A stretch of DNA of 64,000 bases from Planctomycetia bacterium. GTDB taxonomy: Bacteria > Planctomycetota > Brocadiia > Brocadiales > Brocadiaceae. The notes under the pieces are model-generated. The model was not told where the DNA came from, searched no databases, and saw only the letters and a program-made list of their open reading frames with translations. The stretch lies in assembly GCA_015075005.1 (NCBI GenBank), contig JABTVC010000003.1, forward strand, positions 124,001 to 188,000, written 5' to 3'. This document shows positions 1 through 64,000 of the stretch, piece after piece; within the stretch, counting starts at the first letter, position 1, and every line of letters begins with the position of its first letter. A program made the position numbers and the translations under genes.

Positions 1-581
1 ACAACGTGCCTGCCCGGAGCAATATTGAGGATACAAACTGACCCCTGCGGTCATTGAGAAGTGGACGAACTGCAACCAATCGGTTTTGAATTAGTCACGA
101 TGACGCAATTAATTATCTGAGGGAATTATTTCACGGGGGAAAGAACTGGTATATTGCGATCCACCAGCAACCTTCGGGAGACAAGAAAGAAACGTGAAAG
201 CGGTTACCATATGATATGACCGTGAGCAGCATAGAGAACTTTGAAGCATTGAAACTCTCTTTCATGGTGATGGTACTGTCACGAATCGGCCTTGTATAAA
301 GAATCGTTAACGGGGTGGCAAACATAGTTTTCCAGTCATGTCATCATGGAGTGGCAACGGAGTGGGTTTGGATGAACCATGCGCACTCCCGGGAGCTGCA
401 CGATTATCGATATCTTGGCAATACTACCCCGGGAGCGGGAACGAATAAAGAGGAGATACAAAGATGGGTAGCGAGACTTGAGTGCATGCCAGTTTTAGAG
501 CGCCAGGCGTTGTTATCCGCCATTGGCGTTATCAGAGCAAAGAAGCATTTTGCAAGGGGGACGTTTGGCTTCTGCAGTTAG
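1..581. other. Unassigned sequence upstream of ISKra4 remnant
   Basis: I recognise no gene here. On the plus strand an open stretch from about 315 to 581 lies in the same frame as the ISKra4-like transposase that follows, separated from it only by the TAG at 579-581. It could therefore be the degraded 5' part of that element, but its translation matches nothing I know. No RNA gene or clear inverted end was seen. Confidence 0.3.
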
Positions 582-1952
582 AAAACGACAGAGCAATCCG
601 AAACCTGGCGGTCGTTATTTTATGAATTTTTAGACACAAGATTGGATAAGATTTTGGAAGAGTACCCCATGGGAGATTTAGGAGAAATCTCAAAAGCAGT
701 ATTTCAGGAAAGAGCGGAGATATTAGGCCACCTGCTTCTTGGATTGATCGAGAGGAAGTTCGGACATTTATTGGAGCAGCAAAAATGTGAGTGTCCCCAA
801 TGCGGTAAGAGTATGCAAAGTCAAGGAAAGCTGTCAAGGCATATCCAAACCCTTGCGGGGCAATTTGAATTAACCCGGCCATATTTTTATTGCCGGGCGT
901 GCCGCTTTGGATATTTTCCTTTGGATGAGGCGCTTGGATTGTCTGACTCATCGAAACAATATGATGTGCAAGATGTGGAAGCCTGGTTGTCGAGCGAAAC
1001 CGCCTATGAAACGGCCAGTGAGACCTACGAGAGAATAACAGGTGTAAAGTTGAGCGAACATCATATGCATGAGGTCACCAACGCAACAGGGCAAAAGTGG
1101 GAATTTTGGATGCCTGTCCATCCAAAGAAGAAATCCATAAAAAGATAGAAGAGTTGTCAGAGAATAAATTCCGACGTCCCATTATGATGCTTGCCCTGGA
1201 TGGGCACATGGTTGATGCGCCCTGAACCTAGCCCCCACCCCCGCAAAGAAAAAAAGGGCGGGGAATGGAAAGAGATTAAAGGTTTTAGGCTGTATCTCAT
1301 TGATGGCAAAATATTGTTCATGTAATTAGCTGCACCCAGGTCTGCAAAGGATGATGAGTTAGCACAAGACTTGTTGAGAATCAAAGAGGGCGGGCTTATT
1401 CCCGAAGAGAAAGTACGGCTGGGAATTATAGGAGATGGTGCCCCATGGATTTGGAAGCGATGTAAAGAAATCTTTCCCTCGGCAAAAGAGATTCTTGACT
1501 ATTTCCATTGCTCGGAATATGTACACGATGTCGCCAACGCCCATTACGGAAAAGAAACAACAGAGGCGAGGCAGTGGTGCGAAGCGACGTTGACTCGGAT
1601 ATACTATGATTGTCATGAAGACGTGTTTGATAGTCTGGGAAGGATGAAAGCGCAAAACCAGGAAGTTCAAGATAAAATTGACACATTTTACAAATACCTG
1701 TCAAATCATGGCAAAAAAATGAATTACGGTTCTGCCAGGCGTGGAGGATATCACATTGGCAGCGGTGCTATTGAAAGTGCTAATAAATTCATTAGCCACA
1801 CAAGGCTTAAACGATCAGGTGCTTGGTGGTATATCAAATATGCTAATAACATGCTCAAGATCAGATGCGCGAAATATAACAGGACTTACGATAAAATCGT
1901 GGAAAAATACAAAAAAAGAGGATCAGGAAAAGAATTAAAAAACAAAATTTAA
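582..1952 (+). pseudogene. ISKra4-family transposase, broken
   Basis: This is a transposase remnant in at least three pieces. The N-terminal piece (about 582-1148) begins with WRSLFYEFLDTRLDKILEEY and carries a zinc-ribbon pattern, CPQC at about 793 followed by CRAC at about 893, typical of ISKra4 N-termini. The reading then shifts frame near 1120, meets TGA at about 1222 and TAA at about 1323, and resumes at 1371 with GIIGDGAPWIW, DYFHCSEYVHDVA and the C-terminal GSGAIESANKFISHTRLKR block. The order of motifs fits the family's DDE domain. No ATG suits the 5' end, and the first possible start in frame is the TTG at 642. Terminal inverted repeats were not found by eye, so element limits are unknown. 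The several lesions make activity unlikely. Confidence 0.85.
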
Positions 1953-2674
1953 ACAAAATCTTCGTCTTGTTAAATAATTTACAAAAAATGAAAATGCAAT
2001 TACCCTCACTGTAATCAAGGCCGCAATTGAAGGAAACGGCTGGCAGCAAGGAAAAGCAAAAAAGAGGCGATTTCCACATCAAAGTTTTTATGCAGTCAAG
2101 TACGTAAAACTGGCCGGAAGGCTCCACATCTTGTCCAGGTTTTATGCATGGTGGAGTACGTAAAGGCTAAGGCATGGAAAACACAGTCGGATCAGAAGAA
2201 GGAAAAAAGCACTTAAATTGATTACAAGCATTTTCCTCAATATCAATATAAGCTAAGAACCAGCAATGTGTATTACCTGATGCTGGCAGAATGAAAAAGA
2301 TATCAGGAAGGACTTTTGCACAGACACAGGAACAGTCAATACATTCATTGCTGAAGAAGGGCAGAAATTTTCTCAATATCAATCCTCTGCCTCGGCAGCG
2401 ACCTGGTTGCTGGCCTCTAAAAAGCAGAGGGGCTTTGGTCGCCTTTAGGCAACCCACACTAGCCTTTATCCCTCTTAATGGACAAAGATTGAAAGTATAC
2501 AGGAATCTTCCTACGGGAGAACTATTTACCTATTGAATTTTATTCTTGCTACAAACAGACCGCCCCTAACGAGGTCCCATTGTTTTTATGTCCCCCCATG
2601 AATTTTCAAAAAACTAAGGTGTTACAATCTAACTACTTAACCAAAAAAAGACCAAAAAAGAAAAGAGAATTGCC
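1953..2674. other. Unassigned intergenic region with gene debris
   Basis: No complete gene is recognised. A stop-free plus-strand stretch at 1978-2163 encodes about 61 residues rich in basic and aromatic residues (ending LHILSRFYAWWST) without an obvious start codon; it resembles a fragment of a real coding region of unknown family. A second open stretch at 2291-2536 has no ribosome binding site and looks accidental. The segment probably holds debris between two mobile or decayed loci. Confidence 0.3.
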
Positions 2675-2821
2675 ATGCTTTTAATTATCGCTGCTGTTCT
2701 GGTCGTATTGTGGATCCTGGGCCTGGCCACTTCCACCACTCTGAGCGGTTTCATTCACATTCTTCTGGTGATCGCCATCGTGATCATCGTGCTTAGGCTC
2801 TTTCGCGGCCGAAAATCTTAG
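2675..2821 (+). CDS. Small membrane protein, lmo0937 family
   Basis: This is a 48-residue hydrophobic protein with two membrane helices (about residues 2-19 and 25-41), a short TSTTLSGF turn and a basic C-terminus LFRGRKS. The composition and the IHILLVIAIVIIVLRL second helix match the lmo0937-type short membrane proteins, whose function is unknown and which are often stress induced. The gene starts at ATG 2675, behind a purine-rich AAAAGAGAA leader. It sits just upstream of a DUF3185 remnant and a catalase, which suggests a small stress-related cluster. The family call rests on pattern recognition alone. Confidence 0.7.
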   Translation: MLLIIAAVLVVLWILGLATSTTLSGFIHILLVIAIVIIVLRLFRGRKS

Positions 2822-2843
2822 TGGCCATTTTTTGTGGTCAGGT

Positions 2844-3072
2844 ATGAAAATCAAGGCGGAATCTTCTATGAATGAAGTAGTCTCGCTCACAATTCTTGCC
2901 GGTGGTATCCTGCTTATAATCTTCGGCATCAGTGCAATGAAGTAATTCAGTTCGGGTATTTCTCGGTTTTACCGGCTCACCTACCGACAAGGCGATATGT
3001 ATGTTGATCGGCGGCGCAGTCGCAACCGTTATCAGGCTGGTGGGACTGTCGCGTTGGTCAAAGGGAAGTTGA
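2844..3072 (+). pseudogene. DUF3185-type small membrane protein, frameshifted
   Basis: The first part encodes a hydrophobic helix, VSLTILAGGILLIIFGISAM, then reads into a stop at about 2942. In another frame downstream the sequence continues with FTGSPTDKAICMLIGGAVAT and IRLVGLSR, ending at TGA 3070-3072. Helix, then a SRFFTGSPTDK motif, then a second helix is the layout of DUF3185 proteins of about 65 residues. Joining the two parts needs a frameshift near 2940-2975. The start is either ATG 2844 or ATG 2868. Function of the family is unknown. Confidence 0.65.
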
Positions 3073-3118
3073 GGGTATTGGTCTGTTTTTATAGCTATAT
3101 ATTGAAAGGTGAAAGGAA

Positions 3119-3881
3119 ATGAGTAAACCTAAAGTCTTAACTACAGCTGCAGGCATACCTGTCTGCGATAATCAGACTTCCCTCACTGCCGGAGAGCGCG
3201 GCCCGGCATTGTTACAAGACCATCATCTTCTTGAAAAACTGGCACATTTCAACCGTGAACGTATCCCTGAGCGGGTTGTCCATGCAAAGGCAGCCGGCGC
3301 ACATGGAACTTTCGTCGTGACCCATGACATCACCAATACACAAAGGCCGGCATCTTTTCGGAAGTTGGGAAAAAAACCGAGGTGTTTGGTCGATTTTCTA
3401 CTGTGGCAGGGGAAAAAGGCTCTGCTGATACGGTTCGGGATGTCAGGGGCTTTGCATTGAAATTCTACACCGAAGAAGGCAATTGGGATATGGTTGGAAA
3501 CAATACTCCCGTGTTTTTTATACGGGATGCCATAAAATTTCCCGATTTCATCCATACCCAAAAACGTGAACCTCAAACCAACCTAAGATCAGAAACCATG
3601 ATGTGGGATTTCTGGTCGCAGGTTCCGGAATCATTGCACCAGGTAACTATCCTGTTTTCTGATCGCGGTATTCCCAAAGGGTGTCCCCTTTATGCACGGT
3701 TTCAGGAGTCATACCTACAGCTTCATCAACGCGGACAATGAACGTTTTGGGTAAAGATTTCACTTCAAGACTCAACAGGGCATCCAGAATATGACTCCGG
3801 AAAATGCGGTCCTTATCGCAGGGAAGATTCCGACTACCATACACGGCAATTATTTGAAACTATCGGGCGTGGGGATTACCC
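3119..3881 (+). pseudogene. katA: Monofunctional catalase, 5' part, split by IS
   Basis: This is the N-terminal half of a haem catalase (hydrogen peroxide to water and oxygen). It begins [20 protein letters not shown], with [14 protein letters not shown] holding the catalytic His region, then [20 protein letters not shown] and the [19 protein letters not shown] block with the active-site Asn. Three or four single-base shifts are needed to read it through: near 3330, 3690, 3755 and 3825. Each is a gain or loss in a short run of one base, or is consistent with that. Coding then reaches GRGDY at about 3865-3878, where a 2463 bp IS4-type element starts. The rest of the gene resumes at 6345. ATG 3119 follows a GAAAGGAAA ribosome binding site. 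Confidence 0.9.
3871..3881 (+). repeat. IS4 target duplication, left copy
   Basis: The 11 bases GGGGATTACCC lie directly before the left inverted end of the element. The same 11 bases recur immediately after its right end at 6345-6355, as expected for IS4-type insertion (typically about 10-13 bp). Confidence 0.9.
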
Positions 3882-3916
3882 CATACGCATCAACCCAACT
3901 TTTACTAAAAACGAGC
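3882..3916 (+). repeat. Left terminal inverted repeat of IS4-type element
   Basis: The 35 bp left end starts CATACGCATCAACCC and continues ACTTTTACTAAAAACGAGC. It pairs with the reverse complement of 6309-6344. Confidence 0.92.
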
Positions 3917-4069
3917 AGTTAGAGCAGAGAAGTAAAAAATAGTAAATTTTCAATGTAGATTAATTTTTTAAATAAACACATTTTTCAGGACACGGAGAAT
4001 TTTTGCTATAAAGTAAATATCATAGCATAAATAATTTCTTAGTAAATCAAAAATACAATACGAACCAGC

Positions 4070-5336
4070 GTGTCTCAACCAAAAGACTTAAAAAATCACA
4101 GAAAAATATATAAAGTGTTTTGATGAGGACAATTTGAATAAAATTGCCCGTGAGACATTCTTTGTACAACGTTCAACCAATAAAGTATCCGGCAGAGACT
4201 TTGTAGAACTGACGTCTGTAGAGCATTTTGATAGCGGAATAATTTCTTTGGAAGGATAAGCGATATTCAGCAGGAAGTCTCGAGTCAGATATAACCCCAC
4301 AGGCATTGAGTAAAAGATAAATAGCAAGAACGCGGTAGCATTTTAGAACGTACGTTAGAGGCCATATACAAAGAACAGGTAGCGCCTAAATTAAAGAAGA
4401 TGCCTTTAGAGATTATTAGAGCAATTTTCAAATGTATCTTCAGGATAGTACCCAAATAGAGCTCAATGAGCATTTATCGGAAGAATTCAGAGGAGTAGGC
4501 AGCAGTGCGAGTAAATCCTCTTAAAGATAGATTTATTATATGAGGCAACACGTCATATATTGAAAAAGTTTCATTACGGAAGGGATCTATCCGGATCAGA
4601 AAAATGGAGCAAGAGTATTGGATCAGATACGGGAAGGATTTGATAATCAGGGATTTAGGATATTTTGATCTTTCCGTATTAGGAGATATCGGGGAAAAGG
4701 CTTTCATTATTTAAGTCGCTTATTCAAGAGCACTAAAAGTCTATTTAAGCTCAAACCCGGTGCGGCCGTAGACCTTGCGTCATATGTAAAAAAAACAAAT
4801 TGGTAATAGGGTTTAATAGATATGAAAGTTTATCTTGGAGAAGCCAGGATATGCAGCCGCCTGATAGCGTATCGCACACCGGAGCATATAATAAATGACC
4901 GCCGACGTAAAGCCAAAAGATCAGCACAAAGAAAGGAAGACCTTGTCCCGTGAATATTTAGAATGGTTAGACTATAGCTTCTTCATCACCAATGTAAGAG
5001 ACAAAAACCCGCCGGAAATAGTAGGCACCATATACCGAATGAGGTGGCAGATAGAGTTGATATTTAAACAATGGAAGCAATTATTCCGAATTGATGTAAT
5101 GAAAGGAAGCCGTGCAGAAAGGATTCGCTGTCTCTTATACGGCCGATTGATAATGATACACATGACTCAGATATGCATTTAGCGCAGGGCATTGTCATTG
5201 TACTATGGGTCGTGAGTTAGCGCAGTAAAGCTGATTCAATGGCTACAGAAGAAAGGCCGTCTATACGCCAATCCATTATAAACAACAGGCTTTCAACATG
5301 GAAGAATTGCTAAATAGTCTCTCAGAGGACTTTTAA
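4070..5336 (+). pseudogene. IS4-family DDE transposase, degraded
   Basis: Reading across frames from GTG 4070 gives MSQPKDLKNHRKIYKVF, then IARETFFVQRSTNKVSG, LKIDLLYEATRHILKKFHYG, REYLEWLDYSFFITNV and the motif YRMRWQIELIFKQWK near 5035-5080. That motif is the Y-(2)-R-(3)-E-(6)-K signature of IS4 transposases and holds the catalytic Glu. The only long intact piece is 4895-5182. At least six frame changes or stops separate the parts, for example an extra T near 4118. It is transcribed toward the DUF4338 gene inside the same element. As given it could not make an active enzyme, but some lesions may be base-calling errors. Confidence 0.85.
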
Positions 5337-5473
5337 AACAAAAGCGACGGCGTAAAACAACAACTTTGAATTAATAAGCGGCCAGATTGAATTTTAGAAA
5401 GTTTTCATGATGACAGGAGACGACAGCCAAATCAAAAAGCATGTTCTCAAAGAGCCAAAAACTAATCAAGTCG

Positions 5474-6310
5474 GTTCGCTATTGTGGGCGTGACTTTACC
5501 AGGAAGAAATGAAAGTTATTAGTGAAATAGTCACGACAAAAGGTTTGGGCAGAACGGCTATTTCTGAGAAGATATGTGAACAATTTCTATGGCTAAAAGC
5601 AGATGGCAAGCTAAAAGATATGAGTTGCCGTGTAGCGCTGTTGCGCATGGAAAGGGACGGCTGGACAAGTTGCCGCCCCTTTGAGACGAAATGGCAATGG
5701 CAAACAGTACAAACACCGTACTATGTTAAATGATAGCAACCTTGCTCAATCTGTCCCGGAAAGATTCAAGATATAAGTTTGATATAGTAAAACCCCAAAC
5801 AATCCCGAATATGGAACGAAATGATTCATCGTTGGCATTATTTAGGATATAAAAATTGGTTGGTTACAACTTCGCTATCTGATAAATAGCCGTTCCGGCA
5901 TACTTGGATCATTAGGTTTCGGTGCATCAGCCTGGAAATGCAGGCGAGAGAAGGTTTATAGGTTGGAGTCGTCAAATTCAGGAACAAAATCTCCATCTGA
6001 TAGTAAATAATTCCAGGTTTGATTTTGCCGTGGATAAAATCGAACCCATCAAGAGTATTGGGCTTAGTGCAAAAACTTCCAAATGATTGGGGAACAACGT
6101 TACAAATATCGGCCTGTAATGCTAGAAACGTTTGTAGAAAAAACGTTTCAGGGTACTTTATAAGGCGGCAAATTGATTTGCTTAGGAGAAACGAAGGGAA
6201 GGGGAAATTGGGAGACTATTCAACCTTTTACGAAAATGTAAAATTAATAATGGTATATCTATTGCAAAGAATCCGTTCTGTATTACAACAATTGCCAATA
6301 AGTTCTTAGC
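5474..6310 (+). pseudogene. DUF4338 (DruA-like) protein, degraded IS passenger
   Basis: The start reads VRYCGRDFTRK near 5474-5510, shifts frame, and continues as an 74-codon piece (5509-5733) with AISEKICEQFLWLKADGKL and DMSCRVALLRMERDG. Further fragments follow in different frames: a SAWKCQAREKF-like stretch near 5930, GWSRQIQEQNLHLIVNNSRF near 5963-6020, LGLVQKLPNDW, and TKGRGKLGDYSTFYENVK near 6190-6240. This motif order is that of DUF4338, the family that includes DruA of the Druantia defence system and many proteins carried by insertion sequences. Here it lies within the inverted ends of an IS4-type element and no other Druantia gene is nearby, so I read it as a transposon accessory gene. 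Confidence 0.72.
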
Positions 6311-6344
6311 TCGTTTTTTAGTAAAAGCTAGGTTGATGCGTATG
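6309..6344 (-). repeat. Right terminal inverted repeat of IS4-type element
   Basis: The 36 bp right end is the near-perfect inverse of 3882-3916, ending GGTTGATGCGTATG. It is followed at once by the second copy of the 11 bp target duplication. Confidence 0.92.
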
Positions 6345-6355
6345 GGGGATTACCC
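6345..6355 (+). repeat. IS4 target duplication, right copy
   Basis: GGGGATTACCC follows the right inverted end and repeats 3871-3881 exactly. Here it encodes catalase residues G-D-Y-P. Confidence 0.9.
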
Positions 6356-7037
6356 TAAATGGACATTTTATGTTCAGATAATGCCGGAAGCTGAAGCGGA
6401 AACGTATCGGTGGAATCCGTTTGATTTAACCAAGGTCTGGCCGCATGGAGACTATCCTTTGATCGAGGCAGGAGTATTGGAGATGAACCGTAATCCCTCG
6501 AACTATTTTGCCGAAGTCGAGCAGTCCGCCTTTTCTCCGGCTCACGTTGTTCCCGGTATCTCTTTTTCTCCCTGTAAAATGCTCCAGGGACGTATTTTTG
6601 CCTATGCAGATGCACAGCGGTATCGGCTGGGCGTGAACTTTGAGCGGCTGCCGATAAACAGTCCGCTTGCCACGGCAGCAAACACCTATCAGCGGGACGG
6701 CTCAATGAGATTCGATGACAACGGCGGGGCTTCGGTAAATTATGAGCCGAACAGTTTCGGAGGACCCAAAGCAGACCAGGCGTATAATGAGCCGCCGCTG
6801 AAAATTTCAGGTGACGCAAATCGCTATGAACAGAAAAGAGGCGTTGACGATGATTTTGTCCAGCCCGGGAATCTCTTCCGGCTGATGCCGCCTGAAGAAC
6901 GGAAGCGACTCATTGAAAACATTGTATCAAGCCTTAAAAAAGTGCCGAAAGATATCCAGGAAAGGATGGCTCCGTATTTTTACAAAGCAGATAAGGTTTA
7001 TGGAGAGGGTGTTGCAAAGGGACTAGGACTTGCATAA
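6345..7037 (+). pseudogene. katA: Monofunctional catalase, 3' part
   Basis: This is the C-terminal half of the catalase begun at 3119, in one open frame of about 230 codons. It runs from GDYPKWTFYVQIMPEAEA through FDLTKVWPHGDYPLIEAGV and HVVPGISFSPCKMLQGR to the haem-ligand region FAYADAQRYRLGVNFERLPIN, which contains the proximal Tyr motif R-x-x-x-Y, and the C-terminal helical part ending VYGEGVAKGLGLA. It is undamaged in contrast to the 5' part. A short unrelated ATG at 6333 lies in the IS end and is not its start. The whole gene would encode a clade 3, small-subunit catalase if the IS were removed. Confidence 0.92.
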
Positions 7038-7191
7038 GAGAACAACACGTTCTCCCCTTGAACAAGGAATAGGAGGGAAAAGTAAATTGATCTATAAAAG
7101 CATAAAGAAAAACAGGAAGAAGAGGAAGTATTGATGATTGCTTAATTAAATTATTTATTTAAAGAGAAGTGCGTGAAATTGTTTTTAAGAG

Positions 7192-7527
7192 ATGGTTCTT
7201 TGCTCACATGGCCACAATGTTTGTGCTTCCAGCACCGATGGGCAGCATGATGCTTTCGGCTTGTGCTCTCAGCATGATACCGAAACCCAAACGCTGAAGG
7301 GCGTCGTTGAGCGTTTCAACTACAGCCCGCAGGGGAGCTATGAGAGCCTATTGATCAAAAGCGGAGACAAGCTTGTGCAAGTCAACTTTCCACCGCACAT
7401 GACGACGGAAGTGACTACGCCTGTGGCGACGGGCGACCCGGTCAGCGTGGTTGTCATGGCTGAGGACTCAAAGGGAGGCCATCCTGTCAAGGAAATCCAG
7501 GATGCGGCAAAAGACGTCGCAAAGTAG
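7192..7527 (+). CDS. Hypothetical protein, possibly exported
   Basis: This 111-codon frame starts at ATG 7192 with only a weak GAG upstream. From about residue 30 the translation looks like a genuine small beta-rich domain: TETQTLKGVVERFNYSPQGS, YESLLIKSGDKLVQVNFPPH, then VATGDPVSVVVMAEDSKG. This suggests an OB-like fold binding domain. The first 30 residues look out of frame (Cys and His rich). The alternative frame encodes a hydrophobic MATMFVLPAPMGSMMLSACA, so the gene may have had a signal peptide and a frameshift near 7275. I do not recognise the family. It lies between catalase and a DUF3047-like remnant. Confidence 0.5.
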   Translation: MVLCSHGHNVCASSTDGQHDAFGLCSQHDTETQTLKGVVERFNYSPQGSYESLLIKSGDKLVQVNFPPHMTTEVTTPVATGDPVSVVVMAEDSKGGHPVKEIQDAAKDVAK

Positions 7528-7654
7528 TATGACGAATACGTTTTAGACAATCAAAAACGCGATGGTATTAAAGTTAAGCGGTTGAGAAGTTTGGAATGTA
7601 TATTTTACATCCCAACTTCCCGCCTTTCATTATTTTTCATGAAAGGAAACGAAG

Positions 7655-8430
7655 TTGAAAAGTTTTATTGCAGGTATCACATGTATACTAATATTCGTTT
7701 TAAGTGGAAACGTTTTTTCAAAAGAAAATAAAGTAGCTGAGATCAGAGGAAGCCATCAAAGTTGCTAAGGACAGCAGTCTGGAAAAACAAGGCACTGAAA
7801 GATTCAGAAGGTAAAATATGTAATCAATTTTCAAATTATTCAGGAGGTTCTGTCCGTAAATGGATTTGGAATTGAAGGGCTTTATTATAAGGGCGCGGCT
7901 AAGAAGCCTGCGAAAATTGAATTCTCCATTCAGGATGGTATGTTGTTTATTAAAACCAAGCAACCCGTCAGAGGTTTTCTTGTTTGTAAGGATGTCATCA
8001 TTCCGGCAGTTTCTAAAGTGCGCATTGAATGGGAATTATTGAATACCCAAAGGATGCTTCCTTTGAGAGAGGAAACAGGACACAAGCCTTGGCTTTATAT
8101 ATATTTTTTGGCCCAGAAAAATTGTCCAGTGGGTATTTTATGATACCGGATTTGCCTTATTTCTTGAGCCTGTTTCTCGGCGAAGCCGATGAAATCAACC
8201 TGCCTTACAAAGGGAAGTATTTTCACGCAGGTGGGCGTTATGTTTGTGTAGGAAACCCGGAACTTAATGAAACGGTAATTTCAGAGTTTGATTTGGTTCG
8301 TGCGTTTCGAACATATTACAAAAAAGAGGCTCCCGCAATATCTGGTTTATGCCTTGAGATTGACACTACTACATCTGGAGGTGGAGGAAAAGCCGAGGCT
8401 TATATCAAACGTATTGAATTCCTCGAATAA
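7655..8430 (+). pseudogene. Exported DUF3047-like protein, frameshifted
   Basis: TTG 7655, behind GAAAGGAAACGAAG, opens a clear signal peptide (KSFIAGITCILIFVLSGNVF, cleavage near FSKE) that runs into a stop at 7766. Downstream the sequence continues in shifted frames with GFGIEGLYYKGAAKKPAKIE, FSIQDGMLFIKTKQPVRGFL and VSKVRIEW, then from 8029 GIIEYPKDASFERGN, ALALYIFFGPEKLSSGYF and EIDTTTSGGGGKAEAYIKRI. The K-V-R-I-E-W strand followed by a P-x-D-A-S segment and a final K-A-x-A-x-I-x-x-I-E-F-L strand recalls DUF3047 periplasmic proteins of unknown role. At least two frameshifts are needed, one near 8030. The family call is tentative. Confidence 0.5.
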
Positions 8431-8515
8431 TTTGAATTCAGCACGGACAAACAAGTTTGCCCGTGCCACCCTTGTAGCTTTGAAATTCCTGAACATGTGA
8501 ATGAAGGGTTGATGA

Positions 8516-9419
8516 ATGGAATTTAAAGATTATTATCAGATCCTCGGTGTTGCCGATACCGCCCCACAGGATGAAATTAAACGAGTCTACCGGCAACTTG
8601 CTCGCAAGTATCACCCCGACGTCAGTAAAGAACCCAAGGCAGACGCGCGTTTCAAGGAAGTCACAGAGGCTTATGAGGCATTAAGTGACAAAGAAAAACG
8701 TGTTGCCTATGACCATCTTCGTCAGTCAGGTTACCATCAAGGCGATGAGTTCAAACCCCACCGGATTGGCAAGCGCAACAGGGGTTTAGCGACAGGGTTT
8801 TCAGCTGAAGATAGGGCCGACTTCAGTGACTTCTTCAGTAGTATTTTGGTGGAGGATTTAAAACAGGACAGGGCCGTCGCCGGCAAAATTTCTACAGTTC
8901 AGATGACCTACAGCGGCAGACATTTACGCCGAAATCACCTTGCAATTAGTAGATGCTTACCAGGGAGGAGAAGCGTATCGTCTACCAGAGCCGGAAGTTC
9001 AGCATAATGGTCAGATCGTCATGAAGAAGCACACCATTGATGTTTCTATTCCGGCAGGGGTTGTTGACAGGCAGCATTTGCGACTGAAAGGATTAGGCAG
9101 AGCGCGTGACAGTTCAGGGAAGGCCATCTTTACTTAGAGATCCATATTGCTCCCCATCCATTGTACGTCCCTCGACGGCAAAACGTCACCAAGAAAATGC
9201 CGGTTACTCCATGGGAGCAGCACGGCGCAACGATAGACACTACAACGCTGGGCGGTAAAGTTAAACTTACCATTCCGCCAGGCAGCCAGCAGCACAAAAC
9301 TTCGCTTGAAAGGACGTGGTTTGCCCGGTAATCCCGCGGGCGACCAATTTGTTATTCTTCAATTGGTGAATCCTGCCACACTGGATCAAGCGACCGAAAA
9401 GTATTATCAACAACTTTGA
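8516..9419 (+). pseudogene. cbpA: CbpA-type DnaJ co-chaperone, frameshifted
   Basis: The gene encodes a DnaJ-class co-chaperone that stimulates DnaK ATPase. The J domain is intact at residues 3-70: [20 protein letters not shown], the HPD motif in KYHPDV, and [15 protein letters not shown]. The sequence changes frame near 8910, continues as [17 protein letters not shown] and HTIDVSIPAGVVDRQHLRLK, shifts again near 9115 to LYLEIHIAPHPLYV, and ends QYYQQL-stop at 9417-9419. This is the CbpA layout: J domain, short linker, two substrate-binding domains, and no zinc-finger domain. Three shifts are required. A cbpM gene follows 41 bases downstream, as usual for this pair. Confidence 0.85.
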
Positions 9420-9460
9420 AGTCTCTAATTTTAATCCCAGGGCGTTACTGGAGGAGATTA

Positions 9461-9718
9461 ATGAGTGTTCCTGTTATGAAAGAAGTAGAGCCGGTGAGCT
9501 ATTACGGTATCGTTCAGGTTTGTACGGTTAATGCAGTAGAAAAATCCTTTGTCATCGAGCTGGTACAGCATGGGGTTGTTGATCCTGAGGGTGATTATAA
9601 AGAACCGGATCAATGGTGTTTCTCCCAAACGCAGGTATCTTTGTGTAAACGGGCCGCAAATCTCTACTATGATTTGCACAGATATGCCCATGCTCAACTG
9701 TCACACCCAAACAAATAG
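9461..9718 (+). CDS. cbpM: CbpM-type chaperone modulator, probably truncated
   Basis: ATG 9461 follows a strong GGAGGAGATTA ribosome binding site. The 85-residue product contains EVEPVSYYGIVQVCTVNAVE, FVIELVQHGVVDPEGDYK, then WCFSQTQVSLCKRAANLYYD and LH, the MerR-like helical layout of CbpM, which binds the J domain of CbpA and inhibits it. The tail after LYYDLH (RYAHAQLSHPNK) does not match the usual conserved Leu-rich C-terminus, and family members are usually about 100 residues, so a frameshift near 9680 is likely. It follows cbpA in an operon-like order. Confidence 0.75.
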   Translation: MSVPVMKEVEPVSYYGIVQVCTVNAVEKSFVIELVQHGVVDPEGDYKEPDQWCFSQTQVSLCKRAANLYYDLHRYAHAQLSHPNK

Positions 9719-10170
9719 CGACATCAGTTATTCCACAACCACTCCGGCAATTGCCGGATCAACGTTAATCCATCGTGATGGCGCAAGTAAAATTGTTCGA
9801 GACGGAGAATCACCAGCGGCATTTTTTTGCCGGTATTCAGTTGGGGCGGCCAGTCTGGTTTCAATACTTTTATCAGAATAAATACTCCTGCGGTTGATTG
9901 AGAAATTCATCAACCGAGAGATTCTTATTGACAGCTTGTGGTAAATTTTGTTATACAAAGCTAACAGTATTTAGTGTTCTTGCCACATACTAAAACAAAA
10001 ACATTACGATAAGGGCAAATCCATGGCAATCAGGAGACGCAAAGTAAAGGGTCTTTAAATCTACAGGGAAGTGGGTTAAGAAAAGGCAGTATTTTAGAGT
10101 TAAAGATGGCCTTACCGGCGGAGATGTTGGAAAAAAATATCTTAGTGGTAAGGCTTTTTTTGTTTATTAA
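9719..10170. other. Intergenic region without recognised gene
   Basis: No convincing coding sequence is seen. Short open stretches on both strands (for example 9728-9958 minus) lack ribosome binding sites. The region holds a hairpin followed by T residues at 10109-10161. Confidence 0.4.
10109..10161 (+). terminator. Candidate rho-independent terminator
   Basis: GCCTTACC at 10109-10116 pairs perfectly with GGTAAGGC at 10147-10154 and is followed by seven T residues. The loop is long (30 bases), but AGAT/ATCT inside can extend the stem. It would separate the stress-gene remnants from the ATPase operon. Confidence 0.55.
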
Positions 10171-12082
<1,912 letters not shown>

Positions 12083-12090
<8 letters not shown>

Positions 12091-12397
12091 GTTACCGGAG
12101 AAAAATCATCACAATTCCCGACACAAGTTTGTTGAAGAGATAGGAAAAAAAGAGGCCCGCAAAATCCGAAGAAGACGCGAAAAGGGTATTCGAAGTATAT
12201 GGTATGGCATGGGTATGTCGGGAATTATCGGGTGGTCGGTAGCAATTCCGACAATAATTGGCATAACGGTTGGGATCTGGATTGACAGGCGGTGGCCGGG
12301 ACATTTGTCGTGGACACTCATGTTGCTTATGGCAGGAATTGCGCTTGGTTGTCTAAACGCCTGGTACTGGATAAAAACGGAGATCAAGAATGAATGA
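12083..12397 (+). CDS. atpQ: AtpQ/AtpZ-type ATPase accessory membrane protein
   Basis: This 104-residue protein has a charged N-terminus (KKEARKIRRRREKGIRSIWY) and two membrane helices (about residues 42-62 and 70-95) separated by IDRRWPGHLSW. This is the AtpZ/AtpI-like layout of the AtpQ subunit found only in N-type ATPase operons. It may assist ring assembly or ion or magnesium supply, which is inferred from the family. ATG 12083 overlaps the atpC stop. Confidence 0.85.
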
Positions 12398-12463
12398 ATC
12401 CGGTTTGTCGTTTACTTTACAACGATTTTTATCCCATGCCAATAATGGGACAGGAGGGATAAT

Positions 12464-12745
12464 GTGACGAGAGGAATCCTGTTTTTCATGGTTCCATTCG
12501 TTGTGGGAATGGCATTGGGCATTCTCAATTATGCCGGTCTTTGGTGCACGGCACAGAACCTTTCTGCAATAAAGCGCCCTATGCTACTGATCCTGGTAAG
12601 TTTTGTAGTGCGGATGGGTATTACCTTGTTTGCCTTCTACCTCGTTATGGACGGAAGGTGGGAAAAACTGGTTGCGTGTACCGTAGGCTTTTTCCTTGTA
12701 CGGCACACGCTGGTTCGGCGTTTACGGCCGGAAAAGCACATATGA
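12464..12745 (+). CDS. atpR: N-ATPase AtpR subunit
   Basis: This 93-residue protein has three predicted membrane helices (about residues 4-24, 37-62 and 68-82). It starts at GTG 12464 behind ACAGGAGGGATAAT. The motif FVVGMALGILNYAGLW with conserved Asn, and VVRMGITLFAFYLVMDGRWE with an intramembrane Arg, match AtpR, the subunit that defines N-ATPase operons together with AtpQ and is proposed to interact with the c ring. The gap of 66 bases after atpQ contains a short accidental frame. Confidence 0.85.
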   Translation: MTRGILFFMVPFVVGMALGILNYAGLWCTAQNLSAIKRPMLLILVSFVVRMGITLFAFYLVMDGRWEKLVACTVGFFLVRHTLVRRLRPEKHI

Positions 12746-12772
12746 GACCATCTGAAAAAGGGAGGCAAAAGA

Positions 12773-13492
12773 TTGAAAATAACCCCTGATGCGATAATAT
12801 TTTTAAAAATTGGCCCGGTGTCTCTTAATGCAACGATTGTGTTTACATGGGTTGTGATGGTTCTGCTGGTTGTCGGCTCCTGGCTGATAACAAGGAAATT
12901 GGCAACGGGAACGACATTATCCCACTGGCAAAACATGCTTGAAGTACTGGTCGTTGGGATGCAAGATCAGATTCGTGCCATTAGCCGTCAGGAACCTTCT
13001 CCGTACCTTCCTTTCGTGGGAACCCTGTTCCTTTTTATTGCGGTCTCGATTATCCTGAGTATTGTACCCGGATACCAGCCACCCACGGGTTCTTTATCTA
13101 CAACTGCAGCACTTGCAATTTGTGTTTTCATTGCAGTCCCCATTTTTGGGATCGCAAAAAAGGGCTTTGTAGGATACCTAAAATACTTTTTTAGACCAAC
13201 ACCTTTCATGCTCCCATTCAATATCCTGGGAGAAATCTCCCGTACTATTGCATTGGCAGTTCGGCTCTTTGGTAATGTGATGAGTGGGACCATTATTGCT
13301 GGTATCCTGCTTTCCATCGCCCCCCTGCTTTTTCCTATTGTTATGGTAGCATTGGGGCTGCTTACGGGATTGATTCAGGCATATATATTTGCTATTCTAT
13401 CAATGGTTTATATTGCATCAGCGACCCGCGTACATGACGAAAGGGAGCAAAAATACGAGAACAAAAAGAAAGGAGTGGAACAGTATGGATAA
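12773..13492 (+). CDS. atpB: N-type ATP synthase a subunit
   Basis: This is the 239-residue stator channel subunit. It begins at TTG 12773 behind GGGAGGCAAAAGA. Helices include VFTWVVMVLLVVGSWLI near the start and LPFVGTLFLFIAVSIILSIV. The crucial Arg lies in ISRTIALAVRLFGNVMSGTI, and the final helices read LFPIVMVALGLLTGLIQAYI and FAILSMVYIASA. This part carries ions past the c ring. It overlaps atpE by 8 bases. Intact. Confidence 0.93.
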   Translation: MKITPDAIIFLKIGPVSLNATIVFTWVVMVLLVVGSWLITRKLATGTTLSHWQNMLEVLVVGMQDQIRAISRQEPSPYLPFVGTLFLFIAVSIILSIVPGYQPPTGSLSTTAALAICVFIAVPIFGIAKKGFVGYLKYFFRPTPFMLPFNILGEISRTIALAVRLFGNVMSGTIIAGILLSIAPLLFPIVMVALGLLTGLIQAYIFAILSMVYIASATRVHDEREQKYENKKKGVEQYG

Positions 13493-13763
13493 TATTGGTC
13501 TTATCGGGACGGTCTCTATTATTGTCTCTGGCCTGACGATAACTATTGGCTCTATTGGGCCTGCTTTTGGAGAGGCCCGTGCTGCCGCTCAGGCATTAAG
13601 TGCAATTGCACAGCAACCGGACGAGGCAAACACGATTACCAGGACATTATTTGTCAGTATGGCAATGATAGAATCTACTGCTATTTATTGCTTTGTAGTT
13701 ACCATGATTTTGATCTTTGCTAATCCGTTTTGGAATTATGTCGTTGGCAAGGCCGGGGGGTAA
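13485..13763 (+). CDS. atpE: N-type ATP synthase c subunit (rotor proteolipid)
   Basis: This 92-residue hairpin has two membrane helices and forms the rotor ring. I choose ATG 13485 (MDNIGLIGTV), which follows AAAGGAGTGGAACAGT and overlaps atpB; an in-frame ATG far upstream is not credible. Helix 2 carries the ion-binding Glu63 followed by Ser64 and Thr65 in MIESTAIYCF. This is the E-S-T-x-I-Y pattern of the sodium-binding Ilyobacter c subunit (known from that family). In helix 1 Glu30 in GPAFGEARAA falls where Ilyobacter has Gln32. Ligand pattern alone does not decide between sodium and proton. Confidence 0.94.
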   Translation: MDNIGLIGTVSIIVSGLTITIGSIGPAFGEARAAAQALSAIAQQPDEANTITRTLFVSMAMIESTAIYCFVVTMILIFANPFWNYVVGKAGG

Positions 13764-13764
13764 G

Positions 13765-14532
13765 ATGCTTATTGATTGGTTCACGGTACTCTCACAGGTA
13801 ATCAATTTTCTTATTCTGGTATTTCTTCTGAAATATTTTCTTTATGGCCGGATTATTTCTGCCATGAATGCACGTGAGCAAAAAATAGCCTCACGACTTC
13901 ATGAAGCAGATAATAAGCGGGCAGAGGCTGAAGAGGAAAGGGAATTGTACCGTAAAAAAAACACGGAGTTTAATAATAAACGTGAAGAGATGCTGACTCA
14001 AGCAAGAGAAGAAGCCGAAGTCAATGGAAAAGAATTAATCGAAAAAGCGCGTGAAGAGGTAAACGCAGTGAAAAAAAGATGGCATGAGGCCTTGCAGGAA
14101 GAGAAGGAATCTTTTCTTCAGGAATTACGGAAAAAAGCCGGGAGGCAAGTTTGTGCAATTACTAGTCGGGTCTTTTCAGATTTATCAGATTCTCATATAG
14201 AACAATGCATGATAAATGTCTTTCTTCGAAAGTTGAAGAATATAAACAATGCTGAACTCAGCAAGATGAAAGAATCAATGAGAACATCGGAAAAAGCAGT
14301 AAGTGTCTCCAGTGCCTTTGAAATTTCAGAGGATGCGCAACAGGAGATTAACCATGAAATTCATACATATCTTATGGATGACAGAAAAATTGTGTACGGG
14401 ACATCGCCCGATCTCGTTTGTGGAATTGAGCTTAAGGTTGGTGATTATGTAATTGGCTGGAATCTAAATGACTACGTAACTGCCTTAGAAGAAGAGGTAA
14501 ATAAAACCATCGAGGAAGAATTGAGCGGTTAA
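13765..14532 (+). CDS. atpF: N-type ATP synthase b subunit, extended
   Basis: This 255-residue peripheral stalk protein starts at ATG 13765, one base after the atpE stop. One N-terminal membrane helix (VLSQVINFLILVFLLKYFLY) is followed by a long coiled coil (about residues 35-140, rich in Glu, Arg and Ala). The C-terminal domain with VYGTSPDLVCGIELKVGDYV and a final acidic helix resembles the C-terminal part of delta. No separate delta gene exists, as usual for N-ATPases, and the longer b subunit is thought to replace it. Confidence 0.88.
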   Translation: MLIDWFTVLSQVINFLILVFLLKYFLYGRIISAMNAREQKIASRLHEADNKRAEAEEERELYRKKNTEFNNKREEMLTQAREEAEVNGKELIEKAREEVNAVKKRWHEALQEEKESFLQELRKKAGRQVCAITSRVFSDLSDSHIEQCMINVFLRKLKNINNAELSKMKESMRTSEKAVSVSSAFEISEDAQQEINHEIHTYLMDDRKIVYGTSPDLVCGIELKVGDYVIGWNLNDYVTALEEEVNKTIEEELSG

Positions 14533-14597
14533 ACAGGACATGCAAACGATTGCAACTGGTTTAAGAATTTACTACAGATTTCCAAGACAATAAAGAG

Positions 14598-16154
14598 ATG
14601 GTAAACGAAACTGCCCATAATGAATTGAAAACTCTCTTAGATAACACTTTCGAAGGCTTCGACCATGTTTTAAAAAAATTTAGACCTTCCTTAAAAATCC
14701 GTGAAGTGGGAATGGTCAGGTATATAGGACGCGGCATCGCACGGGTAGATGGCCTGAGGGGTGTGGAATCGGAAGAACTGGTCCGATTTGCTGATGGCGG
14801 GCTGGGAATGATTTTCAATCTTGACCAGGAAGAAGCGGGTATTATATTACTGAACGAAGGCACGGGAATCAAGGCCGGAAGTGAGGTCAGGCGCACGGAA
14901 AGAGTTATGGATGTTCCGGTAGGTGAGGCGCTGCTCGGACGTATCGTAGATGCATTAGGGAGCCCCCTGGACAACCTTGGTCCGATTCGAACCTCACAAC
15001 GTCGCACCGTGGAACAAGATGCACCTGCGATCATGGACAGATCGCCGGTGACTGTGCCGCTTCAGACAGGAATTAAAGTGATTGACGCCATGATTCCCGT
15101 CGGGAGAGGCCAGCGCGAATTAATTCTTGGCGATCGCCAGACCGGCAAGACTGCGATCGCGCTGGATACTATTATTAACCAGAGAAACAAAGACGTGGTC
15201 TGTGTCTATAGTGCAATAGGGCAACGGAGTTCTTCCGTGGCGAAATTGATAGCAGACCTTCACAAGCATGATGCAATGAAATATACGATTGTGGTAGTAG
15301 CCGCCGGGGAGGGACCACCGGGGATGCAATTCGTTGCTCCCTATGCCGCCACGACTATGGCGGAGTATTTCATGAGGCAAGGAAGGGATGTTCTGATTGT
15401 ATATGATGATCTGACACGACATGCACGTGCATACAGGGAAATTTCTCTCCTTCTCCGCCGCCCACCCGGAAGAGAGGCGTATCCGGGAGATATCTTCTAT
15501 ATCCACTCACGACTTCTTGAACGTTCAACTCATTTACGGAAAAAATTCGGCGGAGGTTCTCTGACTGCTTTGCCTATCATTGAAACAGAGGCACAGAATG
15601 TATCAGCATACATTCCAACCAATCTGATTTCCATTACGGATGGTCAAATATATCTGTCTCCGGAACTTTTTCAAAAAGGGTTTTTGCCGGCAATTGATGT
15701 GGGGAAATCTGTATCCAGGGTAGGGGGAAAGACCCAGTTCCCTTCGTACCGTTCGGTAACCGGTACGTTACGTCTTTCTTATTCACAATTTGAGGAACTG
15801 GAAAAATTTGCCCGCTTCAGCACCAGGCTTGACGAGACAACCCGCAAAACTCTTGAAAGGGGAAAGCGGGTAAGGGAAATTCTCAAGCAGCCACAATATC
15901 AACCTCTGCCTGTTTCATACCAAATTGCAGTTTTGCTTGCAGCGACGGAAGGAATCTTTGACGAGATTCCTTTAGATCTGATTTCTCTGGCAGAACAAAC
16001 AATTTGTAAGGAGGCAACTGAAAAATTGCCTGATGTGTGCAAACGAATTGAGGCAGGTGATAAACTCAAGGACGAAGACCGGTATGAATTGATAACCATG
16101 GCCAGGATGGCTCTTGCCACAAAAGAGGAGAACTCTCTGAATGCAAACACTTGA
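14598..16154 (+). CDS. atpA: N-type ATP synthase alpha subunit
   Basis: This is the 518-residue non-catalytic nucleotide-binding F1 subunit. It shows the Walker A motif GDRQTGKTA near residue 178, [15 protein letters not shown], the [20 protein letters not shown] strand and [20 protein letters not shown]. The motif [20 protein letters not shown] and the C-terminal helical region follow. ATG 14598 is the first start in frame after the 65-base gap behind atpF. Its end overlaps atpG by 14 bases. Intact. Confidence 0.95.
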
Positions 16155-17061
16155 GTCGCTGAGGAAAAAAAAACAGAGCGCAGAAGATTTGTATACCATT
16201 GTAAAGACAACGAAGACTCTCGCAGCGATGAACATCCGGCATTACGAGAAGGCAGTTGAATCGGTTTCGGTTTACTACAGGACTGTTGAGATGGGTCTTC
16301 AGGTAATATTACAGAGAGGTCCGATTGAAATATTGGAGAGGCTGCCGGCAAAAGATAAGGGCGCATGCATACTTATTTTCGGATCAGACCAGGGTCTCTG
16401 TGGAGGATTCAACGATCAGATAGTAGCCCACGCACTTGAAGATATGTATGAACATGAAATTACCCATGAACATCGGTTTGTAATGTGCGTGGGTTCTCGT
16501 GCAAGGGCACTTCTGGAAGAGCAGGGACACCCTGTCGTAGAAACCTTTTCCGTTCCGGGATCCTTATCTGCCATTACAGAAATCGGTCATAGAATTGTAA
16601 CGACAATAAATGAATGGGAATCAAAAGGCAATATTAATAAGGTTATTCTCTTTTACAATAAATTGATATCAAGTGCATCCTATAAACCACAAACAAGACA
16701 CCTCTTACCGCTTGATCATACATGGTTTCAGACTATAACACGTAAGGAATGGCCATCGCGTACAATTCCTACCTTCACCATGAACCGAAACAACCTGTTT
16801 TCTGCCTTGGTACACCAGTATATTTTCGTTTCTCTCTACCAGGCATTTTTAGAGTCCATGGCGAGTGAGAACGCAAGCCGGCTTTTATCCATGCAAACTG
16901 CAGAACGAAATATCGAAGAACGGATTGAAGAACTTCAAGCCCTTTACCGGCACCAACACCAAAATTCCATTACCTCTGAACTTCTGGATATTGTGTCAGG
17001 CTTTGAGGCTTTGCAATCGTCTCCCGATGGTGCCAACGAACAAAAGCATTCGCATCTTTAA
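16141..17061 (+). CDS. atpG: N-type ATP synthase gamma subunit
   Basis: This 306-residue central shaft subunit starts [20 protein letters not shown], followed by [11 protein letters not shown], which corresponds to the start of the gamma shaft helix (usually L-R-x-R-I-x-S). It continues with [20 protein letters not shown], the typical gamma G-S-D-Q/R-G-L-C-G-G-x-N motif, and the C-terminal helix with [19 protein letters not shown]. It ends the operon. The following DNA holds a remnant of a different gene starting within a few bases of the stop. Confidence 0.92.
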
Positions 17062-17064
17062 AGC

Positions 17065-18188
17065 GATAAAACAACTTCAAATATCGGGGAACATGCGGTA
17101 GCCCGGATATACAAGAAGGCATCGGGGCTCAAGGATATTCACGTTACCAATATTAATTCTACCTACTACGGAGACGAGGTGGCAGAACTGCTCTCTACGG
17201 AGACACTCCTTATGAACAGCCTCGGTACAGGACCGGTTGACGGGTAATACAGGGTTCTCCCGATTTCTTCAGCATCACGAAGAAGATGCATAATGCCCTT
17301 CAGGGCGCGGATGTTAATCTTACCAAACTGAAGATGGAAATTTACGAGGAAGTTGTTTTCGAGAACGCCGTCCGCAATCATATTCACTACAACATTGTTG
17401 TCGTCCACGACCCACAGCCGCTTCCGATGCTCATGCATTACCGGAAGCGCGGCCCCTGGATATGGCGCTGTCACGTAGACCTCTCGGAGCCGAACAGGGA
17501 GATGCTCAATTATCTCATTCCATTTATCAGGGCATATGATGCCGTAGTGCTAAGCCTCAAGGAATACCGGCAAAAGGGGTTAGTAACCCCGCAGGTCTTC
17601 TTCGTTCCTGCGATTGATCCCTTCACCATTAAGAACAAGGAATTTACCGGGAAAGAAGAGCAGGAGTGCCTTCAGTACCACGACATTCCGACAGACCTGC
17701 CCCTCATAGTGCAGATATCCCGCTTTGATCGATGGAAAGACCCGGAAGGGGTCATCGAGGCTTTCAGGATTGCCCGCAGGGAGGTGAATGCCACCCTCGT
17801 ACTCCTTGGCAACGTGGCGACGGATGATCCCGAGGGCGCAGAAATTTTTGAGTCTCTCCTTAAAAAACGTGAGGAGCGCATCGTCATCCTCCGTGTTCAG
17901 GACACCGCCCTTGTGAATGCCCTCCAGAGGCGGGCTGCTGTCGTCCTTCAGAAGTGCATCCGGGAAGGCTTTGGTCTTACCGTGGCAGAGGCCATGTGGA
18001 AGGGAACACCCGTTATCAGCGGTAACGTGGGCGATATCCGCCATCAGATACGGAATTATGTAAATAAAATCGCTGGAAAAAATGTGTTATTTAAGCGTAA
18101 CATATGTGATAAAATGTATACAGCATTAGCTCCGGATAAAGGGGAAGTTTCAACGATAATTTTGCAGGGAGAGCAGAGATGTTTATGA
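17065..18188 (+). pseudogene. TreT-like GT4 trehalose glycosyltransferase, broken
   Basis: In frame after the atpG stop the sequence reads IGEHAVARIYKKASGLKD, HVTNINSTYYGDEVAELL and TLLMNSLG before a stop at about 17246. In another frame it continues QGSPDFFSITKKMHNALQGA, HYNIVVVHDPQPLPMLMHYR, LIVQISRFDRWKDPEGVIEA, a typical GT4 nucleotide-binding part, and REGFGLTVAEAMWKGTPVIS followed by GNVGDIRHQI. This is the trehalose synthase (TreT) or phosphorylase-like family that makes trehalose from nucleotide sugar and glucose. No start codon remains, and after about 18060 the C-terminal 50-60 residues are missing, replaced by unrelated sequence. It lies before the trehalose and glycogen cluster. 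Confidence 0.8.
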
Positions 18189-21100
18189 AGTGTAAAATGC
18201 CTGACAAAAGAAATACTTTTGTACGAGTACAATATTTATATGTTTGTTTACTGTGGATAGGGCTGTGCCTTACTTCGCATGCACAAACGTTAGAGATAGC
18301 TACCCCTTTGTCAGAAAAAGGGAAGATGGATGAAGTAAAGCTTTCAGAAACCGGCATGACGGTAAAATCTGAAGACAGTGAGAATGCCAAAATAAAGGCA
18401 GATAAGGTAAAGGTTAAAATGGGCATATCTCTTGGTGAAATGGAGGCCTTAATAGCAAGTTTAGAAGATGATGCAGACACAACGAATGTTTATCTTGAAA
18501 GACTTCAACAGGATAAAAAAGGTTATCAGGCGGATGAGACGAATCCATCATTTTTAAAATTACTCGACACGGAACTTGCGATTGTTAAACAAAAAGTCAA
18601 TGTAGACAACGAACAAAGACAGGCATACAAAGACCAGATTACGGCACTTCAAAATCAATCAAAAACTTATACTGATCGGGTTGGCTTATTAGGTTCGATA
18701 ATAAAGTTGACAGAAACCGTTACCGTGACACCTTCTGAGCAGGCTGCCACAGCAAGAAAAGAGGCCGATATTGCAAAGGGTTACATTGCGGCGGCACAAG
18801 CCAGTCTTAAGGAAAGGAGACGCTGCTCTCGCATTTTATTCAGGAGCTGGAGGATGTTAAAGTTATGACCTCCGGTAAAGAACAAAACCTTGCTAAGGAT
18901 TTAGAATTACTAAAGGCAGAGATTAAGGATAACGGTCTTATTCCAGTAACACAGGAAAAGATTAGCAATGTTTTATCATGGCAGAATGCAGTAAATACTC
19001 AGTGGATTGCCCTGTTTAAAACAAGACTGGAAACAGCCAGGATTCGTCATGACGAAGCGGTACAGGCGCTGAAAAATTCTGAAATTGATGCTGCCTTCTC
19101 AGCAGAAAAGGCGAGACTTTTGGAAGAAAAGCAAAAAAAGGAAGAATTGAAAAAGAAAGAGTCCGCGCAGGAAGTGGCAGAAAAAGTCGAGGCGTTAACG
19201 CAGAAAGTTGCAGAAGTTGCAAGGGCGGAAACAGAAAAGACCATCCAGGAAACGGCCAGAAAAACCGCGGAAATTGTCCGGGAGCAACTGGTAACGACCT
19301 CTCCGGAAAAAAAGAGGGTGCTGGAGTTAGAGGCTGAGGTACATAAGCAAATCGGACTGGTGGCAAAAAAGAAGGACGAACTTATTACGATAGGTGCCCA
19401 ACGATATAAAGACGTTACTGAAAACAGAAAATTGGAGGCAGAGGTAGAAGAATTAATAAACAAAAGACTGGAGTCAAAAGATGTTGAGGAATCATTAAAA
19501 AAAGTTGAATCAGAATTAAAACGATTCTCGGATGCAATTACGGCATTGGAAAGTCTCATTCCTTCTGTAAAACAGGAAGAAAAACTGCTTTCAGACACCC
19601 TGTCTATGGCCCGTGAGGAAATATCAAAAATTGAAAAGGAAGTAACAACATTTGAAGACAGAGAATTGGCAGGAAAGGCAATAGAATATGCACGTCAGAT
19701 AGTAAAGCTACTGGAAGAACAGGTTGGACTTCTATCTGCAAGACTAGATAGTTTGTACGAACGACTGGAAACCAAGAAGAAGGCATTAGCCTTGTTGGAC
19801 AAAACGAAGGAAAAGTTGATCACTCTGAAGGCCGCCAATGTTTGGACAAGGATAGCAAGTGATATTTCTGTTCATACGGTAAGCGCCGTATATAAGGATT
19901 TGATAGCTTGTTACGGTCGATTTGACCAGTTTTACGCCGTGGTTCAAGTTCAGGCAAAAAGTATTGTTTCATATGCTTACCATAAAAAGTATACCCTTGA
20001 TTTTTGGGTAAGGGTAGGGGGATTAATCATACTCCTTGCTGGCCTTTATTTTTCTAAAAGATACCTGCGTCGATGGTGTACTAACAAAATAGGGGCAATG
20101 TATGAAACTGTTCATGCATCATATTATAAGTCAAGACTTCTTCCCAGTCTTTTGATCGTGCTTCAGAACAGTCTGAATATTATGTGGATTGCTATCCTTT
20201 CCCTGTTGATGTCACGCATCTTTCATGCTGAATCTCCCCTGGTAACGTCAACGGTATATGTATTAACCTTTATTGCCATACATAAGGTACTCAAAGGCCT
20301 TCTTACGGAATCTTTTAGCCCGGAAAAAGGAGATAAAAAATTAATTACCTCGCTGGCCTATGTCTCTCCCAAACACCTTTATAAAGCACTGAACATCATT
20401 TTATTGTTTTCCCTGATATCTTTATCAATAATTGCCGTGCTCACAGTATTTGAGTACCAGAACGACGTTGTTGAATTACTATGGTTTATTTATCGTGTAG
20501 GGATATTAATACTTCTGTTATGGCTTGCAACTCAAAAATCGCTCATATTTAAATTGTTGCCGAGCGCTGAAAGCAAATTTGGAAGGCTTATCCATCGCAT
20601 AATAACGATAATCTATCCTGTTTTTATTACTTTTATTGTTTCTCTGTTTGCGATAAGGAGTCTCGGCTATCCGGTATTAATGTATGTGTTATTGAAGACA
20701 TGTATAAAGAGTTTTGTTGTTGCGTTTATCGCATTTTGGGTATGGAAATTCTTGTGTTATCGCTTGAATTACGTAAGAGAGTTGCACCTGAAGAAAAAGA
20801 ATATCAAAAAGGATACTCCAGAGGAAAATAGATTTCATGCGGTTACGAAAATATATCAAGTCGCTTTTAATTATGTCGTTTCTCTTGTTGCCGCAATAAT
20901 TATTGTTCGGGTATGGGTCGGTACCTTTCATGATGCCGTAGGTTCGCCGGCCGCCCCGTATCCTGTTCAAAAAACTTTTGAATATGCAGGAACAATTTTA
21001 AAGGCTATTGGTAACGGGTTAAAGTATCGTTTCTTCTTTGAAGAAGGCAGGTATACCTCACCGGTAAAGATTTGTCTCGCCTTAGCTGTCCTGTTCGCAT

Positions 21101-21915
21101 CGTTTCTTGTCGCCCGATATATCAAAAAATCGCTGGACGAGAGGGTGTTTAGTAAACTCCATTTAGAACGTGGATTGAGACAAACCTTATCCACCTTAAT
21201 ACGATATATCATCATCGGTATTGCTGCTTTAATCGGTCTTAGCCTGGCAGGTATCCCTTTGCGAAGCCTGGCCTTCTTTGCAGGTGCCTTCGGTATTGGT
21301 ATTGGATTTGGGATGCAGAACATCATCGGTAATTTCGTAAGTGGGATCATCCTTCTGTTTGAGCGTCCCATGGGGGTTGGTGATGTAATTACCCTGGAAG
21401 ATGGGACTTTGGGCACTATTGAAAAGATCAGCGCAAGAAGCACAACCCTCACAACACCAGACGAAATTACCATAACGGTGCCTAATTCAAAGTTTGTCGA
21501 GAGCAGAATAACTAACTGGACCCACCCGATACCCCGAATGAGAGGTAGTGTAAAGGTAGGAGTTTCATATGAAACCGATACAGAACTTGTAAAGAAGTGT
21601 TTGCTGGAAATTGCCAAACAAAATTCTAATGTCAGAATATACCCTGAACCCTTTGTGAGGTTTGCTGAGTTTGGTGACAGTGCATTAAATTTTGAATTGT
21701 ATTTTTGGGCTGATGATCCGGGAAAACGATGGTTTGCCCAGAGCGAACTGAATTTTACCATTGCCAAGGTATTTCGAAAGAATAATATTGAAATCCCCTT
21801 TCCACAAAGAGACATCCATATACGTTCAGTTGTACCTTTTGCTGTTAAAGATATACCGGCACAGGTTAAACGTGAAGATAAGCAGGAGATCAGCGATAAA
21901 AAGACTGAGGATTAA
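18179..21915 (+). CDS. Large MscS/MscK-type mechanosensitive channel (frameshifted)
   Basis: The first frame (18179-18868) gives a signal peptide (VQYLYVCLLWIGLCLTSHAQ) and a charged coiled-coil periplasmic region. The second (from about 18820 to 21915) continues it with LLSHFIQELEDVKVM, long coiled coils, about ten membrane helices and a C-terminal MscS domain. The pore helix region reads GAFGIGIGFGMQNIIGNFVS, and GIILLFERPMGVGDVITLED starts the beta domain. The parts join if one A is added in GGAAAGGAG near 18815, giving SLKEKETLLSHF. The joined protein of about 1245 residues matches MscK/KefA-like channels that release solutes on hypo-osmotic shock. ATG 18179 has AGGGAGAGCAG upstream. Confidence 0.9.
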
Positions 21916-21974
21916 TGTATAGGCCTCGACTTTTCATGGGAAAGGGCCCGAGATAATTTTTGTTTTTAATTGGG

Positions 21975-21980
21975 TATAAT
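21975..21980 (+). promoter_or_regulatory. Possible extended -10 promoter
   Basis: TTGGGTATAAT ends with a perfect TATAAT at 21975-21980, with TG close upstream. No good -35 box is visible. It lies 24-30 bases before the start of the beta-propeller gene. Confidence 0.4.
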
Positions 21981-22003
21981 TTCTAAACAAAATGGAGAAA
22001 TAT

Positions 22004-22596
22004 ATGAGAATAATAATATTTTCTGCTTTTGTCTTTTTGGTTGCATATTTATTTTCCCCTGTCAAACTTACTTTTGCAAACGAGTGGGGTATAGAAAAAC
22101 AACCGATAGAACCTGATGATTGTGATGTTATAATGCTAAAACGTGGGATGAACAAGACAGCGGTACCACCCACTGGCTTTATGGAATCTGGGGCAATAGT
22201 AAGGCTAATATTTATGCAGTAGGGGTTTATGGTACGATAATTCATTTTAATGGAAAAAGGTGGGAAAAATCAGCCCGGGTTACGAATAAAAGGCTTATCG
22301 GTATTTGGGGGATGGATTCAAAGGATGTGTTTGTTGTGGGTGCAGATGGGCTTATATTTCATTATGATGGGATAAAGTGGACACGCCAAAGAAGCAATAC
22401 AAGAAACTGGCTCAGAAGAATATGGGGCGTTGATAATACTGTTTTTGCCATAGGAGATTACGGTACCATACTTCATTACGATGGAAAAAAATGGAAAAAT
22501 ACGAAAGGCGTCACTCGTTTTCAGTTGCTCGGTATATGGGGAAACAGGAAAGATAACATATATGTTGTTGGTTCCAATCTCAAAGGACGATACTAA
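22004..22596 (+). CDS. Exported beta-propeller-like repeat protein (frameshifted)
   Basis: ATG 22004 follows GGAGAAAT and opens a signal peptide (MRIIIFSAFVFLVAYLFSPV, ending near FANE). A frameshift near 22130 leads to a frame from 22141 with repeats of about 40 residues. Each has a W-G-x-x-x-x-x-x-x-V-G strand and a G-T-I-x-H-Y-x-G-K-x-W strand: LYGIWGNSKANIYAVGVYGT, LIGIWGMDSKDVFVVGADGL, IWGVDNTVFAIGDYGTILHY and LLGIWGNRKDNIYVVGSN. Such repeats form beta propellers in exported or surface proteins. It stops after four repeats, fewer than a full propeller, and a similar repeat reappears at about 23199-23380, so the gene seems broken. Function is unknown. Confidence 0.6.
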
Positions 22597-22629
22597 TATC
22601 TCTTATGCTATATTTTGGTTCAGGATATA

Positions 22630-22758
22630 TTGAAACAATACCTGTTCGATGATCACGGTATAAAACCTGGATGTGCAGAACCTGGTAAGTTTGCGGAAGC
22701 AAACAAGGTTAATGGTTGGGACTTTAATGAATGGCTTCATGGAAAGACATCTGAATAA
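22630..22758 (+). other. Short open frame, unrecognised gene fragment
   Basis: A TTG-started frame of 42 codons encodes DDHGIKPGCAEPGKFAEANK and ends WDFNEWLHGKTSE. The composition looks like real protein, perhaps a C-terminal fragment, but I recognise no family and see no good ribosome binding site. Confidence 0.3.
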
Positions 22759-23006
22759 TACCTGAATAAAAAATAGCGGGTATATACATGATTCAGGGAG
22801 CCACGATATCTTGTGTCCTTTATATGAACGACAATATGGTTTGGACCAATGATGATTTTATCATAGGGAACAGGATCGGCACTCATTGCTTGGTGCATAA
22901 GACGAAAAAACAGTTTCCCCCGGCTTGGCGATGTTCGCCTGTTGAACGAAATGCGAATTTCCCATAAAAGCGGGTACCGGTAAGAGTCCTGCATGTACCG
23001 TTGCAT
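22737..23006 (-). CDS. Hypothetical protein, uncertain
   Basis: A minus-strand frame of 89 codons, open upstream to about 23055, reads DEWEWMQRYMQDSYRYPLLW then GKLFFRLMHQAMSADPVPYD. A strong AAAAGGAGGTTGATATT site lies upstream at about 23078-23097, but a stop separates it from this frame. I recognise no family. It may be a damaged small gene. Confidence 0.3.
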   Translation of the reverse strand: MQRYMQDSYRYPLLWEIRISFNRRTSPSRGKLFFRLMHQAMSADPVPYDKIIIGPNHIVVHIKDTRYRGSLNHVYTRYFLFRYYSDVFP

Positions 23007-23198
23007 CCATTCCCATTCATCTCTTTCTTGATTTTCAATTGTTTTCTTGCCTCTTTTTATGATATATTGACTATTAAAATATCAACCTCCTTTTCGCTGT
23101 TTTAAATCCTTAAATTCCTTGAAGATTCTACCATTTCTGCCCTAATCCTGTAACAACGGGAAGCCTTGTTTGCAGGATTTAGGGGTTAAGAAAAATAC

Positions 23199-23386
23199 GG
23201 GGCACCGATAACGATAATATCTTTACCATTGGAGATTACGATATTATCATTCACTATGATGGCAAATGACGGGAAAAAGAGAAAAGACTTACGAATTATC
23301 ATTTGTTTGGTTCAAAGGGAAATAAAGAGGCTAATATATACGTTGTGGGACTGAATCCAAAAAGCAATTATAAGGGAATTTTTGCA
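23199..23386 (+). pseudogene. Beta-propeller repeat remnant
   Basis: The conceptual translation across one stop gives GTDNDNIFTIGDYDIIIHYD, a stop, then [20 protein letters not shown] and [11 protein letters not shown]. These are the same repeats as in the gene at 22004-22596. The last piece is in frame with treZ, so it runs into the treZ start without an intervening stop. Confidence 0.55.
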
Positions 23387-25201
23387 ATGAAAAATGGGAT
23401 AAAGTATGTAAGAAATGAAGGGTGTGAATTTAATGTCTGGGCGCCTTTTCTTAATAAAGTAGCGGTAAAGATAATTTCGCCCGAAGAAAAAGTTATCCCT
23501 ATGGAAAAGGACAATGAAGGATATTGGAAAACGACTATTGCAGGTATAACTCCTGCTATGAAATATTTTTATCTACTTGGTGATGAAGAGGATAGAGCCG
23601 ATCCGGCTTCACATTACCAGCCTGAAGGAGTTCATGGAGCATCACAAGTTATCGACCATAGTGCATTTTCCTGGTCAGATGGGAATTGGCAGGGTATCCC
23701 ATTAAGCGAGATGATAATTTGTGAACTTCATGTTGGTACATTTACGCCGGAGGGAACGTTTGAAGCCATAATTCCCAGGCTTGATGAATTACGGGATACC
23801 GGAATAAATACCATAGAACTCATGCCTGTTTCTCAATTTCCCGGAGAAAGGAATTGGGGCTATGACGGCGTTTACCCTTATGCAGTTCAGAACTCCTATG
23901 GAGGGCCAGAGGGACTTAAGCATCTTGTAAATGAATGTCACAAGAGAGAAATCTTAGTTATTCTTGACGTTGTATATAACCATCTGGGGCCTGAAGGGAA
24001 TTATTTAAGGGACTTCGGGCCGTATTTTACGAATACCTACAGTACCCCGTGGGGCGAAGCTATAAATTTCGATTCCGCATATAGTAAAGAGGTGAGAAAC
24101 TTTTTTATAGAAAATGCCATTCATTGGTTCAGTCATTATCACGTGGATGCACTTCGGCTTGATGCTATTCATGCCATATTTGATATGGGAGCGAAACACT
24201 TTCTCTCTGAACTTTCAGAACGGGTCGAAGAATTTTCTCAAAAAAAGGGGAGAAAATTCTCCCTCATCGCTGAAAGTGATTTAAACGATTCCCGTGTTGT
24301 AATACCAAGAGAATCCTGGGGGTATGGTATTGATGGGGTATGGTGCGATGACTTTCATCACGCGATTCATACCCTTCTTACCGGAGAAAAGCGTGGATAT
24401 TATCTTGATTTCGGAAAGATTGCGTACATGGTAAAGTCCATGAAAGAGGGTTTTGTCTATTCAGGAGAGTATTCCGAGTTTAGAAAGAGAAATCATGGTA
24501 ATTCTTCAAAGGATATACCTGCAAAACAAATGGTTGTTTTCTCACAGAACCACGACCAGACAGGCAACAGGATGCTTGGGGAGAGGCTCAGCACCCTTGT
24601 GTCGTTTGAGGCTCTTAAACTTGCTGCCGGAATAGTTCTTCTCTCTCCATATATACCCCTTCTCTTCATGGGAGAAGAATACGGAAGGATGCCCCATTCC
24701 TTTACTTTGTAAGCCATTCCGATCGCGCCCTTATTGAAGCGGTACGACAGGAAGGAAGAAAGAATTCCATGAATTCAAATGGCAAGTGAATCACCCGACC
24801 GCAGAGTACAGAAACATTTCTGAAGTCAAAAATAAACTGGGAAAAAAGGAACGAAGGTACTCACAAGATTTTATTAGATTTTATAAGAAGTTGATAACAC
24901 TAAAGTACCACCCCGCACTTTTACACGCTGACAAAAAGGCCTTGATGCGGATAGCATGGAAAAAGAAAGGGTTGTGCTTGTAAGACGGTGGAATGACTCC
25001 AGTCATGTGTGCCTTTTTTTTAATTTTAATAATGCCGATGTTCGGGTTGTCCCTTCCCTTCTTGCTGGTAAGTGGGGCAAGATACTGGATTCCTCAGAGA
25101 AAATATGGAATGGGCCCGGTTCGCTTCTCCCGAAGGAACTAAATCCCGGGGATGAAATAACTATAAGGGGATGTGGTTTTGTTATGTATAAAAAATGCTG
25201 A
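23387..25201 (+). CDS. treZ: Maltooligosyltrehalose trehalohydrolase (frameshifted)
   Basis: TreZ cleaves trehalose from maltooligosyltrehalose made by TreY. The order is: an N-terminal CBM48-like domain ([20 protein letters not shown]), then a GH13 barrel with [35 protein letters not shown], nucleophile Asp in [13 protein letters not shown], acid Glu in [10 protein letters not shown], and [11 protein letters not shown]. After GEEYG near 24685 the frame changes three times, near 24690, 24752 and 24945. All are single-base losses in short runs; adding them back restores [24 protein letters not shown] and [11 protein letters not shown] to the end at 25201. I choose ATG 23387, since sequence before it belongs to propeller repeats. 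It stands first in the glucan cluster, 34 bases before glgE. Confidence 0.88.
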
Positions 25202-25235
25202 TACGGTACGCTAATCTTGTGTAAGGGTTATTCCA

Positions 25236-27227
25236 ATGCAAATGCATATTGACGAGGGGAAAAGAGTTATTATAGAAAGGCTAAACCCGGAGATCGATGG
25301 TGGGCGTTTTCCCATTAAGAGAGTTATTGGCGAAAAAGTGGTAGTTACTGCTGATGTTTTTGCCGATGGACATGATGCTGTTTGGGCAAACGTTTTATAC
25401 AAGTATCAGAACGATGATACCTGGCAGGAAATCCCTATGTTGTTTTTGGAAAATGACCGGTGGCAGGGGGGATTTATTGTTGAAGAAATGGGAATTTATA
25501 CATACACAGTGGAGGGCGGCGTAGATCATTTCAAAACCTGGCAGAATGACCTGAAAAAGAAATATGATGCCAGCCAGGATATAAAGACCGAAATACTCAT
25601 AGGAATTCAACAGATTCACGATGTATTAAAAAGGGTATCCGGTGATGATAAGAAAAAACTGTTAGAGTATATAGATTTTTTAAGACACGAAGAAAACAAA
25701 CAAAAAGCGATGAAAATTGTTTTAAGTGAGGAACTCAGCAACCTGATAAAGAAATATCCGGACAAACAGTCTGCTACGAAGTATGAAAGGGAGCTTGCCA
25801 TAGTAGTAGACAGGAAAAAAGCCCTTTTTAGTACCTGGTATGAACGATTTCCCAGGTCATGCTCTCCTAAATCTGGCGAACATGGAACATTCAAGGATTG
25901 CGAGGCCATCCTTCCGGAGATTGCAAAGATGGGCTTTGATGTCTTTTATCTCCCGCCCATTCACCCTATAGGAAAGACGAACCGCAAAGGAAAGAATAAT
26001 TCACCCGTATCTGTCCAAGATGATGTAGGATGCCCTTGGGCAATAGGTTCGCAGGAGGGGGGACACAAATCGATTCATCCCCAACTGGGAACACTGAGCG
26101 ACTTTGAACAATTGATGAACAAGGCAAAAGATTATGGGGTAGAAATTGCCTTGGACCTGGCATTTCAGTGTTCCCCGGATCATCCGTACGTAAAGCAACA
26201 TCCGGAATGGTTTCGATGGCGTCCTGACGGTTCTGTACAATATGCTGAAAATCCACCGAAAAGATATGAAGACGTACTCCCCTTAAATTTTGAAACAGAA
26301 CAATGGCAGCAACTGTGGGAGGAATTAAAGAGCGTCGTGGTCTTCTGGGCAGAAAGAGGTATCCGCATATTCAGGGTTGATAACCCACACACGAAGCCAT
26401 TTTCTTTCTGGGAGTGGCTGATAAGGGAAGTTAAGAGTAAGTATCCGGATGTTCTTTTTCTTTCAGAGGCATTTACCAGGCCAAAGGTTATGTACTATCT
26501 CGCAAAAGTCGGATTTACGCAATCTTATACCTATTTCACATGGCGGAATACAAAGAAAGAATTTATCACGTACCTTAACGAACTTACGAAAACAGAGGTT
26601 AAGGAATATTTCAGGCCTAACTTCTGGCCTAATACCCCGGATATCCTTCCGGAACATCTCCAGCATGGCGGAAGGCCAGCTTTTATGATTCGGCTTATTC
26701 TTGCTGCAACATTATCCTCCAATTATGGTATTTTTGGCCCGGATTTCGAACTCTGTGTCAGTGAGGCCATTGCGGGGAAGGAGGAGTATTTAGATTCGGA
26801 AAAATATGAGATCCGATATTGGAATTGGAACAAGCCAGGAAATCTTAAGGATTTTATTGCACGAGTCAATCGCATACGGAAGGAAAACCCGTCCCTTCAG
26901 ACGACCAGGAATGTTCAGTTTTACGAGGGAGAAAATGACACTATTCTCTCCTATGGGAAAGTAACGGATGATGCTTCTGATATAATATTTGTCGTGGTAA
27001 ATCTTGATCCCTATCACGTCCAGTCCGGATGGATAAAAGTTCCTATTGATATATACGGAATAAGCGCAGATCAGCCGTATTTAGCACATGACCTGTTAAG
27101 TGACGACAAATATATCTGGCAGGGAGAGAAAAATTATGTTGAACTGAATCCCCGGATTATTCCTGCTCACATTTTCAAGATCAGAAAACGATTAAAAAAA
27201 GAAACTGACTTTGACTATTTTATGTAA
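25236..27227 (+). CDS. glgE: Maltose-1-phosphate maltosyltransferase
   Basis: GlgE adds maltose from alpha-maltose 1-phosphate to alpha-1,4-glucan chains. At 663 residues the length is typical. The N-terminal domain begins RVIIERLNPEIDGGRFPIKR, and the GH13 barrel (subfamily 3) shows FDVFYLPPIHPIGKTNRKGK and LDLAFQCSPDHPYVKQHPEW. The catalytic Asp lies in IRIFRVDNPHTKPFSFWEW near residue 382, and the Glu in FLSEAFTRPKVMYYL near 410. ATG 25236 follows the treZ end by 34 bases. The next gene, treS-mak, makes its substrate. Intact. Confidence 0.95.
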   Translation: MQMHIDEGKRVIIERLNPEIDGGRFPIKRVIGEKVVVTADVFADGHDAVWANVLYKYQNDDTWQEIPMLFLENDRWQGGFIVEEMGIYTYTVEGGVDHFKTWQNDLKKKYDASQDIKTEILIGIQQIHDVLKRVSGDDKKKLLEYIDFLRHEENKQKAMKIVLSEELSNLIKKYPDKQSATKYERELAIVVDRKKALFSTWYERFPRSCSPKSGEHGTFKDCEAILPEIAKMGFDVFYLPPIHPIGKTNRKGKNNSPVSVQDDVGCPWAIGSQEGGHKSIHPQLGTLSDFEQLMNKAKDYGVEIALDLAFQCSPDHPYVKQHPEWFRWRPDGSVQYAENPPKRYEDVLPLNFETEQWQQLWEELKSVVVFWAERGIRIFRVDNPHTKPFSFWEWLIREVKSKYPDVLFLSEAFTRPKVMYYLAKVGFTQSYTYFTWRNTKKEFITYLNELTKTEVKEYFRPNFWPNTPDILPEHLQHGGRPAFMIRLILAATLSSNYGIFGPDFELCVSEAIAGKEEYLDSEKYEIRYWNWNKPGNLKDFIARVNRIRKENPSLQTTRNVQFYEGENDTILSYGKVTDDASDIIFVVVNLDPYHVQSGWIKVPIDIYGISADQPYLAHDLLSDDKYIWQGEKNYVELNPRIIPAHIFKIRKRLKKETDFDYFM

Positions 27228-27239
27228 GGAGATACATAC

Positions 27240-30200
27240 ATGCTGGAGAAAGATGTTTATCTTGAGGATAATCCCCTCTGGTATAAGGATGCGATTATAT
27301 ACGAACTTCACATAAAGGCCTTTTACGACACCAACGGTGACGGAATCGGAGATCTTAAGGGACTTACTGAAAAATTAGACTACCTGGAGGGTCTTGGTAT
27401 AACTGCCATATGGCTTCTTCCCTTTTACCCGTCTCCTCTCAGGGACGATGGGTATGATATTGCAAATTATTTTGGTGTACACCCTGACTATGGCGTATTA
27501 AGAGACTTCAAGGAATTTATCAAAGGGGCCCACAGAAGGGGGATCAGGGTGATTACGGAGCTCGTTTTAAATCACACCTCTGATCAGCACGCATGGTTCC
27601 AGGGCGCAAGGAAGGCAAGGCCTGGTTCTTCCCTGAGAAATTTTTATGTTTGGAGTGATACCCCGGAAAAGTACACAGATGCACGGATTATATTTAAAGA
27701 CTTTGAAAATTCAAACTGGACATGGGACAATGTGGCAAATGCCTACTACTGGCACCGATTTTATTCTCATCAACCCGATTTAAATTTTGAGAATCCTTTA
27801 GTTAAGAAAAAAATACAGAGGGTGATTAATTATTGGCTCGATATGGGGGTTGATGGATTTCGGCTGGACGCTGTTCCTTATCTCTTTGAAAGAGAAGGAA
27901 CAAACTGCGAGAATTTACCAGAAACACACGAATTCCTGAAACAAATCAGATCCTTTGTTGACGGCAAGTATAAAAATAAAACGCTGCTTGCAGAAGCAAA
28001 TCAGTGGCCGGAAGATGCAGTGGCATATTTTGGAAACGGGGATGAATGTCATATGGCATTTCATTTCCCATTGATGCCCAGGTTGTTCATGGCCCTTTGG
28101 ATGGAAGACCGGTTTCCCATTGTTGACATCTTTGAACAGACACCACGAATACCTGATACGTGTCAGTGGGCGCTTTTTTTGAGAAATCATGACGAACTTA
28201 CCCTTGAAATGGTAAGTGACGAAGAAAGGGATTACATGTACAGGGTCTATGCGAGTGATCCGGTTGCACGGGTAAACCTCGGGATTCGCCGTCGTCTGTC
28301 TCCACTTCTCGGAAATAACCGGAGGAAGATTGAACTTATGAATTTCCTTCTCTTTTCCCTTCCCGGCACTCCCATTATTTACTATGGGGACGAAATTGGC
28401 ATGGGAGATAATTACCATCTTGGGGACAGAGATGGTGTAAGAACGCCCATGCAATGGAATATTGACCGAAACGCCGGCTTTTCCCGCGCAAATCCTCAGA
28501 AACTGTATCTTCCCATCATTACGGACCCCGAATATCATTACGAAACCATTAATGTCGAGAATCAGGAAATGAATCAGGGGTCGCTTCTCTGGTGGATGAA
28601 AAGGGTTATTTCCAAGAGGAAGCATTTTAAGGCATTCGGAAGGGGAAGCATAGAGTTCCTGTTTCCCGACAACCCAAAAGTGCTGGCGTTCGTACGTAAC
28701 TATCAGGAAGAGTGTATTCTGACCGTAATGAATCTGTCGCGATTCTCACAGGCAGTGGAGATAGACCTTTCGAAGTTTAACGGATGTATACCAGAGGAGG
28801 TGTTCAGCGGAAATAAATTTCCCATGATAAAAGACACCCCCTATCTTCTTACCCTTGGTCGCCATGACTACTACTGGTTTCTGTTGCGAAAAGAAGAAGG
28901 CATCGTGAGAACTGGGAAAATACGCTCGATCCCTGTAGTAAGTGTGACTGGAAGCTGGGAAACTGTTTTCAGGGGAAGAACAAAAGAGATACTGGAAAAA
29001 GAAATATTGCCCGTTTACATAACTGGATGCAGATGGTTTGGCGGTAAATCGCGAGAGATACAATCGATTAAAATCGTAGAAAATATTTCTTTGAAAGAAG
29101 ACGCTTATGTCTCTCAACTACTCCTGCTTGCAGTCTGGCACACTACAAGAACCTGTGATTATTATCTTCTGCCGGTCTCTTTCACATCCGGCGACAAAGC
29201 GGAAAGTATTATTATGGAAAATCCCTATGCAATACTCACACACCTGAAGTGTGAGACTGCCGAGGGTATCATTTACGATAGTGTTCATGATGAGGAGTTC
29301 AGGAAAATAATCCTCACAATGATCATAAAAAAGCAGCGTATCGCCGGACTTCAGGGAAAGATTGCCGCTTATCCAGGAAAGGCATTTAAAAAATATAAAC
29401 ATGATGAACTTTTTTCGGAAAAATCACAGGTTCTCAAGGCAGATCAGACAAACACAGCTTTTCTCTATGGCAAGACGCTTTTTCTAAAACTCTACCGGCG
29501 GCTTGACGAAGGAATAAATCCTGATCTGGAAATTGGCAGGTATCTGACAGAAAAGGTATCTTTTCCAAATGCTCCTTCTTTCCTGGGTGGCATACAATAT
29601 GTACGACAGGGTATCGAACCAGTAGTCATTGGAATGCTGCAAACATGTATTCCTAATCAGGGGGACGGATGGACTTTTTCCCTTGACTGGGCAGGAAGAT
29701 TTTTTGGTAGAGTTATTGCAAGAAAAAAAGATATCCAGGAGATGCCAAAAATTCCGTCTTCACTCTTTGAAGCTGCTACCCAGGATATCCCACTACTTAT
29801 GAAAGAATTAATTGGGGGTCTCTACCTTGAGATGATTACCCTTTTAGGGAAAAGAACTGCGGAACTCCATGTCCAGCTTTCTTCTGAAAGAGAGAATAGG
29901 CATTTTACACCGGAACCTTTTTCTGTTCTCTATCAAAGGTCTCTCTACCAATCAATGCAGGCACTTACAAAAAAGAATTTTGCGCTTCTCAGAAAAAACG
30001 TTAAAAAATTACCCGACAATCTGAAAGAACTAACAAGTGCGGTACTGAATCGCGAAAAAGGCATATTGGATCGTTTTAAAATACTTTTCAAGAGGAAGAT
30101 ATCCGTGATAAAGATACGAATTCACGGAGATTATCATCTGGGACAGGTTCTTTATACAGGAAATGATTTTATTATTATTGACTTTGAAGGTGAACCGGCA

Positions 30201-30569
30201 AGGACTCTCAGCGAAAGAAGGTTGAAGAGGTCTCCGTTAAGAGATGTGGCGAGTTTGATAAGGTCTTTCCATTACGTTGCCCATACTGCCCTTCTGAACC
30301 AGGGAACGATTCGAACGGAAGATATTCCTGCGTTAGAGCCCTGGGTTGAATTATGGTACAAATATATAGCGGGTACCTTTTTAAGGTCATATCTTGATAC
30401 AGCAAAAAATGCCCCTTTTATCCCCAAAGAGAGAGAATCACTTGATATCCTGCTGAGGGCATATATTTTAGAAAAGGCAATTTATGAACTGGGCTATGAG
30501 CTAAACAATCGTCCTGAATGGACATTGATTCCCTTGAAAGGCATAAAATATCTGCTGGAGGAAAAATGA
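27240..30569 (+). CDS. treS: Trehalose synthase-maltokinase fusion
   Basis: This bifunctional enzyme has 1109 residues. The N-terminal part (about 1-545) is a GH13 TreS that interconverts trehalose and maltose: [20 protein letters not shown], Asp in [14 protein letters not shown], Glu in [14 protein letters not shown] and [11 protein letters not shown]. The C-terminal part (about 590-1109) is a maltokinase with an aminoglycoside-phosphotransferase-like core: catalytic loop [18 protein letters not shown] near residue 962 and [16 protein letters not shown] near 978. It would turn maltose into maltose 1-phosphate for GlgE. ATG 27240 follows AAGGAGATACATAC, 12 bases after glgE, and its end overlaps glgB. 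Confidence 0.95.
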
Positions 30570-32515
30570 TGTCACAAGAAACGGCCATATTTGACAATTT
30601 TATGGAGAATAAAAGCCTCCTTACCGATCACGATGTTTACCTCTTTAAAGAGGGAAACCATTTCCAACTATACAACAAACTCGGTTCTCGCACTATAGTT
30701 ATAAACGGAGCCGCGGGATCGTACTTCGCCGTATGGGCACCAAACGCAGAGGGGGTGTCAGTTATAGGAAATTTCAATGAATGGAATAAGGAGTCACACC
30801 CTCTGGCGATACGAGACGACAGTTCCGGTATTTGGGAGGGATTTGTTGAAGGTATTGGAAGCGGTACCACGTATAAATACCATATAATCTCCAGGTACAA
30901 CAACTACAAGGTTGATAAGGGTGATCCCTTTGCCTTTCGCTGGGAAACCCCTCCCGAAACCGCTTCACAGGTATGGGATATGAGTTATGATTGGGGCGAC
31001 AGGGAATGGATGAAAAAGAGGCGTAAAGTAAATTCGATACAGGCGCCACTGAGTATTTATGAAATCCATCCTGGTTCATGGAAAAGGGTTCCGGAAGAAG
31101 GCAACAGGTTTCTTACCTACAGAGAAATGGCCCGTAATCTTGCTGAATATATCCTGGAGATGGGCTTTACCCATGTTGAATTTTTACCCGTTTTGGAGCA
31201 TCCGTTTTATGGCTCCTGGGGGTATCAAACCACAGGATATTTTGCCCCTACAAGCAGGTATGGAACACCGCAGGACTTTATGTATCTGATTGATTATCTG
31301 CATCAAAATGGCATTGGCGTTATTCTTGACTGGGTACCTTCCCACTTTCCTACGGACGAGCATGGGCTTGTCTATTTTGACGGTACACACCTCTACGAAC
31401 ACGCGGACACAAAGAAGGGTTTTCACCCTGACTGGAAAAGCTGTATTTTCAATTATGGCAGAAATGAAGTAAGAAACTTTCTTATTAGTAGTGCACTTTT
31501 CTGGCTCGATAAATATCATGTCGACGGTATCAGAGTGGACGCCGTGGCATCAATGCTTTACCTTGATTATTCGAGAAAAGATGGCGAATGGATACCCAAT
31601 GAGTATGGGGGCAGGGAAAATACAGAGGCAGTAAGGTTTCTGAAAAGATTTAATGAGGCGGTTTTTGGCGCTTATCCCGACGTACAGACCATAGCGGAAG
31701 AATCGACAGCATGGCCGATGGTTTCAAAACCGACAGACATTGGCGGTCTCGGATTTGGCATGAAGTGGAATATGGGATGGATGCATGACACATTGGAATA
31801 CTTTTCAGAAGACCCGATCTATCGAAAGTATCGCATGAATCAACTTACTTTTAGTATACTCTACGCATTCTCCGAGAACTTTGTTCTCCCCCTGTCTCAT
31901 GACGAAGTGGTTTATGGAAAGGGGTCTTTGATTAATAAGATGCCGGGAGACGAGTGGCAAAAATATGCGAATCTCAGGCTTTTATTCGGATACATGTTTG
32001 GTCAGCCGGGGAAAAAACTTCTCTTCATGGGCGGGGAGTTTGCTCAATGGAGAGAATGGAGCCATGACGAAAGCCTCGACTGGCATATCCTCCAGTATCC
32101 GTATCATCAGGGAGTACAGAAATGGGTCAAAGATTTAAATCGTCTGTACAGAAGCGAAAAGGCGTTATACGAACTCGATTTCAGTGGCGAAGGGTTTGAA
32201 TGGATAGACTTTCATGACTGGGAACACAGCATTATCAGTTTTATACGAAAGGGGAAATCAGGTGATACCAGTATCCTCATTGTATGTAACTTTACGCCTA
32301 TACCAAGGAAAAATTACCGGGTTGGCGTTCCCCAGGGTGGTCACTGGAAAGAAATGTTAAATAGCGATGCAAAAATATATGGAGGAAGTGGATATGGAAA
32401 TTTTGGAGGTCTGGAAGCTGCACCGTTACCCATGCACGGAAGGTACTATTCGCTTTCTCTGAATTTACCTCCCCTGGGAATACTTTTTTTCAAACGACAA
32501 GGAGATAGTGAATAA
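30566..32515 (+). CDS. glgB: 1,4-alpha-glucan branching enzyme
   Basis: GlgB introduces alpha-1,6 branches into glucan. The product has 649 residues from ATG 30566, which overlaps the treS stop as ATGA and has CTGGAGGAAAA upstream; a further upstream TTG is unlikely. The CBM48 domain reads [20 protein letters not shown] and NEW. The barrel shows [34 protein letters not shown], nucleophile Asp in [17 protein letters not shown], Glu in [10 protein letters not shown] and Asp in [20 protein letters not shown]. Compact size without an extra N-terminal module. Intact. Confidence 0.95.
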
Positions 32516-34956
32516 TGGATAAATATATTTGCATTCATGGACATTTTTATCAGCCGCCACGGGAAAATCCATGGCTTGAAGCCATAGAGTTACAGGATTC
32601 TGCGCATCCATACCATGACTGGAACGAAAGGATTACTGCGGAATGCTATGCTCACAATGCAGCATCCAGAATTCTGGATGGAGAAGGTCGCATCATGGAC
32701 ATTGCCAGCAACTATGCAAGAATGAGTTTTAACTTTGGCCCTACCCTTCTTTCGTGGATGGCAAAACATGCCCCTGATTCGTATCAGTCCATACTTGATT
32801 CTGACAAACAGAGCATTGAATGGCGGTCAGGCCATGGCAGTGCAATTGCTCAGGTTTACAATCACATGATAATGCCCCTTGCTAATACCCGTGACAAGCG
32901 TACTCAAATCCTGTGGGGTATCAGAGATTTTGAGTACAGATTTAAGCGGTTTCCCGAAGGTATGTGGCTTTCAGAAACGGCAGTTGACAAAGAAACCCTG
33001 GATATCCTGGCCGAGCAGGGTATAAAATTTACCATTCTTGCCCCGCATCAGGCATTCAGGGTGAGGAAGGTTGGTGCAGAAAAATGGAAAGATATAAATG
33101 GAGGACAAATTGATCCCACAAGGGCTTATGTATGCAAGTTGCCATCTGGCAGGACAATAAATATCTTTTTTTACGATGGGCCTATATCCATGGCAGTTGC
33201 ATTTGAAAAATTACAGACTCGGGGAGAAGGTTTTGCCAATCGACTGTTAAGTGGTTTTTCTGACACAAGGAAATGGTCTCAGATTCTCAATATTGCTACT
33301 GACGGGGAGTCATATGGGCATCATCATCGATCTGGAGATATGTCCCTTGCCTTTGCTCTTAATTATATAGAGTCCCAGGGACTTGCAAAACTAACAAATT
33401 ATGGCGAATATCTGGAAAAACATCCACCAACTCATGAAGTTGAAATAATTGACAATTCGTCCTGGAGTTGTATCCATGGTATAGAACGATGGAAAAGCAA
33501 TTGCGGATGTAACTCTGGCGGACATCCAGGATGGAATCAAAACTGGAGGGCGCCTTTGCGTGAAGCGTTGGACTGGCTAAGAGACCAACTGATGATCAAA
33601 TATGAACAAAAGGCAAAAGAATATCTTTGCGATCCATGGCAGGCAAGGGATGAATACATTCGTGTGATTCTCGATCGCTCGGATAAAAATACAAATAATT
33701 TTTTTGAAAAACAACAGGCAAAAAATCTCAATGACGATGAAAAAGTAATAGTCTTCAGACTTCTCGAAATGCAAAGACATACCATGCTTATGTATACCAG
33801 CTGCGGATGGTTTTTTGATGAGCTTTCAGGCATTGAAACAGTACAAATTATTCAGTACGCAGGAAGGGCAATTCAACTGTCGGAAGAGGTATTTAATGAT
33901 ACTATTGAGAATGCCTTTTTGGAAAAACTCTCCCGGGCAGAAAGTAATTTGCCGGAAAAGAAAGATGGTGCCCATATATATAGACAGTTCGTCAAGCCGG
34001 CTATGATAGATCTTAAAAAGGTTGGTGTGCACTATGCCATCAGTTCACTCTTTGAAGACTACCCGGAAACAACCGAAATTTATGCTTATGTGGTTACGAA
34101 ACAAGATTATCAGAAGATATTTGCGGGGAAAACAAAGCTTGCCGTGGGTCATATTTGCATTACTTCAAAGATAACAAGAGGAACAGCATGTATTAGTTTT
34201 GCCGTTCTCTATCTTGGCAACCATGATGTTAACGGTGGCGTTCGTAATTTTCAGGGGGATGAGGCGTATCGATCCAAGAAGGATGGGATAATAGCAAGTT
34301 TTGAAAAGGGGTCATTTGTTGAAATAATACGGCTTATGGATAAGAATTTTGGTATGCATAACTACTCTCTGCGAAATCTATTTAAGGACGAACAACGTAA
34401 GATTTTGCATGAAATTATTAATTTAACTATGCAAGATTTCGAATCAACGTATCGTCATATATACGAGGATAACCGTCTTTTAATGGGTTTTTTAAAAGAA
34501 TTAGGAATACCCGTACCGAAGGGATTTCTTGTTGCAGCAGAGATTACCTTTAATTTTGATATTCAAAAGGCATTTTTGAAAAAAATCGACATAGAGAGAA
34601 TACAGCAAATAATTAATGCTATAAAAAGATGGAACGTACCACTGGGTTCTGCAGAGACAGAATTCTTAATCCGTAAAAGGGTAGAAGAAACTATGGATAA
34701 CCTATATAAAGACCCCTCCAATTTCTCTTTACTTGTAGAGATTAAGGCACTAATAAAGCTTTTACAATCACTTCCTTTTGAGGTGAATTTCTGGAATATG
34801 CAAAATATCTATTACAAGATGGCAAAAACAGCTTATAGGGAATCTCTGTCGAAGGCGAGGGCTGGCGATGAAAATGCGGCAAAATGTGTGGAGGTTTTCA
34901 AACAGATCGGACAGGATATATTTTTCAATGTCGAAGCCGTCCTTCCTAAAGAATAA
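32515..34956 (+). CDS. GH57 family glycoside hydrolase with DUF3536
   Basis: This 813-residue protein starts at ATG 32515, overlapping the glgB stop by one base. The N-terminal GH57 domain shows ICIHGHFYQPPRENPWLEAI with metal-site style His residues, ERITAECYAHNAASRI, FPEGMWLSETAVDKETLDIL and IATDGESYGHHHRSGDMSLA. The second half (about 330-810) matches DUF3536, which usually follows GH57 in this subgroup, with YTSCGWFFDELSGIETVQII. Members act as alpha-amylase- or glucanotransferase-like enzymes on alpha-glucan, but this subgroup is poorly characterised. Its place between glgB and malQ supports a role in glucan trimming. No signal peptide, so it is cytoplasmic. Confidence 0.88.
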   Translation: MDKYICIHGHFYQPPRENPWLEAIELQDSAHPYHDWNERITAECYAHNAASRILDGEGRIMDIASNYARMSFNFGPTLLSWMAKHAPDSYQSILDSDKQSIEWRSGHGSAIAQVYNHMIMPLANTRDKRTQILWGIRDFEYRFKRFPEGMWLSETAVDKETLDILAEQGIKFTILAPHQAFRVRKVGAEKWKDINGGQIDPTRAYVCKLPSGRTINIFFYDGPISMAVAFEKLQTRGEGFANRLLSGFSDTRKWSQILNIATDGESYGHHHRSGDMSLAFALNYIESQGLAKLTNYGEYLEKHPPTHEVEIIDNSSWSCIHGIERWKSNCGCNSGGHPGWNQNWRAPLREALDWLRDQLMIKYEQKAKEYLCDPWQARDEYIRVILDRSDKNTNNFFEKQQAKNLNDDEKVIVFRLLEMQRHTMLMYTSCGWFFDELSGIETVQIIQYAGRAIQLSEEVFNDTIENAFLEKLSRAESNLPEKKDGAHIYRQFVKPAMIDLKKVGVHYAISSLFEDYPETTEIYAYVVTKQDYQKIFAGKTKLAVGHICITSKITRGTACISFAVLYLGNHDVNGGVRNFQGDEAYRSKKDGIIASFEKGSFVEIIRLMDKNFGMHNYSLRNLFKDEQRKILHEIINLTMQDFESTYRHIYEDNRLLMGFLKELGIPVPKGFLVAAEITFNFDIQKAFLKKIDIERIQQIINAIKRWNVPLGSAETEFLIRKRVEETMDNLYKDPSNFSLLVEIKALIKLLQSLPFEVNFWNMQNIYYKMAKTAYRESLSKARAGDENAAKCVEVFKQIGQDIFFNVEAVLPKE

Positions 34957-34986
34957 GTTTGTCCTTTTAATAAGTGAGGAATAGAA

Positions 34987-36482
34987 ATGAACAGAAGAAG
35001 CGGCATGTTACTTCATATTACATCCCTCCCATCACCGCATGGCATAGGAGATCTTGGAGAAGCGGCTTACAAATTTGTGGATTTTCTTGCAGAGACCAGG
35101 CAGTGCTTATGGCAGGTTCTCCCTTTAAACCCAACCCGAACAATATATGGAAACAGTCCTTATAGCAGCTATTCGGCCTTTGCGGGAAATCATCTTATGA
35201 TAAGCCTTGATCATCTTATCCAGGAGGAGATTCTTTTAAAATCTGATTTAGAAGGCGAGATTACCTTTCCACGTGATAGGGTTGATTATAAAACCGTTAC
35301 TGAGTACAAAGAGAAAGTTCTTCGCTTGGCGTACAAACATATTCACCACAAGCTGGAGAAAGACTTTGAATTTGAAAAATTCTGTCGTGAAAACAAATAC
35401 TGGATCGATGATTACACCCTGTTTATAACTTTAAAGGAACACTTTCATGGAGTTGCCTGGAGTGATTGGCCTGATGATTTACGGTACAGAAAAGAAGAAG
35501 TTATAAGGGAGTGGAAAGAAAAATTGAAGGATAGGATACTCATGGAAAAGGTTTTCCAATTTCTCTTTTTTAAACAGTGGTTTTCTCTGAAAAAATACTG
35601 TAACTCAAAAAACATACAAATAATTGGTGATATTCCTATTTATGTAACATACGATAGTGCTGATGTATGGGCTAATCCTGAGATTTTTAAATTAGATGAT
35701 ACTAAAAAACCCATGTTTGTTGCCGGAGTCCCGCCGGATTACTTCAGTGCAACGGGACAACTGTGGGGAAATCCTGTTTATAACTGGGATGTTCTGAAAG
35801 AAACCGGTTACTCATGGTGGTTGAGACGTATAGAATTCAACCTGAAACTCTTTGATATTGTCAGACTTGATCACTTCAGGGGTTTTGTTTCATACTGGGA
35901 AGTTCCTGCGGGTGAAAAGACGGCAGTAAATGGAAGATGGGTAAATACCCCAGTTAAAGATTTTTTAATATATTGTATCGACATTTTCCGAGCCTCCCAT
36001 TATTGCGGAAGACCTGGGAAGAAATACCCCTGGAAGTAAAAGAGATTATGAGCATATTTGGAATTCCCGGAATGAAGGTGCTTCAGTACGCATTTGGAAA
36101 AGATGTACCAGTAAGTCCATTTATTCCGCACAATTACACAACATGCTGTGTTGTCTATACAGGAACACATGATAATAATACAACGATGGGTTGGTACAAG
36201 AAAGAAATAAGCCGTGAAGACAGAGACAGAATTCAAAAGTACCTGGGAAGAGAAGTTACAGAAAACAATATTCACCATCACCTTATCAGACTTGCTATGA
36301 TGTCCGTTGCGAACATGGTTGTCATACCATTGCAGGATATTCTTGGCCTGGGGGAAGAGTCGCGAATGAATTTTCCGGCAACTTCTGAAAATAATTGGGA
36401 ATGGAGGCTTTTACCAGAACAAATAACACCAACGTTAATAAAAGACATAACAGAAACTATCATAATATACGGCAGAGGGTGA
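34987..36482 (+). CDS. malQ: 4-alpha-glucanotransferase (frameshifted)
   Basis: MalQ moves glucan chains between acceptors (amylomaltase, GH77). It opens MNRRSGMLLHITSLPSPHGI, with LGEAAYKFVDFLAETRQCLW, NSPYSSYSAFAGN, IIGDIPIYVTYDSADVWANP and nucleophile Asp in IVRLDHFRGFVSYWEVPAG. The acid Glu motif IAEDLG is present but lies in a third frame near 35998-36015. The sequence then continues VKEIMSIFGIPGMKVLQYAF and VYTGTHDNNTTMGW. Three shifts are packed into about 75 bases: a lost T near 35965, a lost C near 35998 and an extra G near 36032. All are in single-base runs. Corrected length is about 497 residues. ATG 34987 follows GTGAGGAATAGAA. Confidence 0.88.
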
Positions 36483-36531
36483 AATGTAAAATCAAATCAG
36501 GCCTGTTGAACTTTTTATAACAGTGTAGCGG

Positions 36532-36545
36532 TAAGGTGCACCTTA
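36532..36545. promoter_or_regulatory. Perfect 14 bp palindrome before treY
   Basis: TAAGGTGCACCTTA is a perfect palindrome in the 183-base gap between malQ and treY. Upstream, CTGTT and AACAG flank a T-rich loop (36503-36523). It could be an operator or a weak stem-loop; nothing further supports either. Confidence 0.35.
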
Positions 36546-36665
36546 TCACTATAGTCGGTTCCAATCCCATAAACATTGAAATAAAAACATGTTGTACGTC
36601 CAAAGATAGCGATAATAGTTCAGAAAAATTCAGAATGGTTAAACAACTAATAAAGAGAACAAGAC

Positions 36666-39656
36666 ATGACGACAGAAACAATATCTGATCCTCGAATACC
36701 TATTTCAACATACAGGCTGCAATTCAACCATCTGTTTAAATTTTCAGATGCTAAAAAAATTATTCAGTACCTTTACGGTATCGGTATTAGCGATATTTAT
36801 GCGTCCCCTTATTTTAAAGCAAAAGGTGTTAGCCTGCATGGGTATGATATTGTTGCCCATGATGCTATAAATCCGGAAATCGGCACAGAAGAAGAATATA
36901 ACGATATGATCCAGGAACTCAGGAAATATGGGCTCGGCCAAATTCTCGATATCGTGCCAAACCACATGTGTATTACTAGTAAGGAGAACACATGGTGGAT
37001 GGATGTCCTGGAAAATGGTCTGAGTTCTATGTATGCAGATTTCTTTGACATTGACTGGGAACCGGTGAAAATAGAGCTGAAAAATAAAGTACTTATCCCT
37101 ATTTTAGGTGATCAGTATGGAATTGTTCTCGAACGGCAGGAATTGCGACTTGTATTTGAAAACGGTGATTTCTTTCTTTATTACTATCAGCACAAATTTC
37201 CCATAAGACCAAAGACATATATCGATATATTACAGCATCGTATACAGGAGTTAAAAAATCATCTCGCCCCAGAAAACCAGCATCTTAACGAGCTTTTGAG
37301 TATTATCACCGCATTAAACCATTTACCCTTGCATACTGAGAAGAATCCGGAAAAGATTGCAGAACGATACCGCGAGAAAGAAATCATAAAGAAACGATTA
37401 TGGAATCTCTACAGTGAAAATCCTGAGATTAAGGGATTCATAGATGAAAATGTGAAAATATTTAATGGAATAAAAGGTAAGCCAGAAAGTTTTAACTTAT
37501 TTGATAATCTCCTTAATCAGCAGATATACTGGCTCTCGCAATGGAGTGTAGCTACCGAGGAAATAAATTACCGGAGATTCTTTGATATTAATGACCTTGC
37601 GGCAATCCGTATGGAAAACCCGCTTGTTTTCAGAGAAACCCATAAGTTGATTTTTAAACTTATCAGAGAAGGCAGGGTTACGGGATTGAGGGTTGACCAT
37701 CCCGATGGACTATATAACCCTTCGGAATATTTCCAGCGATTACAGAAAAACTGTTTTCTTCATAAAAGGCTTGTTCTTGCAGAAGATCAAACGGAAACTT
37801 CCGAAAGAGAAGCTGAAATATTGAGACAATACAGCGAACTGTTGTCAACAGATCCACAGACGAAGGCTTTTTATATCATCGGTGAAAAGATCCTTATCAA
37901 AGGCGAAAAGACACCAGAAGACTGGCCCATCTTCGGCACGACAGGATATGATTTTATGAACTTCCTGAATGGTATCTTTGTTGAGACAACGAACGTAAAA
38001 ATATTTGACGATATATATACCAGATTCATCAGGTCAAGGCTGAATTTCCAGGATATTGTTTATGAAAAGAAAAAATTAATTATGGAAGTGATTATGTCGA
38101 GTGAAGTCAATACGCTGGGACACTACCTGAACCGACTATCGGAGAAAAACAGGCATACCAGAGATTTCACATTGAACAGCCTTACGAACGCTATAAAGGA
38201 AGTCATTGCCTTTTTCCCGGTATATAGAACCTATATAAAACTATCAGAGGTAACAGAAAGGGATCGATGGTATATTGAGATTGCTGTATCAAAGGCAAAG
38301 AAGAAAAATCCAGCCATGAACAAATCGATCTTTAACTTCCTGAAAGATGTCCTTTTGCTCAAATATCCCCCGGAATTTGGGAATGATAATAAAAGAGAAT
38401 GGCTTGATTTTGTCATGAGATTTCAACAGATTACCGGTCCTGTTACAGCTAAAGGTGTTGAAGATACTACCTTTTACGTATACAATCGTCTCGTCTCTCT
38501 GAATGAAGTGGGAGGAAGCCCGGATAGATTCGGAACTCCTCTTGAAACTTTCCATGGACAAAATATCGAGCGCAGTAAGGGATGTTCTTATACCCTTAAC
38601 GCCACTTCCACACACGACGCAAAACGCAGTGAAGATGTGAGGGCAAGGATTAACGTCCTGACGGAGATCCCTGAAGAGTGGAGGGAATGCCTCAGCCGAT
38701 GGAGACGGCTCAATAAAAAAAAGAAAGCCGTTGTTGAAGGTCAGACCACACCAGACTCTGACGAAGAGTATCTTCTCTATCAAAATCTCATTGGTGCATG
38801 GCCCGTTGAGCCAATGAATGCGTCTGAGTACGAAGTGTTTAAGAAACGAATAAAGGATTATATGGTAAAGGCATTAAGAGAGGCAAAGGTTAACACAAGC
38901 TGGATAAATCCTAATTTTGTATGCGAAGAAGCAATGATGAAGTTTATGGATACCCTCTTGAACAACGCCAGGGGAAACAAATTCCTCGATAGTTTTCTGG
39001 CGTTTCAGAAAAAGATATCCCATTATGGCATGTACAACTCCCTGTCACAAACACTCCTGAAGATAACATCTCCGGGCATCCCCGACTTTTACCAGGGAAC
39101 GGAGTTGTGGGATTTCAGCCTCGTTGACCCGGACAATCGAAGGCCTGTTGATTATACCCTCAGAATCAAAACGCTGGAAGCGATTAAAAAGAGTGAACGT
39201 GAAAGGTCTCTTTCAGAACTCGCCAGGGAACTGACCATTCAGAGAGAAAACGGAAACATTAAACTGTTTTTGACATATCATGCCTTGAGTTGCCGTAAAA
39301 AGCACAGGGATTTATTTGAAAGAGGAGATTACTTGCCTGTAGAGGCAAAAGGAGAAAAGTCTCACCATGTCTGTGCCTTTGCAAGGAAATCAGGAACTTC
39401 CACTCTTCTTGTCGTTGTACCCAGATTTTTTACAAAACTCGTACAGAGACCTGACGAATTACCCATGGGTAAAACGGTATGGGCAGATTCGTTTCTTTCC
39501 GTCCCTTTCGAAGCGGCGGGTGTGCCATATCGTAATGTTTTTACCGGAGAAATTGTAACTGCAGGGAAGGATGGGGACGTAACCACGTTTTCTGTATCTG
39601 AAATCTTAGCGAATTTCCCTGTTGCACTCATGGAAAAGATGGAGGATAGTATTTAA
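36666..39656 (+). CDS. treY: Maltooligosyltrehalose synthase
   Basis: TreY turns the reducing end of a maltooligosaccharide into a trehalosyl group, which TreZ then releases. At 996 residues it is in the upper range for the family. It begins PISTYRLQFNHLFKFSDAKK, with YASPYFKAKGVSLHGYDIVA, LDIVPNHMCITS, nucleophile Asp in VTGLRVDHPDGLYNPSEYF near residue 345, Glu in IIGEKILIKGEKTPEDWPIF, GTTGYDF, and TSTHDAKRSEDVRARINVL. The end has GIPDFYQGTELWDFSLVDPD. ATG 36666 follows AAAGAGAACAAGAC. It stands apart from treZ by the whole cluster. Intact. Confidence 0.95.
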   Translation: MTTETISDPRIPISTYRLQFNHLFKFSDAKKIIQYLYGIGISDIYASPYFKAKGVSLHGYDIVAHDAINPEIGTEEEYNDMIQELRKYGLGQILDIVPNHMCITSKENTWWMDVLENGLSSMYADFFDIDWEPVKIELKNKVLIPILGDQYGIVLERQELRLVFENGDFFLYYYQHKFPIRPKTYIDILQHRIQELKNHLAPENQHLNELLSIITALNHLPLHTEKNPEKIAERYREKEIIKKRLWNLYSENPEIKGFIDENVKIFNGIKGKPESFNLFDNLLNQQIYWLSQWSVATEEINYRRFFDINDLAAIRMENPLVFRETHKLIFKLIREGRVTGLRVDHPDGLYNPSEYFQRLQKNCFLHKRLVLAEDQTETSEREAEILRQYSELLSTDPQTKAFYIIGEKILIKGEKTPEDWPIFGTTGYDFMNFLNGIFVETTNVKIFDDIYTRFIRSRLNFQDIVYEKKKLIMEVIMSSEVNTLGHYLNRLSEKNRHTRDFTLNSLTNAIKEVIAFFPVYRTYIKLSEVTERDRWYIEIAVSKAKKKNPAMNKSIFNFLKDVLLLKYPPEFGNDNKREWLDFVMRFQQITGPVTAKGVEDTTFYVYNRLVSLNEVGGSPDRFGTPLETFHGQNIERSKGCSYTLNATSTHDAKRSEDVRARINVLTEIPEEWRECLSRWRRLNKKKKAVVEGQTTPDSDEEYLLYQNLIGAWPVEPMNASEYEVFKKRIKDYMVKALREAKVNTSWINPNFVCEEAMMKFMDTLLNNARGNKFLDSFLAFQKKISHYGMYNSLSQTLLKITSPGIPDFYQGTELWDFSLVDPDNRRPVDYTLRIKTLEAIKKSERERSLSELARELTIQRENGNIKLFLTYHALSCRKKHRDLFERGDYLPVEAKGEKSHHVCAFARKSGTSTLLVVVPRFFTKLVQRPDELPMGKTVWADSFLSVPFEAAGVPYRNVFTGEIVTAGKDGDVTTFSVSEILANFPVALMEKMEDSI

Positions 39657-39716
39657 GGTAAACGTCTTTGGAAACAGCAAAGAAAATTTTATTAAATAAC
39701 ACAACAGAATAACGAT

Positions 39717-40949
39717 ATGCCGGATCAAACAATAACATGCCCCTATTGCGGTAAAGAGATACCTTTAACCGAAACGCTCTCTCATCAAATAAAAGAAGGA
39801 CTTCAAAGGGAGTTTGAGCTGAAAGCAAGGGACAGAGAATTGGAGGTTGCAAAACGCGAGAAACTCCTTGCAGAAGAGATGAAAATTCTTGAAGATTCAA
39901 AGAAGTCGATCGACCAGCAGGTCTTCCGGAAGTTGCAGGCTGAAAGGACGAAGGTAAAGCAGGAGGTCAGGAAAGAGGTGGAGTCCGCCGTTAGGGTTGA
40001 GCTAAAAGACTTGCAGGAACAAAATGTGGAAAAAGAACGGAAGCTTGCAGAGGCACAAAAAGTTGAGTTGGAATTTCGAAAGAAGATGCGTGAATTAGAT
40101 GAACTGAAGAAAAATCAGGAACTTGAAATCGTAAGGAAGCTTGACGAAGAACGTAAATTGATCTTTGAAAAAGCAAGAAAAGAAGCGGCGGATGAAAATC
40201 GCTTAAAATTCTTAGAAAAGGAGAAGCAACTTGAGGATACCAAAAAGGCCCTCGATGAAGCAAAACGCAAGGCACATCAGGGTTCCATCCAAACCCAGGG
40301 AGAGGTGTTGGAGCTGGATTTGGAATCTCTTTTAAAGGCTCAATTTACGATTGATGAAATCCAACCAGTACCCAAAGGAATTAAAGGGGCTGATATTGCG
40401 CAAAAAGTTCATAACCGGGGTGGCCATTATTGCGGCACCATTCTATGGGAATTAAAGCATACAAAGGCATGGAACGAAGGATGGTTATCGAAATTGAAAA
40501 ATGATCAGAGAGAGGTAAAGGCAGAAATTGCCGTCCTGGTCACAGAAACCCTGCCCAGGGGGGTAGAAAGTTTTGGCCACATGGAAGGGGTGTGGGTCAC
40601 GAGTTCTGCGTTGTCCATTGCCCTGGCATCAGTATTACGGACGAGTTTAATAGAGTTGGCACAACACAAATTCTCCATTGTTGGTAAAAGTGAGAAGATG
40701 GAGGTGCTTTATAATTATTTATCTGGAACGGAATTCAGACAAAAAATTGAGGCAATCGTGGAATCCTTTAAATCTATGAAAGAAGATCTGGATCAGGAGA
40801 AAAGGGCAATGATAAAAATGTGGGCAAAGAGAGAAAAACAGATTGAAAAGATAGTCAATAATACCGTAGGCATGTATGGTGACATGCAGGGTATTATCGG
40901 TGCATCGTTACCACAAATTAAGAGCTTAGAACTGCCAGATGGGGCATAA
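39717..40949 (+). CDS. DUF2130 coiled-coil protein, nuclease-like
   Basis: This 410-residue protein starts with a zinc ribbon half, TCPYCGKEIPLTET, followed by a long coiled coil (about residues 25-195, Lys, Glu and Arg rich). The DUF2130 domain from about 200 shows GEVLELDLESLLKAQFTIDE, GADIAQKV, GTILWELKHTKAWNEGWLSK and GHMEGVWVT. The E-D-D/E-x-K arrangement (ELDLE, GAD, ELK) suggests a PD-(D/E)XK nuclease fold, which is inference. Function is not established. It sits between treY and the AddB-like gene, which also has a nuclease motif, so a shared DNA-processing role is possible. Confidence 0.85.
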   Translation: MPDQTITCPYCGKEIPLTETLSHQIKEGLQREFELKARDRELEVAKREKLLAEEMKILEDSKKSIDQQVFRKLQAERTKVKQEVRKEVESAVRVELKDLQEQNVEKERKLAEAQKVELEFRKKMRELDELKKNQELEIVRKLDEERKLIFEKARKEAADENRLKFLEKEKQLEDTKKALDEAKRKAHQGSIQTQGEVLELDLESLLKAQFTIDEIQPVPKGIKGADIAQKVHNRGGHYCGTILWELKHTKAWNEGWLSKLKNDQREVKAEIAVLVTETLPRGVESFGHMEGVWVTSSALSIALASVLRTSLIELAQHKFSIVGKSEKMEVLYNYLSGTEFRQKIEAIVESFKSMKEDLDQEKRAMIKMWAKREKQIEKIVNNTVGMYGDMQGIIGASLPQIKSLELPDGA

Positions 40950-40985
40950 CCGCTTAAGAAAGAAGTTTTTATAAGATAAATTATC

Positions 40986-43900
40986 ATGTTATCCGTTAAG
41001 ATTGGACACTATCACCCATCCCTCGAAAATTCGTTTGTAAATACCATACAACTACTAAAAAAGGACGATCCCTTAACACCCCTTGTCGTTGTGGCACCAA
41101 CAAGCTGGATGCTGAATCGCCTCCAGGAACGCCTGGTGGATGGCCATAACACCTCATTTATAAATATTTCGTTTATGAATTTCTCTGTCCTTGCAAATGA
41201 GATATGCATGCGGTCAGAGATAGACGTAGGTCAGATTATTCAGCAGCCGGTTATTTATGAAAGCGTCATTGCCGGATTATTAAAACGACATACGCCTCAG
41301 GGTCTCTCTTTAAAACGGGCAGCCCCTGCCTGCCATCGCCAGGGCCCTTGTTCCGTGTTATCCAGGACCTTACAGACGCAAATGTTCAGATCAATGACTT
41401 AAAAGAGGCTGTTCAGGAAGGATTTGTTGAGGGGATTGAAATACAGAAACTTCAGGAAGTTATACATCTTTATGACATGTTCCGGCAGAGATTAAAAACC
41501 TTGAATATATCCCACTATTCTGATGTCTTTCGGATGGCCACTGCGTGCATACCAGATTCAGAATATCTTAAAGGTTTTAATCACATCCTGGCATATGGAT
41601 TCTATGACCTTACGGGAGCCGAACAGGATTTTTTCGGAGAAATATTCCGGACTTACCCAACTATACTGTTTCTCCCCTACCAAAAGAAACACGCTGCCTT
41701 TTCCTACGTAAAGCCCTTTTTTGAATCATTCGTCCTGGGACTGGCACACGATGTAGAGGAGCTGCCTTTTGATACTAGTTTTGGATTTTCATCCCTCATG
41801 GATTCGCAATCCGAAGATAGTTCTGTTGCAGGTTGCGAGTTGCAGGCCCCGGATCACGGGTTAAACACACAACGCACAACGGATACCGCACCTTACGCTA
41901 TGCGTAACGCAAAATCCATATCTGACATACGTATTATAAATGCCTCTGGTAAACGGGATGAGATTTGGACAGTTGCTAAAGAGATACTGAAATTAGTGGA
42001 TGAAGGGTATAAGATGGAAGAGATTGGAGTAGTCGCAAGGACACTCGAACCTTACAGAGAAGCTATTAAAAAAATATTTCAGGAGAATTATATCCCCTTT
42101 ATAACCAGCTCGCAGGAACCTCTGGAAAAATATCCGCTGGTAAAAATTATTCAGCAAATCCTTCTGCTAAAACGGGAGGATTTTTATCGCCCCCTGGTTA
42201 TTGAATTGCTCGGATCGCCTTACTTTAAAATACCACCATGCGGTACGAAAGGCGTTACTCCACGTCCTGACCTCTGGGACATTTTGAGCAGGAGGCTGGG
42301 TATTTGCGGTGAGATTACATGCTGGTTGTCAAGGCTAGAGCATGCTAAGGTTATATCGGTGGAATCAGTTACCCTGGATAATGAAAAAAAAGAAGACATA
42401 AAAGAGGGCGGGACCTCTCCCCATCCCCCCCATTCCCCTTGCAGAGGGTGGGACAGGGAAAACAAAAATAGGGTTCCGGCTGACGAAGAGACAGGAAGGT
42501 ACATCCACATTCCCACCGATCAAATTGAACTTCTGCAAAATGTCCTGTGCACCTTATCAAATGACTTGAGTTCCATACCTGAAAAGGCAACGTGGACGAT
42601 TATGGGTCAAAAAACAAACGATTTGCTCGAAAAATATCTTCACATGCCTTCAGAAGGTATGAATACGGAAGAGACAGAAAGAGACCTCTTGATACGGGAT
42701 TTAATACAGAAAATCTTACGCACTTTATGCATCCTGGACTGTCTCGGCGACGAGGTCACATGGGATCAATTTATCGATACCTTTATAGAAGCATGTCAGG
42801 AGGGGGTATTGCCCATTGGATTGGGAAATGGCAGGGGTGTGAACGTCCTGGACGCCATGACGGCCCGCGGCATTCCTTTCCGCGCCTTATTTGTATTGGG
42901 TCTCAATGAGAAGGTATTCCCCCGCGCTATCTCTGAAGAACCCTTCTTGAGAGACCATGTCCGTCGCCGGCTCTCCGAAGTGCTGGGAAATGTCATTCCT
43001 GAAAAGCTCAGAGGCTTTGACGAAGAACGACTGCTCTTCTTCTTCCTGCTAAATGCCGCACGGGAACATCTCTATCTCCTCCATGAACGTTCAGATGAAT
43101 CGGGCAAACCGAAGGTTCAATCCCATTATCTCATGGATATTTTTCAAAATATGAAAAGCACGTCAGCAACGGCAACGTATCTTCGGGAAAAGGCGAAATA
43201 CGAAGTTTATGTACCGCGTGGAATTAAGGATAAACTGTGTACGCAGGAAATATCTTTGCTTATACCCAAAGAGGTTGGTATCCGAATGGCCGTCGACGGC
43301 ATAGATCCCTCCTGTTTTATGAAGGCCGTTGGAATCAACCGGGATATCTTTGGCCGTTCACAATCAGCCCTGGGTTTTATGGAAAGTTACAATTCCCATG
43401 CAACTTCGTTTGATGGGGTTGTTGGTGATATGTCCGGATGGCTGAATGAGCAGGCATGTCGGGGTTTTAGCCCTACTACCCTGGAGACCTTTGGTACCTG
43501 CCCGTTTAAGTTTTTCATGAGCAATATCCTTGAATTGGAGTCCCTGGAAGAGCCAGAAACGGCTGAAATGATTGCAGCCGTGGAACTTGGCATCCTGTAT
43601 CACAACATACTGAGGGATGTTTACAGCATCTTGATAGAAAAAAGATATTTTGACACAAAGGGACATAAATTAAATTCTGTAGAACAGCATAGCAACCACC
43701 AAAATACCCATCCTTCACCTCCCCCTTTACACCAGGAAGCAGAAGGGAAAGTAAAAAAATCAAACCCGGAAAAGAACTTTTCGCCGTGTAATCCTACAGA
43801 ACTTTTGCATAGTATCGCTCAAAAATATTTTGTGGAGATAGAACAACAGATACCGATTTCATACCCCATCATCTGGGAAATCGAAAAAGAGGAGATGCTC

Positions 43901-44605
43901 GATCTTCTCACAAAATTTATATCGTGGGATATTGCACACATCGAACAAACGGGCTACGTTCCCACGTATATTGAAAAGGCGGCAAGGTTCAGTCCACAAA
44001 ACGACTTACACAAACTCATTCCGGATCATTTCAAAGAGGGAGATACGTCAAAGATGACATTCAGGGGAAAGATTGACCGCATAGACGTGAAGAAAGGGGA
44101 AAATGGTGTCGGCTTCCGTGTGCTTGATTACAAATCAGGGAGGTTTATGAAGGAAAATCTCATGAGGGCGGTCATACGTGGTCAAAATTACAAATCCTTC
44201 TATATTATCATGGCGGAACATTTACTGTCGGAGGAAATCAGGAAGGGTCGCATTCCGCCGGGTCAGGTTAATTTAGATGAGGCATCCCTTGTTTACATTT
44301 CCCAGGATATGGATGAAAAGAAGGGACAAGTATGTCCGAAAAAAAAGACCATCAGCCATAACGACTGGATAGGGTGTAAGGAACAATACTGGGAGACATT
44401 GAAGGAATTTCTCCGCATCATTCGCGAAGGCATCCTCCCCGTTTCGCTTGCAGAAGATACACGAAAATGTGAATGGTGTGAGTTTGCCACCACATGCCGC
44501 AGAGGCCACCAACCACTTAGATTCAGGTTGGAACAGGATGCAAGGTTAAAGAAATACCGGGATATTATTAATTTGAGTATCAGGAAAAGCTCAAACAAAC
44601 CCTGA
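40986..44605 (+). CDS. AddB-like PD-(D/E)XK nuclease (frameshifted)
   Basis: The first frame (40986-41402) opens MLSVKIGHYHPSLENSFV with LVVVAPTSWMLNRLQERL where a helicase Walker A would be; no GKS/T motif is seen. The second (41348 to 44605) continues it. An extra C near 41330 and an extra T near 41350 explain the change and give LPAIARALFRVIQDL. The C-terminal domain has the nuclease motif FRGKIDRIDVKKG then VLDYKSGR. A split Fe-S cluster pattern, Cys in FGTCPFKFF and three Cys in KCEWCEFATTCRR, is typical of AddB. About 1200 residues in all. No addA follows; the next genes run on the opposite strand. Three odd linker segments are described under findings. Confidence 0.85.
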
Positions 44606-44729
44606 TGCACCTTGACTTCCGGAATTTTCGTGTAGACCTCAGTGTGTATTGACCATAAGAGTTTTCATTTTGTGTAAGCGGGTATCAGGGTGGCATGGGC
44701 AAACCTTGTTTGTCCGTGTTCTTATCAAT

Positions 44730-45422
44730 TTAATGCATGGGTGCAATGCCGTATTTTCCTGCCATGATCATTCCTTTCTTATATTTTGAGTCAACGGCCG
44801 GTTGTAATGTTAAATGATTTTGCAGGCTATCGGCAAGTTGTTTGAGTTGTTCCAATCGTCCGTTTAACAATTCCACTTCGATTTCACGATACTGTGCCAG
44901 GCCTTTGTGTCCGCGAAAGGTTACCTCGTCGAGAGATACCTCAGCCTTAAATTGTTCATTGCAGCTGACTACTGCTGTGTGGCGGTGTGTCTCTGCCACC
45001 AAGACCTTTCTCAGGGGTTGTTCGTGAAGATTTAGCTCATCAATGATCGTTGACGGGATCGTTGGTTTCTTCCCGGCATGCCAGAGTTTTATTTCTTCAT
45101 CAGAAAGTCTCCATTCAAACTCCCTGCGTTCGAAAATAGCCCCTTGTTGTTTCCCTGATACTTTATAGGCCCCAACACAGGACTTGTCCATTTGCCGGAT
45201 ACGCAAGGCAGCACCTGAATTAAGGAGCGTGTATTGAGGCGTATCAAAATAGACATCGATCTGGAAACACAATTTTTCCGTGGTATACCGGAAACCCAGT
45301 TTATTTAAGACATCCGGAAAGACATCCCAATCAAATCCATCGGGACATATGAATTTTGCCTCAACTTCTGTCTTCTCTCTTTTGTCGTGTAAATCCCATT
45401 CCATACGTCTTTCCACAATCAT
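44730..45422 (-). CDS. CYTH domain protein (triphosphate tunnel enzyme)
   Basis: This 230-residue protein shows the CYTH signature TEVEAKFICP near residue 18. It also has IDVYFDTPQYTLLNSGAALR, IRQMD, YKVSGKQQGAIFERREFEW, EVSLDEVTFRG and YREIEVELLNGR, the alternating charged strands that line the tunnel. The family includes adenylate cyclases, thiamine triphosphatases and inorganic triphosphatases, and I cannot choose among them. ATG 45422 overlaps the stop of the upstream amidohydrolase by 4 bases (ATGA), so translation is probably coupled. Confidence 0.88.
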   Translation of the reverse strand: MIVERRMEWDLHDKREKTEVEAKFICPDGFDWDVFPDVLNKLGFRYTTEKLCFQIDVYFDTPQYTLLNSGAALRIRQMDKSCVGAYKVSGKQQGAIFERREFEWRLSDEEIKLWHAGKKPTIPSTIIDELNLHEQPLRKVLVAETHRHTAVVSCNEQFKAEVSLDEVTFRGHKGLAQYREIEVELLNGRLEQLKQLADSLQNHLTLQPAVDSKYKKGMIMAGKYGIAPMH

Positions 45423-47002
45423 GAGGTTTTACGCAATATCCGGCCATTTGTTGTACCGTTATGCGTGCCGCTGCTGACCGTAATCTTTCCATTTACTATC
45501 ACGTATTCTATCCCTTCTGAATATTGATGAGGCTCTGCAAATGTACTTTTATCGACAACCTTTTTGGGATGAAAAATGGTGAGGTCTGCAAAATATCCCT
45601 CCCGTATAAGACCCCTTCTATCCAATCCAACTTTTTGTGCAGGCAGACCCGTCATCTTCTGAATAGCCTGCTCTTCAGAAATAAGCTTCTTTTCCCGGCA
45701 AAATCTTCCTAAAACACGCGAAAATGCCCCATAACTTCGCGGATGTGGTTTGCCTTCACTAAGGATTCCCTGGTTAGAACGCAGAGAACTATCAGAACCG
45801 ATAAAGACAAAATCCCAACCCAATATCTTTTCCAGATTTTCTTCACACATACTGAATAAAAAAATATCCACCCTGGTATCTTCGTCTATCAGCAGGTCAA
45901 AAACCGTTTCTATGGGAGATTTATTGAGGTTATTTGCAATTTCTGAGATTGTTTTCCCTTCCATCCATCTGTTTTTATCGGAATAGACGGACGAAATCAC
46001 GATTCCCTCCCAGGCGGTATCGTCGTAGTGCAGTGATATTTCCTTTGCAATTTGTATTCGGGCGTTCGTATCTTTCAACCTCCGTATCTGCTTTTCGGTG
46101 CCACCTTCATAAACCCAATGAGGCAATATAACATCGAGATCAGTAGCAGCAGCAATATATGGATAGCGGTCACACGTAACGTCAACTCCTTTGTCTCTGG
46201 CGGCTTCAATAATCATCATGACATCGTTGATTTTATACCAATTTTTACTTCCTGATGTCTTGAGATGTGATACTTGCAATCTTGCCCCGGAGCGCCTGGA
46301 TATTTCAATAGCCTCGGAAAGGGCATATTCAAGGGTATCACCTTCATTCCGTATGTGGGTTGCATAAAAACCACCGTATTTTTTGACTATGGTGCACATG
46401 TGTGTAAGTTCCCTGTGTTCTGCATAACAGCCGGGCGGATAGATAAGGCCGCTGGACATACCGAATGCCCCAGCCTGCATGGCTTCTTCTACATCCCTGC
46501 CCATCTGAACTAATTCAAAGGGATCGGGCGCTCTATTTTCATATTCAAGGGTACATGCCCTGATATTTCCATGACCAACGAGAAATGCCCGGTTGATAGA
46601 GCTCCTGGCTTTTTCTGCGGTATCATAAAACTCTGCCGCCGATTGCCACGTGGGAACAATGCCATATTTGGCTAATCCCTGAGTGCGTCTTTCTAATATC
46701 TTCCCCTGCAGGGGAAAGGCGGAGAAACCACAGTTTCCGCAAATCTCCGTAGTTACCCCATCAAATATCTTACTATCACTTTCCGGACGGATAAGCCATA
46801 AAAAATCACTATGTGAATGGATATCTATAAATCCGGGAGCGACAATCATCTCCTTTGCATCAATCGTATGGGATTCGTTCCCGGGAATATTCCGATCCAT
46901 AAAAGCGATCCTGTCATCCTTGATAGCAATATCTGTCTCCCGCCCTGGAGTACCTGTGCCATCGATTACTGTACCGCTTTTTATTATCAGATCAAAATCC
47001 AT
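45419..47002 (-). CDS. D-aminoacylase-type amidohydrolase
   Basis: This 527-residue amidohydrolase begins FDLIIKSGTVIDGTGTPGRE. It has the metal-binding motif APGFIDIHSHSD near residue 58, GNCGFS, GAFGMSSGLIYPPGCYAEHR, YATHIRNEGDTLEYALSEAI, VSHLKTSG, VTCDRYPYIAAATDLDVILP and IGSDSSLRSNQG. This set marks N-acyl-D-amino-acid deacylases and related dihydroorotase-like enzymes; the natural substrate is unknown. ATG 47002. It lies downstream of rpoN and a small lipoprotein on the same strand, after a 68-base gap holding two palindromes, and overlaps the CYTH gene. Intact. Confidence 0.9.
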   Translation of the reverse strand: MDFDLIIKSGTVIDGTGTPGRETDIAIKDDRIAFMDRNIPGNESHTIDAKEMIVAPGFIDIHSHSDFLWLIRPESDSKIFDGVTTEICGNCGFSAFPLQGKILERRTQGLAKYGIVPTWQSAAEFYDTAEKARSSINRAFLVGHGNIRACTLEYENRAPDPFELVQMGRDVEEAMQAGAFGMSSGLIYPPGCYAEHRELTHMCTIVKKYGGFYATHIRNEGDTLEYALSEAIEISRRSGARLQVSHLKTSGSKNWYKINDVMMIIEAARDKGVDVTCDRYPYIAAATDLDVILPHWVYEGGTEKQIRRLKDTNARIQIAKEISLHYDDTAWEGIVISSVYSDKNRWMEGKTISEIANNLNKSPIETVFDLLIDEDTRVDIFLFSMCEENLEKILGWDFVFIGSDSSLRSNQGILSEGKPHPRSYGAFSRVLGRFCREKKLISEEQAIQKMTGLPAQKVGLDRRGLIREGYFADLTIFHPKKVVDKSTFAEPHQYSEGIEYVIVNGKITVSSGTHNGTTNGRILRKTS

Positions 47003-47039
47003 GGATTATCCATCTGCATACGGAATAGCTTGGTTTTGT

Positions 47040-47063
47040 CAACTGCAGTTGAAAACTGTTTTC
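47040..47063. promoter_or_regulatory. Two adjoining palindromes
   Basis: CAACTGCAGTTG (47040-47051) and GAAAACTGTTTTC (47051-47063) are perfect inverted repeats that share one base, in the gap between the small lipoprotein and the amidohydrolase. They may be protein-binding sites or a weak stem-loop; there is no run of T. Confidence 0.35.
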
Positions 47064-47070
47064 AGGCATG

Positions 47071-47277
47071 CTATCTTTCTTCTACGAGGGAAGAAGGTTC
47101 ATCCAGACCCAATACCCAATCAGTATCGCTGTGTGCAGCGTCGAGGTCGTTCTTGATAGTATCAAGATGTTTTTCGTTGTGATATTTATCGGTGGTAAAG
47201 CAGCCTGGCAGAAACAACGACGCTGTTGTGCTTATAATTAAGAAAAGTATCTTTATGAAAGAGATTTTTTTTATCAA
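47071..47277 (-). CDS. Small lipoprotein coupled to rpoN
   Basis: This 68-residue protein begins at TTG 47277, the base directly after the rpoN stop, with AAAGGAG inside the rpoN end as ribosome binding site. It has a lipoprotein signal: basic MIKKISFIK, hydrophobic ILFLIISTTASLF and the lipobox LFLPGC, so Cys26 would be lipidated. The rest is short and acidic, with HNEKHLDTIKNDLDAAHSDT. I recognise no family. Tight placement suggests translation coupled to rpoN. Confidence 0.7.
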   Translation of the reverse strand: MIKKISFIKILFLIISTTASLFLPGCFTTDKYHNEKHLDTIKNDLDAAHSDTDWVLGLDEPSSLVEER

Positions 47278-48717
47278 TTAATACTCCTTTCGCTGTCTGG
47301 AGGAAGGTATCTTCATAATACGTCGATATTTGGTGACTGTTCTTCGGGCAATAGTGATACCGGAAGCTTGTAACTTATCAGCAACTTCTTCGTCGCTCAG
47401 TGGATTGGCTTTATTTTCCTTTGCAACGATTTCAGCAAGTTTCTGCCGTATAGCTTCCCATGATTCCATGGATCCATCTACATTTTGAAAACCTCCCGTA
47501 AAGAAGAACTTCATCTCGAATATACCCTGAGGTGTTTGAATATATTTATGCGCAATAGCACGACTTACCGTTGAAACATGCACTCCAACAATATCTGCAA
47601 CATCCTGCATTTTTAACGTCCGAAGGCGATGAACGCCCTCATCAAGAAAATCCGTTTGTAACTCCACGATCTTACAAGCCACCTTATACAAGGTATTCCG
47701 TCTTTGTTCAATCGCATCGATAAGCCATTTCGCTGATTCAATTTTCTTTTGTATGTACTGACGCGTTGAAGTATCGGTGCCATTTTCAGTCAGAAATTTT
47801 CTATAAAAAGAACTGATATGCAAATGAGGCAGATTTGTGTTATCAATCAGAAACACTTCGTATTTTCCATCAATATGTTCTACTTTTACCTCCGGAACTA
47901 CATAGGATATGGTCTCGTCACAAAACAGAGAGCCAGGCTTGGGATTTAACGTGCGAATAAATTCTACCTGTCGCTTTATCACCTCCAGGCTGTGACAGGT
48001 TTTTTTTGCTATCAGGGGGTACTTCTTCATTTCAATATCTTCTAGGTGATTAAGGATCAGATCCGAGGTCAGCTGATAGTTTGTATCCCGTTTGTCAAGT
48101 TGTAACATTAAACACTCTTGCAAATTCCTGGCCCCGACACCAGGGGGTTCTAATGTCTGCACAATATTCAGGGCGTCACTGACTTCTTCGAGAGAAAGGG
48201 GTTTTTCGAGGGATTGCATAATTTCTTCTAACGGACTGGCTAAGTATCCGGATTTATCTATTGAATAGATGATATTCTCGCATGCCTCTGTGAGATGGGC
48301 TGGAATATCGATCAACGACACCTGCCCCATTAAATAATCATGAAGGGACATTGGTTTGGCAGCTGTATTCTCTAACGCTTCCTGCTTTTGATCGCGCTCT
48401 TCAGAGATATTACTGCGCCGCATGGTTGTCTGCGAATAGTACTCACGCCAATCCTCCTCTATTTCTCCCAGCTTATCAATTTCAGCCACTTTCTGATCTT
48501 CTTCGGCCGTCTGAGCTGCATCGTCACCTTCCTTGAGATTTTCTTCTTTCTTCTCATCAACCACCTCTTCAAGGACAGGATTATCTACCAATTCTTGCTG
48601 TATATGTTCAACAAGCGCTAATAATGGCAATTGCAGAATTTCGATTGATTGTATGATTTGAGGAGACAACTTCAGTTTTTGTTGAAGCTGCGGTAATAAG
48701 GATGATTGCATTTTCAT
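47278..48717 (-). CDS. rpoN: RNA polymerase sigma-54 factor
   Basis: Sigma-54 (479 residues) directs transcription that needs AAA+ activators. Region I is Gln and Leu rich (QLQQKLKLSPQIIQSIEILQ), region II is acidic (about 50-120), the core-binding domain follows, with VQTLEPPGVGARNLQECLML, then the HTH in VADIVGVHVSTVSRAIAHKY, and the RpoN box ARRTVTKYRRIMKIPSS near the end. ATG 48717 has AAGGTGATG upstream. It follows recR by 28 bases on the same strand, apparently in one operon with dnaX, ybaB and recR. Intact. Confidence 0.95.
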   Translation of the reverse strand: MKMQSSLLPQLQQKLKLSPQIIQSIEILQLPLLALVEHIQQELVDNPVLEEVVDEKKEENLKEGDDAAQTAEEDQKVAEIDKLGEIEEDWREYYSQTTMRRSNISEERDQKQEALENTAAKPMSLHDYLMGQVSLIDIPAHLTEACENIIYSIDKSGYLASPLEEIMQSLEKPLSLEEVSDALNIVQTLEPPGVGARNLQECLMLQLDKRDTNYQLTSDLILNHLEDIEMKKYPLIAKKTCHSLEVIKRQVEFIRTLNPKPGSLFCDETISYVVPEVKVEHIDGKYEVFLIDNTNLPHLHISSFYRKFLTENGTDTSTRQYIQKKIESAKWLIDAIEQRRNTLYKVACKIVELQTDFLDEGVHRLRTLKMQDVADIVGVHVSTVSRAIAHKYIQTPQGIFEMKFFFTGGFQNVDGSMESWEAIRQKLAEIVAKENKANPLSDEEVADKLQASGITIARRTVTKYRRIMKIPSSRQRKEY

Positions 48718-48745
48718 GAAACATCACCTTCCATAAAAAACGACA

Positions 48746-49354
48746 TTAAACCTCTAACATCTCGTTTCTGCCGCTGATAGCATCAGCAACAATTGCCGTG
48801 TTTGCATATTCCAGGTAGCTTCCCGTTGGCAATCCGCGTGCAAGCCTTGTAATCCGAGCCCCTAAAGCATGCAACTGCTTATGAATATACAGAGCCGTTG
48901 TATCTCCTTCCATGTTTAAATTCGTAGCCAGGAGAACCTCTTTTACATGATCGGCCTTCACCCGCTGTACCAGTTTTTCAATTGTCAGAGATTCCGGATG
49001 AATACCATCCAGGGGAGAAATATGTCCCTGGAGTACATGATAAAGACCGCGGTATTTCCCTGTTTTTTCTATCGTCAGAAAGTCCGCAAGTTGTTCAACA
49101 ACACAAATTATAGATCTGTCGCGAGACACATCACTACAAATATGGCAGGGATCGTTTTCCGAAACATTAAAACAGACCGAGCATGTCTTGACAAGCTTTT
49201 TTACGTCCCGGATGGCATAAGCAAGCTGCATAGCTTCTTCTGCCGGCAATTTTAACATGTAACATGCGAGACGTTCCGCTGTTTTCTGGCCTATACCGGG
49301 CATTTTGCCAAATTCATTGATAAGTTTTATTACAGACTGTGGATACGCACTCAA
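48746..49354 (-). CDS. recR: Recombination mediator RecR
   Basis: RecR (202 residues) helps load RecA at gaps with RecO and RecF. Helix-hairpin-helix near the start (FGKMPGIGQKTAERLACYML), a four-Cys zinc motif CSVC...CHIC at about 57-72, and a Toprim domain from IICVVEQLADFLTI to EVLLATNLNMEGDTTALYI. The C-terminal walker-like part is TRLARGLPTGSYLEYAN. It lies between ybaB and rpoN, in the common dnaX-ybaB-recR order. Intact. Confidence 0.95.
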   Translation of the reverse strand: MSAYPQSVIKLINEFGKMPGIGQKTAERLACYMLKLPAEEAMQLAYAIRDVKKLVKTCSVCFNVSENDPCHICSDVSRDRSIICVVEQLADFLTIEKTGKYRGLYHVLQGHISPLDGIHPESLTIEKLVQRVKADHVKEVLLATNLNMEGDTTALYIHKQLHALGARITRLARGLPTGSYLEYANTAIVADAISGRNEMLEV

Positions 49355-49387
49355 AATCAGAAACCCCTTAAAGCCAATTTCACCAAA

Positions 49388-49738
49388 TTACATGCCGCCA
49401 AACATTCCTTGCATCCCTGGCACATTGAGCCCACCGGTAACTTTTCCCATCTCGGCCTGGTATAACTCCTGCGATTTCTTAAGCGCTTGAGAAACGGCTG
49501 ATAAAATGAGATCCTCAAGCATCTGAACATCTTTTGGGTCTACCACCTCCGGATCAATCTTAATGGATAGAATTTCCTGTTTACCATTCATATGCACCGT
49601 AACCATTCCACCACCGGAACTGGCTTCTACGACGCGTTCCTTTAAATCATTTTGAAGCTCCTCCATCTGCTTTTGCATCTTTTGCGCCTGCTTCTGTGCC
49701 TGCTTCATCATTTCTGCAATATTACCAAAACCTTTCAT
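49388..49738 (-). CDS. ybaB: YbaB/EbfC nucleoid-associated protein
   Basis: This 116-residue DNA-binding protein has an N-terminal helix rich in Gln and Lys ([20 protein letters not shown]), central strands [20 protein letters not shown] and [20 protein letters not shown], a C-terminal helix and a flexible Gly-Met tail (GMQGMFGGM). This is the usual EbfC layout. It sits 14 bases after dnaX. Intact. Confidence 0.95.
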
Positions 49739-49752
49739 CGTGATGACCTCCT

Positions 49753-51420
49753 CTATTTATTTACCTTAACAACATGACCGCCAAAAAGATCCAGGGTCTT
49801 TTTTACTGCTGGCTCAGAAAGTACCGGATCGGCAGACTGCTGATCAGAAGAGTCACGACCCGCGGATACCTTTGTTTTCGTTTTTTCTGGACTTCCATTT
49901 TTAGACACCATCAGTTTTAGTCGCACATTACCAAGAACCACTTCTTTCGCGCATTGCTCGATAATTTTCTTTTCTTCAATCTGATCAAGTTTTTCTTTAT
50001 GAAAGGAACAATTACCGGGGAATTCAATGGTAATTTCTCCATCCTTTAATCCAGCAAACCGGCCTTCTTTCAAGAGTGCCCAGGTCGATTTTTTTTTACT
50101 CTGAATCATGCGAAGAACCTTTTCCCATAGATTATTTTCATCACCCTCTGTCCCGGAATCATTGCCTTTACCCGGTGTAGCAGGACATGTTTCCGATATC
50201 GGTTCCGACACCGTATGCTGAGCAACGGCTTTTTGAACCGGCGCTACGTCCTTGGTTTCCTTAACCGGATGACTTTTCAGGTGTATAAGTCTATCTTCTA
50301 ACGACGCAATCTTTTCTGCAATCTCGTGTAATGAACCAACCGATTCCATCCGGCACAATTTAATTACTGCAATCTCCAGCAAAATGCGCTGCAGGAAAGA
50401 ATCGGTTGTGCGCATCTTCGCATCCGAAAGTATCTGAACCATATAAATGAGGGTATCCCGGGAAATGGAATTTCCATATTTTTGCACGAAAGACGTGGTA
50501 AACTCAATCCACTTTACCTCCGGCCCACAGGATGAAAAGATTAGCAGTTCCCTGATACTGGAAAGCAATTGATCGATAAATTCTCCGGAAGTCTTTCCTC
50601 CGTTTAAAATTTCATCTACAATCCTCAAGGCAGAGGATACATCTTTTTTTGCGAAGCTCTCAAACATGCCAAATATCTTATCCTCATCGATGCAACCCAA
50701 AACAAAATTTACATCTTCCGGGGATATCTTATCTTTACAAAAAGAGAGGAGTTGGTCTAAAACCGATTGAGAATCCCGTAACCCACCCCTGGCATATCTT
50801 GCGATCATGTGAATGGCAGAGGGTTCAACCTGCACCCCTTCAGACTTGCAGATATCTAACAACCGATTTTCAATATCATGGACAGATATATTCCTGAAAT
50901 CGAATCGCTGACACCGGGACTGAACGGTCTCAGGGAGGCGATTAACTGCCGTGGTAGCAAAGATAAACTTGACATGCGCCGGAGGTTCTTCGAGGGTTTT
51001 CAGAAGGGCATTAAACGCCTCACGGGTAAGCATGTGAACTTCGTCAATAATATAAATTTTGTAGCGGGCACGCGATGGGGCATAGCCTGCATTTTGCCGT
51101 ATATTCCTGACTTCGTCGATTCCCCGGTTTGATGCGCCATCGATTTCCAAAACATCGATGTCGTTCCCTTCAGAGATGCACCGGCAAATATCACAGACAT
51201 TGCAAGGAGTATCCGTAGGCCCACGCTGGCAGTTTAATGCCTTTGAAAAGATTCGCGCCATTGAAGTTTTCCCCACCCCACGTGGCCCTGCCAGCAGGTA
51301 GGCATGGGCAACCCTGTCGGACCGGATAGCATTTCTGAGTGTTGTCACAATGGGCTCTTGTCCCACCAGGTCCTCAAATGTTTGAGGGCGATATCGGCGT
51401 GCTAATACAACATACGACAC
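49753..51420 (-). CDS. dnaX: DNA polymerase III subunit gamma/tau
   Basis: This is the clamp-loader ATPase, 555 residues. Starts [20 protein letters not shown], with Walker [21 protein letters not shown], zinc-binding Cys in CNVCDICRC, Walker [21 protein letters not shown], the [15 protein letters not shown] sensor 1 strand and the RCQRFDF motif. After about 370 the sequence is a variable linker and a C-terminal tau-like domain. I saw no clear A-run with stem for programmed frameshifting. First protein gene of the dnaX-ybaB-recR-rpoN run, downstream of the SRP RNA gene. Confidence 0.95.
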
Positions 51421-51651
51421 TAGCTTTTACCTCGATAATTACATTTTCTTCCCAAGACGTGAATTTGGACATGCAACAGCTTTACAAAGCATTATACCTT
51501 CTTACCAGACCTAATATCAATACACTTTCTTTCGTCGCTTTTCAGACTAGCGGAAAATCAAAGAAGGGGGATAGCAGTATCATCCTGAAAATTGAAAAAA
51601 AGGCCGTGCACTTTTTTCCGTTCCCAGTCCCATTACTGTATCTATGCAGTA

Positions 51652-51765
51652 AGCTCAAGCCCGACTGGCTCACGGCACATAAGGACATATGTTTATGGCT
51701 GCTTGCTTCCGCACCTGACCAGGTTCACACAATCTCTTATTGCATGAGATCAGGCCTTCATCACC
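51652..51765 (-). ncRNA. ffs: Signal recognition particle RNA, small bacterial type
   Basis: The minus strand contains TGTGAACCTGGTCAGGTGCG followed by GAAGCAAGCAGCC, which is the conserved apical domain of SRP RNA (GGTCAGG, GGAAGCAAGCAGC) that binds Ffh. Flanking arms pair: TCTCATG with CGTGAG, ATAAG with CTTAT, and AAGGCCTGAT with GTCGGGCTT. About 110 bases, with ends estimated from the pairing. It lies between tRNA-Ser genes and dnaX, a classic neighbour. Confidence 0.88.
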
Positions 51766-51883
51766 GCTACATAGATAAAGTTAATGTTCTCTAGGCCCTC
51801 GAAAAGCGATTGATCCTGCTATAGCGGGTTGCAGGTTACAGGGAACCGCTAGCTCCCCATCTAGCACGGCCTATTTTATAAAC

Positions 51884-51976
51884 TGGCGGAGAGGGCGGGA
51901 GTCGAACCCGCGATACCGATTTTGTCGGTATACGCGCTTTCCAAGCGCGCTCATTCGGCCTCTCTGACACCTCTCC
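51884..51976 (-). tRNA. tRNA-Ser (anticodon GGA)
   Basis: The minus strand folds as a class II tRNA with acceptor arm GGAGAGG/CCTCTCC, anticodon loop CTTGGAAAG (GGA), a long variable arm with TACCGAC/GTCGGTA, T loop GTTCGAC and an encoded CCA end. It reads serine codons TCC and TCT. Confidence 0.95.
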
Positions 51977-52090
51977 TGATTATTTGCAAATTGTAAAATT
52001 ATCTTCTCGTCGGTATTTTAGATTTTCCACTGGCGCGCTTCACGTTGCGACTTTTCCAAGGTTTAAGGCAGCGCGCGCGGAGCTGCTAAC

Positions 52091-52180
52091 TGGCGGAGAG
52101 GGTGGGATTCGAACCCACGTTCCGCTATTATGCGAAAACGGTTTTCGAGACCGTCCCGATCAACCACTCTGGCACTCTCC
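52091..52180 (-). tRNA. tRNA-Ser (anticodon CGA)
   Basis: The minus strand gives acceptor GGAGAG/CTCTCC, D arm, anticodon loop TCTCGAAAA (CGA), a long variable arm, T loop GTTCGAATC and an encoded CCA. It reads serine codon TCG. It is the second of two adjacent serine tRNAs. Confidence 0.95.
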
Positions 52181-52208
52181 GGCCATTGCGGTTCAAATGG
52201 CCAAAACC

Positions 52209-52262
52209 TTAAACTACTTAAGCGGTTTAAACCGTTTAAACAGCTTAAGCCGCTTAAACAGG
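52209..52262. repeat. Six copies of a 9 bp tandem repeat
   Basis: Units TTAAACTAC, TTAAGCGGT, TTAAACCGT, TTAAACAGC, TTAAGCCGC and TTAAACAGG follow without gaps. All start TTAA followed by A or G and C. Single units are nearly self-complementary, so the array can form hairpins. It lies between tadA and tRNA-Ser(CGA). Confidence 0.85.
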
Positions 52263-52289
52263 CAAGGGGTTATTTCATCCGGCAATTTT

Positions 52290-52744
52290 CTAAAAGAACT
52301 TTTGTAACAAAGACTTACATTCGTTAGCAAGGATACCCGGCACAACTTCCAGACGGTGGTTAAACCTAGGTTCCTGAACAAGATTCATCACGGATACACA
52401 TGCCCCTGCCTTTTTGTCCACAGTTCCATAAACAAGGGTATCTACTCTTGACTGCACTAACGCCCCGGCGCATTGCACAAGGCTCCCAAAGTAACATAGA
52501 TGGTTGTCCCTGTTAAACGCCAATTTTCCAAATAGGCTGCAGCTTGAGTTATTGCTATCATTTCGGCATGGGCAGTAGGGTCGTTGAGTAATTCACGTTG
52601 GTTATGAGCGCGGGCAATGATACGACCCTCATAAACAATCACAGCCCCTACAGGCACCTCGTCCTTTTCTATGGCCTTTCCCGCTTCTATAATAGCTTGT
52701 CTCATGAAATATTCATGATTATGTGCGTATTCCATAATTACCAT
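52290..52744 (-). CDS. tadA: tRNA adenosine deaminase (frameshifted)
   Basis: TadA converts adenine 34 of tRNA-Arg(ACG) to inosine. The first frame (52744 to about 52480) has ALIEAGKA-like MRQAIIEAGKAIEKDEVPVG, AVIVYEGRIIARAHNQRELL and the zinc and proton-shuttle motif PTAHAEMIAI. The PCAMC motif is broken: an extra G in TTGGGAGCC near 52490 and loss of two bases in ATGCGCC near 52475 separate EPCAM from CAGALVQSRVDTLVYGTVDK, which continues to the end at 52290. Corrected length is about 151 residues. The gene is normally essential where tRNA-Arg(ACG) is used, so a sequence error is likely. tRNA-Arg(ACG) lies just upstream. Confidence 0.9.
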
Positions 52745-52768
52745 AAATCCTATATCAGAACTTCAAAA

Positions 52769-52842
52769 CGCGCCCAGGAGGATTTGAACCTCCAACCTCC
52801 GGATTCGTAGTCCGTGACTCTATCCAATTGAGCTATGGGCGC
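52769..52842 (-). tRNA. tRNA-Arg (anticodon ACG)
   Basis: The minus strand folds with acceptor GCGCCCA/TGGGCGC, D arm AGCTCAATTGGATAGAGT, anticodon stem-loop CGGACTACGAATCCG (ACG) and T arm GGAGG/CCTCC with TTCAAAT. No CCA is encoded. It reads CGN codons after A34 is edited to inosine by TadA, whose gene starts 24 bases downstream on the same strand. Confidence 0.95.
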
Positions 52843-53011
52843 TAGCAACAATTATATAACTATGTTCTCGTTACAAAAAAACATTTCTTACGATCATAAG
52901 TGGCGGATTCGTAAACAAAATACATTTACATCGTAAAGGAATAATACTCTTGGCGAAGGCGTGCAAATCGATAAGTAAAGAAAGTAAGTATAAGCTTATA
53001 AAAAGTTATTG

Positions 53012-53709
53012 TCAAGACATAATCCCCTTGTCCTTAAAACTCACAAAACATTCATTTCCTATGATAATATGATCCAAAACTTTTATCCCAACAATACTCC
53101 CGGCCTCCAGCAACCGGTTGGTTATTTGGATGTCTTCTTTGCTTGGCTCAGGATCACCCGATGGGTGATTATGGACAAAGATCACGGACGCTGCGGACCC
53201 CTGATCGCCGGATTAAATACCTCTCTTGGGTGAACGATACTGGATGTAAGGCTACCTGCTGAGATCGCCAGCTCTTTAATAACACGGTTTTTGTTGTCAA
53301 GTAAAACAACCAAAAAGACCTCTTGTTTCTTTCCGCGCAAACGTTCGTGAAAGTGATCAAAGATGTCGGTGCTACACTTAAACTGCTGAAGGGGCTTTAC
53401 CGAAATGGTAGAGAACCTCTTTGCAATGGCTAACGATGCCTTGATCTGTGCAGCCCGTGCCGGACCTATCCCTTTCGTCCTGCACAATTCACCAACAGAG
53501 GCCATGCTCAACCTCCGGAAGTCCCCATACTCAGAAAGAAGCTTGTGCGCTAAATCTACTGCGCTGTAATTTGTCGTCCCGTCACGAATGATGATCCCTA
53601 AGAGTTCTGCGTCAGTCAGATGCTCGTCGCCACTTTGGATAAGTCTTTCCCGTGGTCTCTCGTGGGTAGGGAGTTGTTTGATCGTAGGGCGTTTCTTTTC
53701 TTCCTTCAT
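53012..53709 (-). CDS. radC: RadC-family JAB1/MPN metalloprotein (frameshifted)
   Basis: The N-terminal part has [40 protein letters not shown], and the helix-hairpin-helix [20 protein letters not shown]. The JAB domain follows: [37 protein letters not shown] lost T near 53197 (GGTCC for GGTTCC) shifts the frame; the rest reads [20 protein letters not shown] with the zinc motif HNHPSGD, and ends KDKGIMS at TGA 53012-53014. I choose ATG 53709 (MKEEKKRPT), though an in-frame ATG at 53757 exists. The role of RadC is unsettled. Confidence 0.88.
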
Positions 53710-53896
53710 ACCTGCAGTCACAGCCACAATACCGCATATACGGCACGTTAAGATCACAAAAATGTTTATTTTTCAGGAGGCCACCTCTATATACCGACAG
53801 ATTATACTTCATGGATTGATACTGTCAACAAAATGTCTTTACACGCAGTTTACACAAAAAATATTTGATTAAACATCTCGCCTTGTTTATAGTAGC

Positions 53897-54499
53897 ATGG
53901 ATTACAAAAATAATCCTTTAGGAGATTTACCGGTGCACACCACACATTCGGCAATGTCTGAATTTCAGAACGTTATTACACCACATCAGGATCTTACTGA
54001 TTTGCATACTCTGTTGATTAAAAAAGCTGGAGAACTCGGCTGTGTGCAGGCAGTCATCATTCATCCCAACACCATTACTGTTGGGCGATGGGTTCAATTA
54101 AAATGCAAGTATGGATGTGAAGAATATGGAAAAAAACTCACCTGCCCACCACACTCGCCTTCGTTTGAAGAAATGAAAGAGATCCTCAGGGAATATAACA
54201 GGGCGTTACTGCTCCACGGACGACTGAGCTGGCAGATGCGTTATATCACGGCAGAAATCGAAAAAATTGCGTTCTCCCTGGGCTTTTATAAAGCCTTTGG
54301 ACTCGGAGCAGGTCCTTGCAAATTATGCGAAAATTGCGATACCGCTCTTTCCTGTGTTCGTACTATGGAAGCAAGACCTTCGATGGAGGCATGCGGTATC
54401 GATGTCTATCAGACAGCAAGAAGGCATAACTTGAAAATCGAGACGCTGAAAAACAACAATGAAGAGGTCAATATATACGGCTTGGTCCTTTTGGAATAA
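53897..54499 (+). CDS. DUF2284 Cys-rich metal-binding protein
   Basis: This 200-residue protein has a pattern of conserved Cys residues: VQLKCKYGCEEYGKKLTCPP (C-x3-C-x8-C) near residues 69-83, followed by HSPSFEEMKEILREYNRALL, then FGLGAGPCKLCENCDTALSC and RPSMEACGIDVYQTA. This is DUF2284, predicted to bind metal or an Fe-S cluster, function unknown. ATG 53897. The product is intact. It precedes a phasin-like gene by about 25 bases on the same strand. Confidence 0.85.
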   Translation: MDYKNNPLGDLPVHTTHSAMSEFQNVITPHQDLTDLHTLLIKKAGELGCVQAVIIHPNTITVGRWVQLKCKYGCEEYGKKLTCPPHSPSFEEMKEILREYNRALLLHGRLSWQMRYITAEIEKIAFSLGFYKAFGLGAGPCKLCENCDTALSCVRTMEARPSMEACGIDVYQTARRHNLKIETLKNNNEEVNIYGLVLLE

Positions 54500-54524
54500 A
54501 TTTTATACGTAAGGGAGAAAAAAT

Positions 54525-54839
54525 ATGGTGACAGATATCATTAATAAAGTAATTAACCTCGGTTTCGGTGCACTGCTTGTAACAAAAGAGAACATTGAGG
54601 AAGTTATTGATGAAATGGTAAAAAAAGGTGAAATCAAAAAAGACGAGGCGAAGGCACAGGTAAATGAGATTTTTAAAAATGTTTTATCTGGCAAACGCGA
54701 AATTGAATCGAGGATTGAAAAGATCGTAGAAAATGCGCTCCACAAGCTGGATATACCAACCCGAAAAGAACTCCAGCACATGCAGGAAAAACTTGATGAG
54801 ATCATAAAGAGATTGGAATCACGAGAAGATCAGACGTAG
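54525..54839 (+). CDS. Phasin-like coiled-coil protein
   Basis: This 104-residue, mostly helical protein starts MVTDIINKVINLGFGALLVT, with EVIDEMVKKGEIKKDEAKAQ and a Lys and Glu rich coiled coil, ending LQHMQEKLDEIIKRLESRE. It fits the phasin-like (PhaF/PhaI type) or short regulatory coiled-coil proteins often placed next to UbiB-like kinases. Ribosome binding site AAGGGAGAAAA precedes ATG 54525. It is followed 21 bases later by ubiB, probably one operon. Function is inferred only. Confidence 0.7.
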   Translation: MVTDIINKVINLGFGALLVTKENIEEVIDEMVKKGEIKKDEAKAQVNEIFKNVLSGKREIESRIEKIVENALHKLDIPTRKELQHMQEKLDEIIKRLESREDQT

Positions 54840-54860
54840 TAATTTGGAAACGAGTCATAT

Positions 54861-56549
54861 ATGCAACTCAGAAAAATAGGCCAAAAGATTCGGGACATAC
54901 GGCGTTTCAATCAAATTCTCAGGATATTGACCAAACACGGCTTTGGTTTTGCCATCCAGCAACTTCATTTAGAAGATCATGTTATTGGAAGGGGCATTAT
55001 CAAAACCCGGATATTACGCCGTTTTACCGAACCTCTGGAGTCCCGGGCTGTCCGGCTCAGAAAAGTATTGGAAGAACTCGGCCCCACTTTTATAAAATTT
55101 GGCCAAATTCTGAGTGTTCGGCCGGACCTGGTTCCTTTAGACCTTTGTAATGAACTGAGTAAACTCCAGGATCATGTTCCGCCATTTGGTTATGAAGACG
55201 TCAGAAAGCAGATCAAGGAATCCTTTGGGAAATATCCGGAAGAATTATTTGCCTCATTTGATCCAGATCCCCTGGCAGCCGCCTCCCTGGGACAGGTACA
55301 TCGGGCACAACTCGAGACGGGCGAGAATGTCGTCGCAAAGGTGCAACGTCCTGATATCCGCAAAATGATCGAAACCGATCTCGACATTCTTTACATCTTA
55401 GCCCAACTGGCCAGCCGATATATGCAGGACGTTAAATTTTTTAACCCGGTTGGCATCGTTGACGAATTTTCAAAGGTCATAACAAAGGAGATAGATTTTA
55501 CCTGCGAGGCGCACAATATTGATAAATTTCGTAAGAATTTTAAGGATAGTACAACCGTTCATATTCCCAAGGTCTTTTGGGATTACACCAAAACTAAGGT
55601 CGTTACCATTCAGGAAATCGTGGGCATTAGGCTAAACGATTACTTAATCCAATCACATACAGCCGAAGAAAAGAAAGCCGTTGCCGCAAATGGTGCTGAT
55701 GCCATCCTGCAGCAAATATTCATTGACGGATTCTTTCATGCAGATCCTCATCCGGGAAATATTTTCATCCTGCCTGACAATGCCGTCGCGTTCGTAGATT
55801 TCGGAATGGTGGGCAGGCTCGATGAAGACACAAAGGATGTCATTGTAAGCCTTTTAATAGCTGTATCCATGAAAAACATCCATGGTATCCTGAAGGCGCT
55901 GGAAACGCTGGGAACCTTCGTTGAGGAGGATACCTTGCAAGATTTCAAACATGACATCAGCGATTTTCTGGAAAGGTATTACGATATCCCTTTGAAGCGG
56001 GTTGAAATTTCCACAATCTTGCCCCAGGCCGTCAATTTAATGACACGACACAAATTAAAGATACCCCCGCAATTTCATACCTTAATCAAGGCCATTGCTA
56101 CCATAGATGGCATTGCCAGACAGTTAGACCCGGAATTTAATACCATCGCCCACACCAGACCATTTGTAGAAAGACTTGTACATGAAAGGCACGACCCGAG
56201 ACGCATATTTAAAGACATGACCCTGTATTCTTTGGAACTCCTGGATATCCTTAAGATAATCCCAAGAGATACCTATGAAATTATAAAAAAGATAAAAAAG
56301 GGAAACTTGAAGATCGAATTTGAGCACCATGGACTCTCGAAATTCATATCGGAAATGGACAAATCCAGCAACCGGATTTCGTTTAGCCTGGTCATCTCTG
56401 CACTCATTATCGGTTCTTCACTGATTATTATGGCCAACCGGGGACCCTTGATATATGGCTTTCCCGCACTGGGCATAATGGGATTTGTCTTTGCGGGCAT
56501 CCTTGGATTGGGGCTGACAATAGGGGTTTTGAGATCCGGGCGTTTGTGA
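54861..56549 (+). CDS. ubiB: UbiB/ABC1-family atypical kinase
   Basis: This 562-residue protein of the AarF/UbiB family supports quinone synthesis or lipid trafficking. The KxGQ motif FIKFGQILSVRPDLVP lies near residue 78, the Ala-rich loop AAASLGQVHRAQLETGENVV near 135, VAKVQRPDI, the catalytic DGFFHADPHPGNIF near 290 and VDFGMVGRLDEDTKD near 310. Two membrane helices end the protein (SFSLVISALIIGSSLIIMA and FPALGIMGFVFAGILGLGLT). The substrate is unknown in this lineage. Intact. Confidence 0.92.
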   Translation: MQLRKIGQKIRDIRRFNQILRILTKHGFGFAIQQLHLEDHVIGRGIIKTRILRRFTEPLESRAVRLRKVLEELGPTFIKFGQILSVRPDLVPLDLCNELSKLQDHVPPFGYEDVRKQIKESFGKYPEELFASFDPDPLAAASLGQVHRAQLETGENVVAKVQRPDIRKMIETDLDILYILAQLASRYMQDVKFFNPVGIVDEFSKVITKEIDFTCEAHNIDKFRKNFKDSTTVHIPKVFWDYTKTKVVTIQEIVGIRLNDYLIQSHTAEEKKAVAANGADAILQQIFIDGFFHADPHPGNIFILPDNAVAFVDFGMVGRLDEDTKDVIVSLLIAVSMKNIHGILKALETLGTFVEEDTLQDFKHDISDFLERYYDIPLKRVEISTILPQAVNLMTRHKLKIPPQFHTLIKAIATIDGIARQLDPEFNTIAHTRPFVERLVHERHDPRRIFKDMTLYSLELLDILKIIPRDTYEIIKKIKKGNLKIEFEHHGLSKFISEMDKSSNRISFSLVISALIIGSSLIIMANRGPLIYGFPALGIMGFVFAGILGLGLTIGVLRSGRL

Positions 56550-56600
56550 AATAAAAGGAATTATTCGTTTCCCGAAACAATCATTCCCCCATTTTAAATC

Positions 56601-57365
56601 TCATACCTTGCCCACGGACGACAGATAGATGACGAATTCATCTTTTCCATCAATTCGAAATAGCCGGTCCAAAGCTTCCTGATCATAGGCCGCAATGGCG
56701 CACGTCCCTGCACCAATCGCCTCGCATGCAAGATAGAGGTTCTGACATACATGCCCCACATCGATAGCAATAACCTTATGGGCTGCCAGGTGGTAGCGCC
56801 ACTCCATCCGGTAAGGAATAGCCGTCCAGATGAACGTCACCGATGCATTCCCGGGGTAGGGCTGTCTGAAAACGGCATCGACAATCTTTCCGGCAAGGTG
56901 ATCTTCGGAAAATTCAAAGAGTAATTTATGAGAAAGCGGGAGATATCGATAGATACCCTGATTCAGTCCTTTCACATTGAGTGCAACCAGATACGTCTCA
57001 AAGGCATGCCGGCACCCTGCTGAGGGTACTGTACGATATGCATGGCCGCTGACGACTTTCTCTCGTACCCCCTGGGTTGCCCAGAGGAGAAAAGAGATTT
57101 CTTCCAGGGTAAGAGGTTCCTTTGTGTATGCCCGACTGCTCTCCCGATTTCCAATCGCCGTAACGAGATCGATCCCGGCGATGTTTTTCCACTCGCCAGG
57201 TTTCACAAGGTCAATTTGCACGGCATCAGTCTGATACGGTTTTTCGATGGCGGGAATATCAATGCCCGTATTTTGACCCGTCTTTGAAAAATCTATTTTT
57301 TTCCGGATACTATCTTTAAGAAAATATCGGTATTGCTCTATCAAATCTTCATCCATATATTTCAC
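56601..57365 (-). CDS. SagB/ThcOx-type nitroreductase
   Basis: This 254-residue FMN-dependent oxidoreductase is of the SagB type. It shows AIGNRESSRAYTKEPLTLEE, ISFLLWATQGVREK, RTVPSAGCRHAFETYLVALN, GIYRYLPLSHKLLFEF and IDVGHVCQNLYLACEAIGAG followed by TCAIAAYDQEALDRLF. SagB enzymes oxidise azolines in peptide natural products, but many stand-alone members exist and no cyclodehydratase gene is nearby, so the substrate is unknown. Start at ATG 57365, with ATG 57356 as an alternative. Convergent with ubiB. Confidence 0.88.
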   Translation of the reverse strand: MKYMDEDLIEQYRYFLKDSIRKKIDFSKTGQNTGIDIPAIEKPYQTDAVQIDLVKPGEWKNIAGIDLVTAIGNRESSRAYTKEPLTLEEISFLLWATQGVREKVVSGHAYRTVPSAGCRHAFETYLVALNVKGLNQGIYRYLPLSHKLLFEFSEDHLAGKIVDAVFRQPYPGNASVTFIWTAIPYRMEWRYHLAAHKVIAIDVGHVCQNLYLACEAIGAGTCAIAAYDQEALDRLFRIDGKDEFVIYLSSVGKV

Positions 57366-57689
57366 CTCTATTTCTCATTGAGTAAGTTTAGACCATGTAG
57401 TATAACATCAACCAAATCTCTTTACAAAAGAATACCCACACCCGTATTTTCCGTGTTTTTAGTTACGGATTATAAATCTGCACCAGCCACCCATCCGGAT
57501 CAAGGCTTTTATAGGAATTATCCGATACCGTTGGGAAAATGCTGAAATAAGTCCGACATGAAAGAACACGTATTACGAGAACAAATTTTTTTCATCCCGG
57601 AATAATTCCCTGGAATGATAGAAGCTTTTCAGCTACTATTTTATTGATTTCCTTCAAAAATATTCTTTTAACGACAAGGTTTAACATGT
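57366..57689. other. Intergenic region, no gene recognised
   Basis: This 324-base gap separates the divergent nitroreductase and deacetylase genes and should contain both promoters. I see no clear -10/-35 pair. A short plus-strand stretch near 57465-57545 (DYKSAPATHPDQGFYRNYP) is open but has no start. Confidence 0.4.
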
Positions 57690-58625
57690 ATGACACTTCT
57701 CATATACGATGATATTTTCTTGCAACATGATACTGGCGTTGGGCACCCGGAAAATGCCCAACGATTGGAAAACACCGTTCGGCATCTCAAAGAGCGGGGA
57801 CTCTGGGAACAACTAACGGTTGTGAGACCCCGCGCCGCATCGATAGAGGAAATTGGCCTTGTTCATCCACAAGCCTATAGAGAAACCATCAAAAAAATCG
57901 CTGATACAGGCGGAGGGTGGTTGGATGCCGATACCGTGGTTTCCGCCGCATCATACGATGCCGCTATTCATGCCGCAGGGGCGCCATTGACGGCAATAGA
58001 TTTAATCATGAAGGGCAAAGAGAAAAATGCATTTTGTCTCGTACGCCCGCCAGGCCACCACGCTACACCCACACGCGGCATGGGGTTTTGCCTCTTTAAT
58101 AATGCAGCCATTGCAGCAAGATACATCCAGTCTAAATATCGCCTGGAAAGGGTATTCATTGCTGACTGGGATGTTCACCATGGCAACGGTACACAGGATA
58201 CGTTTTATAGTGACCCAACGGTATTCTATTGTTCAATGCACCGCTACCCGTTTTATCCGGGTTCCGGCAGGAAGGATGAAACAGGACAGGGGAAAGGCAA
58301 GGGATTTACTATCAATGTTCCCCTACCGGCAGATACCCTATCAAAAAAGTATACGGAATTGTTCACGGATGTCATGGAACAGAGCGCGGCTCAATTTTCA
58401 CCTGAATTCATCATTGTCTCAGCGGGTTTTGATACCTACAAGAAAGACCCTATCGGTGGGTTAAACGTGGAGATAGAAGATTTCAGGACGTTAACGGAGA
58501 TTGTCATGAAAACTGCAGAGCGGCATTGTCACGGCAGGGTTGTATCATGCCTTGAGGGTGGTTACCACCTATCAGATCTTCCGTCCTGCATAGAAACCCA
58601 CCTCAAGGCATTGCTTCGGAGATAA
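57690..58625 (+). CDS. Histone deacetylase-family hydrolase
   Basis: This 311-residue zinc hydrolase of the HDAC/acetoin-utilisation type probably removes acetyl groups from small molecules or proteins. It shows HDTGVGHPENAQRLE, LVRPPGHHATPTRGMGFCLF with the catalytic His pair, NAAIAARYI, FIADWDVHHGNGTQDTFYSD with zinc ligands Asp and His, FIIVSAGFDTYKKDPIGGLN, and SCLEGGYHLSDLPSCIETHL. ATG 57690. It ends one base from the convergent rpsT gene. Intact. Confidence 0.93.
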   Translation: MTLLIYDDIFLQHDTGVGHPENAQRLENTVRHLKERGLWEQLTVVRPRAASIEEIGLVHPQAYRETIKKIADTGGGWLDADTVVSAASYDAAIHAAGAPLTAIDLIMKGKEKNAFCLVRPPGHHATPTRGMGFCLFNNAAIAARYIQSKYRLERVFIADWDVHHGNGTQDTFYSDPTVFYCSMHRYPFYPGSGRKDETGQGKGKGFTINVPLPADTLSKKYTELFTDVMEQSAAQFSPEFIIVSAGFDTYKKDPIGGLNVEIEDFRTLTEIVMKTAERHCHGRVVSCLEGGYHLSDLPSCIETHLKALLRR

Positions 58626-58910
58626 TTAACTTTTTTCTTGTGCAGCGGCCTTTATCTGATTCAGTTTTTTTGCGAAACGTGATTTTCTTCTATTGGCGGT
58701 TTTTTTGTGTAAAATCCCTTTAGCGGCGGCTTTGTCTAATTTTTTCACCGTAAGCCGGAGTTCTTCTTCGGTTGCCTGCACATTTCCCTCTTTTACGACA
58801 CCAAAAAAATCCTTTATCTGCGTTTTAAGCGCAGACCGATAAGACCTGTTTCTTAAGTTATGTTTTATGTTTTGTCTGAGCCTTTTTTTAGCGGACTTCA
58901 TTGTAGGCAT
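58626..58910 (-). CDS. rpsT: 30S ribosomal protein S20
   Basis: This 94-residue basic protein begins MPTMKSAKKRLRQNIKHNLR, with RNRSYRSALKTQIKDF and LDKAAAKGILHKKTANRRKS then RFAKKLNQIKAAAQE, the three-helix S20 pattern that binds 16S rRNA. ATG 58910 has GTAAGGGAGTGTGGT upstream as ribosome binding site. Its stop abuts the stop of the facing deacetylase gene, leaving no room for a separate terminator. Confidence 0.96.
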   Translation of the reverse strand: MPTMKSAKKRLRQNIKHNLRNRSYRSALKTQIKDFFGVVKEGNVQATEEELRLTVKKLDKAAAKGILHKKTANRRKSRFAKKLNQIKAAAQEKS

Positions 58911-59308
58911 AGTACCACACTCCCTTACTTATTAATTGACAAAAAAGTAACCAGCAGAAATGCATGAATTAAAGCTTTATAATTTATGCAATTTATGACT
59001 CAATGTCAACAGGAAAACGAAAGAAACTTGCATTCTTTATTTTTTTTTAGTATAGTAAATAAACTGTGTATTATGCATCGCTTTATAAAACATTTTTCCT
59101 CATCCCGAGTTTTTACGAGGACGAATTTCACGAGAATAGGTTTTATCAAGTTTTTCATAACACCCATTATCCCCTTTTTTAAGGGAGATTTGGTTGTGGC
59201 CGTGCTATGCAAGATATTTATTTATCAGAAAGGTGCAAACTTCTGTAAGGAGCATACCTTGTATATGCTCGCCTTAAAATTCCTAAGGCTACAGAAGAGA
59301 TTATATCC
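58911..59308. other. Intergenic region between rpsT and def
   Basis: This AT-rich stretch separates divergent genes. It holds TTTTTTTTTAGTATAG near 59040, a CCCCTTTTTTAAGGGAG near-palindrome at about 59169-59185 and a stronger hairpin at 59246-59276. No gene is recognised. Confidence 0.4.
59246..59276 (+). promoter_or_regulatory. Hairpin upstream of def
   Basis: TAAGG-AGCATA at 59246-59256 pairs with TATGCT and CCTTA (59264-59276) around a short loop, with a two-base bulge. It ends 32 bases before the def start. It may affect def mRNA; no known riboswitch pattern is seen. Confidence 0.35.
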
Positions 59309-59822
59309 ATGAACATCGTCCTCTATCCCGACCCCGTGCTTCGCCAAAAAGCAAAACCGCTCAAGGAAATCAATAAAGAAGTATGCAAAAAGGTAGAAGA
59401 AATGATGGAGTTAATGCACCATGCAAGGGGTATTGGGCTGGCTGCGCCACAGGTGGGATGGGCTGTCCGCCTGTTTATTATTGATGTTGACGGGACAAGT
59501 CACGGAGAAAAGGTATTTATCAACCCGGTTATTATAGAAGAGCTCGGCGAGTTGAATAAGGAAGAGGGTTGCTTAAGTTTTCCCGGCATTTCAAGCAAGA
59601 TTATCCGAGCCCAACGGATTAAGGGCCAGGCATACAACCTGAAAGGACAGATGCTGGAAATAGAGGCAGAAGGATTGGCTGCACGCGCATGGCAGCAATG
59701 AATTGGACCATCTCAACGGAGAGCTCTTCATTGACAAGATGAGTCCTTCGAACCGGCTAGCTATATCACACCAGTTAAAAGAATTTGAACGGTTATATAA
59801 AGCCGATAAAGCTACTGTGTAA
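59309..59822 (+). CDS. def: Peptide deformylase (frameshifted)
   Basis: Def removes the formyl group from new proteins. Motif 1 is GIGLAAPQVGWAVRLFI near residue 42, motif 2 is EGCLSFPGISSKI near 92, and motif 3 should be HELDH. As given, an extra A in CAGCAATGAATTG near 59698 breaks it: the frame ends RAWQQ-stop, while the next frame continues as (H)ELDHLNGELFIDKMSPSNR to TAA 59820-59822. Removing that A gives QHELDHLNGELF and about 170 residues. Since def is usually essential, a sequence error is likely. It precedes fmt, its functional partner, by 57 bases. Confidence 0.9.
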
Positions 59823-59879
59823 GGTGGCTACACTACCAGGGAAAAGACAAATTTTGAACAGAGGCTGGTCTATTACATA

Positions 59880-60839
59880 ATGAATGTAGTCTTTATGGGG
59901 ACACCTGAGTTTGCCGTTCCCAGTTTATGCTCATTGGCAATATCAACACATAAAATTACTGCTGTTGTTACACAGCCGGACAGACCAAGGGGGAGAAGTA
60001 AAACACCACTCCCTTCGCCAGTGAAAGAGAGGGCAGAAGCACTGGGATTAAAAATTCTGCAGCCTGTCAACATCAATGATGAGTCGGTTGTGAAACAACT
60101 TCAATCTCTTGCCGCCGATTGTATCGTCGTTGTTGCCTTCGGCCAGTTTTTGTCCAATGCCATCCTTCATCTTCCCCGATACCAATGCATTAATATTCAT
60201 GCGTCTCTCTTACCAAAATTTCGCGGGGCAGCCCCTATTAATTGGGCAATCATGCAAGGTGAAACCGTCACAGGTACCACCGCTGTAGTTATGACTGCCA
60301 AAATGGATGCCGGTGATGTTATTGATCAGAAAACAACGCCGATATCTCCGAACGAAAATGCAGGGGAACTTGAAAAAAGACTGTCTGAAACGGGAGCGGA
60401 ACTCTTGATCGATGTATTGCACCTGGTGGAAACAGAAGAGGCTACCTACACAAAACAAGACGAAGGCGGCGTAACCTTTGCGCCAAAATTGAAAAAGGAA
60501 GCTGGATTAATACTGTGGTCACAGACGGCACAAAAAATTCATAACCTGGTACGAGGAATGACCCCTTCTCCCGGAGCCTATACGTATTTTCTCAAAACGG
60601 GTTCTACCGAGAAGAAAAGGATTATTATACTAAAGACGCAGATTCACGACACACAAAAAATAACAACAGCTCTTAACCCCGGTATAATCGTTGATGTTGC
60701 TCCCTGTGGAGTGCACGTAGCAACCATGGACGGATTCATCTGCATCACGCAATTACAGCCTGAAGGTAAACGTGCAATGGACGTACAGGAATACTTACGT
60801 GGCCACAAAATAACCGTTGGGGACATGTTTGTACCGTAA
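59880..60839 (+). CDS. fmt: Methionyl-tRNA formyltransferase
   Basis: Fmt formylates initiator Met-tRNA. The 319-residue product begins MNVVFMGTPEFAVPSLCSLA, has VVTQPDRPRGRSKTPLPSPV and the folate-binding motif NIHASLLPKFRGAAPINWAI near residue 107, GTTAVVMTAKMDAGDVI, and a C-terminal OB-like domain. ATG 59880. It forms a formylation pair with def just upstream and is followed by DUF116 and rsmB genes on the same strand. Intact. Confidence 0.95.
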   Translation: MNVVFMGTPEFAVPSLCSLAISTHKITAVVTQPDRPRGRSKTPLPSPVKERAEALGLKILQPVNINDESVVKQLQSLAADCIVVVAFGQFLSNAILHLPRYQCINIHASLLPKFRGAAPINWAIMQGETVTGTTAVVMTAKMDAGDVIDQKTTPISPNENAGELEKRLSETGAELLIDVLHLVETEEATYTKQDEGGVTFAPKLKKEAGLILWSQTAQKIHNLVRGMTPSPGAYTYFLKTGSTEKKRIIILKTQIHDTQKITTALNPGIIVDVAPCGVHVATMDGFICITQLQPEGKRAMDVQEYLRGHKITVGDMFVP

Positions 60840-60942
60840 TATCTGTTTCCCGTTTACGGCAATACTTCATGCACACGATCGGCATGATTAAAGGGCTTGT
60901 GAATACAAACTAACCTTTTACCATTTACACAAGGCAGGTACT

Positions 60943-61386
60943 ATGGAATTTATTGATAAAAAGTTGTTTCTATCAATAACCTCATGCGATGAAGTTTCGT
61001 AAGAAAAAGTGTTCTCCAAAAATTTGCTGATTTTATTTCCCCATTGCATTCAGAGTTCGCAGTGCAAGCAGAACGTTAAAAATGATCTGAACGAATGTAA
61101 GCGTTGCGGAAAGTGTAAAATCAAGGACTTGTTAGAGTTTTCTGAAAAGTACGGGGTTCACATTACCCTTGCCAGCGGGGGACGTGCCGCCCTTCAACGG
61201 GTGATGTCTGAAGACATCCATGGGGTGATCGCTATTGCCTGTGAAAAGGAACTCAGGACGGGTTTGATGGCAGCCATGTCTAAGGCAATACTTGCGGTAC
61301 CCAATCTGAGACCTCACGGATATTGCAAGGATACGGATGTTTATCTGGATGAGGTAAAAGAGGCGATTGAAAAATTCCTCACCTAA
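60943..61386 (+). CDS. DUF116 protein, N-terminus damaged
   Basis: The conserved DUF116 core is intact: LLILFPHCIQSSQCKQNVKN, CKRCGKCKIKDLLEF, HITLASGGRAALQRVMSE and VIAIACEKELRTGLMA, with many Cys likely binding metal. It lacks the usual long membrane N-terminus. ATG 60943 opens MEFIDKKLFLSITSCDEV, which looks like the start of such a membrane region, but meets an in-frame TAA at 61000-61002, and the core resumes at GTG 61009. A deletion has probably removed 50-80 residues. It overlaps the rsmB start. Confidence 0.75.
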
Positions 61387-62761
61387 GGCAGACGTTCGCT
61401 ATGAATGTATTCGTATCCTGCGGACAATTGACGAAGAAGAAGTTTTTGCCCAGGAACTTATCTCTGAATGTTGTTCTCACGACGATTTGTCTGAGAGAGA
61501 CAAAAGGCTTCTTACCGAGTTAGTAAACGGTGTTATCCGCCATCGTTTATCCCTTGATACCCTAATCTCCTTTTTTTCAAAAATTTCGTTCAATAAAATA
61601 GAACCCTGGGTAGTCTATGCCCTGCGTGTGGGTCTCTATCAAATCATCTATTTAGACAAAATTCCCGCTGCTGCTGCTGTAAACACCTCTGTAGAACTGG
61701 TAAAAAAATTAATCCGCCGTGCAGATGCAGTCAAATTTACAAATGCAGTTCTTCGGTCCATCGGACGAAGTATTCACAACAAATCCGCACACGAATCAGA
61801 AATTACCGAACCGCGGAAGGCCTTACACAGAAGGGAAAATACGTGGTGTACCTTTCACTCACCGATCTTCCCTGACCCACACAAACACCTCTCTTCTTAT
61901 CTGTCGGCAAATTATAGCCACCCCGAATGGTTATTAAAACGATGGATAGGCAGATATGGGAAGGAAAAAACCATTGAGATATGCAAAACCAACAATCGCG
62001 CACCGGGGGTATTTCTCCGGGTAAATCAAAGGAAAATATCGATCGAAGAATTTATTGTGCTACTCGATCAAAAGGGCGTCACCTCACACACCATAAGGAA
62101 CGCTATTGCTGTTGATGACATTGCCGTTTCAGAGATTCCGGGATTTGCGGAAGGATTGTTCTTTGTGCAAGACATTTCTGCTATGAAGGTAGCAGAATTC
62201 CTTAAAGCAGAAAAATCACTTACCGTGTTAGACCTGTGTGCCGCACCCGGAGGAAAGACAACCCATCTTGCAGAACTCCTGGAGGAAACTGGCCGGATAT
62301 ACGCACTGGATATCTCTTTCAAGCGCCTGCAGCTCGTGAAAGAGAATTGCCTGAGGATGGGAATCCATAACGTCTCTCTTGTATGTGGTAACGCATCTGA
62401 AAACAGGGCTCCCTTTCATATTCAATTCGACCGTGTACTTATAGATGCACCGTGCTCCAATACCGGTGTGCTTGCACGCCGTGTAGAAGCCCGGTGGCGA
62501 TTAAAAGAAGGAGATATTCACAAACTGGCCTCTCTCCAATACTCGATCCTCAAGACCGGCGCTGCCCTGCTGAAATCTGACGGTTATTTGGTATACAGCA
62601 CCTGCAGCATTGAACCGGAAGAAAACCAGGATGTAATAAAAAAGTTCATAGACAACGAATCCCAATTTCATCTGGATGCAGAGGAATATTATTTGCCAGG
62701 TATGAATGCAGGGGATGGAGGATACATGGCAAGGCTTTGCAAGAGACAGGTTCATAATTGA
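61367..62761 (+). CDS. rsmB: 16S rRNA m5C967 methyltransferase
   Basis: This 464-residue enzyme has an N-terminal NusB-like helical domain (about 1-140, with RYECIRILRTIDEEEVFAQE and KRLLTELVNGVIRHRLSLDT). The SAM domain shows LDLCAAPGGKTTHLAELL near residue 288, the first catalytic Cys in LIDAPCSNTGVLARR and the second in VYSTCSIEPEENQDVI. TTG 61367, within the end of DUF116, is the likely start. A linker near residues 140-180 (ALHRRENTWCTFHSPIFPDP) seems longer than usual. Intact. Confidence 0.92.
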   Translation: MKNSSPKADVRYECIRILRTIDEEEVFAQELISECCSHDDLSERDKRLLTELVNGVIRHRLSLDTLISFFSKISFNKIEPWVVYALRVGLYQIIYLDKIPAAAAVNTSVELVKKLIRRADAVKFTNAVLRSIGRSIHNKSAHESEITEPRKALHRRENTWCTFHSPIFPDPHKHLSSYLSANYSHPEWLLKRWIGRYGKEKTIEICKTNNRAPGVFLRVNQRKISIEEFIVLLDQKGVTSHTIRNAIAVDDIAVSEIPGFAEGLFFVQDISAMKVAEFLKAEKSLTVLDLCAAPGGKTTHLAELLEETGRIYALDISFKRLQLVKENCLRMGIHNVSLVCGNASENRAPFHIQFDRVLIDAPCSNTGVLARRVEARWRLKEGDIHKLASLQYSILKTGAALLKSDGYLVYSTCSIEPEENQDVIKKFIDNESQFHLDAEEYYLPGMNAGDGGYMARLCKRQVHN

Positions 62762-62865
62762 AGGGTTCGCATGAAAATAATCATTGAGTTGTTTTCGGAA
62801 AATCCTTATCCATGTTCACTCACCAAAGTCTGAAGGAATAACGGCGCACAGGTCGCCCTGGTTTA

Positions 62866-63426
62866 TTATTTGCATTTCCTGTATCGATGCTGGTGCATGA
62901 ACAACAAATCGTTTTGCCACCACCAATAATTATTGAAATAATAGGGATAAGGATCGTAGTAATATTTTTCAATCACAGGCCAAAGATACAGCTCCTTCAC
63001 ACGGATCAGTGGATATGTGTATTCTGTTGTGTCCAAAGGTAAAGTCCTCTTTCCCAAAACCTCTCCTGCAACCGTCACTTCTCTCCCTTTGGCATATACA
63101 TACACATCCAGGTACCGGCTGTCGAGTGCCAAAAACCTTCCTTCTGTTTTGTCCAGCTTTCGGTTGCCCGCGAAAACCGGCAGGACGCTGCAATACCTGT
63201 AATAAGGTGCCCTCTTTCGTATTTTTGGCATCGACAATGACCCCGCTCAAGAGAACCATCTGGCCCTGGAAACGTTCAGGATTATTCAGTACCGCCATGA
63301 AAGTAGTGTCCGGTTTGACTTGCTCCCTGACCTGCTTCGATATAACCGGCGCACAGCTTGCCAGAGATATAGCAAGGCAATCGGCATTGGATAAGAACGA
63401 ATGAGACAATCGCCATTTTTAATCAT
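62866..63426 (-). CDS. Slp-family outer membrane lipoprotein (frameshifted)
   Basis: The corrected start reads MIKKWRLSHSFLSNADCLAI with lipobox SLASC, if one A is added to the run at about 63413-63417. The mature part has PVISKQVREQVKPDTTFMAV, LNNPERFQGQMVLLSGVIVD and NTKEGTLLQVLQRPAGFRGQ. A second shift near 63170 leads to FLALDSRYLDVYVYAKGREV, TVAGEVLGKRTLPLDTTEYT, YPLIRVKELYLWP and an aromatic, Tyr and Trp rich tail. This is the Slp (starvation lipoprotein) family, of unclear role at the outer membrane. ATG 63426 has GAGGAAGTAA upstream. A close paralogue lies directly upstream. Confidence 0.85.
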
Positions 63427-63526
63427 AGGTATTACTTCCTCATTTTAGAGATATTTGTATTTTTGAAATGCATAGTTTTCCCACTTTTAATGATAACGAT
63501 TAACAAGAATATCAACAACAACATTA

Positions 63527-64000
63527 TCAGTGTGAATATCCAAGGCCGAAACCAATATGCCACGAAGGATATGGGGTACCATACCCTCTTTCGTCTGGCC
63601 AAAGGTATAACTCCTTCACATAAACCAGTGGATAGCTGTACTCTGTTTCGTCCAAAGGGAGAATCTGCTCCCCTGAACCACTCCCGCAATCGTAACAGCC
63701 CGTCCCCGAGTAAATACATTTCCATCGAGGTAGCGGCTGTCAAGAGCAAGAAACCTCCCTCCGGTATCGTCTACGTCCTTAGGCTTTCCGCGGAAACCTG
63801 CAGGGCGTTGTAACACTTTTAGCAGCGTTCCCTCTTTGGTATTTTCGGTTTCGATGACGATTCCGCTCAAGATAATCATTTGACCTTTGCAGCCTTCAGG
63901 ATCATTGAGTATCGCCCCGAAAGTAACATCCGGTCTGACTTGATCCCTGACCTGCTTCGATATAACCGGCGCACAGCCCGCCATTAATAAAAATGAAATA
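63527..64000 (-). CDS. Slp-family lipoprotein paralogue, partial (frameshifted)
   Basis: The 5' end lies beyond the window edge; the visible start ISFLLMAGCAPVISKQVRDQ includes the lipobox LMAGC. It then matches the neighbouring gene: RPDVTFGAILNDPEGCKGQM, NTKEGTLLKVLQRPAGFRGK, FLALDSRYLDGNVFTRGRAV and TIAGVVQG. A frameshift near 63665 must be bridged, after which EQILPLDETEYSYPLVYVKE and LYLWPDERGYGTPYPSWHIG run to TGA 63527-63529. A tandem duplication that has diverged, notably in the C-terminal tail. Confidence 0.82.

Follow-up and report, generated by a model that had tools for sequence, protein, structure and literature searches.

Insertion sequences (IS) are usually taken to need a transposase only, and those of the IS4 family move by cut-and-paste. 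The Druantia type I system comprises DruA accompanied by DruB-E; to our knowledge, the activity of the DruA defence protein is unclear. The DNA of phage Mu is shielded by the adenine-modifying protein Mom. For IS231 elements, PMC2266710 describes CAT ends with AA at positions 11-12 and TAA at positions 15-17, a target duplication of 10-12 bp, a YREK motif, a DDE spacing, a size range, the occurrence of passenger genes, with extra DNA placed after the left end and ahead of the transposase, and an almost exclusive presence in the B. cereus group. The element described here was found in an anammox bacterium, within the window, i.e., the whole 64-kb stretch of DNA that was analysed. It resembles IS231 in ends, duplication, motifs, spacing, size and the presence of an additional gene, but differs in the host and in the place of that gene, which lies 3' of the transposase. 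The features of the locus are as follows.

3119..3881, + strand: 5' part of the catalase gene, through the first direct repeat; Pfam Catalase 3.6e-30 and 3.2e-57 on two overlapping frames; frameshifted as assembled
3871..3881, + strand: left target-site duplication GGGGATTACCC, a single copy in the intact gene of the relative G020
3882..6344, + strand: insertion sequence fitting the IS231 type of the IS4 family, 2463 bp as assembled
3882..3916, + strand: left terminal inverted repeat, CATACGCATCAACC at the tip
4012..5362, + strand: IS4-family DDE transposase gene, from tblastn with the open 458-aa frame of copy L002 and with the relatives L137 and L141; several frameshifts as assembled
5392..6306, + strand: second gene of the DruA family (PF14236), Mom-like, from tblastn with L003, L137 and L141; broken as assembled
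6309..6344, - strand: right terminal inverted repeat
6345..6355, + strand: right target-site duplication GGGGATTACCC
6345..7037, + strand: 3' part of the catalase gene, open; Pfam Catalase 6.8e-62, Catalase-rel 4.5e-22

The two direct repeats GGGGATTACCC are identical over 11 bp and, with both strands considered, occur nowhere else in the 64-kb window. Joined over one of them, the catalase flanks read GRGDYPKWTF. The relative G020 has an uninterrupted catalase, reads GSGDYPKWTF at the matching place and contains the 11-mer once in this gene, at the exact break point (L130:8846-8856). The first 35 and the last 36 bases of the element match at 92 % (BLAST), and with the direct repeat included the ends form a 41-nt inverted pair with an 88 % match; in an ungapped comparison 28 of 36 positions agree, the ends being imperfect. 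A sequence-only reading of the window had placed an IS4-type element with inverted ends of 35-36 bp and an 11-bp target duplication inside a catalase gene. Its boundaries at 3882-6344 are confirmed by the repeats at 3871-3881 and 6345-6355, the inverted ends by the BLAST match, the site by Pfam Catalase matches on both sides and by the joined flanks, and the IS4-type identity by the ends, the transposase motifs and the length of the duplication. Two of the checks which it had proposed gave positive results, the intact catalase of G020 with the 11-mer at the break point, and in the same genome five other full-length copies and one 93-bp remnant. Being a multi-copy repeat, the element could have given rise, in an assembly of 22 contigs, to a chimera absent from any real cell; this is extremely improbable in view of the exact 11-bp duplication and of the single 11-mer at the break point of the intact relative gene. 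Because of the exact duplication and the intact empty site, misassembly of the insertion was rejected, and we hold it practically certain that the IS insertion in the catalase gene, with the anatomy given above, is real. The disruption of the catalase is an ordinary, routine IS insertion.

The 5' part of the catalase gene has about 92 % DNA identity to L130 and, depending on the aligner, three to five single-base indels in the coding part, the 3' part has zero indels over 693 bases. Because of these further indels in the 5' half, excision of the insert would still leave no open catalase as assembled. Substitutions by codon position amounted to 15/8/42 and 14/8/37 in the two halves, a third-position excess in both. 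A search of the host genome with the 3' part as query found no second catalase, the window gene was the only match. The loss of a main peroxide-removing enzyme had been claimed for this host; the only catalase match is indeed interrupted, but the weight of the loss was overstated: the genome retains one weak match to peroxiredoxin and two open frames assigned to the cytochrome c peroxidase/MauG family, and a catalase match is absent in four of ten other genomes of the genus. A stretch of G020 with a gene read, from its translation alone, as superoxide dismutase is also missing from the window. A genome-wide loss of superoxide dismutase was rejected, an open frame with 81 % identity is located on contig C12.

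The transposase gene was affiliated by Pfam DDE_Tnp_1 (1.2e-10, window piece 4895-5179) and, for the open frame of copy L002, by NCBIfam transpos_IS4_1 (6.8e-69). Motifs were scored in this open frame of L002: D149, D220 and E357, assigned by motif, agree with the spacing D(60-110)D(100-150)E, and a Y(2)R(3)E(6)K motif is present (YRMRWQIELIFKQWK). Inspection by eye revealed for the left ends of five of the six copies a match to all eight fixed positions of the IS231 end consensus CAT-------AA--TAA, and for the window left end and all six right ends a match to seven of the eight. Duplications of 11 bp at the window copy and 10 bp at L003 and L005 lie within the 10-12 bp of IS231; the element of G020 is flanked on each side by AGGTACGCCT (by eye). 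Within the IS4 family, the element of the host agrees with the IS231 subgroup in its ends, the length of its duplication and the motifs of its transposase, an assignment made via family models. The second gene is located 3' of the transposase in the window copy, L137 and L141, unlike the passenger DNA of IS231, whose placement is in PMC2266710 a description and not a membership criterion.

The five further full-length copies of the host genome have sizes of 2503-2539 bp and match at 92-95 %; the 93-bp remnant is an end piece. Exact duplications of 10-11 bp were present at three of the six full copies, the duplications of L004 and L006 have one mismatch each, and L002 has none (by eye). None of the six full copies has both genes open, so that a present activity of the element would be hypothetical. 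The sequence-only reading had called the element complete, which applies to its ends and not to its coding part, no long frame being open in the window copy; it was right on type, ends and duplication, but overlooked the DruA-family gene as well as the frameshifts, both those of the element genes and those of the catalase 5' half. These frameshifts suggest uncorrected assembly errors more than decay. The window copy has 31 private indel events, 18 of them in homopolymers, which about equals its 34 private substitutions. A different repeat of the window is comparable, with 57 gap openings and 48 mismatches, long open frames are numerous elsewhere in the window, and the third-position excess in both catalase halves argues against long neutral decay. 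Consensus errors, worst in repeats, are the rather probable cause; the element may then be active in the real cell, compatible with the explanation preferred below. Against such errors stand the 34 private substitutions, together with 50 in copy L006, and the position of the broken catalase 5' half and of a likewise broken DnaJ gene outside these repeats; a decayed copy moved in trans would also look similar.

The second gene starts at about 5410, by comparison with intact relatives (by eye). Its open frame in copy L003 matches Pfam DruA with 1.4e-38 over positions 6-234 of 297, and besides the transposase it is the only extra gene in the element. In two intact relatives, the elements of G020 and G039, its ATG overlaps the transposase stop (ATGA). 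Between these elements the second gene had a dN/dS of 0.109 and the transposase one of 0.143, rough values at a saturated dS. The protein shares its Pfam family with the DruA of Druantia type I (PF14236, DUF4338), but its PADLOC matches are weak: for L003, 4.2e-4 with DruA and an equally weak 6.4e-4 with JukA, and with the defence DruA models 1.8e-4 for L137, 5.5e-6 for L142 and no match for L145. DruB-E genes were absent within the inverted repeats of the element, the stretch covered, where two genes were recognised. A gene that rides on the transposon as cargo and serves the host, e.g., in anti-phage defence, would agree with the naming of the family after the Druantia protein, with a strong defence-type DruA match (2e-78) beside a HerA-like gene in the relative G016 (L136), and with the passenger genes known in IS231 (PMC2266710). 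The weak matches of the element-borne proteins to defence DruA and the presence of no other extra gene in the element argue against cargo, as do the fusions and frame overlaps with transposases described below, and we consider it quite unlikely.

DruA-family domains were observed fused to or beside transposases of the Tn5-type IS4, IS66 and ISAs1 groups and one IS701-like transposase. The fusions to Tn5-type and ISAs1 transposases are in frame; in L142, L147 and L149, DruA precedes the DNA-binding domain at the N terminus of a Tn5-type transposase. At some IS66 loci the stop-to-stop frame of DruA overlaps the transposase frame. A transposase was absent at nine of 44 DruA loci examined, which were the best-scoring loci from searches and not a random sample; in one genome comparison the five best candidates per genome were scored. 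The DruA tree follows the transposase type with 11 label changes versus a shuffled mean of 33.4, the label of L138 (IS231) resting on DruA similarity alone, those of L143 and L207 (Tn5) on short matches at contig ends and those of L146, L154 and L205 (IS66) on scores below the cut-off. The tree holds 55 of the 76 domains found, 59 hand-picked ones minus four identical; short or broken pieces (such as L136, L140, L144, L153, L156, L157, L160, L183, L197, L198 and L210) and near or exact duplicates were left out. Plasmid searches with four DruA queries returned the same two Thiodictyon records every time. Among the open-access papers covered, mostly by title and beginning of the abstract, there was no report of a transposase-coupled DruA or Mom.

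The profiles of DruA and Mom matched in hhalign with 96.6 % over 165 columns (96.5 % in a second comparison) at an identity of 18 % in the aligned columns, compared to 0.1 % and 0.6 % in control comparisons, for which the control alignment A4 was thin with three rows. Within the aligned stretch, His-Tyr and Y-x-A-x-N are invariant in the alignments of DruA (A1, 13 rows) and Mom (A3, nine rows). The DruA-like protein differs from the Mom of phage Mu in the low identity, an extra N-terminal region, its location in IS elements and an activity that is predicted. L003 gave no match to Pfam Mom (PF25680) above the curated cut-off; among the DruA-family proteins scanned, the viral L185 alone passed it, with 27.2 vs 27.1 bits. 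Values for phrog_1384 were 0.011 for L003 and 9.7e-8 for L185. Solved structures searched with A1 provided chance-level matches only (best E 0.41), and a phage collection searched with the viral DruA L188 provided no match. A GNAT fold is predicted for the DruA-like protein on the basis of the Mom profile match and the literature (PMC10853773).

We propose that the element is an IS231-type IS4 transposon with a putative two-gene operon, a DDE transposase followed by a DruA/Mom-like protein whose start would overlap the transposase stop, and that it inserted into the catalase gene under duplication of 11 bp of target. The second protein may cooperate with the transposase and act on the DNA of the transposon itself, acylation of a base being the most likely way; the base would lie at or close to the ends, or on the element after its excision. 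A mark of this kind would protect the intermediate or modulate transposition, comparable to the shielding of Mu DNA by Mom. The anatomy and the functional coupling of the second gene to transposition are, as a joint reading, likely; for the coupling as such, to which fusions and overlapping frames point, we lean towards its being true. Modification of a DNA base by the second protein is suggested tentatively, the balance tipping slightly against it. Alternatively, the DruA-like protein might lack catalytic activity and serve the transposition complex as a subunit that binds DNA or pairs the ends, a role to which its N-terminal fusion ahead of the DNA-binding domain in the Tn5-type proteins would be suited. 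The His-Tyr and Y-x-A-x-N residues in common with Mom and invariant in A1 would be unusual for a pure scaffold, and a subunit of this kind is unlikely. In the widest form of the proposed acylation, at least four transposase groups from three DDE families (IS231-type and Tn5-type IS4, IS66 and ISAs1; IS701-like weaker) would have acquired a Mom-like acyltransferase module that takes part in transposition and marks transposon DNA, with translational coupling to the transposase in some cases and fusion in others; this is possible, if doubtful.

The recurrent pairing of transposase and Mom-like protein is the interesting part of the locus, its function we infer from sequence comparison. If true, an enzyme-like partner coupled or fused to transposases of several groups would bring base modification or another acylation into transposition. 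DruA as known from defence would then represent a single branch of a family that, in this lineage at least, resides most often in transposons, and through the link to Mom it would gain a testable hypothesis.

The insertion of 2463 bp is bounded by exact direct repeats, and its surroundings match the catalase family:

3119-3457, catalase piece (Pfam PF00199, 3.6e-30)
3382-3738, catalase piece (PF00199, 3.2e-57)
3871-3881, direct repeat GGGGATTACCC
3882-6344, insertion; its ends are 92 % identical to each other over 35/36 bases
6345-6355, direct repeat GGGGATTACCC
6342-7034, catalase piece (PF00199, 6.8e-62)

By these matches the interrupted gene is a catalase. The homologous gene of the related genome G020 is open over 481 codons (L130:8093-9538) and contains GGGGATTACCC once, exactly at the break point. 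The sequence-only reading had seen the insertion correctly, and a relative has the uninterrupted gene. The G020 catalase is the nearest (90 % identity), against 52-54 % in the six other same-genus genomes with a match. The earlier claim that a main peroxide-removing enzyme was lost is supported insofar as no second catalase match was found in the host genome with the catalase 3' part as query. Its weight is reduced, however, by two open cytochrome c peroxidase/MauG-family frames, one weak peroxiredoxin match and the distribution in the genus: among ten genomes besides the host, six have a catalase match and four have none. If the loss is real, the host lineage can probably tolerate it, and the insertion itself is an ordinary event. 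Near the gene, window 2665-3099 consists of two segments with a junction at 2847-2853, corresponding to G020 segments 1.56 kb apart. The intervening G020 stretch holds most of a gene read as superoxide dismutase, and an open relative, in our reading a superoxide dismutase as well, remains on host contig C12. ATP synthase genes (alpha/beta-type subunit, A chain) occupy window 10296-13489.

Two matches to the hydrazine synthase alpha family PF18582 in the host genome (3.89 Mb, 22 contigs) suggest that the host is an anammox bacterium; the family is present in 26 of the 39 genomes searched, own included. A check for further copies of the element in this genome was positive: besides the window copy L001 there are five full-length copies of 2503-2539 bp, six in total, and a 93-bp remnant. 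Target duplications are exact at L001 (11 bp) and at L003 and L005 (10 bp), carry one mismatch each at L004 and L006, and none was seen at L002. IS231A has the target pattern GGG-N5-CCC, to which GGGGATTACCC in the window conforms; the targets of the other copies do not all conform to it. A DNA comparison that scored the five best candidates of each genome found the element matched in 9 of 59 genomes, own included, and in none of the 10 other genomes of the genus.

The window copy is without any long open frame. Among the other copies, L002 has an open transposase frame of 458 codons and L003 an open second gene of 318 codons, although a short shifted stretch is apparent by eye in the L003 frame. 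Private to the window copy are 34 substitutions and 31 indel events, and 18 of these indels fall in homopolymers; across the other copies substitutions/indels range from 0/2 (L002) to 50/30 (L006). An origin of these indels after the insertion would predict many more in the flanks. Compared with G020, the 5' half of the catalase has 3 to 5 indels, depending on the alignment, and the 3' half has 0. Substitutions by codon position are 15/8/42 in one half and 14/8/37 in the other, and this third-position excess in both halves indicates that the catalase has not long decayed. The element indels thus reflect assembly errors, or else the copy was already broken when it moved in trans. Against pure assembly error count the private substitutions in the element copies and genes broken outside these repeats, namely the catalase 5' half and a DnaJ-domain gene (window 8516-9137, Pfam 2.2e-24) with an early stop and, by eye, an apparent continuation in an overlapping frame. 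Another broken repeat element lies at window 642-1952, with a weak UPF0236 match below cut-off, a long copy at G000:C1:742248-743957 in the host genome and further pieces in other places; small indels make up most of the difference between the two copies (48 mismatches, 57 gap openings).

The L002 transposase matches NCBIfam transpos_IS4_1 above cut-off (6.8e-69) and has D149, D220, E357 and the YREK signature. The sequence-only reading overlooked the second gene, which in L003 (L003:1536-2492) is a DruA family member (PF14236, 1.4e-38); with PADLOC the N-terminal part of its product matches JukA weakly (6.4e-4). G020 and G039 carry intact elements, and in both the second-gene ATG and the transposase TGA overlap as ATGA, a usual sign of translational coupling. 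Comparing these two elements, at saturated dS, gives dN/dS values of ~0.11 (second gene) and ~0.14 (transposase), so both genes look to be under selection. The element ends fit the IS231 row of a published table (PMC2266710). In that source IS231 proper is described with extra DNA between left end and transposase, whereas the extra gene here lies 3' of the transposase. The second gene makes the element a new IS variant.

DruA-family matches were found in 25 of 59 relatives and in 20 of 195 genomes of a phylum sample, own included in both, against 0 of 14 control genomes each time. The loci examined, 30 from the relatives and 14 new ones from the phylum sample, were top-scoring rather than random, and several are copies within one genome. 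Transposase sequence is fused or within ~1.5 kb at 23 of the 30 (7 IS231-like, 9 Tn5-type, 7 IS66), counting partial ones at L143, L153, L159 and L160 and IS66 matches below model cut-off at L146 and L154; none was seen at L136, L138, L152, L155, L156, L157 and L158. The phylum sample gave 12 of 14, including L204 (IS701) and L205 (IS66) below cut-off and a short match at L207, with no transposase seen at L208 and L210. The DruA domain forms the N-terminal part of a single long frame in Tn5-type elements (L142, L147, L149) and is fused to the transposase in ISAs1 elements (L180, L206, L209, L216). L180:3926-5260, on a Thiodictyon plasmid, places such a fusion outside the host's phylum. At the IS66 loci L145, L214 and L219 the DruA stop-to-stop frame overlaps the transposase frame, and at L214, L215, L221 and L222 common inverted ends, identified by eye, enclose both genes. 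A tree of 55 DruA domains, in which some long branches are of unsure placement, required 11 changes of transposase label against a shuffled mean of 33.4. Its five IS231-labelled rows, L138 being labelled by similarity only, form one clade (100/100) adjoining a two-row IS66 group. L136 (G016:C75) is a defence-type DruA (PADLOC 2e-78) next to a HerA-like gene and distant from the element-borne group.

Viral contigs hold relatives of ~250-270 residues (L184-L196) that match DruA; some of them also show weak matches to Mom, such as L185 with 9.7e-8 to phrog_1384, 'Mom-like DNA modification protein', and 3.6e-6 to Pfam Mom. No transposase was near these genes in the 12 loci checked. On one viral contig of 42.7 kb the same DruA-type gene occurs twice, once towards each end and in opposite orientations (L181, L182). 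In profile comparisons, a Mom alignment of nine phages, Mu included, gave 96.6 % with the relatives' DruA (13 rows) and 96.5 % with the viral-contig DruA (10 rows); against a transposase control of three rows only, Mom gave 0.1 % and the relatives' DruA 0.6 %. Counterparts of Mom's invariant His-Tyr and Y-x-A-x-N are likewise invariant in the relatives' DruA. In the literature, DUF4338 is called a GNAT domain (PMC10853773), Mom is described as an enzyme of the GNAT superfamily that acts on adenine (PMC7824862), and DruA-like structures are noted in Synechococcus phages (PMC12774648).

The likely mode of action is as follows. Transposases of the IS4 family cut the element out and paste it into a new site. 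Here the transposase would excise the element and reinsert it elsewhere, duplicating 10-11 bp of target. The second protein, being coupled, is probably produced together with the transposase and probably works on the same DNA. On the model of Mom, its role may be to acylate a base at the element's ends or elsewhere on the element, which may spare the free intermediate or tune the reaction. The second gene is a lead on a recurrent putative partnership of transposases with a Mom/DruA-like protein.
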